This document shows, in pieces, positions 1-39,901 of a DNA stretch of 39,901 bases. Source of the stretch: a virus. The stretch's first letter is position 1; each line of letters opens with the position of its first letter. Both the position numbers and the translations under genes were made by a program. The notes beneath the pieces were generated by a model. That model did not search any database. It was not told the origin of the DNA and saw only the letters and a program-made list of their open reading frames with translations. Location of the stretch: IMG/VR virus record IMGVR_UViG_3300041955_000409, positions 1 through 39,901 of that record; one strand, 5' to 3'.

Positions 1-152
1 CAGCAACCCCGACGCTCATCGGTGCGGTTCCTGCCAGCATAACGACTTTCACCGACACAGCAGTTGCGGCGGGACAGAGTTACGTGTATACAGTTCTGGC
101 GGTCATTGCACAGAGCGTGCCGTCAAGCCAAGCGAGCGTGAGCGTTCCATGA
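1..152 (+). CDS. 3' end of a secreted FN3-like domain protein (partial)
   Basis: The reading frame is open from base 3 to the TGA at 150-152 and encodes about 49 residues. They have the look of the last strands of a fibronectin type III domain: a TTFTDTAVAAG turn, then SYVYTVLAVI, then a short tail ending SVSVP. The start lies outside the window. The stop overlaps the ATG of the methylase (ATGA at 149-152). The gene open at the right edge of the window ends at the first strand of an FN3-like domain, in the frame that would continue into this one, so the two are probably parts of one gene on a circular genome. The FN3 call rests on pattern only. Confidence 0.6.
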   Translation, partial: ATPTLIGAVPASITTFTDTAVAAGQSYVYTVLAVIAQSVPSSQASVSVP

Positions 153-553
153 ATACTAGTTTCAAAACGATGTCCAGTCATAAAAGCTGGGAATGGCCTA
201 CGCCAGAGCGTTTCTACGAGACACTAAACGCAGAATTTCATTTCAATTTTGATCCGTGCCCGCTCGGTGGTGATACCGATGGACGGTCGACCCTGTTCAC
301 TGAATGGAAGGGAAAGCGTGTTTTTTGTAATCCCCCATACGGACCGCAGATACCGAAATTCCTTGAGAGGGCGCGCGAAGCGGATATTGCTGTTTTCTTG
401 ATACCGGCCCGCACAGATACAAGATGGTTCCATGAGATCTGTCTGCCTTATGCTCAGGAGATAAGATTCATTAAAGGGAGACTTCGTTTCGGTGGCTCTA
501 AGAATCCTGCTCCATTTCCCTGTATGGTTGTAATCTTCAAGAGGCCCCAGTGA
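149..553 (+). CDS. Phage DNA N6-adenine methyltransferase (Dam family)
   Basis: This 134-residue protein matches the phage DNA N-6-adenine-methyltransferase family. It has the WPTPERFYETLNAEF opening, the DPCP segment, the catalytic CNPPYG motif (NPPY class) near residue 60, LIPARTDTRWFHE and RFIKGRLRFGG. Such enzymes transfer methyl groups from S-adenosylmethionine to adenine, and phages often use them to evade restriction. The length is normal for the family. The start ATG overlaps the upstream stop. An internal ATG at 170 is a less likely alternative. It sits just before the membrane/lysis-like genes and overlaps the next gene by GTGA. Confidence 0.88.
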   Translation: MNTSFKTMSSHKSWEWPTPERFYETLNAEFHFNFDPCPLGGDTDGRSTLFTEWKGKRVFCNPPYGPQIPKFLERAREADIAVFLIPARTDTRWFHEICLPYAQEIRFIKGRLRFGGSKNPAPFPCMVVIFKRPQ

Positions 554-861
554 AACCCGAACCGATGTGGAAGCAACACTTCGATAAGCTCCTACTCGCT
601 GGATTGTTTCTTTTCGCGTTCATCTCATTCTTGGTTTTCTCGCACAGCGCAGAATTCTACTCAAACACCAAGAATGCGGAGCACCTGAGCGATGTCATAC
701 ACTGGCTTGAGGGAATCGTGGGCCAGATACTCGCCGCGTTGCTCACCATGATGGTAGGCCGCAGCCTCGCGGCATCAGCGCACGCCGAGCCAAACGGCAA
801 GACGGACGTGCAGATCGGCAATGGCACACCGGACCCGGACCCAAACGTCAAAACACAATAG
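550..861 (+). CDS. Small membrane protein, holin-like candidate
   Basis: The product has 103 residues and starts at GTG 550, which overlaps the previous TGA. It has two hydrophobic segments, about residues 14-30 (LLLAGLFLFAFISFLVF) and 54-70 (GIVGQILAALLTMMVG), followed by a polar Asp/Pro-rich tail. Size, topology and position upstream of an L,D-transpeptidase-fold protein fit a class II-type holin that releases a lysin through the inner membrane. No family-specific motif was recognised. It could also be an unrelated membrane protein. Confidence 0.6.
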   Translation: MKPEPMWKQHFDKLLLAGLFLFAFISFLVFSHSAEFYSNTKNAEHLSDVIHWLEGIVGQILAALLTMMVGRSLAASAHAEPNGKTDVQIGNGTPDPDPNVKTQ

Positions 862-869
862 GAGATGAC

Positions 870-1316
870 ATGTCGAATAAGTTTGTATCGTTTCTCGAAG
901 CGGTAGGGCAGGACTTCAAGAACGGCCTGGCCAAGATCGCGCCATGGGTTGCAAAGGGCGTGGCCATCGCGCAAGTAGCGGAACCCGAAGTTGCGGCACT
1001 CAATCCGGGTGTTGGCGCTATTTTCTCAACGGTGGTCGCAACCGTTTCTTCGATCGAGCAGAAATTTGCGGCCATGGGCCAACAGACCGGTACGGGCGTA
1101 CAGAAGCTTGCCGAAGCAACAACGATCTTACAGCCCGTCGTGAGTCAGGCATTCTCAGCGGCCGGCCTCGCTGCGGATACGCCCACAGTGCAAAATTATA
1201 TTTCGGCGGTCGTGAACTTCCTGAACGCCATACCGTCTGGAACAGCGTCGGCGCCAGCGCCTGCAGCCCCGGCTCCCGCTCCTGCGGCACCCGCTGCCGT
1301 ACCACAGCCTGAGTAA
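870..1316 (+). CDS. Hypothetical protein with Ala/Pro-rich tail
   Basis: This 148-residue protein starts at ATG 870 after a good AGGAG site. The first 120 residues are helical and amphipathic, with NGLAKIAPWVAKGVAIAQVAEPEVAALNPG and a second helix-rich block. The last 30 residues are a low-complexity Ala-Pro linker. There is no cleavable signal. The stop overlaps the next start (TAATG at 1314-1318), implying coupled translation with the membrane-anchored coiled-coil gene. I do not recognise a family. The position suggests a role near lysis or the envelope. Confidence 0.65.
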   Translation: MSNKFVSFLEAVGQDFKNGLAKIAPWVAKGVAIAQVAEPEVAALNPGVGAIFSTVVATVSSIEQKFAAMGQQTGTGVQKLAEATTILQPVVSQAFSAAGLAADTPTVQNYISAVVNFLNAIPSGTASAPAPAAPAPAPAAPAAVPQPE

Positions 1317-1972
1317 TGCGGTATCTGGAGGGGCTTTGCTTGGTGCTGGTGACTGCGGCTGTCGTTACGCTGTTTGGTGAAGGAGCACTTTTCATCCGGC
1401 ACGCTCGAGTTGATCTTGACACGCACTCAAAGGAACTGACGCAGACCATTACCGACGCTGACCGCACGGTGATAATAGCGGGAGGTACCGCGCGGGATAT
1501 CGAGCTGGAGGTTAGATCATGGCGACAGCAGGAAACCAATCTCATCGCGCAGGCACAGAAGTCAACCACCCACTTAGACGCCGCTATCGTGACCTTGAAC
1601 TCTCTCGAATCGACAGCCACAGCTTCTCTCGCATCGCAGAGTGCATCGTTGACATCGCTCGAAGACGAGGCTGGCAAATCAATCCAGAGTTTGACGCCCC
1701 AGGTACAAGGAATACTGGGCCATTTGAACGCCTCTACCGCTGCACTCGATGCGGATATCTCGGCTCCCGATGTGCAATCCACGGAACGAAGTTTATCTCA
1801 GACAGCAACGAATCTTGCTAGCACGACGGCGCACATTGACGGCACAACGGCCGACATTCAGTCCTTTACGCATCGGGAACTCGCGCCCGTGAAGGGAACC
1901 TGGAACCTGCTGAAGAAGTTCCTGATGGAGATTGCTTCGCCTGCATCGAATGTGGCCGTGGCTTTGAAATGA
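1316..1972 (+). CDS. Membrane-anchored coiled-coil protein
   Basis: The 218-residue product has one N-terminal transmembrane segment (about residues 5-27, LCLVLVTAAVVTLFGEGALF). A long Ser/Thr/Ala-rich helical region follows, with heptad-like spacing and many Thr and Gln residues. The predicted topology is a periplasmic rod anchored in the inner membrane. The start overlaps the previous stop. A spanin-like or envelope-spanning role is possible from topology and position, but there is no lipobox partner next to it and no family was recognised. Confidence 0.62.
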   Translation: MRYLEGLCLVLVTAAVVTLFGEGALFIRHARVDLDTHSKELTQTITDADRTVIIAGGTARDIELEVRSWRQQETNLIAQAQKSTTHLDAAIVTLNSLESTATASLASQSASLTSLEDEAGKSIQSLTPQVQGILGHLNASTAALDADISAPDVQSTERSLSQTATNLASTTAHIDGTTADIQSFTHRELAPVKGTWNLLKKFLMEIASPASNVAVALK

Positions 1973-1994
1973 GCGAACGCCAATATTTGAAACC

Positions 1995-2177
1995 GTGACT
2001 CCTGAAGATGAGGAGATTTGCAAATTGCGCGAGAAAGTAGTCGAACTGAGGGAACGCATCGCTGGCATGGATAAGGCGCTCTCCGTCGCTCGGGCGCACT
2101 CGATAAGTATTTTCAGCGCGATTATCTCGATTCTAGCCCTGTTGGTTTCGCTCTCGTATTTCCTGGGGCATCGCTGA
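1995..2177 (+). CDS. Small coiled-coil protein with C-terminal TM, XhlA-like
   Basis: The 60-residue protein starts at GTG 1995. An acidic/basic coiled coil (ICKLREKVVELRERIAGMDKAL) leads into a single C-terminal transmembrane helix of about 20 residues ending in GHR. This tail-anchored layout resembles XhlA-type holin accessory proteins. No strong ribosome site precedes the GTG, so the start is uncertain. Its TGA overlaps the ATG of the next gene (ATGATG region at 2175-2179), tying it to the putative lysin. Confidence 0.6.
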   Translation: MTPEDEEICKLREKVVELRERIAGMDKALSVARAHSISIFSAIISILALLVSLSYFLGHR

Positions 2178-2545
2178 TGTGGACGTATTCACAAGGCAGC
2201 GGGAAACTAATCGGCGCAGGGGGCATCATGCTCGCGCAGGGCTACTCAGGTGCAGAACCGAACGGCAAAAACAATCCGCTCGCGCAATCGCTTACCGATG
2301 TCGGCCCCATTCCTCAAGGAACCTACACCGTCGAAGAACCAGTCGACACCATCGAGCACGGACCGTACGCCCTCGCGCTCACGCCCGACCCTGCGAACGA
2401 GATGTTTGGGCGCGCTGGCTTCTTGATGCACGGGGATTCGTTCACTCATCCTGGCAATGCCTCGGAGGGCTGTATCATTCTGCCGCTATTTGCGCGGAAC
2501 CGGGTCTGGGAGAGCGGTGACCACGTTTTAGAAGTAGTTGCTTGA
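2177..2545 (+). CDS. L,D-transpeptidase-fold (DUF2778/Tlde1-like) protein, putative lysin
   Basis: The 122-residue product has the compact catalytic core of the YkuD/DUF2778 group: QGYSGAEPNGKNNP, VGPIPQGTYTV, then FGRAGFLMHGDS and HPGNASEGCIIL. The HG and the S-x-G-C block supply the expected His and Cys (about residues 86 and 101). Known members cut or exchange peptidoglycan peptides in the periplasm. There is no signal peptide, so export would need a holin, and membrane-protein genes lie directly upstream. No classical lysozyme, amidase or glucosaminidase was seen in the window. It ends 2 bp from the convergent leftward operon. Confidence 0.75.
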   Translation: MWTYSQGSGKLIGAGGIMLAQGYSGAEPNGKNNPLAQSLTDVGPIPQGTYTVEEPVDTIEHGPYALALTPDPANEMFGRAGFLMHGDSFTHPGNASEGCIILPLFARNRVWESGDHVLEVVA

Positions 2546-2547
2546 TC

Positions 2548-2970
2548 TCACGGTTGGCCTTTCGCTAGTTTGTCCCTCAATGCGGCCAATCTGTCGGCCC
2601 AATAAAGAGTACCTGCATCCATGATAATCGGTAATTTTTTCCCAGCTATTTCGGCTCTCATCTCTGCAATCAGCGCGTCTATCCGCGCCAAGACATCCGG
2701 GCCTGGTCCCCATTTGGCTAATTCGGACGACAAATCTACTTGTTGGTGAAAACGTAACGCTTCTAAGGCATCTTGCAATCTTTGATGCTGTGGGTATTCG
2801 TGACAAACACATTTGCATCCCGGCTGCGGCACGTCCGGCGAGACGGCGGGTGCGGCCACATGTACCACTTCGTTGACTGCATCAAGGCCAGCACGGGTAA
2901 TAACTCCACAGCACGAATCACAAAGTTTCCACCAGATTTGGTCAAACGCCCCCTTGCGGCTTGGCTTCAC
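2548..2970 (-). CDS. Hypothetical protein with Cys clusters; last gene of leftward operon
   Basis: This 140-residue protein starts at GTG 2970, overlapping the previous TGA (GTGA). Its N-terminal part has CDSCCG near residue 17 and CKCVCHEY near residue 52, which look metal-binding. The C-terminal half is helical and charged (LARIDALIAEMRAEIAGKK). It is the distal gene of the leftward early operon and converges with the lysin gene, leaving 2 bp between them. No family was recognised. Confidence 0.62.
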   Translation of the reverse strand: MKPSRKGAFDQIWWKLCDSCCGVITRAGLDAVNEVVHVAAPAVSPDVPQPGCKCVCHEYPQHQRLQDALEALRFHQQVDLSSELAKWGPGPDVLARIDALIAEMRAEIAGKKLPIIMDAGTLYWADRLAALRDKLAKGQP

Positions 2971-3125
2971 GACTCGCCCCTTTCGCGCTTGGCGTCGGCT
3001 ATCTTATTTGCTGTTACGGTTATGGAAATATGCACGTGTACCACGAATTTCCTTTCGCATTCGCTGCATTCCCACTCACAAAGCATCTCGCCCTGCTGTA
3101 CAATTGATTCTGTAAGATTATTCAT
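2967..3125 (-). CDS. Small zinc-ribbon-like protein (start uncertain)
   Basis: The clear part is 52 residues from ATG 3125, which overlaps the nuclease stop (ATGAATAA). It has ECSEC near the centre followed by beta-strand-like residues. The same frame stays open upstream through CPYCGE, which would complete a two-knuckle zinc ribbon (CPYC...CSEC). No ordinary start codon lies just upstream of CPYC. A longer form beginning as far up as ATG 3410 would overlap the nuclease gene by up to 290 bp. It is coupled to the next gene by GTGA. Confidence 0.55.
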   Translation of the reverse strand: MNNLTESIVQQGEMLCEWECSECERKFVVHVHISITVTANKIADAKRERGES

Positions 3126-3498
3126 CTCGCCACAGTAAGGACATCCGCTCTTTCCAGCGTCGAAGGAACTCTCGCGCGTCCCCGTGTAAAATCTGTCGCG
3201 TGCTGAACCTAAACACTGGATAGCCAAGCAGTTGCGCTTCGTTGTATTTGACCATATCTTTTTCCATCCCGGCGCCTCGGCTGTGTCGGCCCTGCACATA
3301 TACGCCGCCCTCGATCTCAATGAGGCAGGACATCCCACCATCAAACCATACTTTGTAGTCGCTTCTCCACTTGCGCGTCTGGTAAAACCGGAACTCTGGC
3401 ACCCACTCAAGACCTAATTCGTCTAGGTGATGCTCGAGTAGGATTTGACTCCCGGTTCTCTTGCGCACGCCGGTTTTGTTTGTGCCTGTCTTGTTCAT
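3118..3498 (-). CDS. PD-(D/E)XK-like nuclease (Vsr/DUF559-like)
   Basis: The protein is 126 residues from ATG 3498. This start is chosen because it overlaps the stop of the upstream micropeptide (ATGA); the frame is open further up to 3600. It has the pattern of small phage restriction-fold nucleases: RKWRSDYKVWFDGG, then CLIEIEGGVYVQGRHSRG (D...E-x-E), then MEKDMVKYNEAQLLGYPVFRFS. These enzymes cut DNA during repair, recombination or packaging. The exact substrate cannot be read from the sequence. The 3' end overlaps a zinc-ribbon frame. Confidence 0.75.
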   Translation of the reverse strand: MNKTGTNKTGVRKRTGSQILLEHHLDELGLEWVPEFRFYQTRKWRSDYKVWFDGGMSCLIEIEGGVYVQGRHSRGAGMEKDMVKYNEAQLLGYPVFRFSTRQILHGDAREFLRRWKERMSLLWRDE

Positions 3499-3578
3499 GG
3501 CCGCACCGGACTCGAGATGGCGTACAGAATGCCCGTCAGCGCACAGGCGCACGCCAGCAGGATCAGTAGGTATCTCAC
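3495..3578 (-). CDS. Single-span membrane micropeptide (27 aa)
   Basis: A 27-codon gene starts at GTG 3578, which overlaps the TGA of the zinc-finger gene before it. An AGGAGG site lies 7-8 bases upstream. Its own TGA overlaps the nuclease ATG. The product is one hydrophobic helix (RYLLILLACACALTGILYA) with a short basic tail. The double stop/start coupling and strong ribosome site support translation. The function is unknown. Confidence 0.65.
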   Translation of the reverse strand: MRYLLILLACACALTGILYAISSPVRP

Positions 3579-3811
3579 CGTTGACCTCCTGCCTTCTCAT
3601 TCATAAATGAAATGGAGTTTGTCACAATTTTTTGAACGCATTTTCGGCACAAATCATCTCCCGTATTACCGTTATATTCCCTATAAACTCGAAAGTAGAC
3701 ATGCCATCCATCTTCACGACCAGGATTCCGGCCATAAACCACATCGTGAAACTGATTTCCTATCAGTAGGATTTCGTCACCACATTCATCACAATAGTGC
3801 GATGTGCTCAT
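3575..3811 (-). CDS. Small zinc-binding protein (CxxC...CxxC)
   Basis: This 78-residue protein starts at ATG 3811, overlapping the previous TGA. A GGAGG-like site (AGGAGGAGCC) precedes it. CDECGDEI near the N terminus and CRKCVQKI near residue 57 form a likely four-Cys zinc knuckle. Between them lies an aromatic beta-like stretch (DGWHVYFRVYREYNG). It is one of many small Cys-pair proteins in this operon. No defined function. Confidence 0.7.
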   Translation of the reverse strand: MSTSHYCDECGDEILLIGNQFHDVVYGRNPGREDGWHVYFRVYREYNGNTGDDLCRKCVQKIVTNSISFMNEKAGGQR

Positions 3812-4038
3812 GGCTCCTCCTTACACTCCCTCCCGTGCCGCTCCTTGCTGCGATACTGATCCCCACACTTCTCGCACGTGAACACCTTGAACCCTCCCAG
3901 GTTGCGCGTGTCGCTCGGGCCCATACCGGCCTGCGTCTCACGCGCTACGTCGCTCTCCTGGTTGATGCGTTTCAGCATGGCCGCGCGGCGCCGCGAGCGT
4001 TCGGCTGGATCGTCGGGAGTAAGTCTAAATTCGCTCAT
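3808..4038 (-). CDS. Small basic protein with C-terminal zinc finger
   Basis: The 76-residue product starts at ATG 4038; an in-frame GTG lies two codons upstream. The N-terminal half is charged and helical (AERSRRRAAMLKRINQES). The C terminus carries CEKCGDQYRSKERHGREC, a C2HC-type zinc finger. It overlaps the next gene by ATGA. It may bind nucleic acid; that is inferred from composition only. Confidence 0.65.
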   Translation of the reverse strand: MSEFRLTPDDPAERSRRRAAMLKRINQESDVARETQAGMGPSDTRNLGGFKVFTCEKCGDQYRSKERHGRECKEEP

Positions 4039-4046
4039 GTGCACTA

Positions 4047-4229
4047 TTATCCAGCATTTGTTTTTCTCATTTCCCTTCTAGCACTCTTCAGTGATTCAGC
4101 GATGCATTTGCATAAAGTCTTGATAAAATCATCGGTAAAATCTTCTATCCTACATTGTTTCACGTTTATCGCCACATCCGTTAAACCAGTCACGGAATCA
4201 AATTCCACTTTCAATATTTCATGCGTCAT
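4047..4229 (-). CDS. Hypothetical small protein
   Basis: The 60-residue protein starts at ATG 4229, which overlaps the end of the upstream gene by 11 bp. It has a beta-like N terminus (HEILKVEFDSVTGLTDVAINV) and a helical, basic C terminus with two Cys residues. No motif was recognised. A longer in-frame form from 4286 is possible but would overlap the upstream gene more deeply. Confidence 0.5.
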   Translation of the reverse strand: MTHEILKVEFDSVTGLTDVAINVKQCRIEDFTDDFIKTLCKCIAESLKSARREMRKTNAG

Positions 4230-4404
4230 GCGACACCCCGAGTTTTCTCCCTGAATTATCCTTACGCCTTGGCGGGCACGGATCAATCAAAAAAAGCGCA
4301 AACTTGAAAGCGGCTAACCAGTCCGTAAAATCCTGATAGGAGCGTCCCAAACTTGCTCTCCAATGGCCGCCAATCCTTCTGACTTTAGCCTTTGCGCGTC
4401 TCAT
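4219..4404 (-). CDS. Hypothetical small basic protein
   Basis: The 61-residue product starts at ATG 4404 behind an AGAAGG site. The N terminus is very basic (RRAKAKVRRIGGHWR), followed by an aromatic stretch (FTDWLAAFKFALFLIDPCPP). It overlaps the next gene by 11 bp. No family was recognised. Confidence 0.5.
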   Translation of the reverse strand: MRRAKAKVRRIGGHWRASLGRSYQDFTDWLAAFKFALFLIDPCPPRRKDNSGRKLGVSHDA

Positions 4405-4415
4405 TGTGGCCTTCT

Positions 4416-4622
4416 TTATGGTCTATCCAGTAAGAACGTATTCACCAAGGCAATTCCAATTGCAGTACCAATAAATACGCCACACAAAAACCCCAGCGGA
4501 TCAGTGTTGTAAATGGAACCGTTACTAGTCCGAAATAACCAAGACCCGATGGCACCAGCCAGTAACAAAATTATAACGTTCACTCTCTTTTCAGCGTTGT
4601 CCACTAGATTCTCCCGTGGCAT
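4416..4622 (-). CDS. Two-span membrane protein
   Basis: The product has 68 residues and two hydrophobic segments: VNVIILLLAGAIGSWLF (about residues 14-30) and PLGFLCGVFIGTAIGIALVNTFLL (about 42-65). A short polar loop joins them. The ribosome site is weak. It lies between soluble small proteins of the leftward operon. It may act at the host membrane, for example in exclusion. No family evidence. Confidence 0.55.
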   Translation of the reverse strand: MPRENLVDNAEKRVNVIILLLAGAIGSWLFRTSNGSIYNTDPLGFLCGVFIGTAIGIALVNTFLLDRP

Positions 4623-4631
4623 TTGCGCGTT

Positions 4632-4862
4632 TCATTGTGGAACGTATCCACTTTCTTGCGCGCATCTTCTGCACCAAACTCGTATTTCCTCGCTGGTATG
4701 TAACGGTCCGTCAATAGAACAATGCACGTCTTCCTCTCCAGCGAAGGCGATATCGGCACCGTTAAGAACATGCTCGCAGATGAACATCGCAGGCTGTAAT
4801 CCATGCGTCGAGCAATCAATCTTCTTGTTAAGTTTCACTTCTCGGTCCGTGATTACTTTCAT
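4632..4862 (-). CDS. Small Cys/His-rich protein
   Basis: The 76-residue protein starts at ATG 4862. CSTHGLQPAMFICEHVL (Cys, His, Cys and His in the order C-x2-H-x8-C-x-H) and a later WCRRCAQE pair look like a zinc site. The CxxHG.QPA.FICEH pattern recurs in small environmental bacterial proteins of unknown role, as far as I recall. A competing frame at 4604-4819 lacks such a pattern and was rejected. It sits just downstream of the HTH initiator-like gene. Confidence 0.62.
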   Translation of the reverse strand: MKVITDREVKLNKKIDCSTHGLQPAMFICEHVLNGADIAFAGEEDVHCSIDGPLHTSEEIRVWCRRCAQESGYVPQ

Positions 4863-4866
4863 GCGT

Positions 4867-5460
4867 TCACATCGCCCTCTTCTGCGCTAGATCTCGGATC
4901 ATCGCGCCGAGCTCGTGAGGTTTGAAGTTTTCTGTTTTTGACTTTGATTGTGAACCAGAAGGAACCGCGCTCCGGGTTTGAGCGCGTTCTTTCTTTGAAG
5001 GACGGTTAAAGGACGGTTCGGGTGACACTAGTGACACCCCCCCGGTGACAGTATCTGACACCCCCTGGGCGACAGTTTGACACCCCACGGGTGACAATTT
5101 GACACCCGGTATCGAATAGAGATTACATCCGTGCGGTCCTTTCCCTTTGTCAATGGTCAACTCGGAATGAAATCCGTGCTGGTATCGTGTCAGACGGCGA
5201 ATGGTTCTCTGTACAGTGCGCTCACTAATTCGTGATTCCTTGGATAGAGTTTTTATCGAAGGCCACGCACCACTACCGTCAGACTTGGCGTGGTTCGCAA
5301 TCATAAGCAGTACTACGAAGGAGTTACCTTTGTGGCGGGATTTCTCGATTACCCACGAAATTGCTTGAACTGACAAGTTCCTCTCCTGCAAGAGGTGAGG
5401 CTGAGTGTGCAGGCACCCAGCCCCGAGTTCAACGAGTTCATGCGATACAGGCGCACTCAT
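4867..5460 (-). CDS. HTH_36-type DNA-binding protein, replication-initiator-like
   Basis: The product has 197 residues. The segment SWVIEKSRHKGNSFVVLLMIANHAK...WPSIKTLSKESRISERTVQRTIRRL (residues about 35-92) is a winged-helix HTH of the kind at the N terminus of phage O-type initiators. A Ser/Lys-rich linker and a charged C-terminal helix (ELGAMIRDLAQKRAM) follow. Four iteron-like repeats lie within the gene at 5021-5110 and encode the GVKLSPVG...GVSLVS stretch, as in lambda O where the origin is inside the gene. The start ATG overlaps the upstream stop. No helicase-loader gene was recognised beside it. Confidence 0.75.
   Translation of the reverse strand: MSAPVSHELVELGAGCLHTQPHLLQERNLSVQAISWVIEKSRHKGNSFVVLLMIANHAKSDGSGAWPSIKTLSKESRISERTVQRTIRRLTRYQHGFHSELTIDKGKGPHGCNLYSIPGVKLSPVGCQTVAQGVSDTVTGGVSLVSPEPSFNRPSKKERAQTRSAVPSGSQSKSKTENFKPHELGAMIRDLAQKRAM
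5021..5110. repeat. Iteron-like direct repeats, candidate replication origin
   Basis: Four imperfect copies of a 22-24 bp unit of the form GGTGACAnnnnTGACACCC begin near 5021, 5044, 5068 and 5090. TGACA (once CGACA) recurs eight times at roughly half-unit spacing. They lie in the middle of the initiator-like gene. In lambdoid phages the O protein binds iterons inside its own gene, so this is a plausible origin. A duplicated GGACGGTT flanks it at about 5000-5018. Confidence 0.6.
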
Positions 5461-5636
5461 CTTAGCGCACCGTCACCGCGCATGTCAAGAGCCTCGCGCA
5501 AGATTCTTTTTACTGCCTGCCTGTTGCGGATGTGCTGCGCCTTGCTGATGATATCTGGCTCGTAGTTGCCGTGGTTTATGTAGTAAAGCAGCTTCTTGTG
5601 CGCAAGATTCACTTGGCGCCTGGGTGACCGGCTCAT
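5457..5636 (-). CDS. Hypothetical small basic protein
   Basis: The 59-residue product starts at ATG 5636, which overlaps the previous TGA (ATGA). It is basic and helical: SRSPRRQVNLAHKKLLYYI, then AQHIRNRQAVKRILREALDM. Its stop overlaps the ATG of the HTH initiator-like gene (5457-5460), so the two are likely co-translated. It may bind DNA or serve as an accessory to the initiator; that is inferred from position and charge. Confidence 0.62.
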   Translation of the reverse strand: MSRSPRRQVNLAHKKLLYYINHGNYEPDIISKAQHIRNRQAVKRILREALDMRGDGALR

Positions 5637-5833
5637 GCGTTTCCCTTGAAAATGACCCGGACAAGGTATTCGACAATCGCCCACATGGACAGAGCAAGCA
5701 GCAGAACGAACAGCAGTACAGTGGGAACGACTCTCTCAAACTTGTCGATCATGACGGATGTGATGCAGGCAAAAACAGCGACGATCATGATTATCGGAAG
5801 CCATATCAGCAGATCATGAAATGGTGCGCTCAT
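5633..5833 (-). CDS. Two-span small membrane protein
   Basis: The 66-residue protein starts at ATG 5833 behind GAGGGGA. Two hydrophobic segments (about residues 8-28, LLIWLPIIMIVAVFACITSVM, and 37-57, PTVLLFVLLLALSMWAIVEYL) are joined by a short charged loop. The stop overlaps the next start by ATGA. The topology resembles other small early phage membrane proteins. The function is unknown. Confidence 0.65.
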   Translation of the reverse strand: MSAPFHDLLIWLPIIMIVAVFACITSVMIDKFERVVPTVLLFVLLLALSMWAIVEYLVRVIFKGNA

Positions 5834-5842
5834 GCGTTCCCC

Positions 5843-6106
5843 TCAGTCAGTTAGGACTTCATGCTCACACACTATATCGCCACATCCCGGGTCGCGATCT
5901 TGTGGATGAATCTTATAGAACCTCTCGGCAGCGCACCCGACTATGCGCCACGGTAACTTACAAACTTCGGAGATCTCTGGAAATAGACGGACTCGCACAA
6001 CTTTCTTTAGTAGTAGCTCAATTTGTTCGATAGGCTCCCCATCTACATTAAGCTCTGCTAATGAATAGTGAAATAAAATTAGCCGTGCTGGTTGCCATTC
6101 GCTCAT
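5843..6106 (-). CDS. Hypothetical protein
   Basis: The 87-residue product starts at ATG 6106, overlapping the HNH gene stop (ATGA). It alternates hydrophobic and charged residues in a compact soluble pattern (ARLILFHYSLAELNVDG, IELLLKKVVRVRLFPE). Four Cys residues in the C-terminal half (VCKLP, VGCAA, GCGD, VCEHE) could bind metal. No family was recognised. Confidence 0.58.
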   Translation of the reverse strand: MSEWQPARLILFHYSLAELNVDGEPIEQIELLLKKVVRVRLFPEISEVCKLPWRIVGCAAERFYKIHPQDRDPGCGDIVCEHEVLTD

Positions 6107-6453
6107 GCGTCCACCTTCTTGCTCCAGCGCAAGCTTACGTGTTCTTTGGTGTGGCAGTCGGATACGAATCTTCCACATCGAACTTCGCCATTATGGAGAC
6201 AGTCACAACGGCCAACTGTTCCACGTTGGATGTGATGCCATTCGCCCCGATATCCATCTGCACCTTCCTCTGGCGCTCGTCTGCCGCAAGCTCTACAGCG
6301 CGACATATCTCGTTCAAAAATTTCGTGACGCCGTACTCCTTTATCCACGGCCCCATAGAGATAGTCGTGGCCATCGACTGATACGAAACTCCTGGGGTCT
6401 TGGAAAGCTCTATTTTTAGTTGCTCCGTTGTCACGTTTCGCTCCCCTTGGCAT
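6103..6453 (-). CDS. HNH endonuclease
   Basis: The 116-residue protein starts at ATG 6453, 5 bases after the upstream stop. It has RHEIFERDMSRCRACGRR (zinc Cys pair), then GEWHHIQRGTVGRCDCLHNG (HH plus metal-site Cys) and a final DCHTKEH. This is the His-rich treble-clef nuclease pattern. Freestanding phage HNH enzymes nick or cut DNA, often for packaging or homing. A second complete frame of 99 codons (6135-6434, same strand) is nested inside it behind a strong ribosome site; see findings. Confidence 0.8.
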   Translation of the reverse strand: MPRGAKRDNGATKNRAFQDPRSFVSVDGHDYLYGAVDKGVRRHEIFERDMSRCRACGRRAPEEGADGYRGEWHHIQRGTVGRCDCLHNGEVRCGRFVSDCHTKEHVSLRWSKKVDA

Positions 6454-6460
6454 CGGCGTA

Positions 6461-6679
6461 CTATTTCGGTTCCAGCGTTTTGTGGTCAAGGAATCGGGAA
6501 ACCCCCTGAGACACACAGCTAGAACCACACGCATCCTTGATCGTGGAGTTTTCTGGTTGTCCGACAGACGGCAAAATAATGAGTGTTCCATGCGGAGTGA
6601 CTTTCAAACGATACCAGTGATTGACCTCTCCCTTGGCTTTACCGCAGAAGTCACAAGTGTCCTGGTAGGCTCGACTCAT
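6461..6679 (-). CDS. Small zinc-finger-like protein
   Basis: The 72-residue product starts at ATG 6679, overlapping the stop of the upstream micropeptide. It has CDFCGKAKGEVNHWYRLKV, where a Cys pair and His follow the usual knuckle spacing, and later DACGSSCVSQGVSRFLD, a second Cys pair. The beta-like middle (GTLIILPSVG) fits a small zinc-stabilised domain. The role is unknown. Confidence 0.68.
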   Translation of the reverse strand: MSRAYQDTCDFCGKAKGEVNHWYRLKVTPHGTLIILPSVGQPENSTIKDACGSSCVSQGVSRFLDHKTLEPK

Positions 6680-6765
6680 CGGAACCAACTGTAAAGCAGT
6701 ATCCCAAGCAGCGACGCGAGCCACAGCCGCATGGCCCAGGTGTAGAAGCGCGTGGTGCTGTTCAT
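6676..6765 (-). CDS. Single-span membrane micropeptide (29 aa)
   Basis: The ATG at 6765 overlaps the TGA of the regulator gene (ATGA), and its own TGA overlaps the next ATG. The 29 codons give a basic/polar N terminus followed by one hydrophobic helix (WLASLLGILLYSWF) ending in Arg. Exact coupling on both sides supports it as a gene. The function is unknown. Confidence 0.6.
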   Translation of the reverse strand: MNSTTRFYTWAMRLWLASLLGILLYSWFR

Positions 6766-6917
6766 CGCTTCGCTAACTCCCTAGCAAGGGTAGCGCAGAA
6801 AACCTCATCCGCTACTTCGTACATCTTTTCGCTGCGCATAGCTGCAATTTGTTTAAGTGCTTTAGCTGCCTCTATCGTGATCTTGACGGTTGTAAGCTTC
6901 GGAGTGTTCTTTTGCAT
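6762..6917 (-). CDS. Ribbon-helix-helix-like regulator, first gene of leftward operon
   Basis: The 51-residue product starts at ATG 6917. A short strand (LTTVKITIEAAKAL) is followed by two helices (KQIAAMRSEKMYEVADEVFCATLAREL), the size and order of a MetJ/Arc-type ribbon-helix-helix protein, which binds DNA as a dimer. It is the promoter-proximal gene of the leftward operon and lies next to a 38-bp dyad, so autoregulation of both divergent promoters is likely. There is no ribosome site. If the proposed promoter is right, the transcript starts at or within a base or two of the ATG and is leaderless. Confidence 0.65.
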   Translation of the reverse strand: MQKNTPKLTTVKITIEAAKALKQIAAMRSEKMYEVADEVFCATLARELAKR

Positions 6918-6924
6918 GGCTGTA

Positions 6925-6970
6925 AAAGTACAACTTTGGTATTGACAAGTCAAGTGGAAAGTTGTAAAAG
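6925..6970. promoter_or_regulatory. Divergent promoters under a 38-bp dyad operator
   Basis: At 6929-6966 a palindrome has 9-bp outer arms (TACAACTTT / AAAGTTGTA), 5-bp inner arms (TTGAC / GTCAA) and 4-bp unpaired spacers. The inner arms supply both -35 boxes. Rightward: TTGACA 6942-6947, 17 bp, TAAAAG 6965-6970. Leftward: TTGACT 6953-6948, 17 bp, TACTTT 6930-6925. The -10 boxes are weak, consistent with activated or repressed control. The outer arms cover both spacer/-10 borders. Confidence 0.65.
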
Positions 6971-6999
6971 ATACTATGCTCACCGAGGGAGGCAAAACC

Positions 7000-7158
7000 A
7001 TGGAAAAGCCAGCACAGATACCCCCGATCCTGACGCCAGAAGGAATCGAAGAGTTTCTCGCGCGGCGGATCGAGGCAGACAAGCGGGCGTTGCGCTTTGA
7101 CGCACGGCGGCTCGAAGCGATGGAGCGCGAAGCGGGCTGCAACGAGGTGGGAGAATGA
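7000..7158 (+). CDS. Small charged protein, first gene of rightward operon
   Basis: The 52-residue protein starts at ATG 7000 behind GAGGGAGG. An in-frame ATG at 6976 is too close to the proposed transcript start. It has a Pro-rich N terminus and a strongly charged helix (IEEFLARRIEADKRALRFDARRLEAMEREAG). It overlaps the next gene by ATGA. It may be an accessory or regulatory factor for the recombination genes. No family was recognised. Confidence 0.62.
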   Translation: MEKPAQIPPILTPEGIEEFLARRIEADKRALRFDARRLEAMEREAGCNEVGE

Positions 7159-7328
7159 GCCACACTTGCAGGAACTTCGATGAATGCCGGATGTGCGGTG
7201 CTCATTTCTGCGTGGATTGCGCGCCGGAAGGCACCGAGTTTTGCTCCGGGGATTGCGCTCACGACTGGTACGAAAGATTGCGCGAGGGGCCATTTGATAC
7301 GCTCGAAGAAAGGGACGGACTCGTATGA
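7155..7328 (+). CDS. Small Cys-rich zinc-binding protein (57 aa)
   Basis: A 57-codon gene is coupled by ATGA at both ends (7155-7158 and 7325-7328). It is Cys-dense: CRNFDECRMCGAHFCVDC, then EFCSGDCAHDWYERL. The order C-x2-C, C-x2-C, C-x3-C suggests a cross-brace or treble-clef zinc module. It lies just upstream of the Bet-type recombination region. The function is unknown. Confidence 0.65.
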   Translation: MSHTCRNFDECRMCGAHFCVDCAPEGTEFCSGDCAHDWYERLREGPFDTLEERDGLV

Positions 7329-7963
7329 GCGCCACAGACACAACTGCACTGATTCACGTCACAGATGGGCAGATTGTCGCAGGGCCAGAACTGGAGTTTG
7401 CAATAAAAGATTTGACCGCGCGCGCCGAACTCGTCAAGGCCGTATCGGATCAAGAGAGCTATGCAGAGGCACTCGAAATCTGCGCGGACGGTGAAGCGGA
7501 TGTCAAGATGATCCGCGCGGCTGCGGAACCGGAACGGTTGCGGCTACAACGAATACTCGATGAGCTGCGCGACCAGCGCAACGTGGTCATCAAGCAGATC
7601 GAAGACATTACTTCTCCGCTCAACCGCATGGCCCGCGACTGGAATATCAACCGGGAGCGCGCCGAGGCCAAGGCGGAAGAGGATCGGGTGAATCGCGGCA
7701 AGAAGCCTGAGCAGCGAGTCCATGTGCAGCCAAACATTCCAACCGTTCCAGGCAAGCGCATTGTGCTCCACTATCGGGCTGAAGTGCTCAACCCATCTGC
7801 ATTACTCAACGCCTATGTCGGAGCGCGCGGCCCTCGGAAGGAATTTCTGCGCCAGTTCGTAACGGTGGATCAGCAAGCCATTCAAAAGGTTTTCCGCGAA
7901 GAAATCAAAGACCCAAAGGAAGCGGCCAAAGTGATACCGGGCGTCAAATTCACAATTGAATAG
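7325..7963 (+). CDS. Recombination-module coiled-coil protein
   Basis: The 212-residue product has an N-terminal mixed region and a long charged coiled coil (about residues 40-135, with many Glu/Arg such as ERLRLQRILDELRDQRNVVIKQIEDI). A C-terminal small domain ends in AAKVIPGVKFTIE. Phage proteins with this shape and an IPGV-like C terminus often sit directly upstream of single-strand annealing protein genes, as here. The biochemical role is not established. It overlaps its upstream neighbour by ATGA and leaves 8 bp before the Bet-like gene. Confidence 0.6.
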   Translation: MSATDTTALIHVTDGQIVAGPELEFAIKDLTARAELVKAVSDQESYAEALEICADGEADVKMIRAAAEPERLRLQRILDELRDQRNVVIKQIEDITSPLNRMARDWNINRERAEAKAEEDRVNRGKKPEQRVHVQPNIPTVPGKRIVLHYRAEVLNPSALLNAYVGARGPRKEFLRQFVTVDQQAIQKVFREEIKDPKEAAKVIPGVKFTIE

Positions 7964-7971
7964 GGAACCGA

Positions 7972-9015
7972 ATGCCGCACGCAAAGCGAAAAGCTGTCCG
8001 TAAACCGATCCCGTCTCGCCGCGCTCCTACCCAAGCGATCGTTGTGCGCGCACCGGCTGAAAAGCCATGGCTGTTGCAGCCCGAAGAGATAACACTCATC
8101 AAGAACGTGGTCTGCAAAGGCGCGTCGGACGTGGAATTGCAGTACTGCCTAACTGTGGCGCGGCGGTACAAGCTGGACCCATTCCAAGGGCAAATTTGGT
8201 TTGTACCGCGCTGGGACTCGGAAGCGCAGCGCACGGACGGCCGGACCGGAACGAAGGTATTTGTTCCCGTTGTGGGCATCAACGGGATGCTGCACATTGC
8301 TGCACGAGATCACCGGGACTTTGGCAGTTATTCGCAACCGGAATACGGACCCATGATCACCGTCGAATATCAGAAGCTCGGACAGGGGCCAAAGCTAAAA
8401 CTCCAAGTTCCCGAATGGGCGCGCGTCAGCACGAAGAAAAAGGGCTGCACCGATGCCACGGTTGGCGAGGTGTGGTGGGAAGAAATCTACAAGAACATCG
8501 ACTTTGCACCAACGGTGCGGCAGATGCCACGCCTCATGCTCGCCAAGTGCGCCCGGGCCCAAGCCACACGCACAGCCTATCCGAGCACAGGCGGACTGCT
8601 GATACCCGAAGAGACGCACGGGCCCGAGTTCGAGAACATAACGCCAGGCGGTCGGCTCATCACGCCAGCCGAACCAGTGAACCCGGCGCTTGAAAAGTAT
8701 CTGGAGCGCGAGAAAGAGCAAATCTCCAAACTCACGCCCGCGCAGCGCGAAGTGGTTGAACGCAAGATGAGCGAGGCCGAAGAAGCCAAGAAGACGCTGG
8801 GCTATCGCTATTACCAGGAGAGCGAAACTTACCGCATTGGCGGTCCCGCTCAACTCATACACGACAACATGGAATTGCTGAAAGAGCTGTGGAGCCCAGT
8901 GGCCAAGAGCTTCGTAGCGAATGCGTCCCAACTCGGGAAACTGATCTCGCAATTCGAGCAGCGCGGCGTGCGATTCAAGAACATGGACGCGCGGGAGGAT
9001 CCGAAAGTTGAATAA
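7972..9015 (+). CDS. bet: Single-strand DNA annealing protein, Bet/RecT family
   Basis: The protein has 347 residues. After a basic N terminus it has the Bet/RecT core: EEITLIKNVVCKGASDVELQYCL, RRYKLDPFQGQIWFV, VVGINGMLHIAARD, and RQMPRLMLAKCARAQATRTAYP (about residues 40-205). A charged C-terminal helical region follows, typical of the partner-binding part. Such proteins anneal complementary single strands in phage recombination. An expected partner 5'-3' exonuclease is not evident nearby. The nearest nucleases are the HNH and PD-(D/E)XK-like genes, so the pairing is unusual or uses a host enzyme. Confidence 0.85.
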   Translation: MPHAKRKAVRKPIPSRRAPTQAIVVRAPAEKPWLLQPEEITLIKNVVCKGASDVELQYCLTVARRYKLDPFQGQIWFVPRWDSEAQRTDGRTGTKVFVPVVGINGMLHIAARDHRDFGSYSQPEYGPMITVEYQKLGQGPKLKLQVPEWARVSTKKKGCTDATVGEVWWEEIYKNIDFAPTVRQMPRLMLAKCARAQATRTAYPSTGGLLIPEETHGPEFENITPGGRLITPAEPVNPALEKYLEREKEQISKLTPAQREVVERKMSEAEEAKKTLGYRYYQESETYRIGGPAQLIHDNMELLKELWSPVAKSFVANASQLGKLISQFEQRGVRFKNMDAREDPKVE

Positions 9016-9283
9016 AAATCCGAATCCGATGGGCTGGAAGCTTGCGCAATTCATAGAAACCTATCCATCGTGCCTTGGGCCAGGTAAAAAGAAACGATGG
9101 CGCGATGAGTTTCAGGGGCGAATGATTATCGTGCGCCGCGCGAAATCAACCGAATTGGCGCCTGATACTTTGCGCGCCCAAAATTTTAGCGGGTGTAGGC
9201 ATAAGCTGTATATGGTCAAAGAAGTGCCGGATGGATGGAAATCACTTGTCGTCTGCGAAGCGATGTTTATTTTGATGGAGTGA
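9008..9283 (+). CDS. Hypothetical protein
   Basis: The 91-residue product starts at TTG 9008, overlapping the end of the bet-like gene. ATG 9029 (MGWKLAQF) is an alternative. It is a mixed soluble protein with KKKRWRDEFQGRMIIVRRAKS and two Cys residues. No motif was recognised. It is co-transcribed with the recombination gene. Confidence 0.5.
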   Translation: MNKNPNPMGWKLAQFIETYPSCLGPGKKKRWRDEFQGRMIIVRRAKSTELAPDTLRAQNFSGCRHKLYMVKEVPDGWKSLVVCEAMFILME

Positions 9284-9284
9284 T

Positions 9285-9599
9285 ATGCCCAGCAAAAAGA
9301 TGGCTCTGGAGTGGCTACAGTCTGAAGTGAACAAGGGCCGCGGCGATGAGTCGTGCCATGTAATTGACGTAGCAAAAGAACAGCGCGAGCGCATTAAGAA
9401 CGAGAAGCGCAAGACTCGTTTCGTTTTGGTCTGCGGAGATCCCGATCTGTGCTCCAGGTTCGATGCGGAAAAGGACCGCATTTTCAAGCGTGTCCGCAAC
9501 AAGTCGATCATGATTGATTTGATGATTCGCGCCTGGACTGAAGCTCTCTCAGATGGAGAACTCGATAAGATTATGGCTGCGATGGATGGACCGGAATGA
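9285..9599 (+). CDS. Hypothetical protein
   Basis: The 104-residue product starts at ATG 9285 behind GGAG, 1 bp after the previous stop. It is charged and helical, with a central beta-like stretch (TRFVLVCGDPDLCSRFD) and helices at both ends (VAKEQRERIKNEKR; IMIDLMIRAWTEAL). It overlaps the following zinc-finger gene by ATGA. No family was recognised. Confidence 0.6.
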   Translation: MPSKKMALEWLQSEVNKGRGDESCHVIDVAKEQRERIKNEKRKTRFVLVCGDPDLCSRFDAEKDRIFKRVRNKSIMIDLMIRAWTEALSDGELDKIMAAMDGPE

Positions 9600-9736
9600 C
9601 TGGACCTCGCTTACTCGCGCGTCTCGCAACGCCGCTCAAGGATCAAAGGCGGAAATGCCAGTTTTGCCTCAAAGAGTTTTCGCCGCGCAGGGCCGGCCAG
9701 AAGTATTGCTCTCGTAAATGCACGAACAGGTGGTGA
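9596..9736 (+). CDS. Small treble-clef zinc protein A (46 aa)
   Basis: A short gene is coupled by ATGA to the previous one. The basic N terminus is followed by KCQFCLKEFSPRRAGQKYCS and a second pair ending RKC. This C-x2-C ... C-x3-C pattern with FxP and QKYCS is common in small phage and bacterial DNA-associated zinc proteins. It is the first of three related genes in a row. Confidence 0.68.
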   Translation: MTGPRLLARLATPLKDQRRKCQFCLKEFSPRRAGQKYCSRKCTNRW

Positions 9737-9739
9737 GAC

Positions 9740-10006
9740 ATGGAACGGAAATGGGAACGCCGCAACCTGGCAACAAGCGGAGCGCGCAGCAATCGCCGAG
9801 AATACAACCGTCTCTACATGCGGCTCTGGCGCTCCGAGCATCCGAAGCAAGTGCAAAAGAAGCGGTGCGTCGAATGCGGGCAGTGGTACGAGCCGGACAA
9901 ATTCAATCCCAGCCAGCAGAAGTTTTGCTCTCCGACGTGCAATCGGAGACAGAAGGCACGGCGCATGCGCCTTCTGTTATTCCCCCTATCGCGGAAGATT
10001 GCTTGA
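9740..10006 (+). CDS. Small treble-clef zinc protein B
   Basis: The 88-residue product starts 3 bp after protein A. It has a very basic N terminus (RSNRREYNRLYMRLWRSEHP), then CVECGQWYEPDKFNPSQQKF and CSPTC, the same zinc pattern as protein A, and a basic C terminus. The basic flanks suggest nucleic-acid binding. A competing frame at 9718-10077 lacks any pattern. Confidence 0.65.
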   Translation: MERKWERRNLATSGARSNRREYNRLYMRLWRSEHPKQVQKKRCVECGQWYEPDKFNPSQQKFCSPTCNRRQKARRMRLLLFPLSRKIA

Positions 10007-10089
10007 GAATCGCGCAGGGAAGGCCGTACGCAAGCGCAGCTCCGCTCTTTGATGGGTTACCTGCTAGCATGGCCTGAGATACGCGCTTC

Positions 10090-10111
10090 TGCCGTTGCAA
10101 CGGCGTTGCCG
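10090..10111. repeat. 22-bp inverted repeat, copy 1 (with 14-bp palindrome)
   Basis: This 22-bp stretch in the noncoding gap between zinc proteins B and C occurs again, exactly, on the opposite strand at 34701-34722. It contains the perfect 14-bp palindrome GCCGTTGCAACGGC (10091-10104). The rest of the 10007-10130 gap holds no gene that I can support. Confidence 0.55.
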
Positions 10112-10130
10112 AGGGGATTTAGATAGCTCC

Positions 10131-10277
10131 ATGGACAAACTGTACCGCAAACGCTGCATATTCTGTTGGAAGTACTTCAAAAGCCCCAAACCGAACGCGC
10201 GTTTCTGTCCTGGCACGAATCACCGCTGGCAGGATTGGGCGCGCAAGCACCCGAGGAGAAAAAGTCATGCTGATTAG
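10131..10277 (+). CDS. Small treble-clef zinc protein C
   Basis: The 48-residue product starts at ATG 10131; an in-frame ATG at 10095 would start inside the palindromic element. RCIFCWKYFKSPKPNARFCP followed by GTNH gives C-x2-C ... C-x4-H, a variant of the A/B pattern, then a basic tail (RKHPRRKSHAD). It overlaps the lipoprotein gene by 11 bp. Confidence 0.62.
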   Translation: MDKLYRKRCIFCWKYFKSPKPNARFCPGTNHRWQDWARKHPRRKSHAD

Positions 10278-10473
10278 ATTTGGTGCTTTAGCTGTATTGT
10301 GTTGCGTGATGGGATGCCAGCCCAAGCCTTTGACTCGCGAACAGCAAATAGGAGCCTATCGCACATGTGTTGACGCTGGAGACACTCCAGTGGTTGTGCG
10401 TAACTACAGAGATGACATCATAGATGTCCAATGCGATCCACACGAAAGAGTTATCACGAAGGCCAACAAATAA
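10267..10473 (+). CDS. Small lipoprotein
   Basis: The 68-residue product starts at ATG 10267 behind GAGGAG. A short hydrophobic signal (IRFGALAVLCCVMG) is followed by Cys-17 in a VMGC lipobox, then about 50 mostly polar residues with two more Cys. Phage lipoproteins are known as superinfection-exclusion proteins or outer-membrane spanins. This one is in an early/middle module rather than the lysis region, which favours exclusion. That is inference. Confidence 0.65.
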   Translation: MLIRFGALAVLCCVMGCQPKPLTREQQIGAYRTCVDAGDTPVVVRNYRDDIIDVQCDPHERVITKANK

Positions 10474-10480
10474 AAACCTG

Positions 10481-10508
10481 TTGACACTTTATGGAACTGT
10501 GGCATAGT
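10481..10508 (+). promoter_or_regulatory. Candidate sigma-70-type promoter
   Basis: A perfect TTGACA (10481-10486), 16-bp spacer and CATAGT (10503-10508, 4 of 6 matches) lie in the 81-bp gap before the second HNH gene. It would add a rightward transcript entry upstream of the packaging genes. Confidence 0.4.
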
Positions 10509-10554
10509 ACCCGCTGAAAGTAGAAGTTTTACCGCATCCACTGCGGAATGATTT

Positions 10555-11061
10555 GTGTGGCTGCCCATCGTGGCGAAACTCGTAAGTGATATTCTCGTCC
10601 TGAATGCTTTCGGTAAACTGAAGTTTAAAACCCGTTCCAAAAACGCTGAGCGATTGGTCAGGCGCGGATTGGCGGTTTGGAAAAGTCATACGGAAATTCA
10701 GTTGAAGATACCGTTTGTCAGGGCGCTCGAGAAATTCTCCAGTTCAAATGATGTCCATCCAAAATCGCGTGGCGTTACTGGCGGTATACTGCGCCACGAC
10801 CGACGTAGGAACGCTGAAATTAGAGAACGGCGAGAAGCCGATGCGGACGGATTTCATACGATCGAGCAATGGTTGGCAAGGATCGCATTTTACGGATGGC
10901 GTTGTCGGTATTGCGGTGTCGATCTTAACATGAAGACTGTGACGAAGGATCACCAAATTCCCTTGGCTCACTCCGGTTCTGAGTGGGCCTCCAATCTCGT
11001 ACCGAGTTGCAAGCCTTGCAATAGCTGGAAGGGCGCGCGATCGGTTAAGGTTCTCTCCTGA
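10555..11061 (+). CDS. HNH endonuclease
   Basis: The 168-residue product starts at GTG 10555, with the start inferred from frame opening. The N-terminal part holds AERLVRRGLAVW. The C-terminal nuclease has WRCRYCGVDLNMKTVTKDHQ, then IPLAHSGSEWASNLVPSCKP and a final CN. These supply two zinc Cys pairs around the catalytic DH and N. It lies a few hundred bp upstream of the small terminase, a position where phage HNH proteins often assist packaging. It is a different subtype from the HNH at 6103-6453. Confidence 0.8.
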   Translation: MWLPIVAKLVSDILVLNAFGKLKFKTRSKNAERLVRRGLAVWKSHTEIQLKIPFVRALEKFSSSNDVHPKSRGVTGGILRHDRRRNAEIRERREADADGFHTIEQWLARIAFYGWRCRYCGVDLNMKTVTKDHQIPLAHSGSEWASNLVPSCKPCNSWKGARSVKVLS

Positions 11062-11277
11062 TTGGCTAGAAAAACTGTCCGCATAGAAACCCCCACCGGA
11101 ACCAGTTATTACGTCTCTCCTGCCAAAGCTGCCAAAGCATTAGAACGCCAAAAGCAGCGAGAATATCTCCAGAAAATGCGCGCCCGCGGTGAAACGCGCG
11201 GATGGCAGCAAAAGCCCTCTGGTTACGTATGTGTGTGGCAATTCATTCAAGGGGGACGCTTCCAGCCCATCACGTGA
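11062..11277 (+). CDS. Hypothetical small basic protein
   Basis: The 71-residue product starts at TTG 11062, immediately after the HNH stop. It is basic, with SPAKAAKALERQKQREYLQK and an aromatic end (GYVCVWQFIQGG). No family was recognised. It overlaps the next gene by GTGA. Confidence 0.5.
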   Translation: MARKTVRIETPTGTSYYVSPAKAAKALERQKQREYLQKMRARGETRGWQQKPSGYVCVWQFIQGGRFQPIT

Positions 11278-11441
11278 AGCTTCTCTGCTGCTGTGAAATC
11301 CAGATTGACGGCAAATCCTACACGCTCAAACGCTACGCACCAAAGCCCCCGAATGGCGCTTTGATGCATATCAAGCGAAAGCACCAAGTCGCCCAACGCT
11401 ATATGCGGCAGATGAACGCCCGCATTGCCCGCCTCGCGTGA
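11274..11441 (+). CDS. Hypothetical small basic protein (55 aa)
   Basis: The start GTG 11274 overlaps the previous TGA, and its stop overlaps the small terminase GTG, so it is coupled on both sides. The N terminus has three consecutive Cys (LLCCCEI); the rest is basic and helical (HIKRKHQVAQRYMRQMNARI). It may be a DNA-binding partner of the terminase. That is inference from position. Confidence 0.55.
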   Translation: MKLLCCCEIQIDGKSYTLKRYAPKPPNGALMHIKRKHQVAQRYMRQMNARIARLA

Positions 11442-11980
11442 AACTGCGCCCCAAGCACAAACGCTTCGTTGCTGAATACCTGGTAGACCTCAACGCCACA
11501 AAAGCCGCTATTCGTGCAGGATACAGCGAAAAGTGGGCCTGGAAGAATGCGGCGCGCTTGACTGCAAATGAAGGAATTGCTCGCGCGATTCATGAAGGCC
11601 AAGCCAAACGCCTCGATAAGTTGGACATATCGGCTGAGCGCGTCCTGCGCGAAATCGCCCTGCTCGCTTTCTCTAACATGGACGATTACACAAAAGTGGA
11701 GAACGGGCGCAGAGTCCTCGAAACGAAAAACCTCACGCGTGATCAGATGGCTGCGGTGCAAGAGCTGACTGAAGATGCGACAGGGGGAACAGGCGACGGT
11801 GAACGCCGGCTAATTCTGCGCACCCGCTTCAAGCTCTCCGATAAGGGCATCAACCTCGAGCGTCTCGGCCGTCACTTGAAACTCTTCACGGACAAGATGG
11901 AACTGTCGGGAGACTCTCTGCTCATCGAGCGTCTTGCGGCAGGCAGGAAAAGACTCCAAGAAGGAGGAAAGGGGGGATGA
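11438..11980 (+). CDS. terS: Terminase small subunit
   Basis: The 180-residue protein opens with the Terminase_2-type HTH: KHKRFVAEYLVDLNATKAAI, then RAGYSEKWAWKNAARL (residues about 5-45). A helical oligomerisation region and a charged C terminus follow. It binds packaging sites and loads the large subunit. It starts at GTG 11438, overlapping the previous stop. The large subunit gene is 4.2 kb downstream rather than adjacent, because three secreted-protein genes intervene. Confidence 0.85.
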   Translation: MKLRPKHKRFVAEYLVDLNATKAAIRAGYSEKWAWKNAARLTANEGIARAIHEGQAKRLDKLDISAERVLREIALLAFSNMDDYTKVENGRRVLETKNLTRDQMAAVQELTEDATGGTGDGERRLILRTRFKLSDKGINLERLGRHLKLFTDKMELSGDSLLIERLAAGRKRLQEGGKGG

Positions 11981-14793
11981 ATGTGAGGCGATTACTTGCG
12001 GTATTGTTTTTGCTCGCGGCTCCATGTTGCTTTGCGCAGAACCAGAGTGTTACCGGTGCGCTCAACATCGTGGACGCGAACACGTGCGGCGTGAATGCGA
12101 CCACCACGGGTTCCACGGTGCTACTGAGTCCGCTCAACAACAATTCAGCGTCGATCGTGATTCAGCTCTCGGTGCCGAATGCCTTCTCAGGCACAGCATC
12201 GTTTCAGGGAACGGGCGACGCGGTGAACTGGGTAAGCGTAAACGCTCTGCCGCTCAGTGGGACGCAAACCGCGGTAACGACAGCAACCGGTGCCGGCGCT
12301 TGGCGTGTCACCGTATCAGGGTTGCAAGCGGTGCGCGTTTGTTTGTCGGCTTATACGAGCGGCACCGTCAATGCCAGCATTACGAGCTCGCCAGGTCCAT
12401 CGGCAAACGGGCTAGGTGGAAGCGGTGGTGGCGGATCCGGAACGGTCAACTCCGGCACTGCAACGCAGGCAGCGTATTACGCAACCACCGGCGCAGCGGT
12501 GAGCGGTGATCCAGCGTTAACCGACAACGGCACGGCACTCGATTACAGCAACTTAGGTGGGATCGACGCGACTGCCGGTCCCATCCAGTCTGCCAGCGAC
12601 GGCACTCACGCGGGCTTGCTCAGTTTGGTTGGCAATACGACGGTACCGGCTTCGCTGCCAGCCAACAGTTTTGGCTTTCTCGGTCCTAATTCGGCTTCAT
12701 TCACTTCATACTTTTTCCAGTGTCCCGGCACAGCGCCGTCTGCGGCATCCCTTATTGAAGTAGCCGCCGTGTCGAGTAACGTCAGTGCTTGCACGTTTCC
12801 GGCATTATCGACATTTATCACCACGAGTACTAGCGCAGGTGGCGATCTAAGCGGGACTTATCCGAATCCCACAGTTGCGCAGGTAAATGGCGCAGTCGTT
12901 CCAGCATCGGCTTGTTTAACAAACACGAATAGTAGCAGACAGTTCGGAGCGGTAACTTGTGCAGCGGGACAGATCCCTAATGGAGCGGCAGCTGGCTTTA
13001 CGGCTACCCCAGCCTTAGGAACTGATAACAGCGTTGCTGGCACATTGCAACTCTCAAATGGATCAGCCAACGCCCACACAATCTTTGGTAGTGCAGCAAC
13101 AACATCGAATACGATCCTTGGCTTTGCCACCGCTCCGACAACGGGAGATATCGTTAGCTGCACCACGGCCACAACGACATGCACGCTGACGGATTCGGGA
13201 GTTTTAGCTTCATCGGTGCTTCACGGGACAGTGACGATCGCTCAAGGAGGTACAAATGCTACCTCGGCGCCCTCTGCGGGAGCGATTCCAGACACGTCGA
13301 GTGCTACAGCCTCTTCGTGGACAGTAACGCCAACACTGGGGCTAAGTGGTACGGCTGGCACGCTAACCGAATACAATAATACGGCGACAACCACTTGGGC
13401 TAGTGGGGCCACGACATCCAATACAATACAAGGTTTTACCACTGCCCCCACTACGGGCGATATAGTGGATTGCGTAACTACCAGCACAACGTGCTTGCTT
13501 ACGGATTCGGGCGTGTTGGCTTCCAATATAACTACGAACTCCGTCAATTATCCAACGAATTCAGTCACTTATGCCACCGGGAATCATACGCAAGCAGGGA
13601 GCGCCAATCTCACTTGGTCTAGCCCTACTTTGACAATTGGAGCGTCTGGCACAGCAGGAAGTTTAGCGGAATACAACAACACAGCTACCACAACCTGGGG
13701 CAGTGCGGCCACCACTTCAAATACAATTCTTGGATTTGCTACGGCTCCTACGACCGGCGACCTTGTAGACTGCGTTACGGCAAGCACGACTTGTACCCTT
13801 ACGGATGCTGGAGTTCTTGCCGCCAATGTGACTACAAATTCCTCGAACTACCCAACGAACTCGGTAACCTATGCGACAGGCAACCACACGCAAGCTGGCA
13901 GCGCGAATATGACGTTCAGCGGCGCGGCCCTGACTTTGGGAGTTTCCGGTACGGCGGGAACGATTCTCACCTACCCAGCGAGCGGGAACTTTACAACGAC
14001 ATTCGGCAGTGCAGCTACGGCTTCTAACACGATTCTCGGCTTCGCTACCGCGCCTACCACGAATCATCTTATCTCTTGCGTGACAAGCAGCACGACATGT
14101 ACGCTGACAGACAGCGGGATCTTAGATACTGCGGCGGGAATCTTAGCGGCTTGCACGGGCTGCGCTCCGCTCGCTTCCCCGACATTCTCCGGTACGGTTT
14201 CATTGCCATTCCCTGTGACCGTTTCAGGAACAGCGAACTCAGGTGGTATCCCTTGCTTCAATTCTGCAACCAACCTTGAAACATCGGCAGCGATAGCTTC
14301 CGGTGCGCTCGTGGCTGGCGGTGGTGCGGGGGCTTGCGTCGGCACGGCTACAGCAACGCAGGTGTTGGCAGCGGCTACCGGGGGCACGGGGCCTCTTTTG
14401 GTGACCGGAGTCCTCGATGGAGACGTTCCCGTAACGATCACAACTGGCACTAGTGCGACGCTCGGCGCTGCCACTTATCAGAGTGGCTACACGATGAACC
14501 AGGAAGGGACGGCTGGCACGGGAGTCACGTACACACTTCCGGCAACAGTCAAGGGGATGCAGTATTGTGTCGCGAACTCAGGTACGACCAGCGTGGTGAA
14601 TATAGGCGTATTGACTGTCTATCCACCGGCAAGCTCATACGTCATCTTAAATGGAGTCGTGAATACGGTGGGCGGCGGCGGGACGCACGGTGTAGCTTCG
14701 GGCGGCGCGGCGGGAGACGCAGCTTGTTTCGTGGCGATTGATGCGACTCACTGGCAGGTCTGGGTTGGATCAGGAACTTGGACAGAAAACTAG
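11977..14793 (+). CDS. Large secreted repeat-containing fibre-like protein
   Basis: The protein has 938 residues. A clear Sec signal peptide (RRLLAVLFLLAAPCCFA, cut near residue 20) is followed by a beta-rich Ser/Thr/Ala/Gly protein with almost no charged residues. It has fibre-type motifs GGDLSGTYPNPTVAQVNG and TVTIAQGGTNATSAP, and four imperfect repeats of about 100 residues in the middle. The repeat cores share TSNTILGFATAPTTGD and a C-x6-C pair. The fibre motifs point to host or surface binding. The signal peptide implies export before assembly or attachment to the outside of the infected cell. ATGA couples it to terS. Confidence 0.7.
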   Translation: MNVRRLLAVLFLLAAPCCFAQNQSVTGALNIVDANTCGVNATTTGSTVLLSPLNNNSASIVIQLSVPNAFSGTASFQGTGDAVNWVSVNALPLSGTQTAVTTATGAGAWRVTVSGLQAVRVCLSAYTSGTVNASITSSPGPSANGLGGSGGGGSGTVNSGTATQAAYYATTGAAVSGDPALTDNGTALDYSNLGGIDATAGPIQSASDGTHAGLLSLVGNTTVPASLPANSFGFLGPNSASFTSYFFQCPGTAPSAASLIEVAAVSSNVSACTFPALSTFITTSTSAGGDLSGTYPNPTVAQVNGAVVPASACLTNTNSSRQFGAVTCAAGQIPNGAAAGFTATPALGTDNSVAGTLQLSNGSANAHTIFGSAATTSNTILGFATAPTTGDIVSCTTATTTCTLTDSGVLASSVLHGTVTIAQGGTNATSAPSAGAIPDTSSATASSWTVTPTLGLSGTAGTLTEYNNTATTTWASGATTSNTIQGFTTAPTTGDIVDCVTTSTTCLLTDSGVLASNITTNSVNYPTNSVTYATGNHTQAGSANLTWSSPTLTIGASGTAGSLAEYNNTATTTWGSAATTSNTILGFATAPTTGDLVDCVTASTTCTLTDAGVLAANVTTNSSNYPTNSVTYATGNHTQAGSANMTFSGAALTLGVSGTAGTILTYPASGNFTTTFGSAATASNTILGFATAPTTNHLISCVTSSTTCTLTDSGILDTAAGILAACTGCAPLASPTFSGTVSLPFPVTVSGTANSGGIPCFNSATNLETSAAIASGALVAGGGAGACVGTATATQVLAAATGGTGPLLVTGVLDGDVPVTITTGTSATLGAATYQSGYTMNQEGTAGTGVTYTLPATVKGMQYCVANSGTTSVVNIGVLTVYPPASSYVILNGVVNTVGGGGTHGVASGGAAGDAACFVAIDATHWQVWVGSGTWTEN
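13084..14130 (+). repeat. Four imperfect ~300-bp coding repeats
   Basis: Within the 938-residue protein, 129-bp cores at 13084-13212, 13396-13524, 13696-13824 and 14002-14130 encode aligned 43-residue blocks with no length change. Start-to-start spacing is 312, 300 and 306 bp. The blocks flanking cores 2 and 3 also share an NYPTNSVTYATGNHTQAGSA segment. DNA copies have diverged while the protein pattern is kept. Confidence 0.75.
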
Positions 14794-14794
14794 C

Positions 14795-15514
14795 ATGAGA
14801 AAAATTCTCTTCATCTTGTTGCTGCTTTGTTCCTGCGTTCCGGCGCAGTGTCAGACCTTAGTTGCTCACATCAGCGCCAATGGAACAAACACCTTCACCA
14901 CATCTGCCATCAATTGCACGGGAGCGAATTTTATTGTGCTCAGTTTTTCGGGAATCATACCCAATTATGCGACTTACAGTGACAGCAGTAGTAACTCGTA
15001 TACGTCCTTGACTAAGTATCTTGGAGGCGTGCAAACTAACGGGTATAATTATCAGGTCATCAGTTATACCGCTTCCGTCGCTACGGTCAGCTCAAGCCAA
15101 ACGTTCACCGCCACAGGTACTGGCATCGGCGGAACGCTTACAGTTTCATGCTGGAGCGGAATGGCCACTTCATCCGTTTTCCAAACAGGTACAGATAGCG
15201 GCAGTAACAACACGTCAGCCTCGCTAACATCAATACAACCTGGTAACATTACTCCGAGCGGACCAACGCTGGTGATTACGGGGCTTTCATGGGCCACTGC
15301 AACTGCAGCGTCGATCAATGATAGCTTCACGATCACGGACCAAATGTATAATATCAGCAGTTATGACGGTGCAATGGCTTATTTAGTGCAAGCCTCCGGG
15401 AGCGCCATAGATCCAACGTGGTCATTTTCGTCTACATTCGCCGCTACCTGCATAGCAGCATTCAAAGGTGCCACCGTGATCACCCACCATCCCCCGCCTG
15501 GTATAGTCCGGTGA
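14795..15514 (+). CDS. Secreted beta-sandwich protein
   Basis: The 239-residue product starts at ATG 14795. A signal peptide (RKILFILLLLCSCVPAQC, cut near residue 19) precedes a single beta-rich domain with few charges. The pattern (ANFIVLSFSG, YSDSSSNSYTSLTKYL, SQTFTATGTG, LTVSCWSGM, then a Thr/Ser-rich second half) resembles a beta-sandwich family common in secreted environmental bacterial proteins. A similar pattern appears as an insertion in the gp10-like protein at 29073-30038. It was probably exported. Role unknown. Confidence 0.62.
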   Translation: MRKILFILLLLCSCVPAQCQTLVAHISANGTNTFTTSAINCTGANFIVLSFSGIIPNYATYSDSSSNSYTSLTKYLGGVQTNGYNYQVISYTASVATVSSSQTFTATGTGIGGTLTVSCWSGMATSSVFQTGTDSGSNNTSASLTSIQPGNITPSGPTLVITGLSWATATAASINDSFTITDQMYNISSYDGAMAYLVQASGSAIDPTWSFSSTFAATCIAAFKGATVITHHPPPGIVR

Positions 15515-15518
15515 CAGT

Positions 15519-16223
15519 GTGAAATACCATTGGATAAAACTTGCGTTGTCTACGCTGTTGCTATTGCCGGCATTGTGCCACGCCCAAAGCGTACAACTCG
15601 CCAGCGACAATTTCCAGCGTCCACCATCGAATCCCATGAGCGGGAACTGGACGCCAGAGTCAACGAATTCCGCCGATGGGTACACGACCAATCAAATCAT
15701 GACGGTTGGTCTTGCCGAGCAAGTATTCGTCAGTGCAAACAATCTCTCTGGATATTCCTATTGGAACGCGACTGTACCGCCGAACGCCCAATATGCGGAA
15801 GTCACGTTGGCAAGTATCGGTTCTGCCGGTACGGGCAGCGTCGGCGTATCGCTCAGAATGGGCGCTGAAGGCGCGGAAACATCCTATGACCTCTACGTGC
15901 TGGAGTTCGACTCGACTCACTACGACGCTATTATCCAAGTGACCGCAGGAGCCGTCAGTACAATCTTGGTAGAGAATGAAGTTATGGGGACGCCCACGGC
16001 TGGGGATATTATTCGCGGAGAAGCCAAAGGGAGCACATTAAATCTATATTACAATGGCACGCTTGTAGCGACCGTGGCCGATACCACTTATACGAGTGGT
16101 TACTTCGGGATTTATGAGTATGGGGCCGTGGTCGCTGACGCCGCGATCAGCGCGTGGGATGCGGGCGGTTTCCTGAGCGTGGAGATTAGCGGCGGGGAGC
16201 TTGACGGGGGCCTTGCGAGATGA
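15519..16223 (+). CDS. Secreted LamG/concanavalin-like protein
   Basis: The 234-residue product starts at GTG 15519. A signal peptide ends near LLLPALCHA. The mature part has DNFQR at its start, GNWTPEST, YAEVTLASIG, SYDLYVLEFD, TLNLYYNGTLVATV, YTSGYFGIYEYG and a final AISAWDAG. This strand order fits a jelly-roll of the laminin-G/concanavalin type, which often binds glycans. It overlaps the large terminase start by ATGA. Confidence 0.65.
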   Translation: MKYHWIKLALSTLLLLPALCHAQSVQLASDNFQRPPSNPMSGNWTPESTNSADGYTTNQIMTVGLAEQVFVSANNLSGYSYWNATVPPNAQYAEVTLASIGSAGTGSVGVSLRMGAEGAETSYDLYVLEFDSTHYDAIIQVTAGAVSTILVENEVMGTPTAGDIIRGEAKGSTLNLYYNGTLVATVADTTYTSGYFGIYEYGAVVADAAISAWDAGGFLSVEISGGELDGGLAR

Positions 16224-17710
16224 TCAGTATGCAGCCCGCAGTAACCTCGATTGACCTGCAACTCGCTGACGAGATATCGCAGTTTTATGCGGACCCGCTC
16301 GGCTTCGTCAAATTCTCATATCCCTGGGGAGAGAAAGGATCGCTTGAACAATATGCTGGTCCTGACACCTGGCAGCACGACTTCCTTACCGAGCTCGGAG
16401 CGGAAGTGGCGAAGCGAAGATTCGACGGCATCCATCCGGTGGCGCCGATCCGCATGACTACGGCATCTGGCCACGGCATCGGGAAGTCTGTGCTGGTCGC
16501 GTTCATCGTGAATTGGATCATGAGTACGCGGCCGGATGCGAAGGGTACCGTTACGGCCAATACGTTCCAGCAGCTCAGTACGCGCACCTGGGCCACGATC
16601 CAGACTTGGACGCGCCGATGCATTACCGCGCACTGGTTTGAGGTGACCAACTCCAAGATTTATCACAAGCGTTACCCGGAATCATGGTTTTGCTCGGCGC
16701 AGAGCTGCAAGGAAGAGAACTCGGAAGCGTTCGCCGGCCAGCACAACGCCAATTCCACCAGTTTTTATATCAACGACGAAGATTCGGCGGTGCCGGATAA
16801 GATCCACGAAGTGGAGGAAGGCGGCTTGACGGACGGTGAGCCGATGATCTTCCTCTTTGGCAATCCTACCCGTAGAAAAGGGCGCTTTTATGAGGTAACA
16901 TTCGGGGAAGCGCGGAACCGCTGGAGCGTGCGATCAATCGACTCCCGCAATTGCGCATTCTCGAATAAGGAACTTATCAATGAATGGATCACCGATCGCG
17001 GAGAAGATTCTGATTTCGTGCGCGTGCGTGTACGTGGCATCCCTCCTCGCGCAGATGACAGTCAGTTTATTGACATGGACAGAATCACACAAGCTCAGCG
17101 CCGTGATGTTTTTACTCTATCTGACGAACTTCTTATTGCTGGCGTTGATCTCGCTTGGGGCGGCGAAGATAGCAACGTCGTTAGGTTCCGAAGAGGAAAA
17201 GATGCCAGGTCAATTAAACCGATTGTCATCCCCGGAGAAAAGACGCGAGACGCCAGCGTAATGGTGGTGAAGCTTGCAGAACTCCTTAATAATTCGTATA
17301 GCGGGCAACGTATTCATACTATGTTCATTGATTCTGCTGGCATTTCTGGCGCTGTTGGGGCTCGTCTACGTGACCTGGGGCATCGTAACGTTGTGGAGAT
17401 CAATTTCGGAGCGGATTCACCGGACGCGCACTTCGCGTACATGAGGGACTACATGTGGGGACAGCTCAAGGAGTGGCTAATCACGGGCGCGATTGACTCC
17501 GACCCACGGCTCGAGGTTGACCTATCCGGTCCCGGTTACACGCTCGACAACAAAGTGCGCGTGAAGCTTGAGGCCAAGAAGGAAATGAAAAAGCGAGGCG
17601 TCGATTCACCGGATCACGCTGACGCCCTTGCGCTCACCTTCGCGCAGAAGATTGCATTGCCACCGAAGAAATCGTTTCCGATCCAGCGGCCAGCATCGGC
17701 TTGGACGTGA
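16220..17710 (+). CDS. terL: Terminase large subunit
   Basis: The protein has 496 residues, a usual length. The ATPase half has Walker A TASGHGIGKSVLVAF (about residue 81), a Walker B-like FYINDED (about residue 184) and the coupling motif FLFGNPTRRKG. The nuclease half has the RNase H-fold acidic residues in IAGVDLAWGGED (about 309), MFIDSAG and SPDHADALALTF. It powers genome packaging through the portal and makes the cuts. The start ATG overlaps the previous stop. It follows three secreted-protein genes instead of terS. Confidence 0.92.
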   Translation: MISMQPAVTSIDLQLADEISQFYADPLGFVKFSYPWGEKGSLEQYAGPDTWQHDFLTELGAEVAKRRFDGIHPVAPIRMTTASGHGIGKSVLVAFIVNWIMSTRPDAKGTVTANTFQQLSTRTWATIQTWTRRCITAHWFEVTNSKIYHKRYPESWFCSAQSCKEENSEAFAGQHNANSTSFYINDEDSAVPDKIHEVEEGGLTDGEPMIFLFGNPTRRKGRFYEVTFGEARNRWSVRSIDSRNCAFSNKELINEWITDRGEDSDFVRVRVRGIPPRADDSQFIDMDRITQAQRRDVFTLSDELLIAGVDLAWGGEDSNVVRFRRGKDARSIKPIVIPGEKTRDASVMVVKLAELLNNSYSGQRIHTMFIDSAGISGAVGARLRDLGHRNVVEINFGADSPDAHFAYMRDYMWGQLKEWLITGAIDSDPRLEVDLSGPGYTLDNKVRVKLEAKKEMKKRGVDSPDHADALALTFAQKIALPPKKSFPIQRPASAWT

Positions 17711-18129
17711 CACCACCAAACGTAATCCAAGTAGCCGTGCTTAAGTATCCCATCGACACGGAACAACGCGTGATCGTTTGCGATCCGCCGCTTACTGGCA
17801 TCATCACGTTGCCGAACACGGACGCGACGATTCTCTTCTTCACAGACTTGAACGTGGAGGGTATCGGCTTCCCGGAGATGGCCTTTGTGAACGAGATCAT
17901 CTCGGAGAACGAAGGCGTGCTGCTGATCCAGCGCGGTTCAAATGGAAGCTGGACCTATAAGCATGCGGCAGGCGTAAAGATACTGTCAGGACCGCCCCCG
18001 AATTTCGTTGAATTCGATCCTTCGGGTCCGTGCGACGTCTCGCCGTGGGATCAAATCGTGAACTCGGGAAACGGCAATTTGTGGTATTGTCCCACGAGTA
18101 CGCAGGTGTGGACGAGGCAGAGCTACTGA
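17707..18129 (+). CDS. Hypothetical virion-region protein
   Basis: The product has 140 residues from GTG 17707, which overlaps the terL stop (GTGA); TTG 17701 is an alternative. It is beta-rich: VIQVAVLKYPI, GIITLPNTDATILFFTDL, VLLIQRGSNGSWTYKHAAG, ending in a Trp/Cys-containing tail (LWYCPTSTQVWTRQSY). No family was recognised. It could be a small structural protein. Confidence 0.58.
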   Translation: MTPPNVIQVAVLKYPIDTEQRVIVCDPPLTGIITLPNTDATILFFTDLNVEGIGFPEMAFVNEIISENEGVLLIQRGSNGSWTYKHAAGVKILSGPPPNFVEFDPSGPCDVSPWDQIVNSGNGNLWYCPTSTQVWTRQSY

Positions 18130-18130
18130 G

Positions 18131-18328
18131 ATGAGATGGCGAGCGCAACTCGAAACAAGGACCTTAGGCGATGGCTATTCTCTAACCACGCCAAATACGC
18201 GCACGTGGATGTGCGCTGCTGACTGGTCTAAAAGTATTGCTGCCGAGATTATGGCTGTAGGAATAGAAAAGTGGCTGGAGGTGGACTGTGGCCGAACTGA
18301 AAGCAAAGACACGCAACGCTCTTGCTGA
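18131..18328 (+). CDS. Possible small protein (weak)
   Basis: The 65-codon frame fills the gap after the previous gene and overlaps the next one by 41 bp. It has several Trp residues and no clear ribosome site. A 6-bp stem hairpin lies inside at 18199-18216 (GCGCAC/GTGCGC). It may be a real gene or an untranslated leader. Confidence 0.35.
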   Translation: MRWRAQLETRTLGDGYSLTTPNTRTWMCAADWSKSIAAEIMAVGIEKWLEVDCGRTESKDTQRSC

Positions 18329-18503
18329 CCGCGTTTTCGGATTGCCGAGCGAGCGCAAATACCCTATGCCAAATAAATCTCATGCCGCGAACGCGAAGGC
18401 TCGCGCTACGCAGATGGTCAATAAAGGTAAGCTGTCGGCCGCATCCGCCGCAAAGATTCGTGCGAAAGCAAATCGCGTCCTCGGTAAATCCAAAGGAGAA
18501 TAA
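18288..18503 (+). CDS. Conserved small basic phage protein
   Basis: The 71-residue product starts at GTG 18288 behind GGAGG. It has FGLPSERKYPMPNKSHAANA, then KARATQMVNKGKLSAASAAK and a Lys-rich end. This KYPMP..SHA.NAKARA pattern is familiar from small proteins near phage terminase/portal genes. Their function is not known to me. It is probably a DNA- or capsid-associated basic protein. Confidence 0.68.
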   Translation: MAELKAKTRNALADRVFGLPSERKYPMPNKSHAANAKARATQMVNKGKLSAASAAKIRAKANRVLGKSKGE

Positions 18504-18507
18504 CGCA

Positions 18508-18657
18508 ATGCCAAACATCCTCGGCTATCCAGCAAAAGTAGCAAAGCCTCCCAAGGCTGTCGAACCCGGCCCGGTGCAGAACGACGCCATGAAGAAGGCG
18601 AAAGAGGCGCAATGCACCAAGACGGGCGCACCGAGCGGCGGCGGTTACAAGAAGTAA
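18508..18657 (+). CDS. Small Pro/Lys-rich protein (49 aa)
   Basis: It starts at ATG 18508 behind AAAGGAG. The product is short, Pro/Lys-rich, and ends GAPSGGGYKK. Low complexity suggests a disordered basic peptide. It is coupled to the next gene by TAATG. Confidence 0.6.
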   Translation: MPNILGYPAKVAKPPKAVEPGPVQNDAMKKAKEAQCTKTGAPSGGGYKK

Positions 18658-18761
18658 TGAGAAGGCACTTTTGCTGGCTATTCGGTCATGTTCCTAATCC
18701 ACGGAAATGTTCGCTCGGTTGCTGGCACTGCCTGTACTGCAAGAGGTACCTGGATATATGA
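18657..18761 (+). CDS. Small Cys/Trp-rich peptide (34 aa)
   Basis: The start ATG 18657 overlaps the previous TAA and the TGA overlaps the next ATG. The peptide has CSLGCWHCLYCKRYL, a cluster of four Cys and a His that could bind one zinc. The two overlaps support it despite its size. Function unknown. Confidence 0.55.
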   Translation: MRRHFCWLFGHVPNPRKCSLGCWHCLYCKRYLDI

Positions 18762-18931
18762 GCGAAGCACTGATTCATCCATGCGCGGTAAGCGTCGCAT
18801 ACGATGCCCCAACGGGTCGCATGATTATCACCTACCGTCACAAGCTTGTTGATGGCCAATGTGCCGTATGCCGCGAACCGATCGTTTATCTCAAGTTTGA
18901 GAAAGACGAAACGGTGGTTACGAATTCGTGA
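18758..18931 (+). CDS. Small zinc-knuckle-like protein (57 aa)
   Basis: It starts at ATG 18758 (ATGA). It has a His/Cys near the N terminus (HPCAVSVAYDAPTGRMIITY) and a central CAVCREPIVYLKFE pair, with beta-like segments between. It overlaps the next gene by GTGA. It may be a metal-stabilised small domain. Confidence 0.58.
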   Translation: MSEALIHPCAVSVAYDAPTGRMIITYRHKLVDGQCAVCREPIVYLKFEKDETVVTNS

Positions 18932-19140
18932 GAATACCGCTTAACGATTACCGGGCGATGAACAAGATCAACGACATCGCCTTCCACGTTAACGATCTCC
19001 ACACGGAGTCGGCACCTCGGACGCCGATTCCCCACTCAGCCGGCCAGGAAGGAGCCGGGGAGATTCCTTCCACAAAATCATGCGAGACGTTGCCAGCGCC
19101 ACCTACGGCGCAAAAGAAGACGAAGCGCCGAAGAAGGTAA
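18928..19140 (+). CDS. Hypothetical small protein
   Basis: The 70-residue product starts at GTG 18928 (GTGA); ATG 18958 is an alternative start. The N-terminal half is soluble. The C-terminal half is Pro/Thr-rich and ends with a run of basic residues (KKTKRRRR). It overlaps the next gene by 61 bp. The deep overlap leaves doubt about its reality. Confidence 0.45.
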   Translation: MRIPLNDYRAMNKINDIAFHVNDLHTESAPRTPIPHSAGQEGAGEIPSTKSCETLPAPPTAQKKTKRRRR

Positions 19141-19334
19141 GCAAGGTTGAGTATCCGTCCTATCATCAACCTGGCATGACCGTCCCCAAAGGCGGTTCCA
19201 TGTGCCAGAATTGCCGCTTCCTGGGCAAAGACAAATTGACCTGCACGAGCCAATACTTTATCAAATGGCACGGCTCGAACGTGATCCCCGCACCGATTGA
19301 CGAGTACTGCAGCGACTGGTATGAGAGACGTTGA
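19080..19334 (+). CDS. Conserved Cys-containing phage protein
   Basis: The 84-residue product has GMTVPKGGSMCQNCRFLGKD, then LTCTSQYFIKWHGSNVIPAP and a final DEYCSDWYE. The four conserved Cys and the PAP.DEYCSDW end are familiar from small proteins in phage structural regions and suggest a metal-binding fold. An internal start is possible because the N-terminal 30 residues are less conserved-looking. It overlaps the phosphatase start by 14 bp. Confidence 0.65.
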   Translation: MRDVASATYGAKEDEAPKKVSKVEYPSYHQPGMTVPKGGSMCQNCRFLGKDKLTCTSQYFIKWHGSNVIPAPIDEYCSDWYERR

Positions 19335-19968
19335 ATCGTTCAGCGGCACCAAAACGCAACGATATGATGGGCCGATTCTATTTGCCGTGCGTCACGGAGA
19401 ATCGGCAGGTAATGCAGAAAACAGATTCCGTGGCTTCACTGATTACCCGCTCGACCACAAGGGACTCGAACAGGCCCATTACGTCAACGAAAGGCTCAAG
19501 AAGGTTCAGTTTGGATTTGCCTTTTCAAGCGACCTGCGACGCGCGGCCGAAACTCTCGACATCATCATTGACGGGCGGGATTGCGAGATTCAAAGGCTTG
19601 CGGCCATGCGGCCTTGGAATATCGGAGATTTCGCTGGGATGCCGAAGATTAACGAGAATCGCTCAAAGCTTCAAGCTTATGCGGACCATCCGCACATTCC
19701 TGTTCCGAACGGTGAAGCTCTTGGCTGGTTCCGAGCACGCTACGGCGCTTTCTGGACAGATGTCATCAGTCTTGCCTTGCATAGCAAAGGTCCTGGGTTA
19801 CTTGCTCAACATGCCAGCAACAATCATGAGATCGGCAATATCATTTACAGAGACATTGACGCGGTGGACGTGGAGCCTGGGGGAATTATCGCCATCTACA
19901 TGACTACCGAAGGGCTGCATGCAAAAGCTTTGACGCAGGTGGCAACAAAAGCACTCGATTACAGCTAG
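19321..19968 (+). CDS. Histidine phosphatase family protein (phosphoglycerate mutase-like)
   Basis: The 215-residue protein starts at ATG 19321. The catalytic RHGESAGNAENRFRGFTDYP motif (His near residue 27) is followed by the second-Arg block FAFSSDLRRAAETLDI, a WNIGDFAG segment, a PNGEALGWFRARY acid, and LAQHASNNHEI where the second catalytic His is expected. The fold is therefore intact. Members remove phosphate from metabolites, nucleotides or proteins. The substrate here is unknown. It lies amid small structural-region genes between terL and portal, an unusual place for a metabolic enzyme. Confidence 0.78.
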   Translation: MRDVESFSGTKTQRYDGPILFAVRHGESAGNAENRFRGFTDYPLDHKGLEQAHYVNERLKKVQFGFAFSSDLRRAAETLDIIIDGRDCEIQRLAAMRPWNIGDFAGMPKINENRSKLQAYADHPHIPVPNGEALGWFRARYGAFWTDVISLALHSKGPGLLAQHASNNHEIGNIIYRDIDAVDVEPGGIIAIYMTTEGLHAKALTQVATKALDYS

Positions 19969-20168
19969 TGGAACCTATAGAGGTCGCCCAGCTTTTCCAT
20001 GCTCAGTACGAACTGCTTGCGCCGAAGCACGGCTACACTTCCCGCTTTCCCGGTTCGCAATGGGCCGATTTGCCGCAAAACAATCGTGATTTGATGATCG
20101 CAGTCGCAGAAGTTGTTCTGTTTGAGATTCGCAAAGCAGACGAGGAGGAATTATGGCACGCGACGTGA
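19968..20168 (+). CDS. Hypothetical small protein
   Basis: The 66-residue product starts at GTG 19968, overlapping the phosphatase TAG. It is helical and soluble (EVAQLFHAQYELLAPKHGY; LMIAVAEVVLFEIRKADEEE). The pattern resembles small phage proteins that sit near portal genes. The end overlaps the next start by 16 bp. Confidence 0.58.
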   Translation: MEPIEVAQLFHAQYELLAPKHGYTSRFPGSQWADLPQNNRDLMIAVAEVVLFEIRKADEEELWHAT

Positions 20169-20458
20169 ATTCCGCAGTAGGCACCATGGAGATGAAGAAC
20201 TTGGGCGCGCCGAAACAACCGAAGAAGCCGCCCAAGGTGATTGACCACATCCGTATTCACCCGCAGATGGGAGGCGGTGTCACGGTGGCGCATCACTACA
20301 CCTCGATGCAGCATGAGCCCAAGGTTCATAACTTCGGCATGACGGACGGCTCAGGATTCCAGAAGCATATCGCCAGCGTCACGGGAATGCCCATGGACAG
20401 CTCAGGCGAGACGGAAGCGACGCAGCCGAACGATGAGGCGGGAAATGTCCCAAGTTGA
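20153..20458 (+). CDS. Hypothetical His/Met-rich protein
   Basis: The 101-residue product starts at ATG 20153 behind GAGGAGGA. It has a Pro/Lys-rich N-terminal part (LGAPKQPKKPPKVIDH) and several His in HPQMGGGVTVAHHYTSMQHE, then a Ser/Glu-rich tail. It is probably a small structural or assembly protein, from position alone. No family was recognised. Confidence 0.6.
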   Translation: MARDVNSAVGTMEMKNLGAPKQPKKPPKVIDHIRIHPQMGGGVTVAHHYTSMQHEPKVHNFGMTDGSGFQKHIASVTGMPMDSSGETEATQPNDEAGNVPS

Positions 20459-20723
20459 AGATAATTTGCCAATCAGCTTTCCGGCTATTCCTGCTGAGGC
20501 CTCTTCTTTTCTTTTGGCCGATGTACGGATACCGATTGCTGAACCCTATCGAAAGGAATCTTTCGACGTGGTGAGTTGCCGGATGCGAATGGCCATGGTC
20601 AAGGGCTACCGAGTGGCGATGGTCGAGTGCAAGCAGGTTCCCAAGGCGGTGCTATTCGCTTTCAAAAAGGGCGATAGTCCGTGCCTGGTGATCGTGGAGG
20701 ATCTGGAATTCGATGCCGACTGA
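20445..20723 (+). CDS. Hypothetical protein
   Basis: The 92-residue product starts at ATG 20445 behind GGCGGGAA. The fold looks beta-rich (SFDVVSCRMRMAMVKGYRVAMVECKQVPKAVLFAFKKG) and ends in an acidic tail. It overlaps the previous gene by 14 bp and the next by 11 bp. Not recognised. Confidence 0.55.
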   Translation: MSQVEDNLPISFPAIPAEASSFLLADVRIPIAEPYRKESFDVVSCRMRMAMVKGYRVAMVECKQVPKAVLFAFKKGDSPCLVIVEDLEFDAD

Positions 20724-20964
20724 ACATTTCAAGAGCAAAGAAGCTTACCGAAAAAACATGGCGTACCGCCACATGCACGGCATTCCCTTCACCGCCTCGA
20801 ATGTCGTGGTTGGCGGGAAAGAGCACAAGGTAAAACATTCAACGAGCCCAGCGCGCGAGAAGATCGACGCAAAGCAGCGGGCCAAAACATCCGACACCGA
20901 ATCATCAACCTATAATTGGCGCAATCACCTTGGAAAAGGAAAAAAAGGCAACTGGGCACGCTGA
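20713..20964 (+). CDS. Hypothetical small basic protein
   Basis: The 83-residue product starts at ATG 20713. It is Lys/His-rich (HFKSKEAYRKNMAYRHMHGI), with KEHKVKHSTSPAREKIDAKQ and a basic C terminus. The overall positive charge suggests DNA or RNA binding. It precedes the portal gene by two short genes. Confidence 0.55.
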   Translation: MPTEHFKSKEAYRKNMAYRHMHGIPFTASNVVVGGKEHKVKHSTSPAREKIDAKQRAKTSDTESSTYNWRNHLGKGKKGNWAR

Positions 20965-21133
20965 TCCGCTGCTTGCGGTTACCGCAGAGCAGGCTATGCA
21001 GAAAATAAAAGAACTGTGCGCGAAGGCTTTTCGTGATGGCTACACCGAAGGATTCAAGAAGGGCTTTGAGCAAGGTGCAATGGCAGATGCAGGCAAGTCA
21101 CCGAAGGCGAATTTGATTATCAGACCCTCTTAA
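20930..21133 (+). CDS. Small helical protein upstream of portal
   Basis: The 67-residue form starts at TTG 20930; ATG 20996 (MQKIKELCAKAF) is an alternative with a weak AGCAGG site. The helix has a repeated Gly/Phe spacing (FRDGYTEGFKKGFEQGA), a pattern of small phage proteins next to portals. The stop overlaps the portal ATG (TAATG). Confidence 0.55.
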   Translation: MEKEKKATGHADPLLAVTAEQAMQKIKELCAKAFRDGYTEGFKKGFEQGAMADAGKSPKANLIIRPS

Positions 21134-23262
21134 TGCGTTCTCCGAATCGCCGCACAACTCAAATCAACAAGTATCAGGTCAGCGATCCCCTCGTTAAGCA
21201 TATCCTCGATCGCTTCGACTACCAGAAGGAATGCTGGCGCGAGATTCGCGAAGCGGCCAAAGAGGATATGCGCTACGTGGCGGGCGATCCGTGGGACCCG
21301 AAAGAGAAGCGCGCGCGGCAAGCAGTCAATCGGCCTTGCCTGACGCTCGATGAACTCGGCCAATATCTCAACGCGCTCATCAACGACGTGCGGCAGAACA
21401 AGCGGGCCGTGCAAGTGACGCCGAAGGGCGCAGGCGCGAGCGATAAGACAGCGGAATTTCGAGGCAACCTGATCCGGGCCATCGAGTACGCATCGAACGC
21501 GCAGACCGCCTACATCACCGCAGCCGAGAATGCTTTCTCGCGCAGCTACGGATACTGGCAGATCGGCACGCAGTATGTCGCCGATAAGAGCTTCGATCAG
21601 GAAATCACCATCAAGCGTATACAGAACCCGGACACCATTTACCTTGACTACGACGCCAAAGAAGCCGATTTCTCTGACGCCAAGGAACTGTACCAAGTCG
21701 AGATGATGCGGATTAAAGACTTCAAGGATGAATTCCCAGGAGCGAAGATCACCGACTTCACAACCGAGATGCAGGAGTCGGCACCAGCGTGGATCAAAGC
21801 CGAGGAAGTACAGATTTGCCACTATTGGAAGGTGGAACTCACGCCGCGAAAGCTCTATTTGGTCAAAACGCCGAATGGCCCCATCTCGATGTGGGCTGAT
21901 GAGATTACCGAGGGATTCAACAAGTCGCTCATCATCAAAGAACGCGAAAGCAAGAAGCGCGAGGTATTCAAATACATTACCAACGGCGTTGAAATTCTCG
22001 AGAAAGAGCGGTGGGCCGGAAAGTACATTCCGATCATCCCCGTGCTTGGTAAAGAGATGTGGGTCGATGACGGCAACGGATCGAAGCGCATGCTGATGTC
22101 GCTAATCCGCCTAGCGCGCGATCCCTATATGCTCTACTGCTACTACCGCACCACGGAAGCGGAACTGGTTTCGATGACTCCGAAGACGCCTTACATGGGC
22201 GTTGAGGGACAATTCGACGGACACGAATCGGAATGGCAGCAGGTCAACACGAATCCCACTGCGTACCTGCAATACAAAGCCAAGACTGTGGACACGGGCG
22301 ACTCTGTTCTACCGGCTCCGACTCGCCCGCCTTACCTGCCGCAGATCGAACCGCTGGAGATGGGCGCCGAATCCGCACGGCGAGCAATCCAAGCAGCCAT
22401 CGGGATCAATCCACTGCCGACAGCAGCCCAGCGAATGAACGAAAAGTCAGGCGTGGCGATCGAGCGGATCAAATCGCAGGCGGATCAGGGCAGCTTCCAC
22501 TTCATCGACAACTACGATAGGGCGCTCCAGTATTCGGGGCGCGTGATTGATGACCTGATCGACAAGATTTATGACACCTCGCGAGAAGTGCCGATCCGCA
22601 AGCAGAATGAGGAGCACGCACTTATCACCATCAATGACCCACAGCAAGCCGAAGAAGGAGCATTTACCGGCCAAGGTGACCATGGCGTCACCATCTCGGT
22701 AGGACCGTCCTTTGACAGCGAGCGCGAAGAGGCATCGAATTTCGTGGACACGCTGATTGACGCTCTGCCGAATCTGCCGATTGATCCCACAGCTAAGCCG
22801 AAGCTTCTGGCCATGGCGATTAAGCTAAAAGATATCGGACCGCTCGGCCGCGAGATGTCCGACATCATTTCACCACCAATGACTGAGCAACAGATGCAGG
22901 CACAAATGCAGCAGCTTCAGGCGCAAGTGGCCAATTACCAGCAACTCCTTGCCGGTCTGCAGGCCGAGAACCAGAAGCTCTACGCGGAGAAGCAGGGCAA
23001 GGTGGTTGACAACGAATACGCGCTCCAGATGCAGCGCCTAAAGAACGATATTACTGTGCTTGTGGCTGAGATCAACACCAAGGCTCAGGACCAGGCACAG
23101 CGTCTTGAAATGTTCATGGAGTTCTGGAAAGAACAGCACGGCTCGGCGCACGAACTCGCCATGGCGCAGACGAACGCGCAGAACACTCAGCAACTCGCCG
23201 CGCAGCAACAGGCCGCACAACAAGCTCAACAGCAGCAACCAACTCAAACAGGAGGAGACTGA
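21133..23262 (+). CDS. Portal protein, P22-like
   Basis: The protein has 709 residues, close to P22 gp1 (725). The opening YQKECWREIREAAKEDMRYV, then GDPWD, is the P22-type portal start. RPCLTLDELGQYLNALINDV and the later NEKSGVAIERIKSQADQGSF fit the clip/stem region. The C-terminal 120 residues form a Gln-rich coiled coil (EQQMQAQMQQLQAQVANYQQ) like the barrel of P22. It forms the dodecameric ring through which terL pumps DNA. Its stop overlaps the scaffold start. Confidence 0.88.
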   Translation: MRSPNRRTTQINKYQVSDPLVKHILDRFDYQKECWREIREAAKEDMRYVAGDPWDPKEKRARQAVNRPCLTLDELGQYLNALINDVRQNKRAVQVTPKGAGASDKTAEFRGNLIRAIEYASNAQTAYITAAENAFSRSYGYWQIGTQYVADKSFDQEITIKRIQNPDTIYLDYDAKEADFSDAKELYQVEMMRIKDFKDEFPGAKITDFTTEMQESAPAWIKAEEVQICHYWKVELTPRKLYLVKTPNGPISMWADEITEGFNKSLIIKERESKKREVFKYITNGVEILEKERWAGKYIPIIPVLGKEMWVDDGNGSKRMLMSLIRLARDPYMLYCYYRTTEAELVSMTPKTPYMGVEGQFDGHESEWQQVNTNPTAYLQYKAKTVDTGDSVLPAPTRPPYLPQIEPLEMGAESARRAIQAAIGINPLPTAAQRMNEKSGVAIERIKSQADQGSFHFIDNYDRALQYSGRVIDDLIDKIYDTSREVPIRKQNEEHALITINDPQQAEEGAFTGQGDHGVTISVGPSFDSEREEASNFVDTLIDALPNLPIDPTAKPKLLAMAIKLKDIGPLGREMSDIISPPMTEQQMQAQMQQLQAQVANYQQLLAGLQAENQKLYAEKQGKVVDNEYALQMQRLKNDITVLVAEINTKAQDQAQRLEMFMEFWKEQHGSAHELAMAQTNAQNTQQLAAQQQAAQQAQQQQPTQTGGD

Positions 23263-24236
23263 TGCCAGACGATAAAGCCGCGTTGGAACCAAGTCAGGAA
23301 GTAGAACAGCTAACCGGGGAGGAACGTCAGGAATGGCTCAAGACGGGCGAGCTTCCATCCGATAAGCCGACTCTTGTTGTAACCGAGGAACCCAAGGAAA
23401 AGGCGGAAGAACCGGTTGAGGAACCGGAGCAAACGAACTTCAAACAGCCCGCACAATCTGCGAAATCAAAGAGCCCCGGACAGATGGGTTACCGGGAATT
23501 GCGCGACAAAGTGACGGAACTCGAACGCAAGCTGGCTGAAGCGACCACGCGCACCGAGCCGCCCGAACCGGCGCGCACACCGATCACCACCACGGAACCA
23601 AAAGAAAAGACGGCTGAACGCACCAAGCCGACGCCCACGGACAAGGATGAGAAGGGCGAAGCGAAGTACAAGAGTTACGAGGATTACCTAGAGGATTTGA
23701 CGGACTGGAAAGCCGAACAGCGGATCATCCAGTACGACAAAGAGCGGACCGAAAAAGCGGCCAAAGCTCAAGTGGAACAGCAGCAAACCGCCGTCTCGCG
23801 GCAGTGGGCTGAGCAAGTGGATGCGGCGAGAACCAAACACGCCGACTTCGATACCGTAGCACTCAATAAGGACCTGCCAATTCCACCGGGAAGCGCCATT
23901 GAGCAATTTGTGCTGGCGAACCTTGAATCCGGCCTGGGAGCTGAAATGCTCTATCACCTGGGCCAGAATCCCGAAGAAGTCAAAGCGATCAACGCGATGA
24001 CTCCTGTCGAAGCTGCGCGCCGCCTTGTATTGCTCGAAGCGGAGCTTACCGAACCAGACGAACCTTCCACACCCGCTCCCAAGCGGGTCAGCGATGCGCC
24101 ACCCCCTGTACGAGAAGCCGGCAATCGGCACGCCACCAACTACGATCCCGCAGATGAGGCGCTGGCCGAGGGCGACTTTGAAAAGTACCGGAAGGCGCAG
24201 AACGCAAAGGAACTCGCGAGAGTTCGAAGAGGATAG
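23262..24236 (+). CDS. Capsid scaffolding protein, P22-like
   Basis: The 324-residue product lies between portal and coat, as in P22. It is highly charged and helical: an acidic Glu/Pro-rich N-terminal half, a coiled coil (YRELRDKVTELERKLAEATT), a disordered Pro/Thr/Lys linker, then a helical C-terminal region ending in a basic, coat-binding-like helix (EKYRKAQNAKELARVRRG). It should direct coat assembly and leave or be recycled. The call rests on position and composition. Confidence 0.75.
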   Translation: MPDDKAALEPSQEVEQLTGEERQEWLKTGELPSDKPTLVVTEEPKEKAEEPVEEPEQTNFKQPAQSAKSKSPGQMGYRELRDKVTELERKLAEATTRTEPPEPARTPITTTEPKEKTAERTKPTPTDKDEKGEAKYKSYEDYLEDLTDWKAEQRIIQYDKERTEKAAKAQVEQQQTAVSRQWAEQVDAARTKHADFDTVALNKDLPIPPGSAIEQFVLANLESGLGAEMLYHLGQNPEEVKAINAMTPVEAARRLVLLEAELTEPDEPSTPAPKRVSDAPPPVREAGNRHATNYDPADEALAEGDFEKYRKAQNAKELARVRRG

Positions 24237-24244
24237 AAAATCAA

Positions 24245-25633
24245 GTGAGAAAACTCAGGGAATCACTGGGCTGGATCAGCCTAGCGGTGAACTGTGTTGT
24301 GATGCTGGTCGTTCACCACTTCATTCACAGCCATGCCGCGCTTGTACTGATCGCAGCAAACCAGTTCGTATTCGCCGATTGGGTCACGATGGAATCCTTA
24401 CGGATTCTGCTCAACCAATTGGAAGTCGCGCAGTTTATGAACACGGACTACAACAAGGAATTCACCCGCGAATTCGCAGTGGGTGAAACAGTCCGCGTCA
24501 AAAACCCGCAACGCTTCATCATCCGCGACGGCTTGGGCTATCAGGAACAGGCCATTGCGCGCAACTTCACGACCGTGACCGTCGATCAAATCTTCGGCAT
24601 CGACTTCCAATGGGATTCGGTGGAAGAAGCTTTGAAGATGGAGCGCGGTTCAGACGCTTGGCGGCGAGAGTACATCGAGCCGGCCATGGCGCAGATTGCG
24701 AATGAAATCGACACTCGCGCGGCTTTATTCGCAACCAACAACATCAACAACATCGTCGGCGTGCTTGGTCAGGACCCCAACAACATGACCGTGTTCCAGC
24801 AAGCCCGCGAGCGATTGATTGAAAAGGCATGCCCGCCTGAGGAAAAGGGGATGATTATCCCGCCTTCGGTGAGCACTGCCCTCGTACCGGCACTCGCCAG
24901 CTTCTTCAATCCCACTTCCGAGATTTCCGAACAGTACAAAGAAGGCAGCATGGGGAAGCTGTCGGGCTTTGACTGGTACGAATCAGTCAATCTTTACAAA
25001 CTGACCGCGGGAACTGCCGGCCAAGGCGGAACCTTTACGGTCAACGGCGCGAATCAATCGGGATCATCTCTCGCAGTGAATGCGGGAGCTGGCGAAACGC
25101 TCAACGCTGGCGATGTCATCTCCATTGCAAACGTGAACTTCGTCAATCCGATGACTCGGCGCATTACCGGCCCTGCGTCACCGCTCGGCACCATGCAATT
25201 CGTGGTAACCGCTCCGATCACGTTTATCGGTAGCGGCAACGCGGCGGATGTGGTACAGATTAACCCGCCGATCGTCGGACCTGGCGGCGTGCTGCCAGCG
25301 AGCGCGTTCAGCCAATACCAGAACGTCGATTCGCTTCCGGCCGCTTCAGCGCAGATCACGCTCTATCCCGGCACCACCGCACCGTGGGGTAAGACAGGGG
25401 CCCAGGCTCTTGCCATACACCGCGATGCGATCGCTATGGTTGGCGTGAAACTCTCGATGCCGAAGGCGGTTGAGTTGGCATCGCAGACCCGCGACCGCGA
25501 GACGGGCATCAGCGTGCGCTTCGTGCGTATGTTCGATCCCATCCAATCACGCATGATCAACCGTTTCGACGTGCTGCTCGGCTTCGGAACGCTCTACCCG
25601 GACAATTGCGCTGTCCGCGTGCTGTGCGGCTAG
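24245..25633 (+). CDS. Major coat protein, P22-coat-like, with N-terminal hydrophobic extension
   Basis: The product has 462 residues. The typical coat start FVFADWVTMESLRILLNQLE appears only at about residue 43, followed by VAQFMNTDYNKEFTREFAVG, PPEEKGMIIPPSVSTALVPA, the GSMGKLSGFDWYES segment and a C terminus of FDVLLGFGTLYPDNCAVRVL. An inserted beta-domain lies at about 255-370. The first 40 residues, from GTG 24245, hold a membrane-like helix (WISLAVNCVVMLVVHHFIH), which is not usual for capsids. No better start with a ribosome site precedes the conserved part. Confidence 0.82.
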   Translation: MRKLRESLGWISLAVNCVVMLVVHHFIHSHAALVLIAANQFVFADWVTMESLRILLNQLEVAQFMNTDYNKEFTREFAVGETVRVKNPQRFIIRDGLGYQEQAIARNFTTVTVDQIFGIDFQWDSVEEALKMERGSDAWRREYIEPAMAQIANEIDTRAALFATNNINNIVGVLGQDPNNMTVFQQARERLIEKACPPEEKGMIIPPSVSTALVPALASFFNPTSEISEQYKEGSMGKLSGFDWYESVNLYKLTAGTAGQGGTFTVNGANQSGSSLAVNAGAGETLNAGDVISIANVNFVNPMTRRITGPASPLGTMQFVVTAPITFIGSGNAADVVQINPPIVGPGGVLPASAFSQYQNVDSLPAASAQITLYPGTTAPWGKTGAQALAIHRDAIAMVGVKLSMPKAVELASQTRDRETGISVRFVRMFDPIQSRMINRFDVLLGFGTLYPDNCAVRVLCG

Positions 25634-25647
25634 GAGATAAGACGACC

Positions 25648-26424
25648 ATGAGAAAATATCTTTCGATTGCAACACTCTTGATCCTCTCGCTTGTGGCGGC
25701 TCTTGCGGGCCTCCACACTCCTGCCGTTCGCGCGCAGTCTGGCGCCAATACGCTGGTTCAGACTTCGCTCACCGCCGATATCAGCTCATCGGCCAACTTC
25801 ATTCAAGTTGCGTCGGCGACCGGCATCACCACGGCTCAGAACACCACGAACACTCTCCTTTACGTAGACGGTGAAGAAATGGTTGTCGTGGGCGTGAACG
25901 GGCTGCAAATCCACGTGACGCGCGGCGCAGGCGGTACCGAAGCGTTCGGGCATCGCAATAAGGCTATGGTCCTGGCTGGGAATCCGACTTGGTTTTTCAA
26001 CCACGACCCGCTTCCCTATTCCGGATGTTCGCAGACAACCGGTATTCCGCTCTCGACACCTTATGTCAACGTAATCAGCTCACATCAGTGGTTGTGCTCT
26101 ACGATTACGAAGACGTGGGTACCGGGATTCCAGAATACTGATTTCTCTCCCGCAGTCACCACGGCAGTTGCTTCCGTTGCAGGCACCACGACTCCCAGCG
26201 GACCGCTGTTCCATATCACCGGAACGAACGCGATTACCGCTTGGGGTATTCCTGTCGGCATGAATGCGACAGCGGTCGGCGGAACCAGCTTTTGCGTGAT
26301 ACCTGACGGAACGTTCACCACAACCGCAACGAACAACATCGCCTTGGCTTCAACGGCCGTTGTCAACAAACTCATCTGCTGGACTTGGGACGCAACCAAT
26401 TCAAAATTTGTGCCCACGTACTAG
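25648..26424 (+). CDS. Putative secreted/decoration protein after coat
   Basis: The 258-residue product starts at ATG 25648 behind TAGGAG. A long signal peptide (RKYLSIATLLILSLVAALAG, cut near HTPAVRA) precedes a domain with ANFIQVASATGITTAQNTTN, then LLYVDGEEMVVVGVNGLQIH and VTRGAGGTEAFGH. This VASATGI...LYVDGEEMVV...VTRGAGGT pattern recurs in proteins encoded next to phage coat genes and suggests a decoration role. The signal peptide is unexpected for a capsid part. Confidence 0.62.
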   Translation: MRKYLSIATLLILSLVAALAGLHTPAVRAQSGANTLVQTSLTADISSSANFIQVASATGITTAQNTTNTLLYVDGEEMVVVGVNGLQIHVTRGAGGTEAFGHRNKAMVLAGNPTWFFNHDPLPYSGCSQTTGIPLSTPYVNVISSHQWLCSTITKTWVPGFQNTDFSPAVTTAVASVAGTTTPSGPLFHITGTNAITAWGIPVGMNATAVGGTSFCVIPDGTFTTTATNNIALASTAVVNKLICWTWDATNSKFVPTY

Positions 26425-26443
26425 AAGAGGAGGTGATCCAAGG

Positions 26444-26491
26444 ATGGTCGATTATTACGACGCAAGCAGCTGGTGGTGGGGAGATTATCAC
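26444..26491 (+). CDS. Possible 15-residue micropeptide with near-perfect Shine-Dalgarno
   Basis: ATG 26444 follows AGGAGGTGATC (26429-26439), a perfect match to the 16S tail. The frame is MVDYYDASSWWWGDYH plus stop. It is aromatic and acidic. Either this is a real micropeptide or the site is a ribosome stand-by. The remaining gap to 26596 holds the terminator-like hairpin. Confidence 0.35.
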
Positions 26492-26510
26492 TAACCAGTT
26501 AGCTTGTGAG

Positions 26511-26570
26511 AGCCCCATGGGGACGGTGGGGGGCGGGTTAATCATACTCGCCTCTCCCCCAGGGCTTTTT
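26511..26570 (+). terminator. Rho-independent-like hairpin after coat region
   Basis: A GC-rich inner stem (GGCGGGT 26532-26538 / ACTCGCC 26546-26552, loop TAATCAT) is enclosed by AGCCC (26511) / GGGCT (26562) and followed by TTTTT (26566-26570). It would reduce read-through from the coat operon into downstream tail genes. Confidence 0.55.
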
Positions 26571-26596
26571 CCCTCATCAGGGGAAAGGATGAAACG

Positions 26597-27622
26597 ATGG
26601 GAAGCAATTCACTGAATCTTCAGCAGGGCGCATTCACGAATCTGTCAGCGCAAACGATTCTTGCCGCGCTGGTAGCGGCAGGCTTCGGTACTTCGGGCAA
26701 GATTTACTACGTTGACGCAGTAAACGGAAACGATGTCAATAATGGAACCGCTCCGCTCAGCGTCAGCCCTGGCGTGGGCGCATTCCAGACTCTCGCGCAG
26801 GGCTATGCCGCTCTCAACTCGGGCGAGAACGATGTTCTGGTGATGATCGGAAGCGGCACGACTGCAGGCTCGCAAAGGCTCACGGCTACTTTTACATGGG
26901 CCAAGAATGCCGCGCACCTGGTCGGGATCTGTTCCGGCTCGCAGTTCAGCCAACGATCAAGAATCGCTCCTGCTATCGCACCAGCGGCCACCGCCTTCAC
27001 GCCTCTTTTCACCGTGAGCGGGAACGGCTGCTATTTCGCCAACATCGAGTTCTTCCACGGCTTCAACACGGGAACCACGGCCCAAATTTGCATGAACATC
27101 ACCGGCTCGCGGAACGTATTCAACAATTGCCAGCTTTCGGGCATGGGAGACGCGGCATCCGCGGCCGACGCGGGCAGCAGGAGCATCGTTATTACGTCCG
27201 GAGAGAATTACTTCAAGCATTGCGTAATTGGGCTCGACACGGTGGCGCGATCGGCGCTCAACTCAAGCGTTGAAATACAGAGCGCGGCCCCTCGAAACGT
27301 CTTTGAGGACTGCGTGTTCCCGGCCATCGCTTCGGCGGCTTCCACAACGCTGATGTTTCTGGCGGCTGCGGCAGCTTCCATCGGGACGATGACCATCTTC
27401 AAACGCTGTTTGTTTTACAACTGTTCGACGTTCAACGGCGGCGCTGCGGTGGCGGGCTTGTTCAAGCTCGTTGCTTCGGCGGGCGGTGCGATTCTTTTGC
27501 AGGACTGCACCGAGTACGGCTACACCGATTGGGGCTATGACGCGGCGAGCAAGGCGCAAATCCTTGTGAGCGGTCCGGTTCCCACGTCGAGTACGAGCGG
27601 TATTGCCGTCGTCAACACGTAG
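26597..27622 (+). CDS. Right-handed beta-helix-like capsid/tail protein
   Basis: The 341-residue product starts at ATG 26597 behind GGGGAAAGG. IYYVDAVNGNDVNNGTAPLS followed by GAFQTLAQGYAALNSGENDV is the usual opening of parallel beta-helix proteins. Repeated strands with Asn/Cys turns follow (NIEFFHGF, NVFNNCQLSG, NYFKHCVIGL, NVFEDCVFPA, TIFKRCLFYN). These proteins can form spikes or decorations. No signal peptide is present, unlike its upstream neighbour. An enzyme role (pectate-lyase-like) cannot be judged. Confidence 0.68.
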   Translation: MGSNSLNLQQGAFTNLSAQTILAALVAAGFGTSGKIYYVDAVNGNDVNNGTAPLSVSPGVGAFQTLAQGYAALNSGENDVLVMIGSGTTAGSQRLTATFTWAKNAAHLVGICSGSQFSQRSRIAPAIAPAATAFTPLFTVSGNGCYFANIEFFHGFNTGTTAQICMNITGSRNVFNNCQLSGMGDAASAADAGSRSIVITSGENYFKHCVIGLDTVARSALNSSVEIQSAAPRNVFEDCVFPAIASAASTTLMFLAAAAASIGTMTIFKRCLFYNCSTFNGGAAVAGLFKLVASAGGAILLQDCTEYGYTDWGYDAASKAQILVSGPVPTSSTSGIAVVNT

Positions 27623-27724
27623 GAGGTGATGCCAATTGCTCACCTACAAACCAGGTGGCAATGAGTGACAACCGGGGGCCGCATCCGGTCTAAACAACAC
27701 GCAATTTTGAAAGGAGAAAAGTAA

Positions 27725-28060
27725 ATGAACTTTGAAAATTATCAAAACGTGCCACAGGCAGGAATTCCCAACGGAGCAATCTCCGGGTTGGTGCAAGCGC
27801 AAATCCGAAAGGAATCTGCTGTTGAGATGTCCTTCTCGAATCTTGAAGTCCAGCAAAAGTGTTTAGCTGAGGAAATCGCTCTGCTCAATGACAAACTAAC
27901 ACCGGTATTAAATGTGGACGGTCAGCCAAATCAAGCAAAGGACAATCCTACGCGCCCACGACATTCAGCTCCACTCGCTGAAGCAATCCAGCAGCAAGCT
28001 GAAGTTTTGGGTCGCGGCGTGGCTATGCTCCGAGAAATAAGGGAACGCCTAGCCGTCTGA
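27725..28060 (+). CDS. Small coiled-coil virion-region protein
   Basis: The 111-residue product starts at ATG 27725 behind AAAGGAG. It is mostly helical (NLEVQQKCLAEEIALLNDKL; ALAEAIQQQ-type stretch; EVLGRGVAMLREIRERL). Its place before the gp4-like gene suggests an assembly or internal protein. The 27623-27724 gap before it has AGGAGGTGAT at 27621 and two short hairpins (27641-27657, 27671-27689) but no supported gene. Confidence 0.58.
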   Translation: MNFENYQNVPQAGIPNGAISGLVQAQIRKESAVEMSFSNLEVQQKCLAEEIALLNDKLTPVLNVDGQPNQAKDNPTRPRHSAPLAEAIQQQAEVLGRGVAMLREIRERLAV

Positions 28061-28061
28061 A

Positions 28062-29072
28062 ATGTCTATCACGGCCAACCAAATCTGTACCAATGCCCTC
28101 CTTGAGGGCGGTATGTACGCCCAAGGTGAAACGCCGTCAGCGGCAGACCTCGCCTTCGTTCTCTCCAAGCTGAACCGTCTGCTCGATACGTGGAATTCGG
28201 ATAAGCTCTACGTCTATTCCACGAACTTCGCGCAGTACACGATGATCTCCGGCAAGAATCCGCAGACCATCGGCAAGGGGTTCGCGGTTTCAAGCGTCAG
28301 CCTCACTTCAAATGTGGCGCAGATTGTCGGTGTCCCGTCGCTGCCGTTCTTCCAGGTGGGCGATTCGGTTACTTCGCTCAACATCGGCACCATTGGCGGC
28401 GTCAATTTCAATCAGACTGCCGTGCTCGTTACGAGCGTTTCTGCGGATGGCACCACGATTCAGTTTGCGCTTACCGCGGCGAATGTGGTTTCAACTCCCG
28501 CAACCGGCGTGATAATCCCGGCGAGTACTCCGGCCACGCAAGCGCCCGACTTCCCGATTCAGACCACGCGCCCAACCAAAATCGTGAATGCGCAAATCCT
28601 GCTGAACTACCCGCCGCAGCCGGTTCGCGTTCCCATGCGCATTGTGGATGCCGATTGGTGGGCCAATCAGCGCGTGCCGACTATTCAAACCACGCTGCCA
28701 ACGCATCTTTATTACGAGCCGGAATTCCCGAACGGCTTACTCTACTTCTGGCCCGTGCCGCAGATCGCTTATCCGGTCGAGCTGAACACGTGGACAAACC
28801 TCGCGCAGCTTGGCCAGTTCGACAGCTTCAACTTGCCTCCTGGCTATGAAGACGCTATTACCTACACGCTCGCCGAATCCATCTGTCCGTCATTCGGCAG
28901 GCCGCTCGATGGCACGCTCGCGGCATTCGCGCAGAAGTCTCGCGCCATGATTCAATCACTCAACTCCGCTTCGCCGAAGATCACAACCGCGGACCTCGGG
29001 ATTCCCAGCCAGTCGAGCGATCAACGGGGACGTGCGGACTTCAATTGGAAAACCGGGAATCTGGCCGGGTAA
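28062..29072 (+). CDS. gp4-like head-tail adaptor with inserted beta-domain
   Basis: The product has 336 residues, about twice P22 gp4 (166). The N terminus ANQICTNALLEGGMYAQGET, then DLAFVLSKLNRLLDTWNSDK, is the gp4 signature. The C-terminal part ends with helices expected for ring assembly (YEDAITYTLAESICPSFGRP). Between about residues 75 and 165 a beta-domain is inserted (VSSVSLTSNVAQIVG, GDSVTSLNIGTIGGVNFNQT, TIQFALTAANVVS). gp4 binds the portal ring and seals the packaged genome. Confidence 0.78.
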   Translation: MSITANQICTNALLEGGMYAQGETPSAADLAFVLSKLNRLLDTWNSDKLYVYSTNFAQYTMISGKNPQTIGKGFAVSSVSLTSNVAQIVGVPSLPFFQVGDSVTSLNIGTIGGVNFNQTAVLVTSVSADGTTIQFALTAANVVSTPATGVIIPASTPATQAPDFPIQTTRPTKIVNAQILLNYPPQPVRVPMRIVDADWWANQRVPTIQTTLPTHLYYEPEFPNGLLYFWPVPQIAYPVELNTWTNLAQLGQFDSFNLPPGYEDAITYTLAESICPSFGRPLDGTLAAFAQKSRAMIQSLNSASPKITTADLGIPSQSSDQRGRADFNWKTGNLAG

Positions 29073-30038
29073 ATGTCCCCTCGTATCGGCATAGTGGGCC
29101 CATCGTATACAAGCCAGGCATTAACAGCCGACGCACAGAAAACGCAGAATTGGTATGTGGAACAAATCGAATCCGGTGCGGGCAATGCGCCATTGGTTCT
29201 CTATCCGACACCTGGCCTTGTGGAATTCGTGGACCTGACGCCCGCGGTCACGTTGTACGCCGATCCTTACGAAATCTCAGAGACGTTCTACCAGTTCGGG
29301 AGCACGGCGGCATTCACGGCAAACTATCAGCCGACATTCGGCGTGTTCGCTGGGAACTTTCCATACACCTACGGGACGCTGATTGTCGATTCCAACGGGA
29401 ACGTGCAGGTTGTTACGACGCCCGGAACGTCTGGCGGCTCTACCCCTACTTGGGCTACATCCGTAGGAGCTCCCACTCAGTCAGGCGGCGTCACGTTCAC
29501 GTGCAAAAAGTATGCTGTGTCGGTTGGCGACACGCTGATTGCGTCATGCCTCGTGAACTGGAGCGGTAACGCGCAGGTTTCATCCATCACGGATGGCGGG
29601 GATACATGGTCGGCAGTCAGTCCGCTGCAAGATTACAATTCGACGATCACGTTTCAGAGCTGGGCCACCATTTCAACGCAGAACGTCGCCTATGGGACTC
29701 CGCTCTCCATCGTGTTCAATTTCAACCACACGCTTTTCAACGGGAATGCCATCACCATTTCGAGCTGGTATGGGCTCACGACCCAGACAGAGGCCACGGT
29801 TGCGGCAAACGGCACGGCAGCAACCTCTTGGTCAAGCGGAAGCGAAACGGTGGATGCTCATACCGTGCTTTTCTCGGCGTCGGTTGGCGGTACGGTGTCG
29901 ATGCCGTTCGTATCGTTCGGGACGTTCCAGGCTTACTACAACCCGATGGCGGCTGGAGCCTATTCGGACACTTGGACGAACGGTAGCCCGACGACCTGGG
30001 CGTCTCATTTGATGCCCTTTCCAATTCTGCCACTGTGA
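29073..30038 (+). CDS. gp10-like tail protein, N-terminal part with inserted beta-sandwich
   Basis: The first 60 residues (IVGPSYTSQALTADAQKTQN, WYVEQIESG, LVLYPTPGLVEF) are the start of a P22 gp10-type plug protein. From about residue 60 to the end there is a beta-rich insertion (SVGDTLIASCLVNWSGNAQV, NAITISSWYGLTTQTEATVA) similar in pattern to the secreted protein at 14795-15514. The frame stops at 30038 just before gp10 sequence resumes in the next gene, in a different frame. Together the two make one gp10-like protein interrupted by an insertion. Confidence 0.65.
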   Translation: MSPRIGIVGPSYTSQALTADAQKTQNWYVEQIESGAGNAPLVLYPTPGLVEFVDLTPAVTLYADPYEISETFYQFGSTAAFTANYQPTFGVFAGNFPYTYGTLIVDSNGNVQVVTTPGTSGGSTPTWATSVGAPTQSGGVTFTCKKYAVSVGDTLIASCLVNWSGNAQVSSITDGGDTWSAVSPLQDYNSTITFQSWATISTQNVAYGTPLSIVFNFNHTLFNGNAITISSWYGLTTQTEATVAANGTAATSWSSGSETVDAHTVLFSASVGGTVSMPFVSFGTFQAYYNPMAAGAYSDTWTNGSPTTWASHLMPFPILPL

Positions 30039-31348
30039 GCGCCGTATCGGTACGCGGTGAATTTGCGATCAACGGCCGCGGCTTCGCGGTCTGCGCCACA
30101 CAATTTGATGAAGTCCTTTCCAACGGAACGAAGACGAACTGGGGCACGGTCGCCAATGATGGCGGGATCGTCAGCTTTGCGGCCAGCCCGCAGCAACTCC
30201 TTTTTGCCAGCGCCGGCACGGTGTACTTATTCGATCTCATCTCGAATACGCTCACGACGATTCCCGAGGTCACTTTTGGTGGTCCCATCTCTCAGGTGGG
30301 TATCTGCGATGATTTCTTTATCGCGCTGCTTGCCAATTCCAAACAGTTCTTCGTATCCGGTGTGCTCGACGCAACGGACTGGACCACGAACGGGAGCGCC
30401 ATCGTTGAGGTATTCCCTGACAACATCGTGGGGATGCTGGTCGACCACCGGGAAATCTGGTTTTGGTCGGACACGCAATCGGTTGTTTACTACGATTCAG
30501 GGAACATCTTTCCCTTCGACGTTATCCCTGGATCATTCATCGAAGCGGGACTCGCGGCACAGTTCACGCCTGTACAGCTCAATAATACGGTGTACTGGAT
30601 TGGGCGCGACTCGCGGGGGACAGGGGTCGCATGGGTCGCGAACGGCTACACTCCGCAGCGGGTCAGTAACCACGCGGTCGAGTTTGCCATTCAGGGCTAT
30701 TCGCGGATTGACGATGCCGTGGCATTCCCGCAGCAGGACCAGGGGCATCAGTTTTGGATCATCTATTTTCCGACCGCCGATAAGACTTGGGTTTATGACG
30801 CGCTCACGAATATGTGGCACGAGCGAGCTTCGCTGGACCCGGCAACCGGTTTCTTCCACGCCGCGCGCTATCAGGTCCACATGTTTCTTTTCGGCAAGCA
30901 TCTGGTGGGCGACTGGAAAAGCGGGCTCATCTATCAGATGCACATCCCGGTTTACACAGCAGGCGTCTGGACCTTTGCCGACGACAACGGGACGCCCATT
31001 GTGCGCATTCGAAGGGCGCCGCACATATCGAATGAGCAGAAGCGGGAATACTTCGCGGAGTTGCAAGTCTACGTTGAAAGCGGCCTCGGACCCATGCCAC
31101 CGCTACTTGACGGCGCAGGGAATCCGCGCGGACCGGAAATGTCTCTCAGGTGGAGTGACGATGGCGGGCACACGTGGAGCGATTACTACATCCGCGATTG
31201 CGGGCAGGCTGGCAAATTCCATACGCGCGTCAGGTGGCTCAGGCTCGGCAGAGCGAGGGACAGAATCTTTGAGATTCAATGCTCGGACCCGATTGGCTGG
31301 CGTATCGTTGACGCGTATCTGCAATACATCGCCGGAACCGGTGTTTAG
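30035..31348 (+). CDS. gp10-like packaged-DNA stabilisation/tail protein, C-terminal part
   Basis: The 437-residue product starts at GTG 30035, overlapping the previous TGA (GTGA). It begins where a P22 gp10-type protein would continue after PTPGL: SVRGEFAINGRGFAVCATQF, then GTVANDGGIVSFAASPQQLL and repeated beta-blade motifs, through FFVSGVLDATDWTTN and WYVYDALTNMWHER-like strands to a DDGGHTWSDYYIRD end. The frame is open upstream of the GTG to 29987 (LSNSATVSAVSV). So a single frameshift near 30001 would fuse both parts. gp10 closes the tail after packaging. Confidence 0.75.
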   Translation: MSAVSVRGEFAINGRGFAVCATQFDEVLSNGTKTNWGTVANDGGIVSFAASPQQLLFASAGTVYLFDLISNTLTTIPEVTFGGPISQVGICDDFFIALLANSKQFFVSGVLDATDWTTNGSAIVEVFPDNIVGMLVDHREIWFWSDTQSVVYYDSGNIFPFDVIPGSFIEAGLAAQFTPVQLNNTVYWIGRDSRGTGVAWVANGYTPQRVSNHAVEFAIQGYSRIDDAVAFPQQDQGHQFWIIYFPTADKTWVYDALTNMWHERASLDPATGFFHAARYQVHMFLFGKHLVGDWKSGLIYQMHIPVYTAGVWTFADDNGTPIVRIRRAPHISNEQKREYFAELQVYVESGLGPMPPLLDGAGNPRGPEMSLRWSDDGGHTWSDYYIRDCGQAGKFHTRVRWLRLGRARDRIFEIQCSDPIGWRIVDAYLQYIAGTGV

Positions 31349-32373
31349 TGCCGACTACACAACTCAGCGAACCGCCGATCCGTACGCCGTTCGATGGGCC
31401 AGGGGCGACGGGCATTTCGTGGGCGTGGATCAAATGGATTCAGGACCTCTACAGTTGGGTAACGAATCTACTTTTCTCGAATATCGGCGGGTCGCTTAAT
31501 GTTTCACAGATCAATGCGACAGGGACACCCGGGCCGACTACGGCTTTATTCGGCGGAAATGGTACGCAGGGCGCTTGGCAGGTTCCGGCCGGTGGCGGGG
31601 GTGGCGGAACGGTCACGAGCGTCGCGCTCGATGGGGACGGTGTTGTCTTTGATGCATCTGTCCCCGGCTCACCGATCACCACGGCAGGAACGCTCAAGCC
31701 CGCTCTGGCAAAGTACTATCAGGGCAACTTTCTCAAAACACCTACTCCGGGCGGTCCTGCGGTCATGTCCCCATGGGAAGCTGGTCCAATTGGGAATCTT
31801 GATCTGCCCGCCGATGTCGTTACCAGCATCACCGATGACACCAACGTCACTGGCTCGATTGCGGCACAGGATCTCACGCTCGGATGGACGGGACAACTTG
31901 GGCTTGCTCGCGGCGGCACGGACGCAGATCTCTCCGCAACGGGCGGGGCCAATGAAGTCTTACAGCAAACAACGAGCGGCGGCGCTGTCACGGTCGGACA
32001 ACTCGGTAATCCAAGCCTCAAGAGCTACACGAAAGTTGACCTTACCGCGCAGACCAACAGCATCGGTTCGACAACGCTCTTTGCCGTGGGCGCGAGCGGA
32101 GCGGGAACCTATCGCGTTTCCATCTCGGCCGTCACCACGACAGCGGGCACTTCAGGTGATACGCTCACGGTTACGATCGGCTGGGTCAATGAGTCCGGGG
32201 CCGCGACATTCACAACCGCTACGCTTGATCTATCGACTCTTTCAGCGGAACTCGACGTGACACAAATCCTATCTTCGGCCGCTTCGCAAAACATCACCTA
32301 CTCAACGACGGTTAGCGCGATTCTCGGCAATCCGCAGTACAGCCTGCATCTTCGTTTGGAATACCTCGGATGA
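31348..32373 (+). CDS. Tail-fibre-like/structural protein
   Basis: The 341-residue product starts at GTG 31348, overlapping the previous TAG. It has a helical N-terminal anchor (WIKWIQDLYSWVTNLLFSNI), a Gly-rich stretch (GGGGGGTVTSVALDG) and fibre motifs (GLARGGTDADLSATGGANEV). The C-terminal third is a beta-rich domain (TTLFAVGASGAGTYRVSISA). It resembles short fibres next to gp10-type genes. No signal peptide. Confidence 0.62.
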   Translation: MPTTQLSEPPIRTPFDGPGATGISWAWIKWIQDLYSWVTNLLFSNIGGSLNVSQINATGTPGPTTALFGGNGTQGAWQVPAGGGGGGTVTSVALDGDGVVFDASVPGSPITTAGTLKPALAKYYQGNFLKTPTPGGPAVMSPWEAGPIGNLDLPADVVTSITDDTNVTGSIAAQDLTLGWTGQLGLARGGTDADLSATGGANEVLQQTTSGGAVTVGQLGNPSLKSYTKVDLTAQTNSIGSTTLFAVGASGAGTYRVSISAVTTTAGTSGDTLTVTIGWVNESGAATFTTATLDLSTLSAELDVTQILSSAASQNITYSTTVSAILGNPQYSLHLRLEYLG

Positions 32374-32747
32374 TTGAAATCAAGCGTCTCGAAAAAAAGG
32401 AATGGGGCATTCTTAACAGCGTTGATGATGGATTCTCGCCGCATCCCGAGAATAGTATCGCTATCGTCGCCTTCAATGAGCATGGCGACATAATTGGGCG
32501 CATTTTTTTGGTAGCTCCTGCACATTTGGAAGGAATCTTTGTTGACCATCCATGGCGCAACCGAATGGTCATGGGCCAGCTAGTCGAGCGAGCGGAAAAA
32601 GAAGCCATGGATGCGGGGATTACGAAGGTTTTTGCCTATGCGGTGAATGAGCAAATGGAGGATTATATCACACGATTGGGCTATAAGAAGTCGGACTTGG
32701 TGGTGTACTTCAAAGATTTAGGAGGTGATTCGTGCCAACCGCGCTGA
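32370..32747 (+). CDS. GNAT family acetyltransferase-like protein
   Basis: The 125-residue product starts at ATG 32370, overlapping the previous stop. It has the GNAT order: IAIVAFNEHGDIIGRIFLVA (beta 2-4), HLEGIFVDHPWRNRMVMGQL (motif A, acetyl-CoA loop partly degenerate: WRNRMVMG rather than RGxGxG), then KVFAYAVNEQMEDYITRLGY. Such phage GNAT genes are frequent in tail modules. The substrate is unknown. Its end overlaps the next gene by 16 bp. Confidence 0.72.
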   Translation: MIEIKRLEKKEWGILNSVDDGFSPHPENSIAIVAFNEHGDIIGRIFLVAPAHLEGIFVDHPWRNRMVMGQLVERAEKEAMDAGITKVFAYAVNEQMEDYITRLGYKKSDLVVYFKDLGGDSCQPR

Positions 32748-33643
32748 TCGGGGGGGCGATTTCTGGCGGCGCTTCTATTATTTCTGGCCTGCTCGGTAGC
32801 GGTGCGGCCAACAAAGCGGCCCAGCAGGAACAAGCGGCCAATGCGCAAGCCGCAAGCCAAACAGCGGCAGCGGCTGGCCAGTCCGCAACCGGCATCACGA
32901 ATGCCGTCAATCAGGCGCAGCAGAATTACGCGCCCTACACAGCGGCCGGAACGCAGAGCGTCAATTCCCTCGCGAACCTGCTTGCCCCTGGTGGACAGCT
33001 CACGCAAGGCTATGCGCAGTCAGGTGCGGGTACGTTCCAAGCGCCAACCGCAGCGCAGGCGCAGGCAACTCCCGGTTACCAGTTCCAGCTTCAGCAGGGC
33101 GAACAAGCGCTTCAGAACTCCGCGGCGGCATCGGGCGGTTTGCTCTCAACCGGAACGGCGAAGAACCTCACGAATTATGCCGAAGGGCTCGCATCGACCA
33201 ACTACCAGAACACATACAACAATGCGCTCAACGCCTACAACGAGAATTTCAACGTTTACAATACTTCGCAGAACAATCTCTACAGCCGGCTCGCGGGCCT
33301 GACGAATACCGGACTCAGCGCAGCCGGAAGCTTGAGTAACGCGCAGCTTGGCGGCGCCAATTCTCTCGCTAATGTCAACATGGGCGCCGCGCAGCAGATC
33401 GGCGGATACCTCACAGGATCAGGGCAAGCGGCGGCGGCGGGCACGGTGGGAAGTGCAAACGCGCTCTCAAACGGGATCAGCGGGGGCCTCAATGCGCTTG
33501 GCCAAGGCGTCACGCTCTCAGGATTGATCGGGGCGCAAAACGCCTCAAACGCTAATACGTCGCAATTGTCGATGGGTCCGAATGGGCAATGGGTACCCAT
33601 CACCGCACCGCCTCCATCGGTATTCAGTGGGACAGCACCATGA
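32732..33643 (+). CDS. Ejection/pilot protein, Ala/Gln/Asn-rich (gp7-like)
   Basis: The 303-residue product starts at GTG 32732 behind AGGAGGTGATTC. A hydrophobic Gly-rich N terminus (LIGGAISGGASIISGLLGSG) precedes a helical Ala/Gln/Asn-rich body (AANKAAQQEQAANAQAASQT). This composition and position match P22-type DNA-injection proteins that leave the capsid and cross the periplasm. Its stop overlaps the next start (ATGA). Confidence 0.7.
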   Translation: MPTALIGGAISGGASIISGLLGSGAANKAAQQEQAANAQAASQTAAAAGQSATGITNAVNQAQQNYAPYTAAGTQSVNSLANLLAPGGQLTQGYAQSGAGTFQAPTAAQAQATPGYQFQLQQGEQALQNSAAASGGLLSTGTAKNLTNYAEGLASTNYQNTYNNALNAYNENFNVYNTSQNNLYSRLAGLTNTGLSAAGSLSNAQLGGANSLANVNMGAAQQIGGYLTGSGQAAAAGTVGSANALSNGISGGLNALGQGVTLSGLIGAQNASNANTSQLSMGPNGQWVPITAPPPSVFSGTAP

Positions 33644-35649
33644 GCAGCATTCCGTTGATGGTACAACCTCCGCCCCCGGTGCAAGGGCCGCTTCAGCAAG
33701 CCCAGGGCGCGATGTCCCTGCAAGCCCTCATCAACCAGACGAAACTTCAAGAGCAGAGCCTTGCCCAGCAGCAGGCCATGGCCCCGATCCAACAACAACA
33801 GGCACAGGCCCAGCTCCAACAGCAACAAGTGGCCGCGCAGCAGGCCCAGCAACAGCTAAAAGATCAGCAAATATTCAATACGGCTTTTCGTAACGCCAAC
33901 GGAGATTGGGGGCAAACGATCCAGAATGCGGTGCAGGGCGGTGCGAGCGGCACGTTCATCACCCAGGCGCAGATGGCGCGCAACAAGATGCTCACTGACG
34001 CCGCGGCGCTGACGGCCGATCAACTCAAGAACGAAAGCGCAAAGCAGAACGCCCTCGCACAGTCCGCGCAGCGCGTTGTGGATGCTTACGATCCGAATGA
34101 TCCCAGCGCAGCACAAGCCACCTACGCCAAGGAACGAAACAACCATATCGCCAGCGGTGCATACGGACCAAATGATATACCGGAGAAAATGCCGCAAATC
34201 TCCGATCTGCAAAATCTGGCGTTGCACAATAAGGCGAATCAGGACCTCATCAAAGAAGCGCAAGCCATTCAGCAGGAACAGGCGCAGGCCCCGGAACAAA
34301 AGATCGCTTCGCAGCTCAAGCAGACGCAGAATCTTGGCCAGATGCTCGGCAACGCGGAATCCGACGTGCAGTGGCAATCCATCCTGAAGACGGCCAAGGC
34401 ATCCGGCGCGCCCGATGAGGTGATCAGCCAATTCGCGCCCAACTTTTCACCTGCCGAGGCCCAGCGCGCAAAACAGATTGCGCTCACGCCCGAACAGCAA
34501 GCGGGAATGTCCCAAGCCGCAGCCGATTCGCGCTATCGCAATATCCTCATGGCGCAGCAGCAGGGCAAGCCCGTCACGGCTGACGATCGGGCTTTCGTAT
34601 CGGCCTACAATAAGCAGAAGGAATTGAGTACTGTTACCCGCTTCCAGCTACAAAATACCCCGCTCAATCCGTTCGGCAATAACTTGACTTCAGGAGTACC
34701 CGGCAACGCCGTTGCAACGGCACCTGGTGCGCCCAGTGCTCCGGCTGCGCCTACACCCTCAGGAACGGCTCTGTCTGCGCCAGCGCAGCCCAAAGTGACG
34801 GGAACGGGGCCCGTAGCAAATGCCCCTGCTGGAGTAGGTGGTGCGCCTCCCACTCAAGGCGCGCAAGCGGGGACCGGGGGAAGCTGGGCGGATCGCGTGG
34901 CGGGCGCCGGTGTCAATCCTTTGCTCAGAGGGCGCGTGCAGGCCATTCTCGAGTATCGCGCGGCTGATCTGCCGACAACGCGTGGAGGGCTGAACCAAGC
35001 CATCATGCAGGCGGTGAATACCATCGACCCAACCCATGACGCGACAGTTTATCCAGCCCGGAACAAGATTGTGCAAGACTACACGACGGGCAAGGATTCC
35101 CAGCAGATTAACGCCATCAACACCGCCATGGGCCACATTGACGATCTTGGCCAGGCGATTACGGCACTCAACAACGGGAACATCCCAGCCTTGAATGCGG
35201 TTGCGAACAAGTGGGGCGTGCTCACCGGACAGACACCGGCCACGACGTTCAACACCATCGTACATCGCGTGGGGCCTGAAATCGCATCGGCCTACATCGC
35301 TGGCGGTGGCGGCGAGGGAGAACGCGGAACTACGGCCGCGGACTTCTCCGCGAACGCGAGCCCCGCGCAACTGGAGAGCAACATCGGCATCACAGCCAAA
35401 CTCCTGCGCTCCAAGATCGGTTCGTTGGAAAATGATTGGCAAAAGACTTATAAACCTACTCAAGCACAGGATCAATTCCAGAACCGTTTCATCACGCCGG
35501 CAGCGCAAGCGTCGCTCAATCGCTGGGCTCCGCAGCAGGCGGCGGGAGGCGCGAGCGGCGGTCACGTGATTAGAATCGGTAATGCGCGTTATCAGTACAA
35601 AGGCTCGGGCGATACCGCAGACCTAAAGAATTACACGCCACTTCAATAA
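33640..35649 (+). CDS. Large ejection/internal virion protein
   Basis: The 669-residue product starts at ATG 33640. The N-terminal 80 residues are an extreme Gln-rich coiled coil. The middle is Ala/Gln-rich, with a Pro/Ala linker at about 355-425. The C-terminal region has GVNPLLRGRVQAILEYRAAD, GHIDDLGQAITALNNGNIPA and ends in IRIGNARYQYKGSGDTADLK, a short beta-hairpin motif I have seen at the ends of similar phage proteins. It is probably an ejected internal protein (gp20/gp16-like role). One arm of the 22-bp inverted repeat lies in its linker. Confidence 0.68.
   Translation: MSSIPLMVQPPPPVQGPLQQAQGAMSLQALINQTKLQEQSLAQQQAMAPIQQQQAQAQLQQQQVAAQQAQQQLKDQQIFNTAFRNANGDWGQTIQNAVQGGASGTFITQAQMARNKMLTDAAALTADQLKNESAKQNALAQSAQRVVDAYDPNDPSAAQATYAKERNNHIASGAYGPNDIPEKMPQISDLQNLALHNKANQDLIKEAQAIQQEQAQAPEQKIASQLKQTQNLGQMLGNAESDVQWQSILKTAKASGAPDEVISQFAPNFSPAEAQRAKQIALTPEQQAGMSQAAADSRYRNILMAQQQGKPVTADDRAFVSAYNKQKELSTVTRFQLQNTPLNPFGNNLTSGVPGNAVATAPGAPSAPAAPTPSGTALSAPAQPKVTGTGPVANAPAGVGGAPPTQGAQAGTGGSWADRVAGAGVNPLLRGRVQAILEYRAADLPTTRGGLNQAIMQAVNTIDPTHDATVYPARNKIVQDYTTGKDSQQINAINTAMGHIDDLGQAITALNNGNIPALNAVANKWGVLTGQTPATTFNTIVHRVGPEIASAYIAGGGGEGERGTTAADFSANASPAQLESNIGITAKLLRSKIGSLENDWQKTYKPTQAQDQFQNRFITPAAQASLNRWAPQQAAGGASGGHVIRIGNARYQYKGSGDTADLKNYTPLQ
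34701..34722. repeat. 22-bp inverted repeat, copy 2 (inside coding sequence)
   Basis: Identical over 22 bp to the reverse complement of 10090-10111, including the 14-bp palindrome GCCGTTGCAACGGC (34708-34721). Here it encodes GNAVATA in the linker of the ejection protein. Confidence 0.55.
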
Positions 35650-36989
35650 TGGGACTACCGCCAGGCGCGACACTTGAATCCGGTAGTTTACCGCAGGCGC
35701 AGCCAACGATGGCGCTACCTCCGGGCGCTACCCTCGAAACGCCACCAACGCCATCACAGCAGCCAGGCATCTATCAACGGCTCACAGCTTCTTACAATCC
35801 AGAAGTCGAAGAATATGCTCAGCAACATCCGATCTTTGGTCCGGTGGTGCGCTTCCTCGATGCGGCGGGCGGTGCGGCAATGGCAACTCCTGAAGGCATC
35901 GCTAATATGCTCATGCACCCTTCGACGGCGGCGAGCGGCCTGATGGACAGCATTAAGGCATGGGCTGATCCAAATGTACGGCGTGGAGCTTTGAGCGTTC
36001 TGCCTGAAGCGTTAGGGCAAGGAGTGGGGAACGTTGCGGCCGGAGAAGCATCTGGTGCTGCGGGAAGTGCAGCACGTGGAGTAGTGCCGGATATTCCCGC
36101 AGCCGTTGGTACAGCTCTACGAACCGAAACAGGTGCACTCAAGCCAGCGGTGCAGGTTGCCGCGAAAGTCGGCGGTGCAGCGGCGGGACATGCGCTCGGT
36201 ATTCCGGGTGCGGGAGAGCTCGGTGGGTATCTTCTCGGTCCAAAAATCGCCGATATCTTAACGCCTGAACGTCCGGGTGCGGCAACGGCTGCGGAGCGGC
36301 GCTCAGTTCCAATAACGCAATCTCCATACTACGATCCAGCGGCCTATAAAGCAGGAGCGGCATCGCGCTCTACGGCTCCTGCCGTCGCACCGCCGCTCGG
36401 AACTCCAGAGAATCCCGATATAGTCTTGGCTCCCGAACCGGCTCCGACGCCGGCAGGGGTAAGGGAAGGATCAGCTTTCAGCATACCGCGCGAACAGCTG
36501 CCAAGTTTGATCCAGCAGGGATCGGCTGGCGCCGGAGAAGCTTACCGCAGCGCGGGAGGGAAAATCCTATACGTCCCAAAAGAAGCGGGCTACCCGGGGC
36601 CCCGTGTCGAGCAAATGAGCCCCGAAGCGGCAGAGACTTTCGGGCCAAAGTTCACGGCCGAACAGTATGGCGATGGCAACACGCGGCAAGTCACCCTGCA
36701 CCAAGGTGGCCAGCAGCAGGGCTACGTGCTCTACGATATCGACCCCAAGGGCACCGCGATGGTTAATTCATCGCTGATCGCCGATCCCGCGCAGGGAAAA
36801 GGACTCGGGACGCAGATGTACGATCAGGCGATTCAGGATGCAAAAGCGGCTGGCGCCAAACAATTTACCAGCGGAAGCGCGCCCGAACCCGGAGCGGTGC
36901 GGGTGTGGCAATCGCTGGCGAAGCGATATCCTGTACAGAAAGTGGGAAATGGCTATACGCTGGATCTTGCCGCGCTGCCCACTCGATGA
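35649..36989 (+). CDS. Internal virion protein with C-terminal GNAT domain
   Basis: The 446-residue product starts at ATG 35649 (TAATG). The N terminus carries a duplicated LPPGATLE motif (residues 3-10 and 23-30). A Gly/Ala-rich helical region with a hydrophobic stretch (AAGHALGIPGAGELGGYLLG) and a Pro-rich linker follow. The last 110 residues look like a GNAT acetyltransferase: YVLYDIDPKGTAMVNSSLIA, the acetyl-CoA loop DPAQGKGLGTQMYDQAIQDA, then AKQFTSGS and a final VWQSLAKRYPVQKVGNGYTL. An ejected protein with an enzyme domain could act on host targets early. The 3' end overlaps an opposite gene by 125 bp. Confidence 0.7.
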   Translation: MGLPPGATLESGSLPQAQPTMALPPGATLETPPTPSQQPGIYQRLTASYNPEVEEYAQQHPIFGPVVRFLDAAGGAAMATPEGIANMLMHPSTAASGLMDSIKAWADPNVRRGALSVLPEALGQGVGNVAAGEASGAAGSAARGVVPDIPAAVGTALRTETGALKPAVQVAAKVGGAAAGHALGIPGAGELGGYLLGPKIADILTPERPGAATAAERRSVPITQSPYYDPAAYKAGAASRSTAPAVAPPLGTPENPDIVLAPEPAPTPAGVREGSAFSIPREQLPSLIQQGSAGAGEAYRSAGGKILYVPKEAGYPGPRVEQMSPEAAETFGPKFTAEQYGDGNTRQVTLHQGGQQQGYVLYDIDPKGTAMVNSSLIADPAQGKGLGTQMYDQAIQDAKAAGAKQFTSGSAPEPGAVRVWQSLAKRYPVQKVGNGYTLDLAALPTR

Positions 36990-37053
36990 TGGCCTTATCC
37001 AGCCGGTCCCACATTTTCTGTTCACGCGCACCGACGTATGAAAAGATTTTCAC
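36865..37053 (-). CDS. Hypothetical small protein, end of leftward cassette
   Basis: The 62-residue product starts at GTG 37053 behind AAGGAG with good spacing. It opens with a soluble helical part (MKIFSYVGAREQKMWDRLDK) and continues antisense to the GNAT domain for 125 bp. The strong ribosome site supports the start. The true extent of the C-terminal part is less sure. Confidence 0.5.
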   Translation of the reverse strand: MKIFSYVGAREQKMWDRLDKAIIEWAARQDPAYSHFPLSVQDIASPAIATPAPLRVRARFRW

Positions 37054-37063
37054 GGCAATCTCC

Positions 37064-37375
37064 TTAGCGGCAGGTGGTGTACACCGTGCCGAAGATATTC
37101 TGCGACGTGCAATTTAGTGGTGCGTTCTGAACTGGAGCCTGCGTTGGCTGTGGTACCGGCAGAATGTATGGCTGCGGATGATACATGCCATTGACCGCAT
37201 TCAGGGCCGCAATCTTCTGCTCGAAACTGGGATGCACCTTTACCTTGACCGTGCGGGTACCGTTCTTTGCAACGCAAACTTTTGTTTCGGTGTTGCCTTG
37301 CCAAGAAGAACTGCACTGCTTGGCGTAGCAGGATGTTGACAGCAGAACAGCGGCAATTACGATTGCAGTTTTCAT
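37064..37375 (-). CDS. Small secreted protein
   Basis: The 103-residue product starts at ATG 37375 behind AGGAGAGGA and overlaps the previous TAA (TAATG). A signal peptide (KTAIVIAAVLLSTSCYA) precedes a mature part with four Cys (QCSSS, KVCV, LNCT, TTCR), likely two disulfides, and a Pro/Gln-rich segment. It would act in the envelope or outside. No family was recognised. Confidence 0.65.
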   Translation of the reverse strand: MKTAIVIAAVLLSTSCYAKQCSSSWQGNTETKVCVAKNGTRTVKVKVHPSFEQKIAALNAVNGMYHPQPYILPVPQPTQAPVQNAPLNCTSQNIFGTVYTTCR

Positions 37376-37521
37376 TAGCGTTTTCCTCTCCTTGTAGGGT
37401 GGCGATGCATAGCGAGAATATGATCGGCCAGTCTGTCGATAACCACCGTCATGCAGTAGCCCCAGGTGAGCTTCCGGCAGAACGGGCACATCTTGCAGCG
37501 AGTCTTGGCAACGTAGCTCAT
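37375..37521 (-). CDS. Small Cys-rich basic protein (48 aa)
   Basis: The start ATG 37521 overlaps the previous stop and its TAA overlaps the next ATG. It has RCKMCPFCRKLTWGYC, a Cys cluster likely to bind zinc, then a helix and a basic tail (HRHPTRRGKR). Coupling on both sides supports it. Function unknown. Confidence 0.6.
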   Translation of the reverse strand: MSYVAKTRCKMCPFCRKLTWGYCMTVVIDRLADHILAMHRHPTRRGKR

Positions 37522-37688
37522 CGCTGGGTGCCTTTCAATTCATACAGCATCCGCACAGCGCGGCGATATTCGCCGAGGGTCATTGAGACGTGAATCGGTT
37601 GCTCATCGTCCAAGTCAGAACTGCCCGGATCGTAAGTGTAGCCCTTGGTTACAGCTTCCAGAAGCGGCAGAATGTCGCGCAGTGTCAT
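37518..37688 (-). CDS. Hypothetical small protein (56 aa)
   Basis: It starts at ATG 37688 behind GGAAAGGAG. The sequence is soluble (MTLRDILPLLEAVTKGYTYD ... SMTLGEYRRAVRMLYELKG), with an acidic middle. It is coupled by ATGA both to the previous gene and to the Cys-rich gene. Not recognised. Confidence 0.58.
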   Translation of the reverse strand: MTLRDILPLLEAVTKGYTYDPGSSDLDDEQPIHVSMTLGEYRRAVRMLYELKGTQR

Positions 37689-37813
37689 TGAATGAGTCTC
37701 CTTTCCTTGAGAAGATTGCGCCGGATCGCTTCGTCCAGCGCGAGGATGGCTCGGCGCAGGGCCACCACTTTCTTCTTGAACTCGATTTCGCGGATTATCT
37801 GTTTTTTGGTCAT
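37685..37813 (-). CDS. Small charged helical protein (42 aa)
   Basis: The start ATG 37813 overlaps the micropeptide TGA, and its TGA overlaps the next ATG. It is a single basic helix-rich peptide (KKQIIREIEFKKKVVALRRA). Its 3' end contains the ribosome site of the next gene. Confidence 0.55.
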   Translation of the reverse strand: MTKKQIIREIEFKKKVVALRRAILALDEAIRRNLLKERRLIQ

Positions 37814-37899
37814 TGGCGTTTCCGGTCCGCCTCAAAGCTTACGATGTCCGCAATGGTCATGAGGCCGATTAGGATTGTCAGCAGGTCCACGATCCACAT
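37810..37899 (-). CDS. Single-span membrane micropeptide (29 aa)
   Basis: ATG 37899 lies behind GGAGGG; the TGA overlaps the next ATG. One hydrophobic helix (WIVDLLTILIGLMTIADIV) is followed by a charged tail. It is the first gene of the leftward cassette. A GATAAT -10-like box lies just upstream (37920-37915), without a convincing -35. Confidence 0.58.
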   Translation of the reverse strand: MWIVDLLTILIGLMTIADIVSFEADRKRQ

Positions 37900-37976
37900 T
37901 GTGCGTCCCTCCATGAACAAATTATCGCTTCGCGCTCTGAAGCCGTATATGGTACAAGCGTACTAAAGGTTAACTC

Positions 37977-39233
37977 ATGAGACACATTCGTAACGTACTG
38001 ATTCTAGCCTGTTTGCTGATGCTCGGAACAATCGGACTTGTGCGCAGCACGACGGTTGCGCCAATCCCCTTCGTAGTAAGTCAGTGGTTCAATGCGAACG
38101 GCCAACCGTGCGCCGGATGCTTGCTCTACACATACCAAGCTGGCACTACGATGGCCCAGGCAACTTACTCCGATGCGCTCGGAACGATGCTCAACGCCAA
38201 TCCAGTTGTGCTCAATTCATCGGGACGTGCAAACGTCTTCGTAACGAGCCTCGCTTACAAATTCGTGCTCACGACAGCGAACGGCGTCACCGTATGGACG
38301 ATCGACAACGTGACCTCCTCGGCACTTGCGCTGCTGGCCACGAATAACGTTTGGTCCGGTACGCAGGAATTTCAAAACACGGTTACGTTCGATAGTACGC
38401 CTGTCTTCAATACCGGCTTCACTGCGGGAGGCCCGGTAAATCTCACGCTCGGCGGCTCACTAGCCGGAACATTCTCAGGCTCACCGACATTCAGCGGTAC
38501 CCCAAACTTCGCGGGGGGCTTGAGCGTATCGAGCCTCACTCTCAGCGGGCAACTCACTTCCACGGTTACGACCGGCACCGCGCCCTTTGTCGTTTCATCC
38601 ACCACGGAAGTAGCCAATCTGAACGCCGCGATGCTTGAAGGCGACACCTGGGAAGCGCCAGGGACAATTGGCTCGACAACACCAAGCACCGCCGTATTCA
38701 CCACGTCTTCCTGCACCACAAGCTGCACGATTGACGGAGTGACGATCAGCGGGACACCCAGCGCCGGCCAGGTTCTCACCGCATCGAGTTCTTCGGTTGC
38801 AGGTTGGGCCGCTGGGCCAGCCGTTCCGGTACAAGCTTTTTACAGCGCGACTCTCAGCGGCACGGTCAACGTATCAGCGACCACGCCAACAACGGTGCTG
38901 ACTCAAGCCGTCACCATGCCCAGCGCCGGATGTCCTTGCCGCGCGATGATTTCGTACGGCTTCCAGATGACCAACTCCTCGCAAGGAACTGCAACCTCTT
39001 GGATATCGGATGGAGCGGTTGAATATGCGGCGGCTGATTGGGGCATCAACGCCGCGAACCTTCTGCACAACGGTCTGCAGACGATGGACATCTCTCCTGT
39101 CACCTACGCCAATTCCGCCGCTGTGACGTTTACTTTAACTGTTGAATCAAGCGTCGCGAATGTGGTACAAGTCGGGCATAATTTCGGGAGCGCGCCCAGC
39201 TACCTCCATGTCTCCATCATTCCCTCCAACTAG
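37977..39233 (+). CDS. Tail fibre with P22-tailspike-like head-binding domain and signal peptide
   Basis: The 418-residue product starts at ATG 37977 behind AAAGG. After a signal-like segment (RNVLILACLLMLGTIGLVRS) comes the head-binding pattern QWFNANGQPCAGCLLYTYQA, then GTTMAQATYSD, VVLNSSGRANVF and AYKFVLTTANGVTVWTIDNV. Repeated SPTFSGTPNF-type strands and a C-terminal beta-domain follow. It should be the receptor-binding fibre. The Sec-like N terminus before a head-binding domain is odd. Confidence 0.75.
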   Translation: MRHIRNVLILACLLMLGTIGLVRSTTVAPIPFVVSQWFNANGQPCAGCLLYTYQAGTTMAQATYSDALGTMLNANPVVLNSSGRANVFVTSLAYKFVLTTANGVTVWTIDNVTSSALALLATNNVWSGTQEFQNTVTFDSTPVFNTGFTAGGPVNLTLGGSLAGTFSGSPTFSGTPNFAGGLSVSSLTLSGQLTSTVTTGTAPFVVSSTTEVANLNAAMLEGDTWEAPGTIGSTTPSTAVFTTSSCTTSCTIDGVTISGTPSAGQVLTASSSSVAGWAAGPAVPVQAFYSATLSGTVNVSATTPTTVLTQAVTMPSAGCPCRAMISYGFQMTNSSQGTATSWISDGAVEYAAADWGINAANLLHNGLQTMDISPVTYANSAAVTFTLTVESSVANVVQVGHNFGSAPSYLHVSIIPSN

Positions 39234-39901
39234 CTGCGACTGGCCCAACTGCAAAGTTATCGGCGCCGCGCAATCGCTGTTTGGCCGTCCATACTGCCGC
39301 AAGCACTGGCTCATCGTTCAGCGCAACCAGGCATCGCTCGCGAAGTCCACGCTGATTTCTAAAGACGGCCCTGTGCTAAAAACGCTCGCGTTGCTTCTGC
39401 TTTCTATTCTCCTGCCGTTCTGCGCGCATGCTTCAGCCACCTTCGTCAAAACAGACCTCGCCACCGGTGCGAACTATAAGGGCGTCTATGGCTCAGCAGG
39501 GTCAGCGATCGCGCTCATCTCCAGCAATCCTCCGGCAGGTATCTCCTACACGGTGATTAACGATTCCACATGGACCTGGCAGAGCGGCGTCTTTGGGGGA
39601 ACGTGTTACTACAACACGGGCTTCTCCATCGCGGTCAACGTGGCGAGCGGTACCGAGCAAGTTGCGCTCTACGTGATCGACTACGACAAGCAGGGGCGCA
39701 CCGAAACGATTACCGCAGCAGGAGCCGCCGCGCAGACCGTTTCTAATTTCACTGCAGGCGAATATCTTGTTTACGACGTGACCGGCTCCGTAACCTTCAA
39801 CATCACCGAGAATACCGGGCCGAATGCGGTTGTTTCCGCCCTGTTCTTTGATCCAACCACGGCACCGCCTGCCGCGCAAAGCATCGTGCTGAATTGGACG
39901 G
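39208..39901 (+). CDS. Secreted carbohydrate-binding-like/FN3 protein, 5' part (runs off edge)
   Basis: It is open to the right edge from ATG 39208, which overlaps the fibre gene by 26 bp. Residues 1-55 hold a zinc-like CDWPNCK...YCRKHW. A signal peptide follows (LKTLALLLLSILLPFCAHA); GTG 39373 is an alternative start at that point. The mature domain (ATFVKTDLATGANYKGVYGS, QVALYVIDYDKQGRTETITA, GEYLVYDVTGSVTF, NAVVSALFF) has a pattern I associate with secreted Acidobacteriota proteins. The last residues (AAQSIVLNWT) open an FN3-like domain whose end appears at the left edge. Confidence 0.65.
   Translation, partial: MSPSFPPTSCDWPNCKVIGAAQSLFGRPYCRKHWLIVQRNQASLAKSTLISKDGPVLKTLALLLLSILLPFCAHASATFVKTDLATGANYKGVYGSAGSAIALISSNPPAGISYTVINDSTWTWQSGVFGGTCYYNTGFSIAVNVASGTEQVALYVIDYDKQGRTETITAAGAAAQTVSNFTAGEYLVYDVTGSVTFNITENTGPNAVVSALFFDPTTAPPAAQSIVLNWT

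Follow-up and report, generated by a model that had tools for sequence, protein, structure and literature searches.

A symmetric 38-bp dyad over divergent promoter-like elements in a podovirus, a candidate operator of a 51-residue ribbon-helix-helix-like protein

Related control regions and layout of the window

P22 is a podovirus whose immI region contains a very small protein of the ribbon-helix-helix (RHH) type beside divergent promoters. Arc and Mnt are members of the RHH family and form tetramers (PMC3325190). For lambda cI, a leaderless repressor mRNA has been documented (PMC4965119), and pLS20 Rco provides a case of overlapping divergent promoters with the regulator encoded on one side, the tetrameric protein looping to a second operator (PMC4207663).

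The locus described here lies in a 39,901-base virus record with 55 % G+C, the whole of which is referred to as the window. Phage control regions of this layout are well known, and the locus is ordinary in kind; the points added by the present analysis are a predicted leaderless asymmetry, the presence of an RHH-like gene at the corresponding junction of a related genome (G419) and signs of an exchange of regulator and operator. Like P22, the window belongs to a podovirus, its portal, coat and terminase set is P22-like, and a very small protein, here an RHH-like candidate, is encoded beside divergent promoter-like elements. In contrast to immI, however, there is no ant gene or visible C2/CI immunity region, the putative operator consists of one dyad of 38 bp that extends over both promoter-like elements, and no sequence similarity links Arc to the 51-aa protein; the arc, mnt and ant genes with their operator, i.e. 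the features that define immI, were not found in the window. As at lambda OR, a (candidate) repressor gene and an early lytic operon diverge from a common control region and, as for cI, the putative repressor message is predicted to be leaderless. Unlike OR (PR/PRM, CI/Cro), with its three operators, the window has one dyad, lacks an HTH repressor pair and yielded no integrase. The overlapping divergent elements with a candidate regulator gene on one side also resemble the Rco arrangement, but Rco uses a second operator and the window holds a single copy of the dyad.

The virus is a soil-type podovirus, with a P22-like gene set of small terminase, portal and coat assigned by PHROGs and, in addition, a large terminase (Table 1). 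The majority of genes run rightward. A leftward block (2548-6917) comprises the O-like replication initiator, an HNH-like gene, small Cys-rich genes and the 51-aa gene, and this replication block parts from the rightward block, which leads from recombination to the late genes, at an 82-bp divergent gap (6918-6999). It is inside this gap that the dyad is located, with the replication, HNH and 51-aa genes to its left and the 52-aa, 212-aa and RecT genes to its right. The window has no DNA similarity to known phages; since it also lacks a terminal repeat, it may be incomplete.

Table 1. Coordinates of the features discussed
Feature	Position	Strand	Remarks
O-like replication initiator	4867-5460	-	HTH_36; leftward operon
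51-aa RHH-like protein	6762-6917	-	candidate repressor; first leftward gene; no Shine-Dalgarno
Leftward -10-like box TACTTT	6925-6930	-	weak, 3/6; 17-bp spacer; predicted start 6918/6917
Outer left arm TACAACTTT	6929-6937		9/9 complementary to 6958-6966; its TA overlaps the leftward -10
Inner palindrome TTGAC-AA-GTCAA	6942-6953		TTGAC 6942-6946, GTCAA 6949-6953; both -35-like hexamers back to back
Rightward -35-like box TTGACA	6942-6947	+	6/6
Leftward -35-like box TTGACT	6948-6953	-	5/6
Outer right arm AAAGTTGTA	6958-6966		its TA overlaps the rightward -10
Rightward -10-like box TAAAAG	6965-6970	+	weak, no final T; 17-bp spacer; predicted start ~6977
Shine-Dalgarno GAGGGAGG	6985-6992	+	strong; 7 nt before ATG at 7000; direct reading
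52-aa protein	7000-7158	+	first rightward gene; no assigned function
212-aa protein and RecT-family annealing protein	7325-9015	+	rightward early genes
Terminase small subunit	11438-11980		PHROGs
Large terminase	16220-17710		matches annotated phage terminases
Portal	21133-23262		PHROGs
Coat	24245-25633		PHROGs

Two further observations concern other parts of the window. Within the O-like initiator gene, three 21-bp direct repeats (TGACACCCCC...; 5032-5098, with 24- and 22-bp spacing) resemble the origin iterons that lambda carries within O; no repeated copies of them are present in L100, the closest initiator relative. An isolated leftward ORF (37064-37489) with a signal-peptide-like start is found within the rightward late region and is possibly an extra gene that is transcribed separately.

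The dyad and its promoter-like elements

The original prediction had described a symmetric 38-bp operator shared by back-to-back promoters, and this symmetry was borne out, i.e. the dyad spans 6929-6966 (TACAACTTT-N4-TTGAC-AA-GTCAA-N4-AAAGTTGTA), its two arms (6929-6946 and 6949-6966) being complementary at 14 of 18 positions around a 2-nt centre, with N4 spacers reading GGTA on the left and GTGG on the right. Both 9-bp outer arms are present at the -10 edges as described, fully complementary and each overlapping a -10-like box by its TA, and the two -35 boxes indeed abut as the halves of the inner palindrome; the span first given (6925-6970) also includes both -10-like boxes. The promoter geometry is exactly mirror symmetric, and dyad and promoters have one common centre. 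The inner palindrome has one exact match in the window, the exact outer arm occurs nowhere else in it, and no second copy of the dyad was found there.

Because both -10 boxes are weak and a strict consensus scan lists neither promoter, it is plausible, at most, that these elements act as promoters. With the start positions placed by standard spacing (~6977 and 6918), the leftward start is predicted to coincide with the ATG of the 51-codon gene (6917) or to precede it by a single base. Since no Shine-Dalgarno sequence precedes this ATG, the leftward message is predicted to be leaderless, whereas the first rightward gene is preceded by a strong one, so that unequal outputs would be expected despite the symmetric operator. 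Equal control in both directions, as had been proposed, is therefore unsupported.

The term 'switch', which had also been applied to the locus, fared no better. A tyrosine integrase (PF00589) was absent from the window and from the three relatives G419, G459 and G460 in a search confined to this family, in which the positive controls worked. Since no tyrosine integrase was found, a lysogeny decision at the dyad is not supported by this window, which may be incomplete. The proposed lack of a recognisable CI/Cro pair did hold: no HTH repressor family was detected among the scanned ORFs of the window, in which HTH domains occur only in the initiator.

The 51-residue protein and the junction in related phages

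The case for an RHH-like regulator starts from the sequence of the 51-aa protein, which shows a strand-like start (TTVKIT) followed by two helix-like stretches. Profile searches returned no RHH model up to E 10 in Pfam or NCBIfam, no significant Pfam match and no match to the Arc model; the best family match was phrog_6580, which has no assigned function (E 0.004, not significant). AlphaFold2, given one or two sequences, produced a single long, poorly constrained helix (pTM 0.31-0.38), and its models had no meaningful PDB match and did not confirm an RHH fold. Homologues were found neither in viral_contigs, phages or plasmids nor in 19 terminase relatives or 40 coat-protein relatives; tblastn against 50,697 phage records gave no match at E 1, and 396 Acidobacteriota genomes gave noise-level matches only (all with E of at least 0.04).

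Terminase and coat searches returned many relatives, and G419 (IMGVR_UViG_3300036780_000032; 41,437 bp; terminal repeat of 127 bp) was the only complete record that clearly had the early block in common. Its RecT is 58-59 % identical to that of the window, its homologue of the 212-aa protein 38 % by tblastn and 45 % over the pairwise alignment, and G419 was the only record recovered when viral sequences were scanned with the 212-aa protein. G419 likewise encodes a 51-aa protein, rightward of its divergent junction, which matches RHH_1 with an E-value of 0.0029, below the gathering score, and, likewise sub-threshold, FitA-like RHH, RHH_5, Arc and ParD-like models. One ungapped register aligns the two 51-aa proteins better than shuffles (p = 0.004), and BLASTP gives a marginal E-value of 0.011 over 14 residues. 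An RHH-like gene thus occupies the same junction in both genomes, on opposite sides; the HNH-like gene is part of the leftward operon in the window and follows the RHH-like gene rightward in G419. The proposal that the adjacent RHH-like gene encodes the regulator is strengthened by the protein at the G419 junction, but not by the window protein itself, which has no RHH profile match.

The entire intergenic sequence of the relatives differs from that of the window. Neither the dyad nor the promoters occur in the G419 intergenic sequence, and the dyad, looked for in related phages as the original prediction suggested, was absent from G419, from L221 and from every collection searched, its exact pattern being absent from viral_contigs. 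Since relatives lack it, no evolutionary evidence ties the dyad to the 51-aa protein, and conservation thus speaks neither for nor against binding. In L221, with a RecT of 48 %, the divergent junction carries the gene of an HTH-looking 68-aa protein that has no Pfam match. TTGCAA-17-TACATT ends 6 bp before its ATG, and this message is again predicted to be leaderless. These comparisons show signs that regulator and operator may have been exchanged among related phages. L100 (initiator 67 %) was rejected for comparison of the early region, which is unrelated in that record.

Other repeats were seen in the relatives. The divergent gap of G419 (L177:10500-10650) contains TAGTA/TACTA-type repeats (GTAGTAGAG, GTAGTACTA, TTACTAG and GGTAGTGGTAG) beside the RHH-like gene, possibly an operator of different sequence. 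A family of ~125-136 aa with two CxxC motifs is encoded in L189, L191, L192, L194, L197, L200, L203, L205 and L206, in several cases divergently to a ~110-aa gene. Perfect palindromes, usually in two copies, lie 20-55 bp upstream of these genes and track the protein subtype, i.e. CGTGCTAGCACG in L194, L203 and L206, TTGGTACCAA in L191 and L197, GTTGTACAAC in L189 and L200, and others again in L192 and L205. This family looks like a group of regulators with diversified operators.

Proposed role and competing explanations

With a dyad that overlaps two promoter-like elements and a regulator-like gene next to it, the locus falls, as far as its sequence indicates, into the class of autoregulatory operators over divergent promoters. 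We favour, at about even odds, the reading that the dyad is the autoregulatory operator of the 51-aa protein and throttles both early gene sets. The leftward operon would make the RHH-like protein, which would accumulate and bind across the dyad in the form of at least two dimers, presumably as a repressor of both promoters, occluding them where their -35 boxes abut at the dyad centre. After early expression this would damp both the protein's own operon, which extends as far as the replication initiator, and, from RecT onwards, the rightward one. By direct reading, the dyad contains four CAA/TTG triads 11, 9 and 11 bp apart, a spacing that, speculatively, would suit adjacent dimers. As two RNA polymerases cannot occupy abutting -35 boxes together, the promoters would compete even without the 51-aa protein.

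Alternatively, the dyad may serve another protein, either one of the small early 52-aa, 57-aa and 87-aa products (Cys-rich or unassigned) or a host regulator, a reading that we regard as a real but lesser possibility. In its favour, the RHH fold of the 51-aa protein is unproven, several small early proteins without assigned function flank the dyad, and sister phages have palindromic sites beside a different gene, that of the two-CxxC family. That family, however, has no homologue in the window, and a small regulator-like gene beside the junction recurs in both G419 and L221. The host regulator was rejected, the full dyad being absent, at up to three mismatches, from 396 genomes of Acidobacteriota, the phylum guessed as host.

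It is unlikely, in our estimate, that the symmetry is largely incidental, with outer arms that arose by chance or by inverted promoter duplication and regulation exerted only by promoter competition. Back-to-back -35 boxes yield the inner palindrome automatically, the relatives have no such dyad, and whole-window shuffling leads to an expectation of ~1.0 dyad of this quality per window, although locally the dyad exceeds chance: at least 14 of 18 paired positions (gap 0-4) were reached in 24 of 20,000 trials when the surrounding 133 bp were dinucleotide-shuffled. Inverted repeats of 9 bp within 40 bp occur at six distinct places in the window, i.e. the dyad and five others, and the dyad is therefore notable by its location. 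Against an incidental origin, taking the inner palindrome as given, the outer 9-bp paired run has p = 5e-6, and the 7-bp run left after discounting the TA bases of the -10 boxes p = 3.6e-4 (both from post hoc composition shuffles), and the outer arms lie mostly in the spacers, where the consensus requires nothing. That the dyad acts as a hairpin of RNA or extruded DNA is highly improbable: the strand can fold (-6.9 kcal/mol as DNA, z -2.1), but this is a modest energy that is matched in 8 of 200 shuffles, each side has a 4-bp internal mismatch, there is no T-run, and the predicted transcripts begin outside the dyad and head away from it, so that it would not be transcribed.

Returning to the autoregulatory operator, a stronger version of it would have one operator and one 51-aa RHH protein, made from a leaderless message, govern both directions alone in a podovirus without integrase or CI/Cro pair, setting replication on the left against recombination and late functions on the right. 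This we consider doubtful. If true, it would be a minimal and easily rebuilt early hub, with two operons kept in balance by a single tiny protein and a single dyad, and an example from phages of uncultured hosts without any assigned regulator. The dyad locus would also be a point at which related phages swap regulators and operators.
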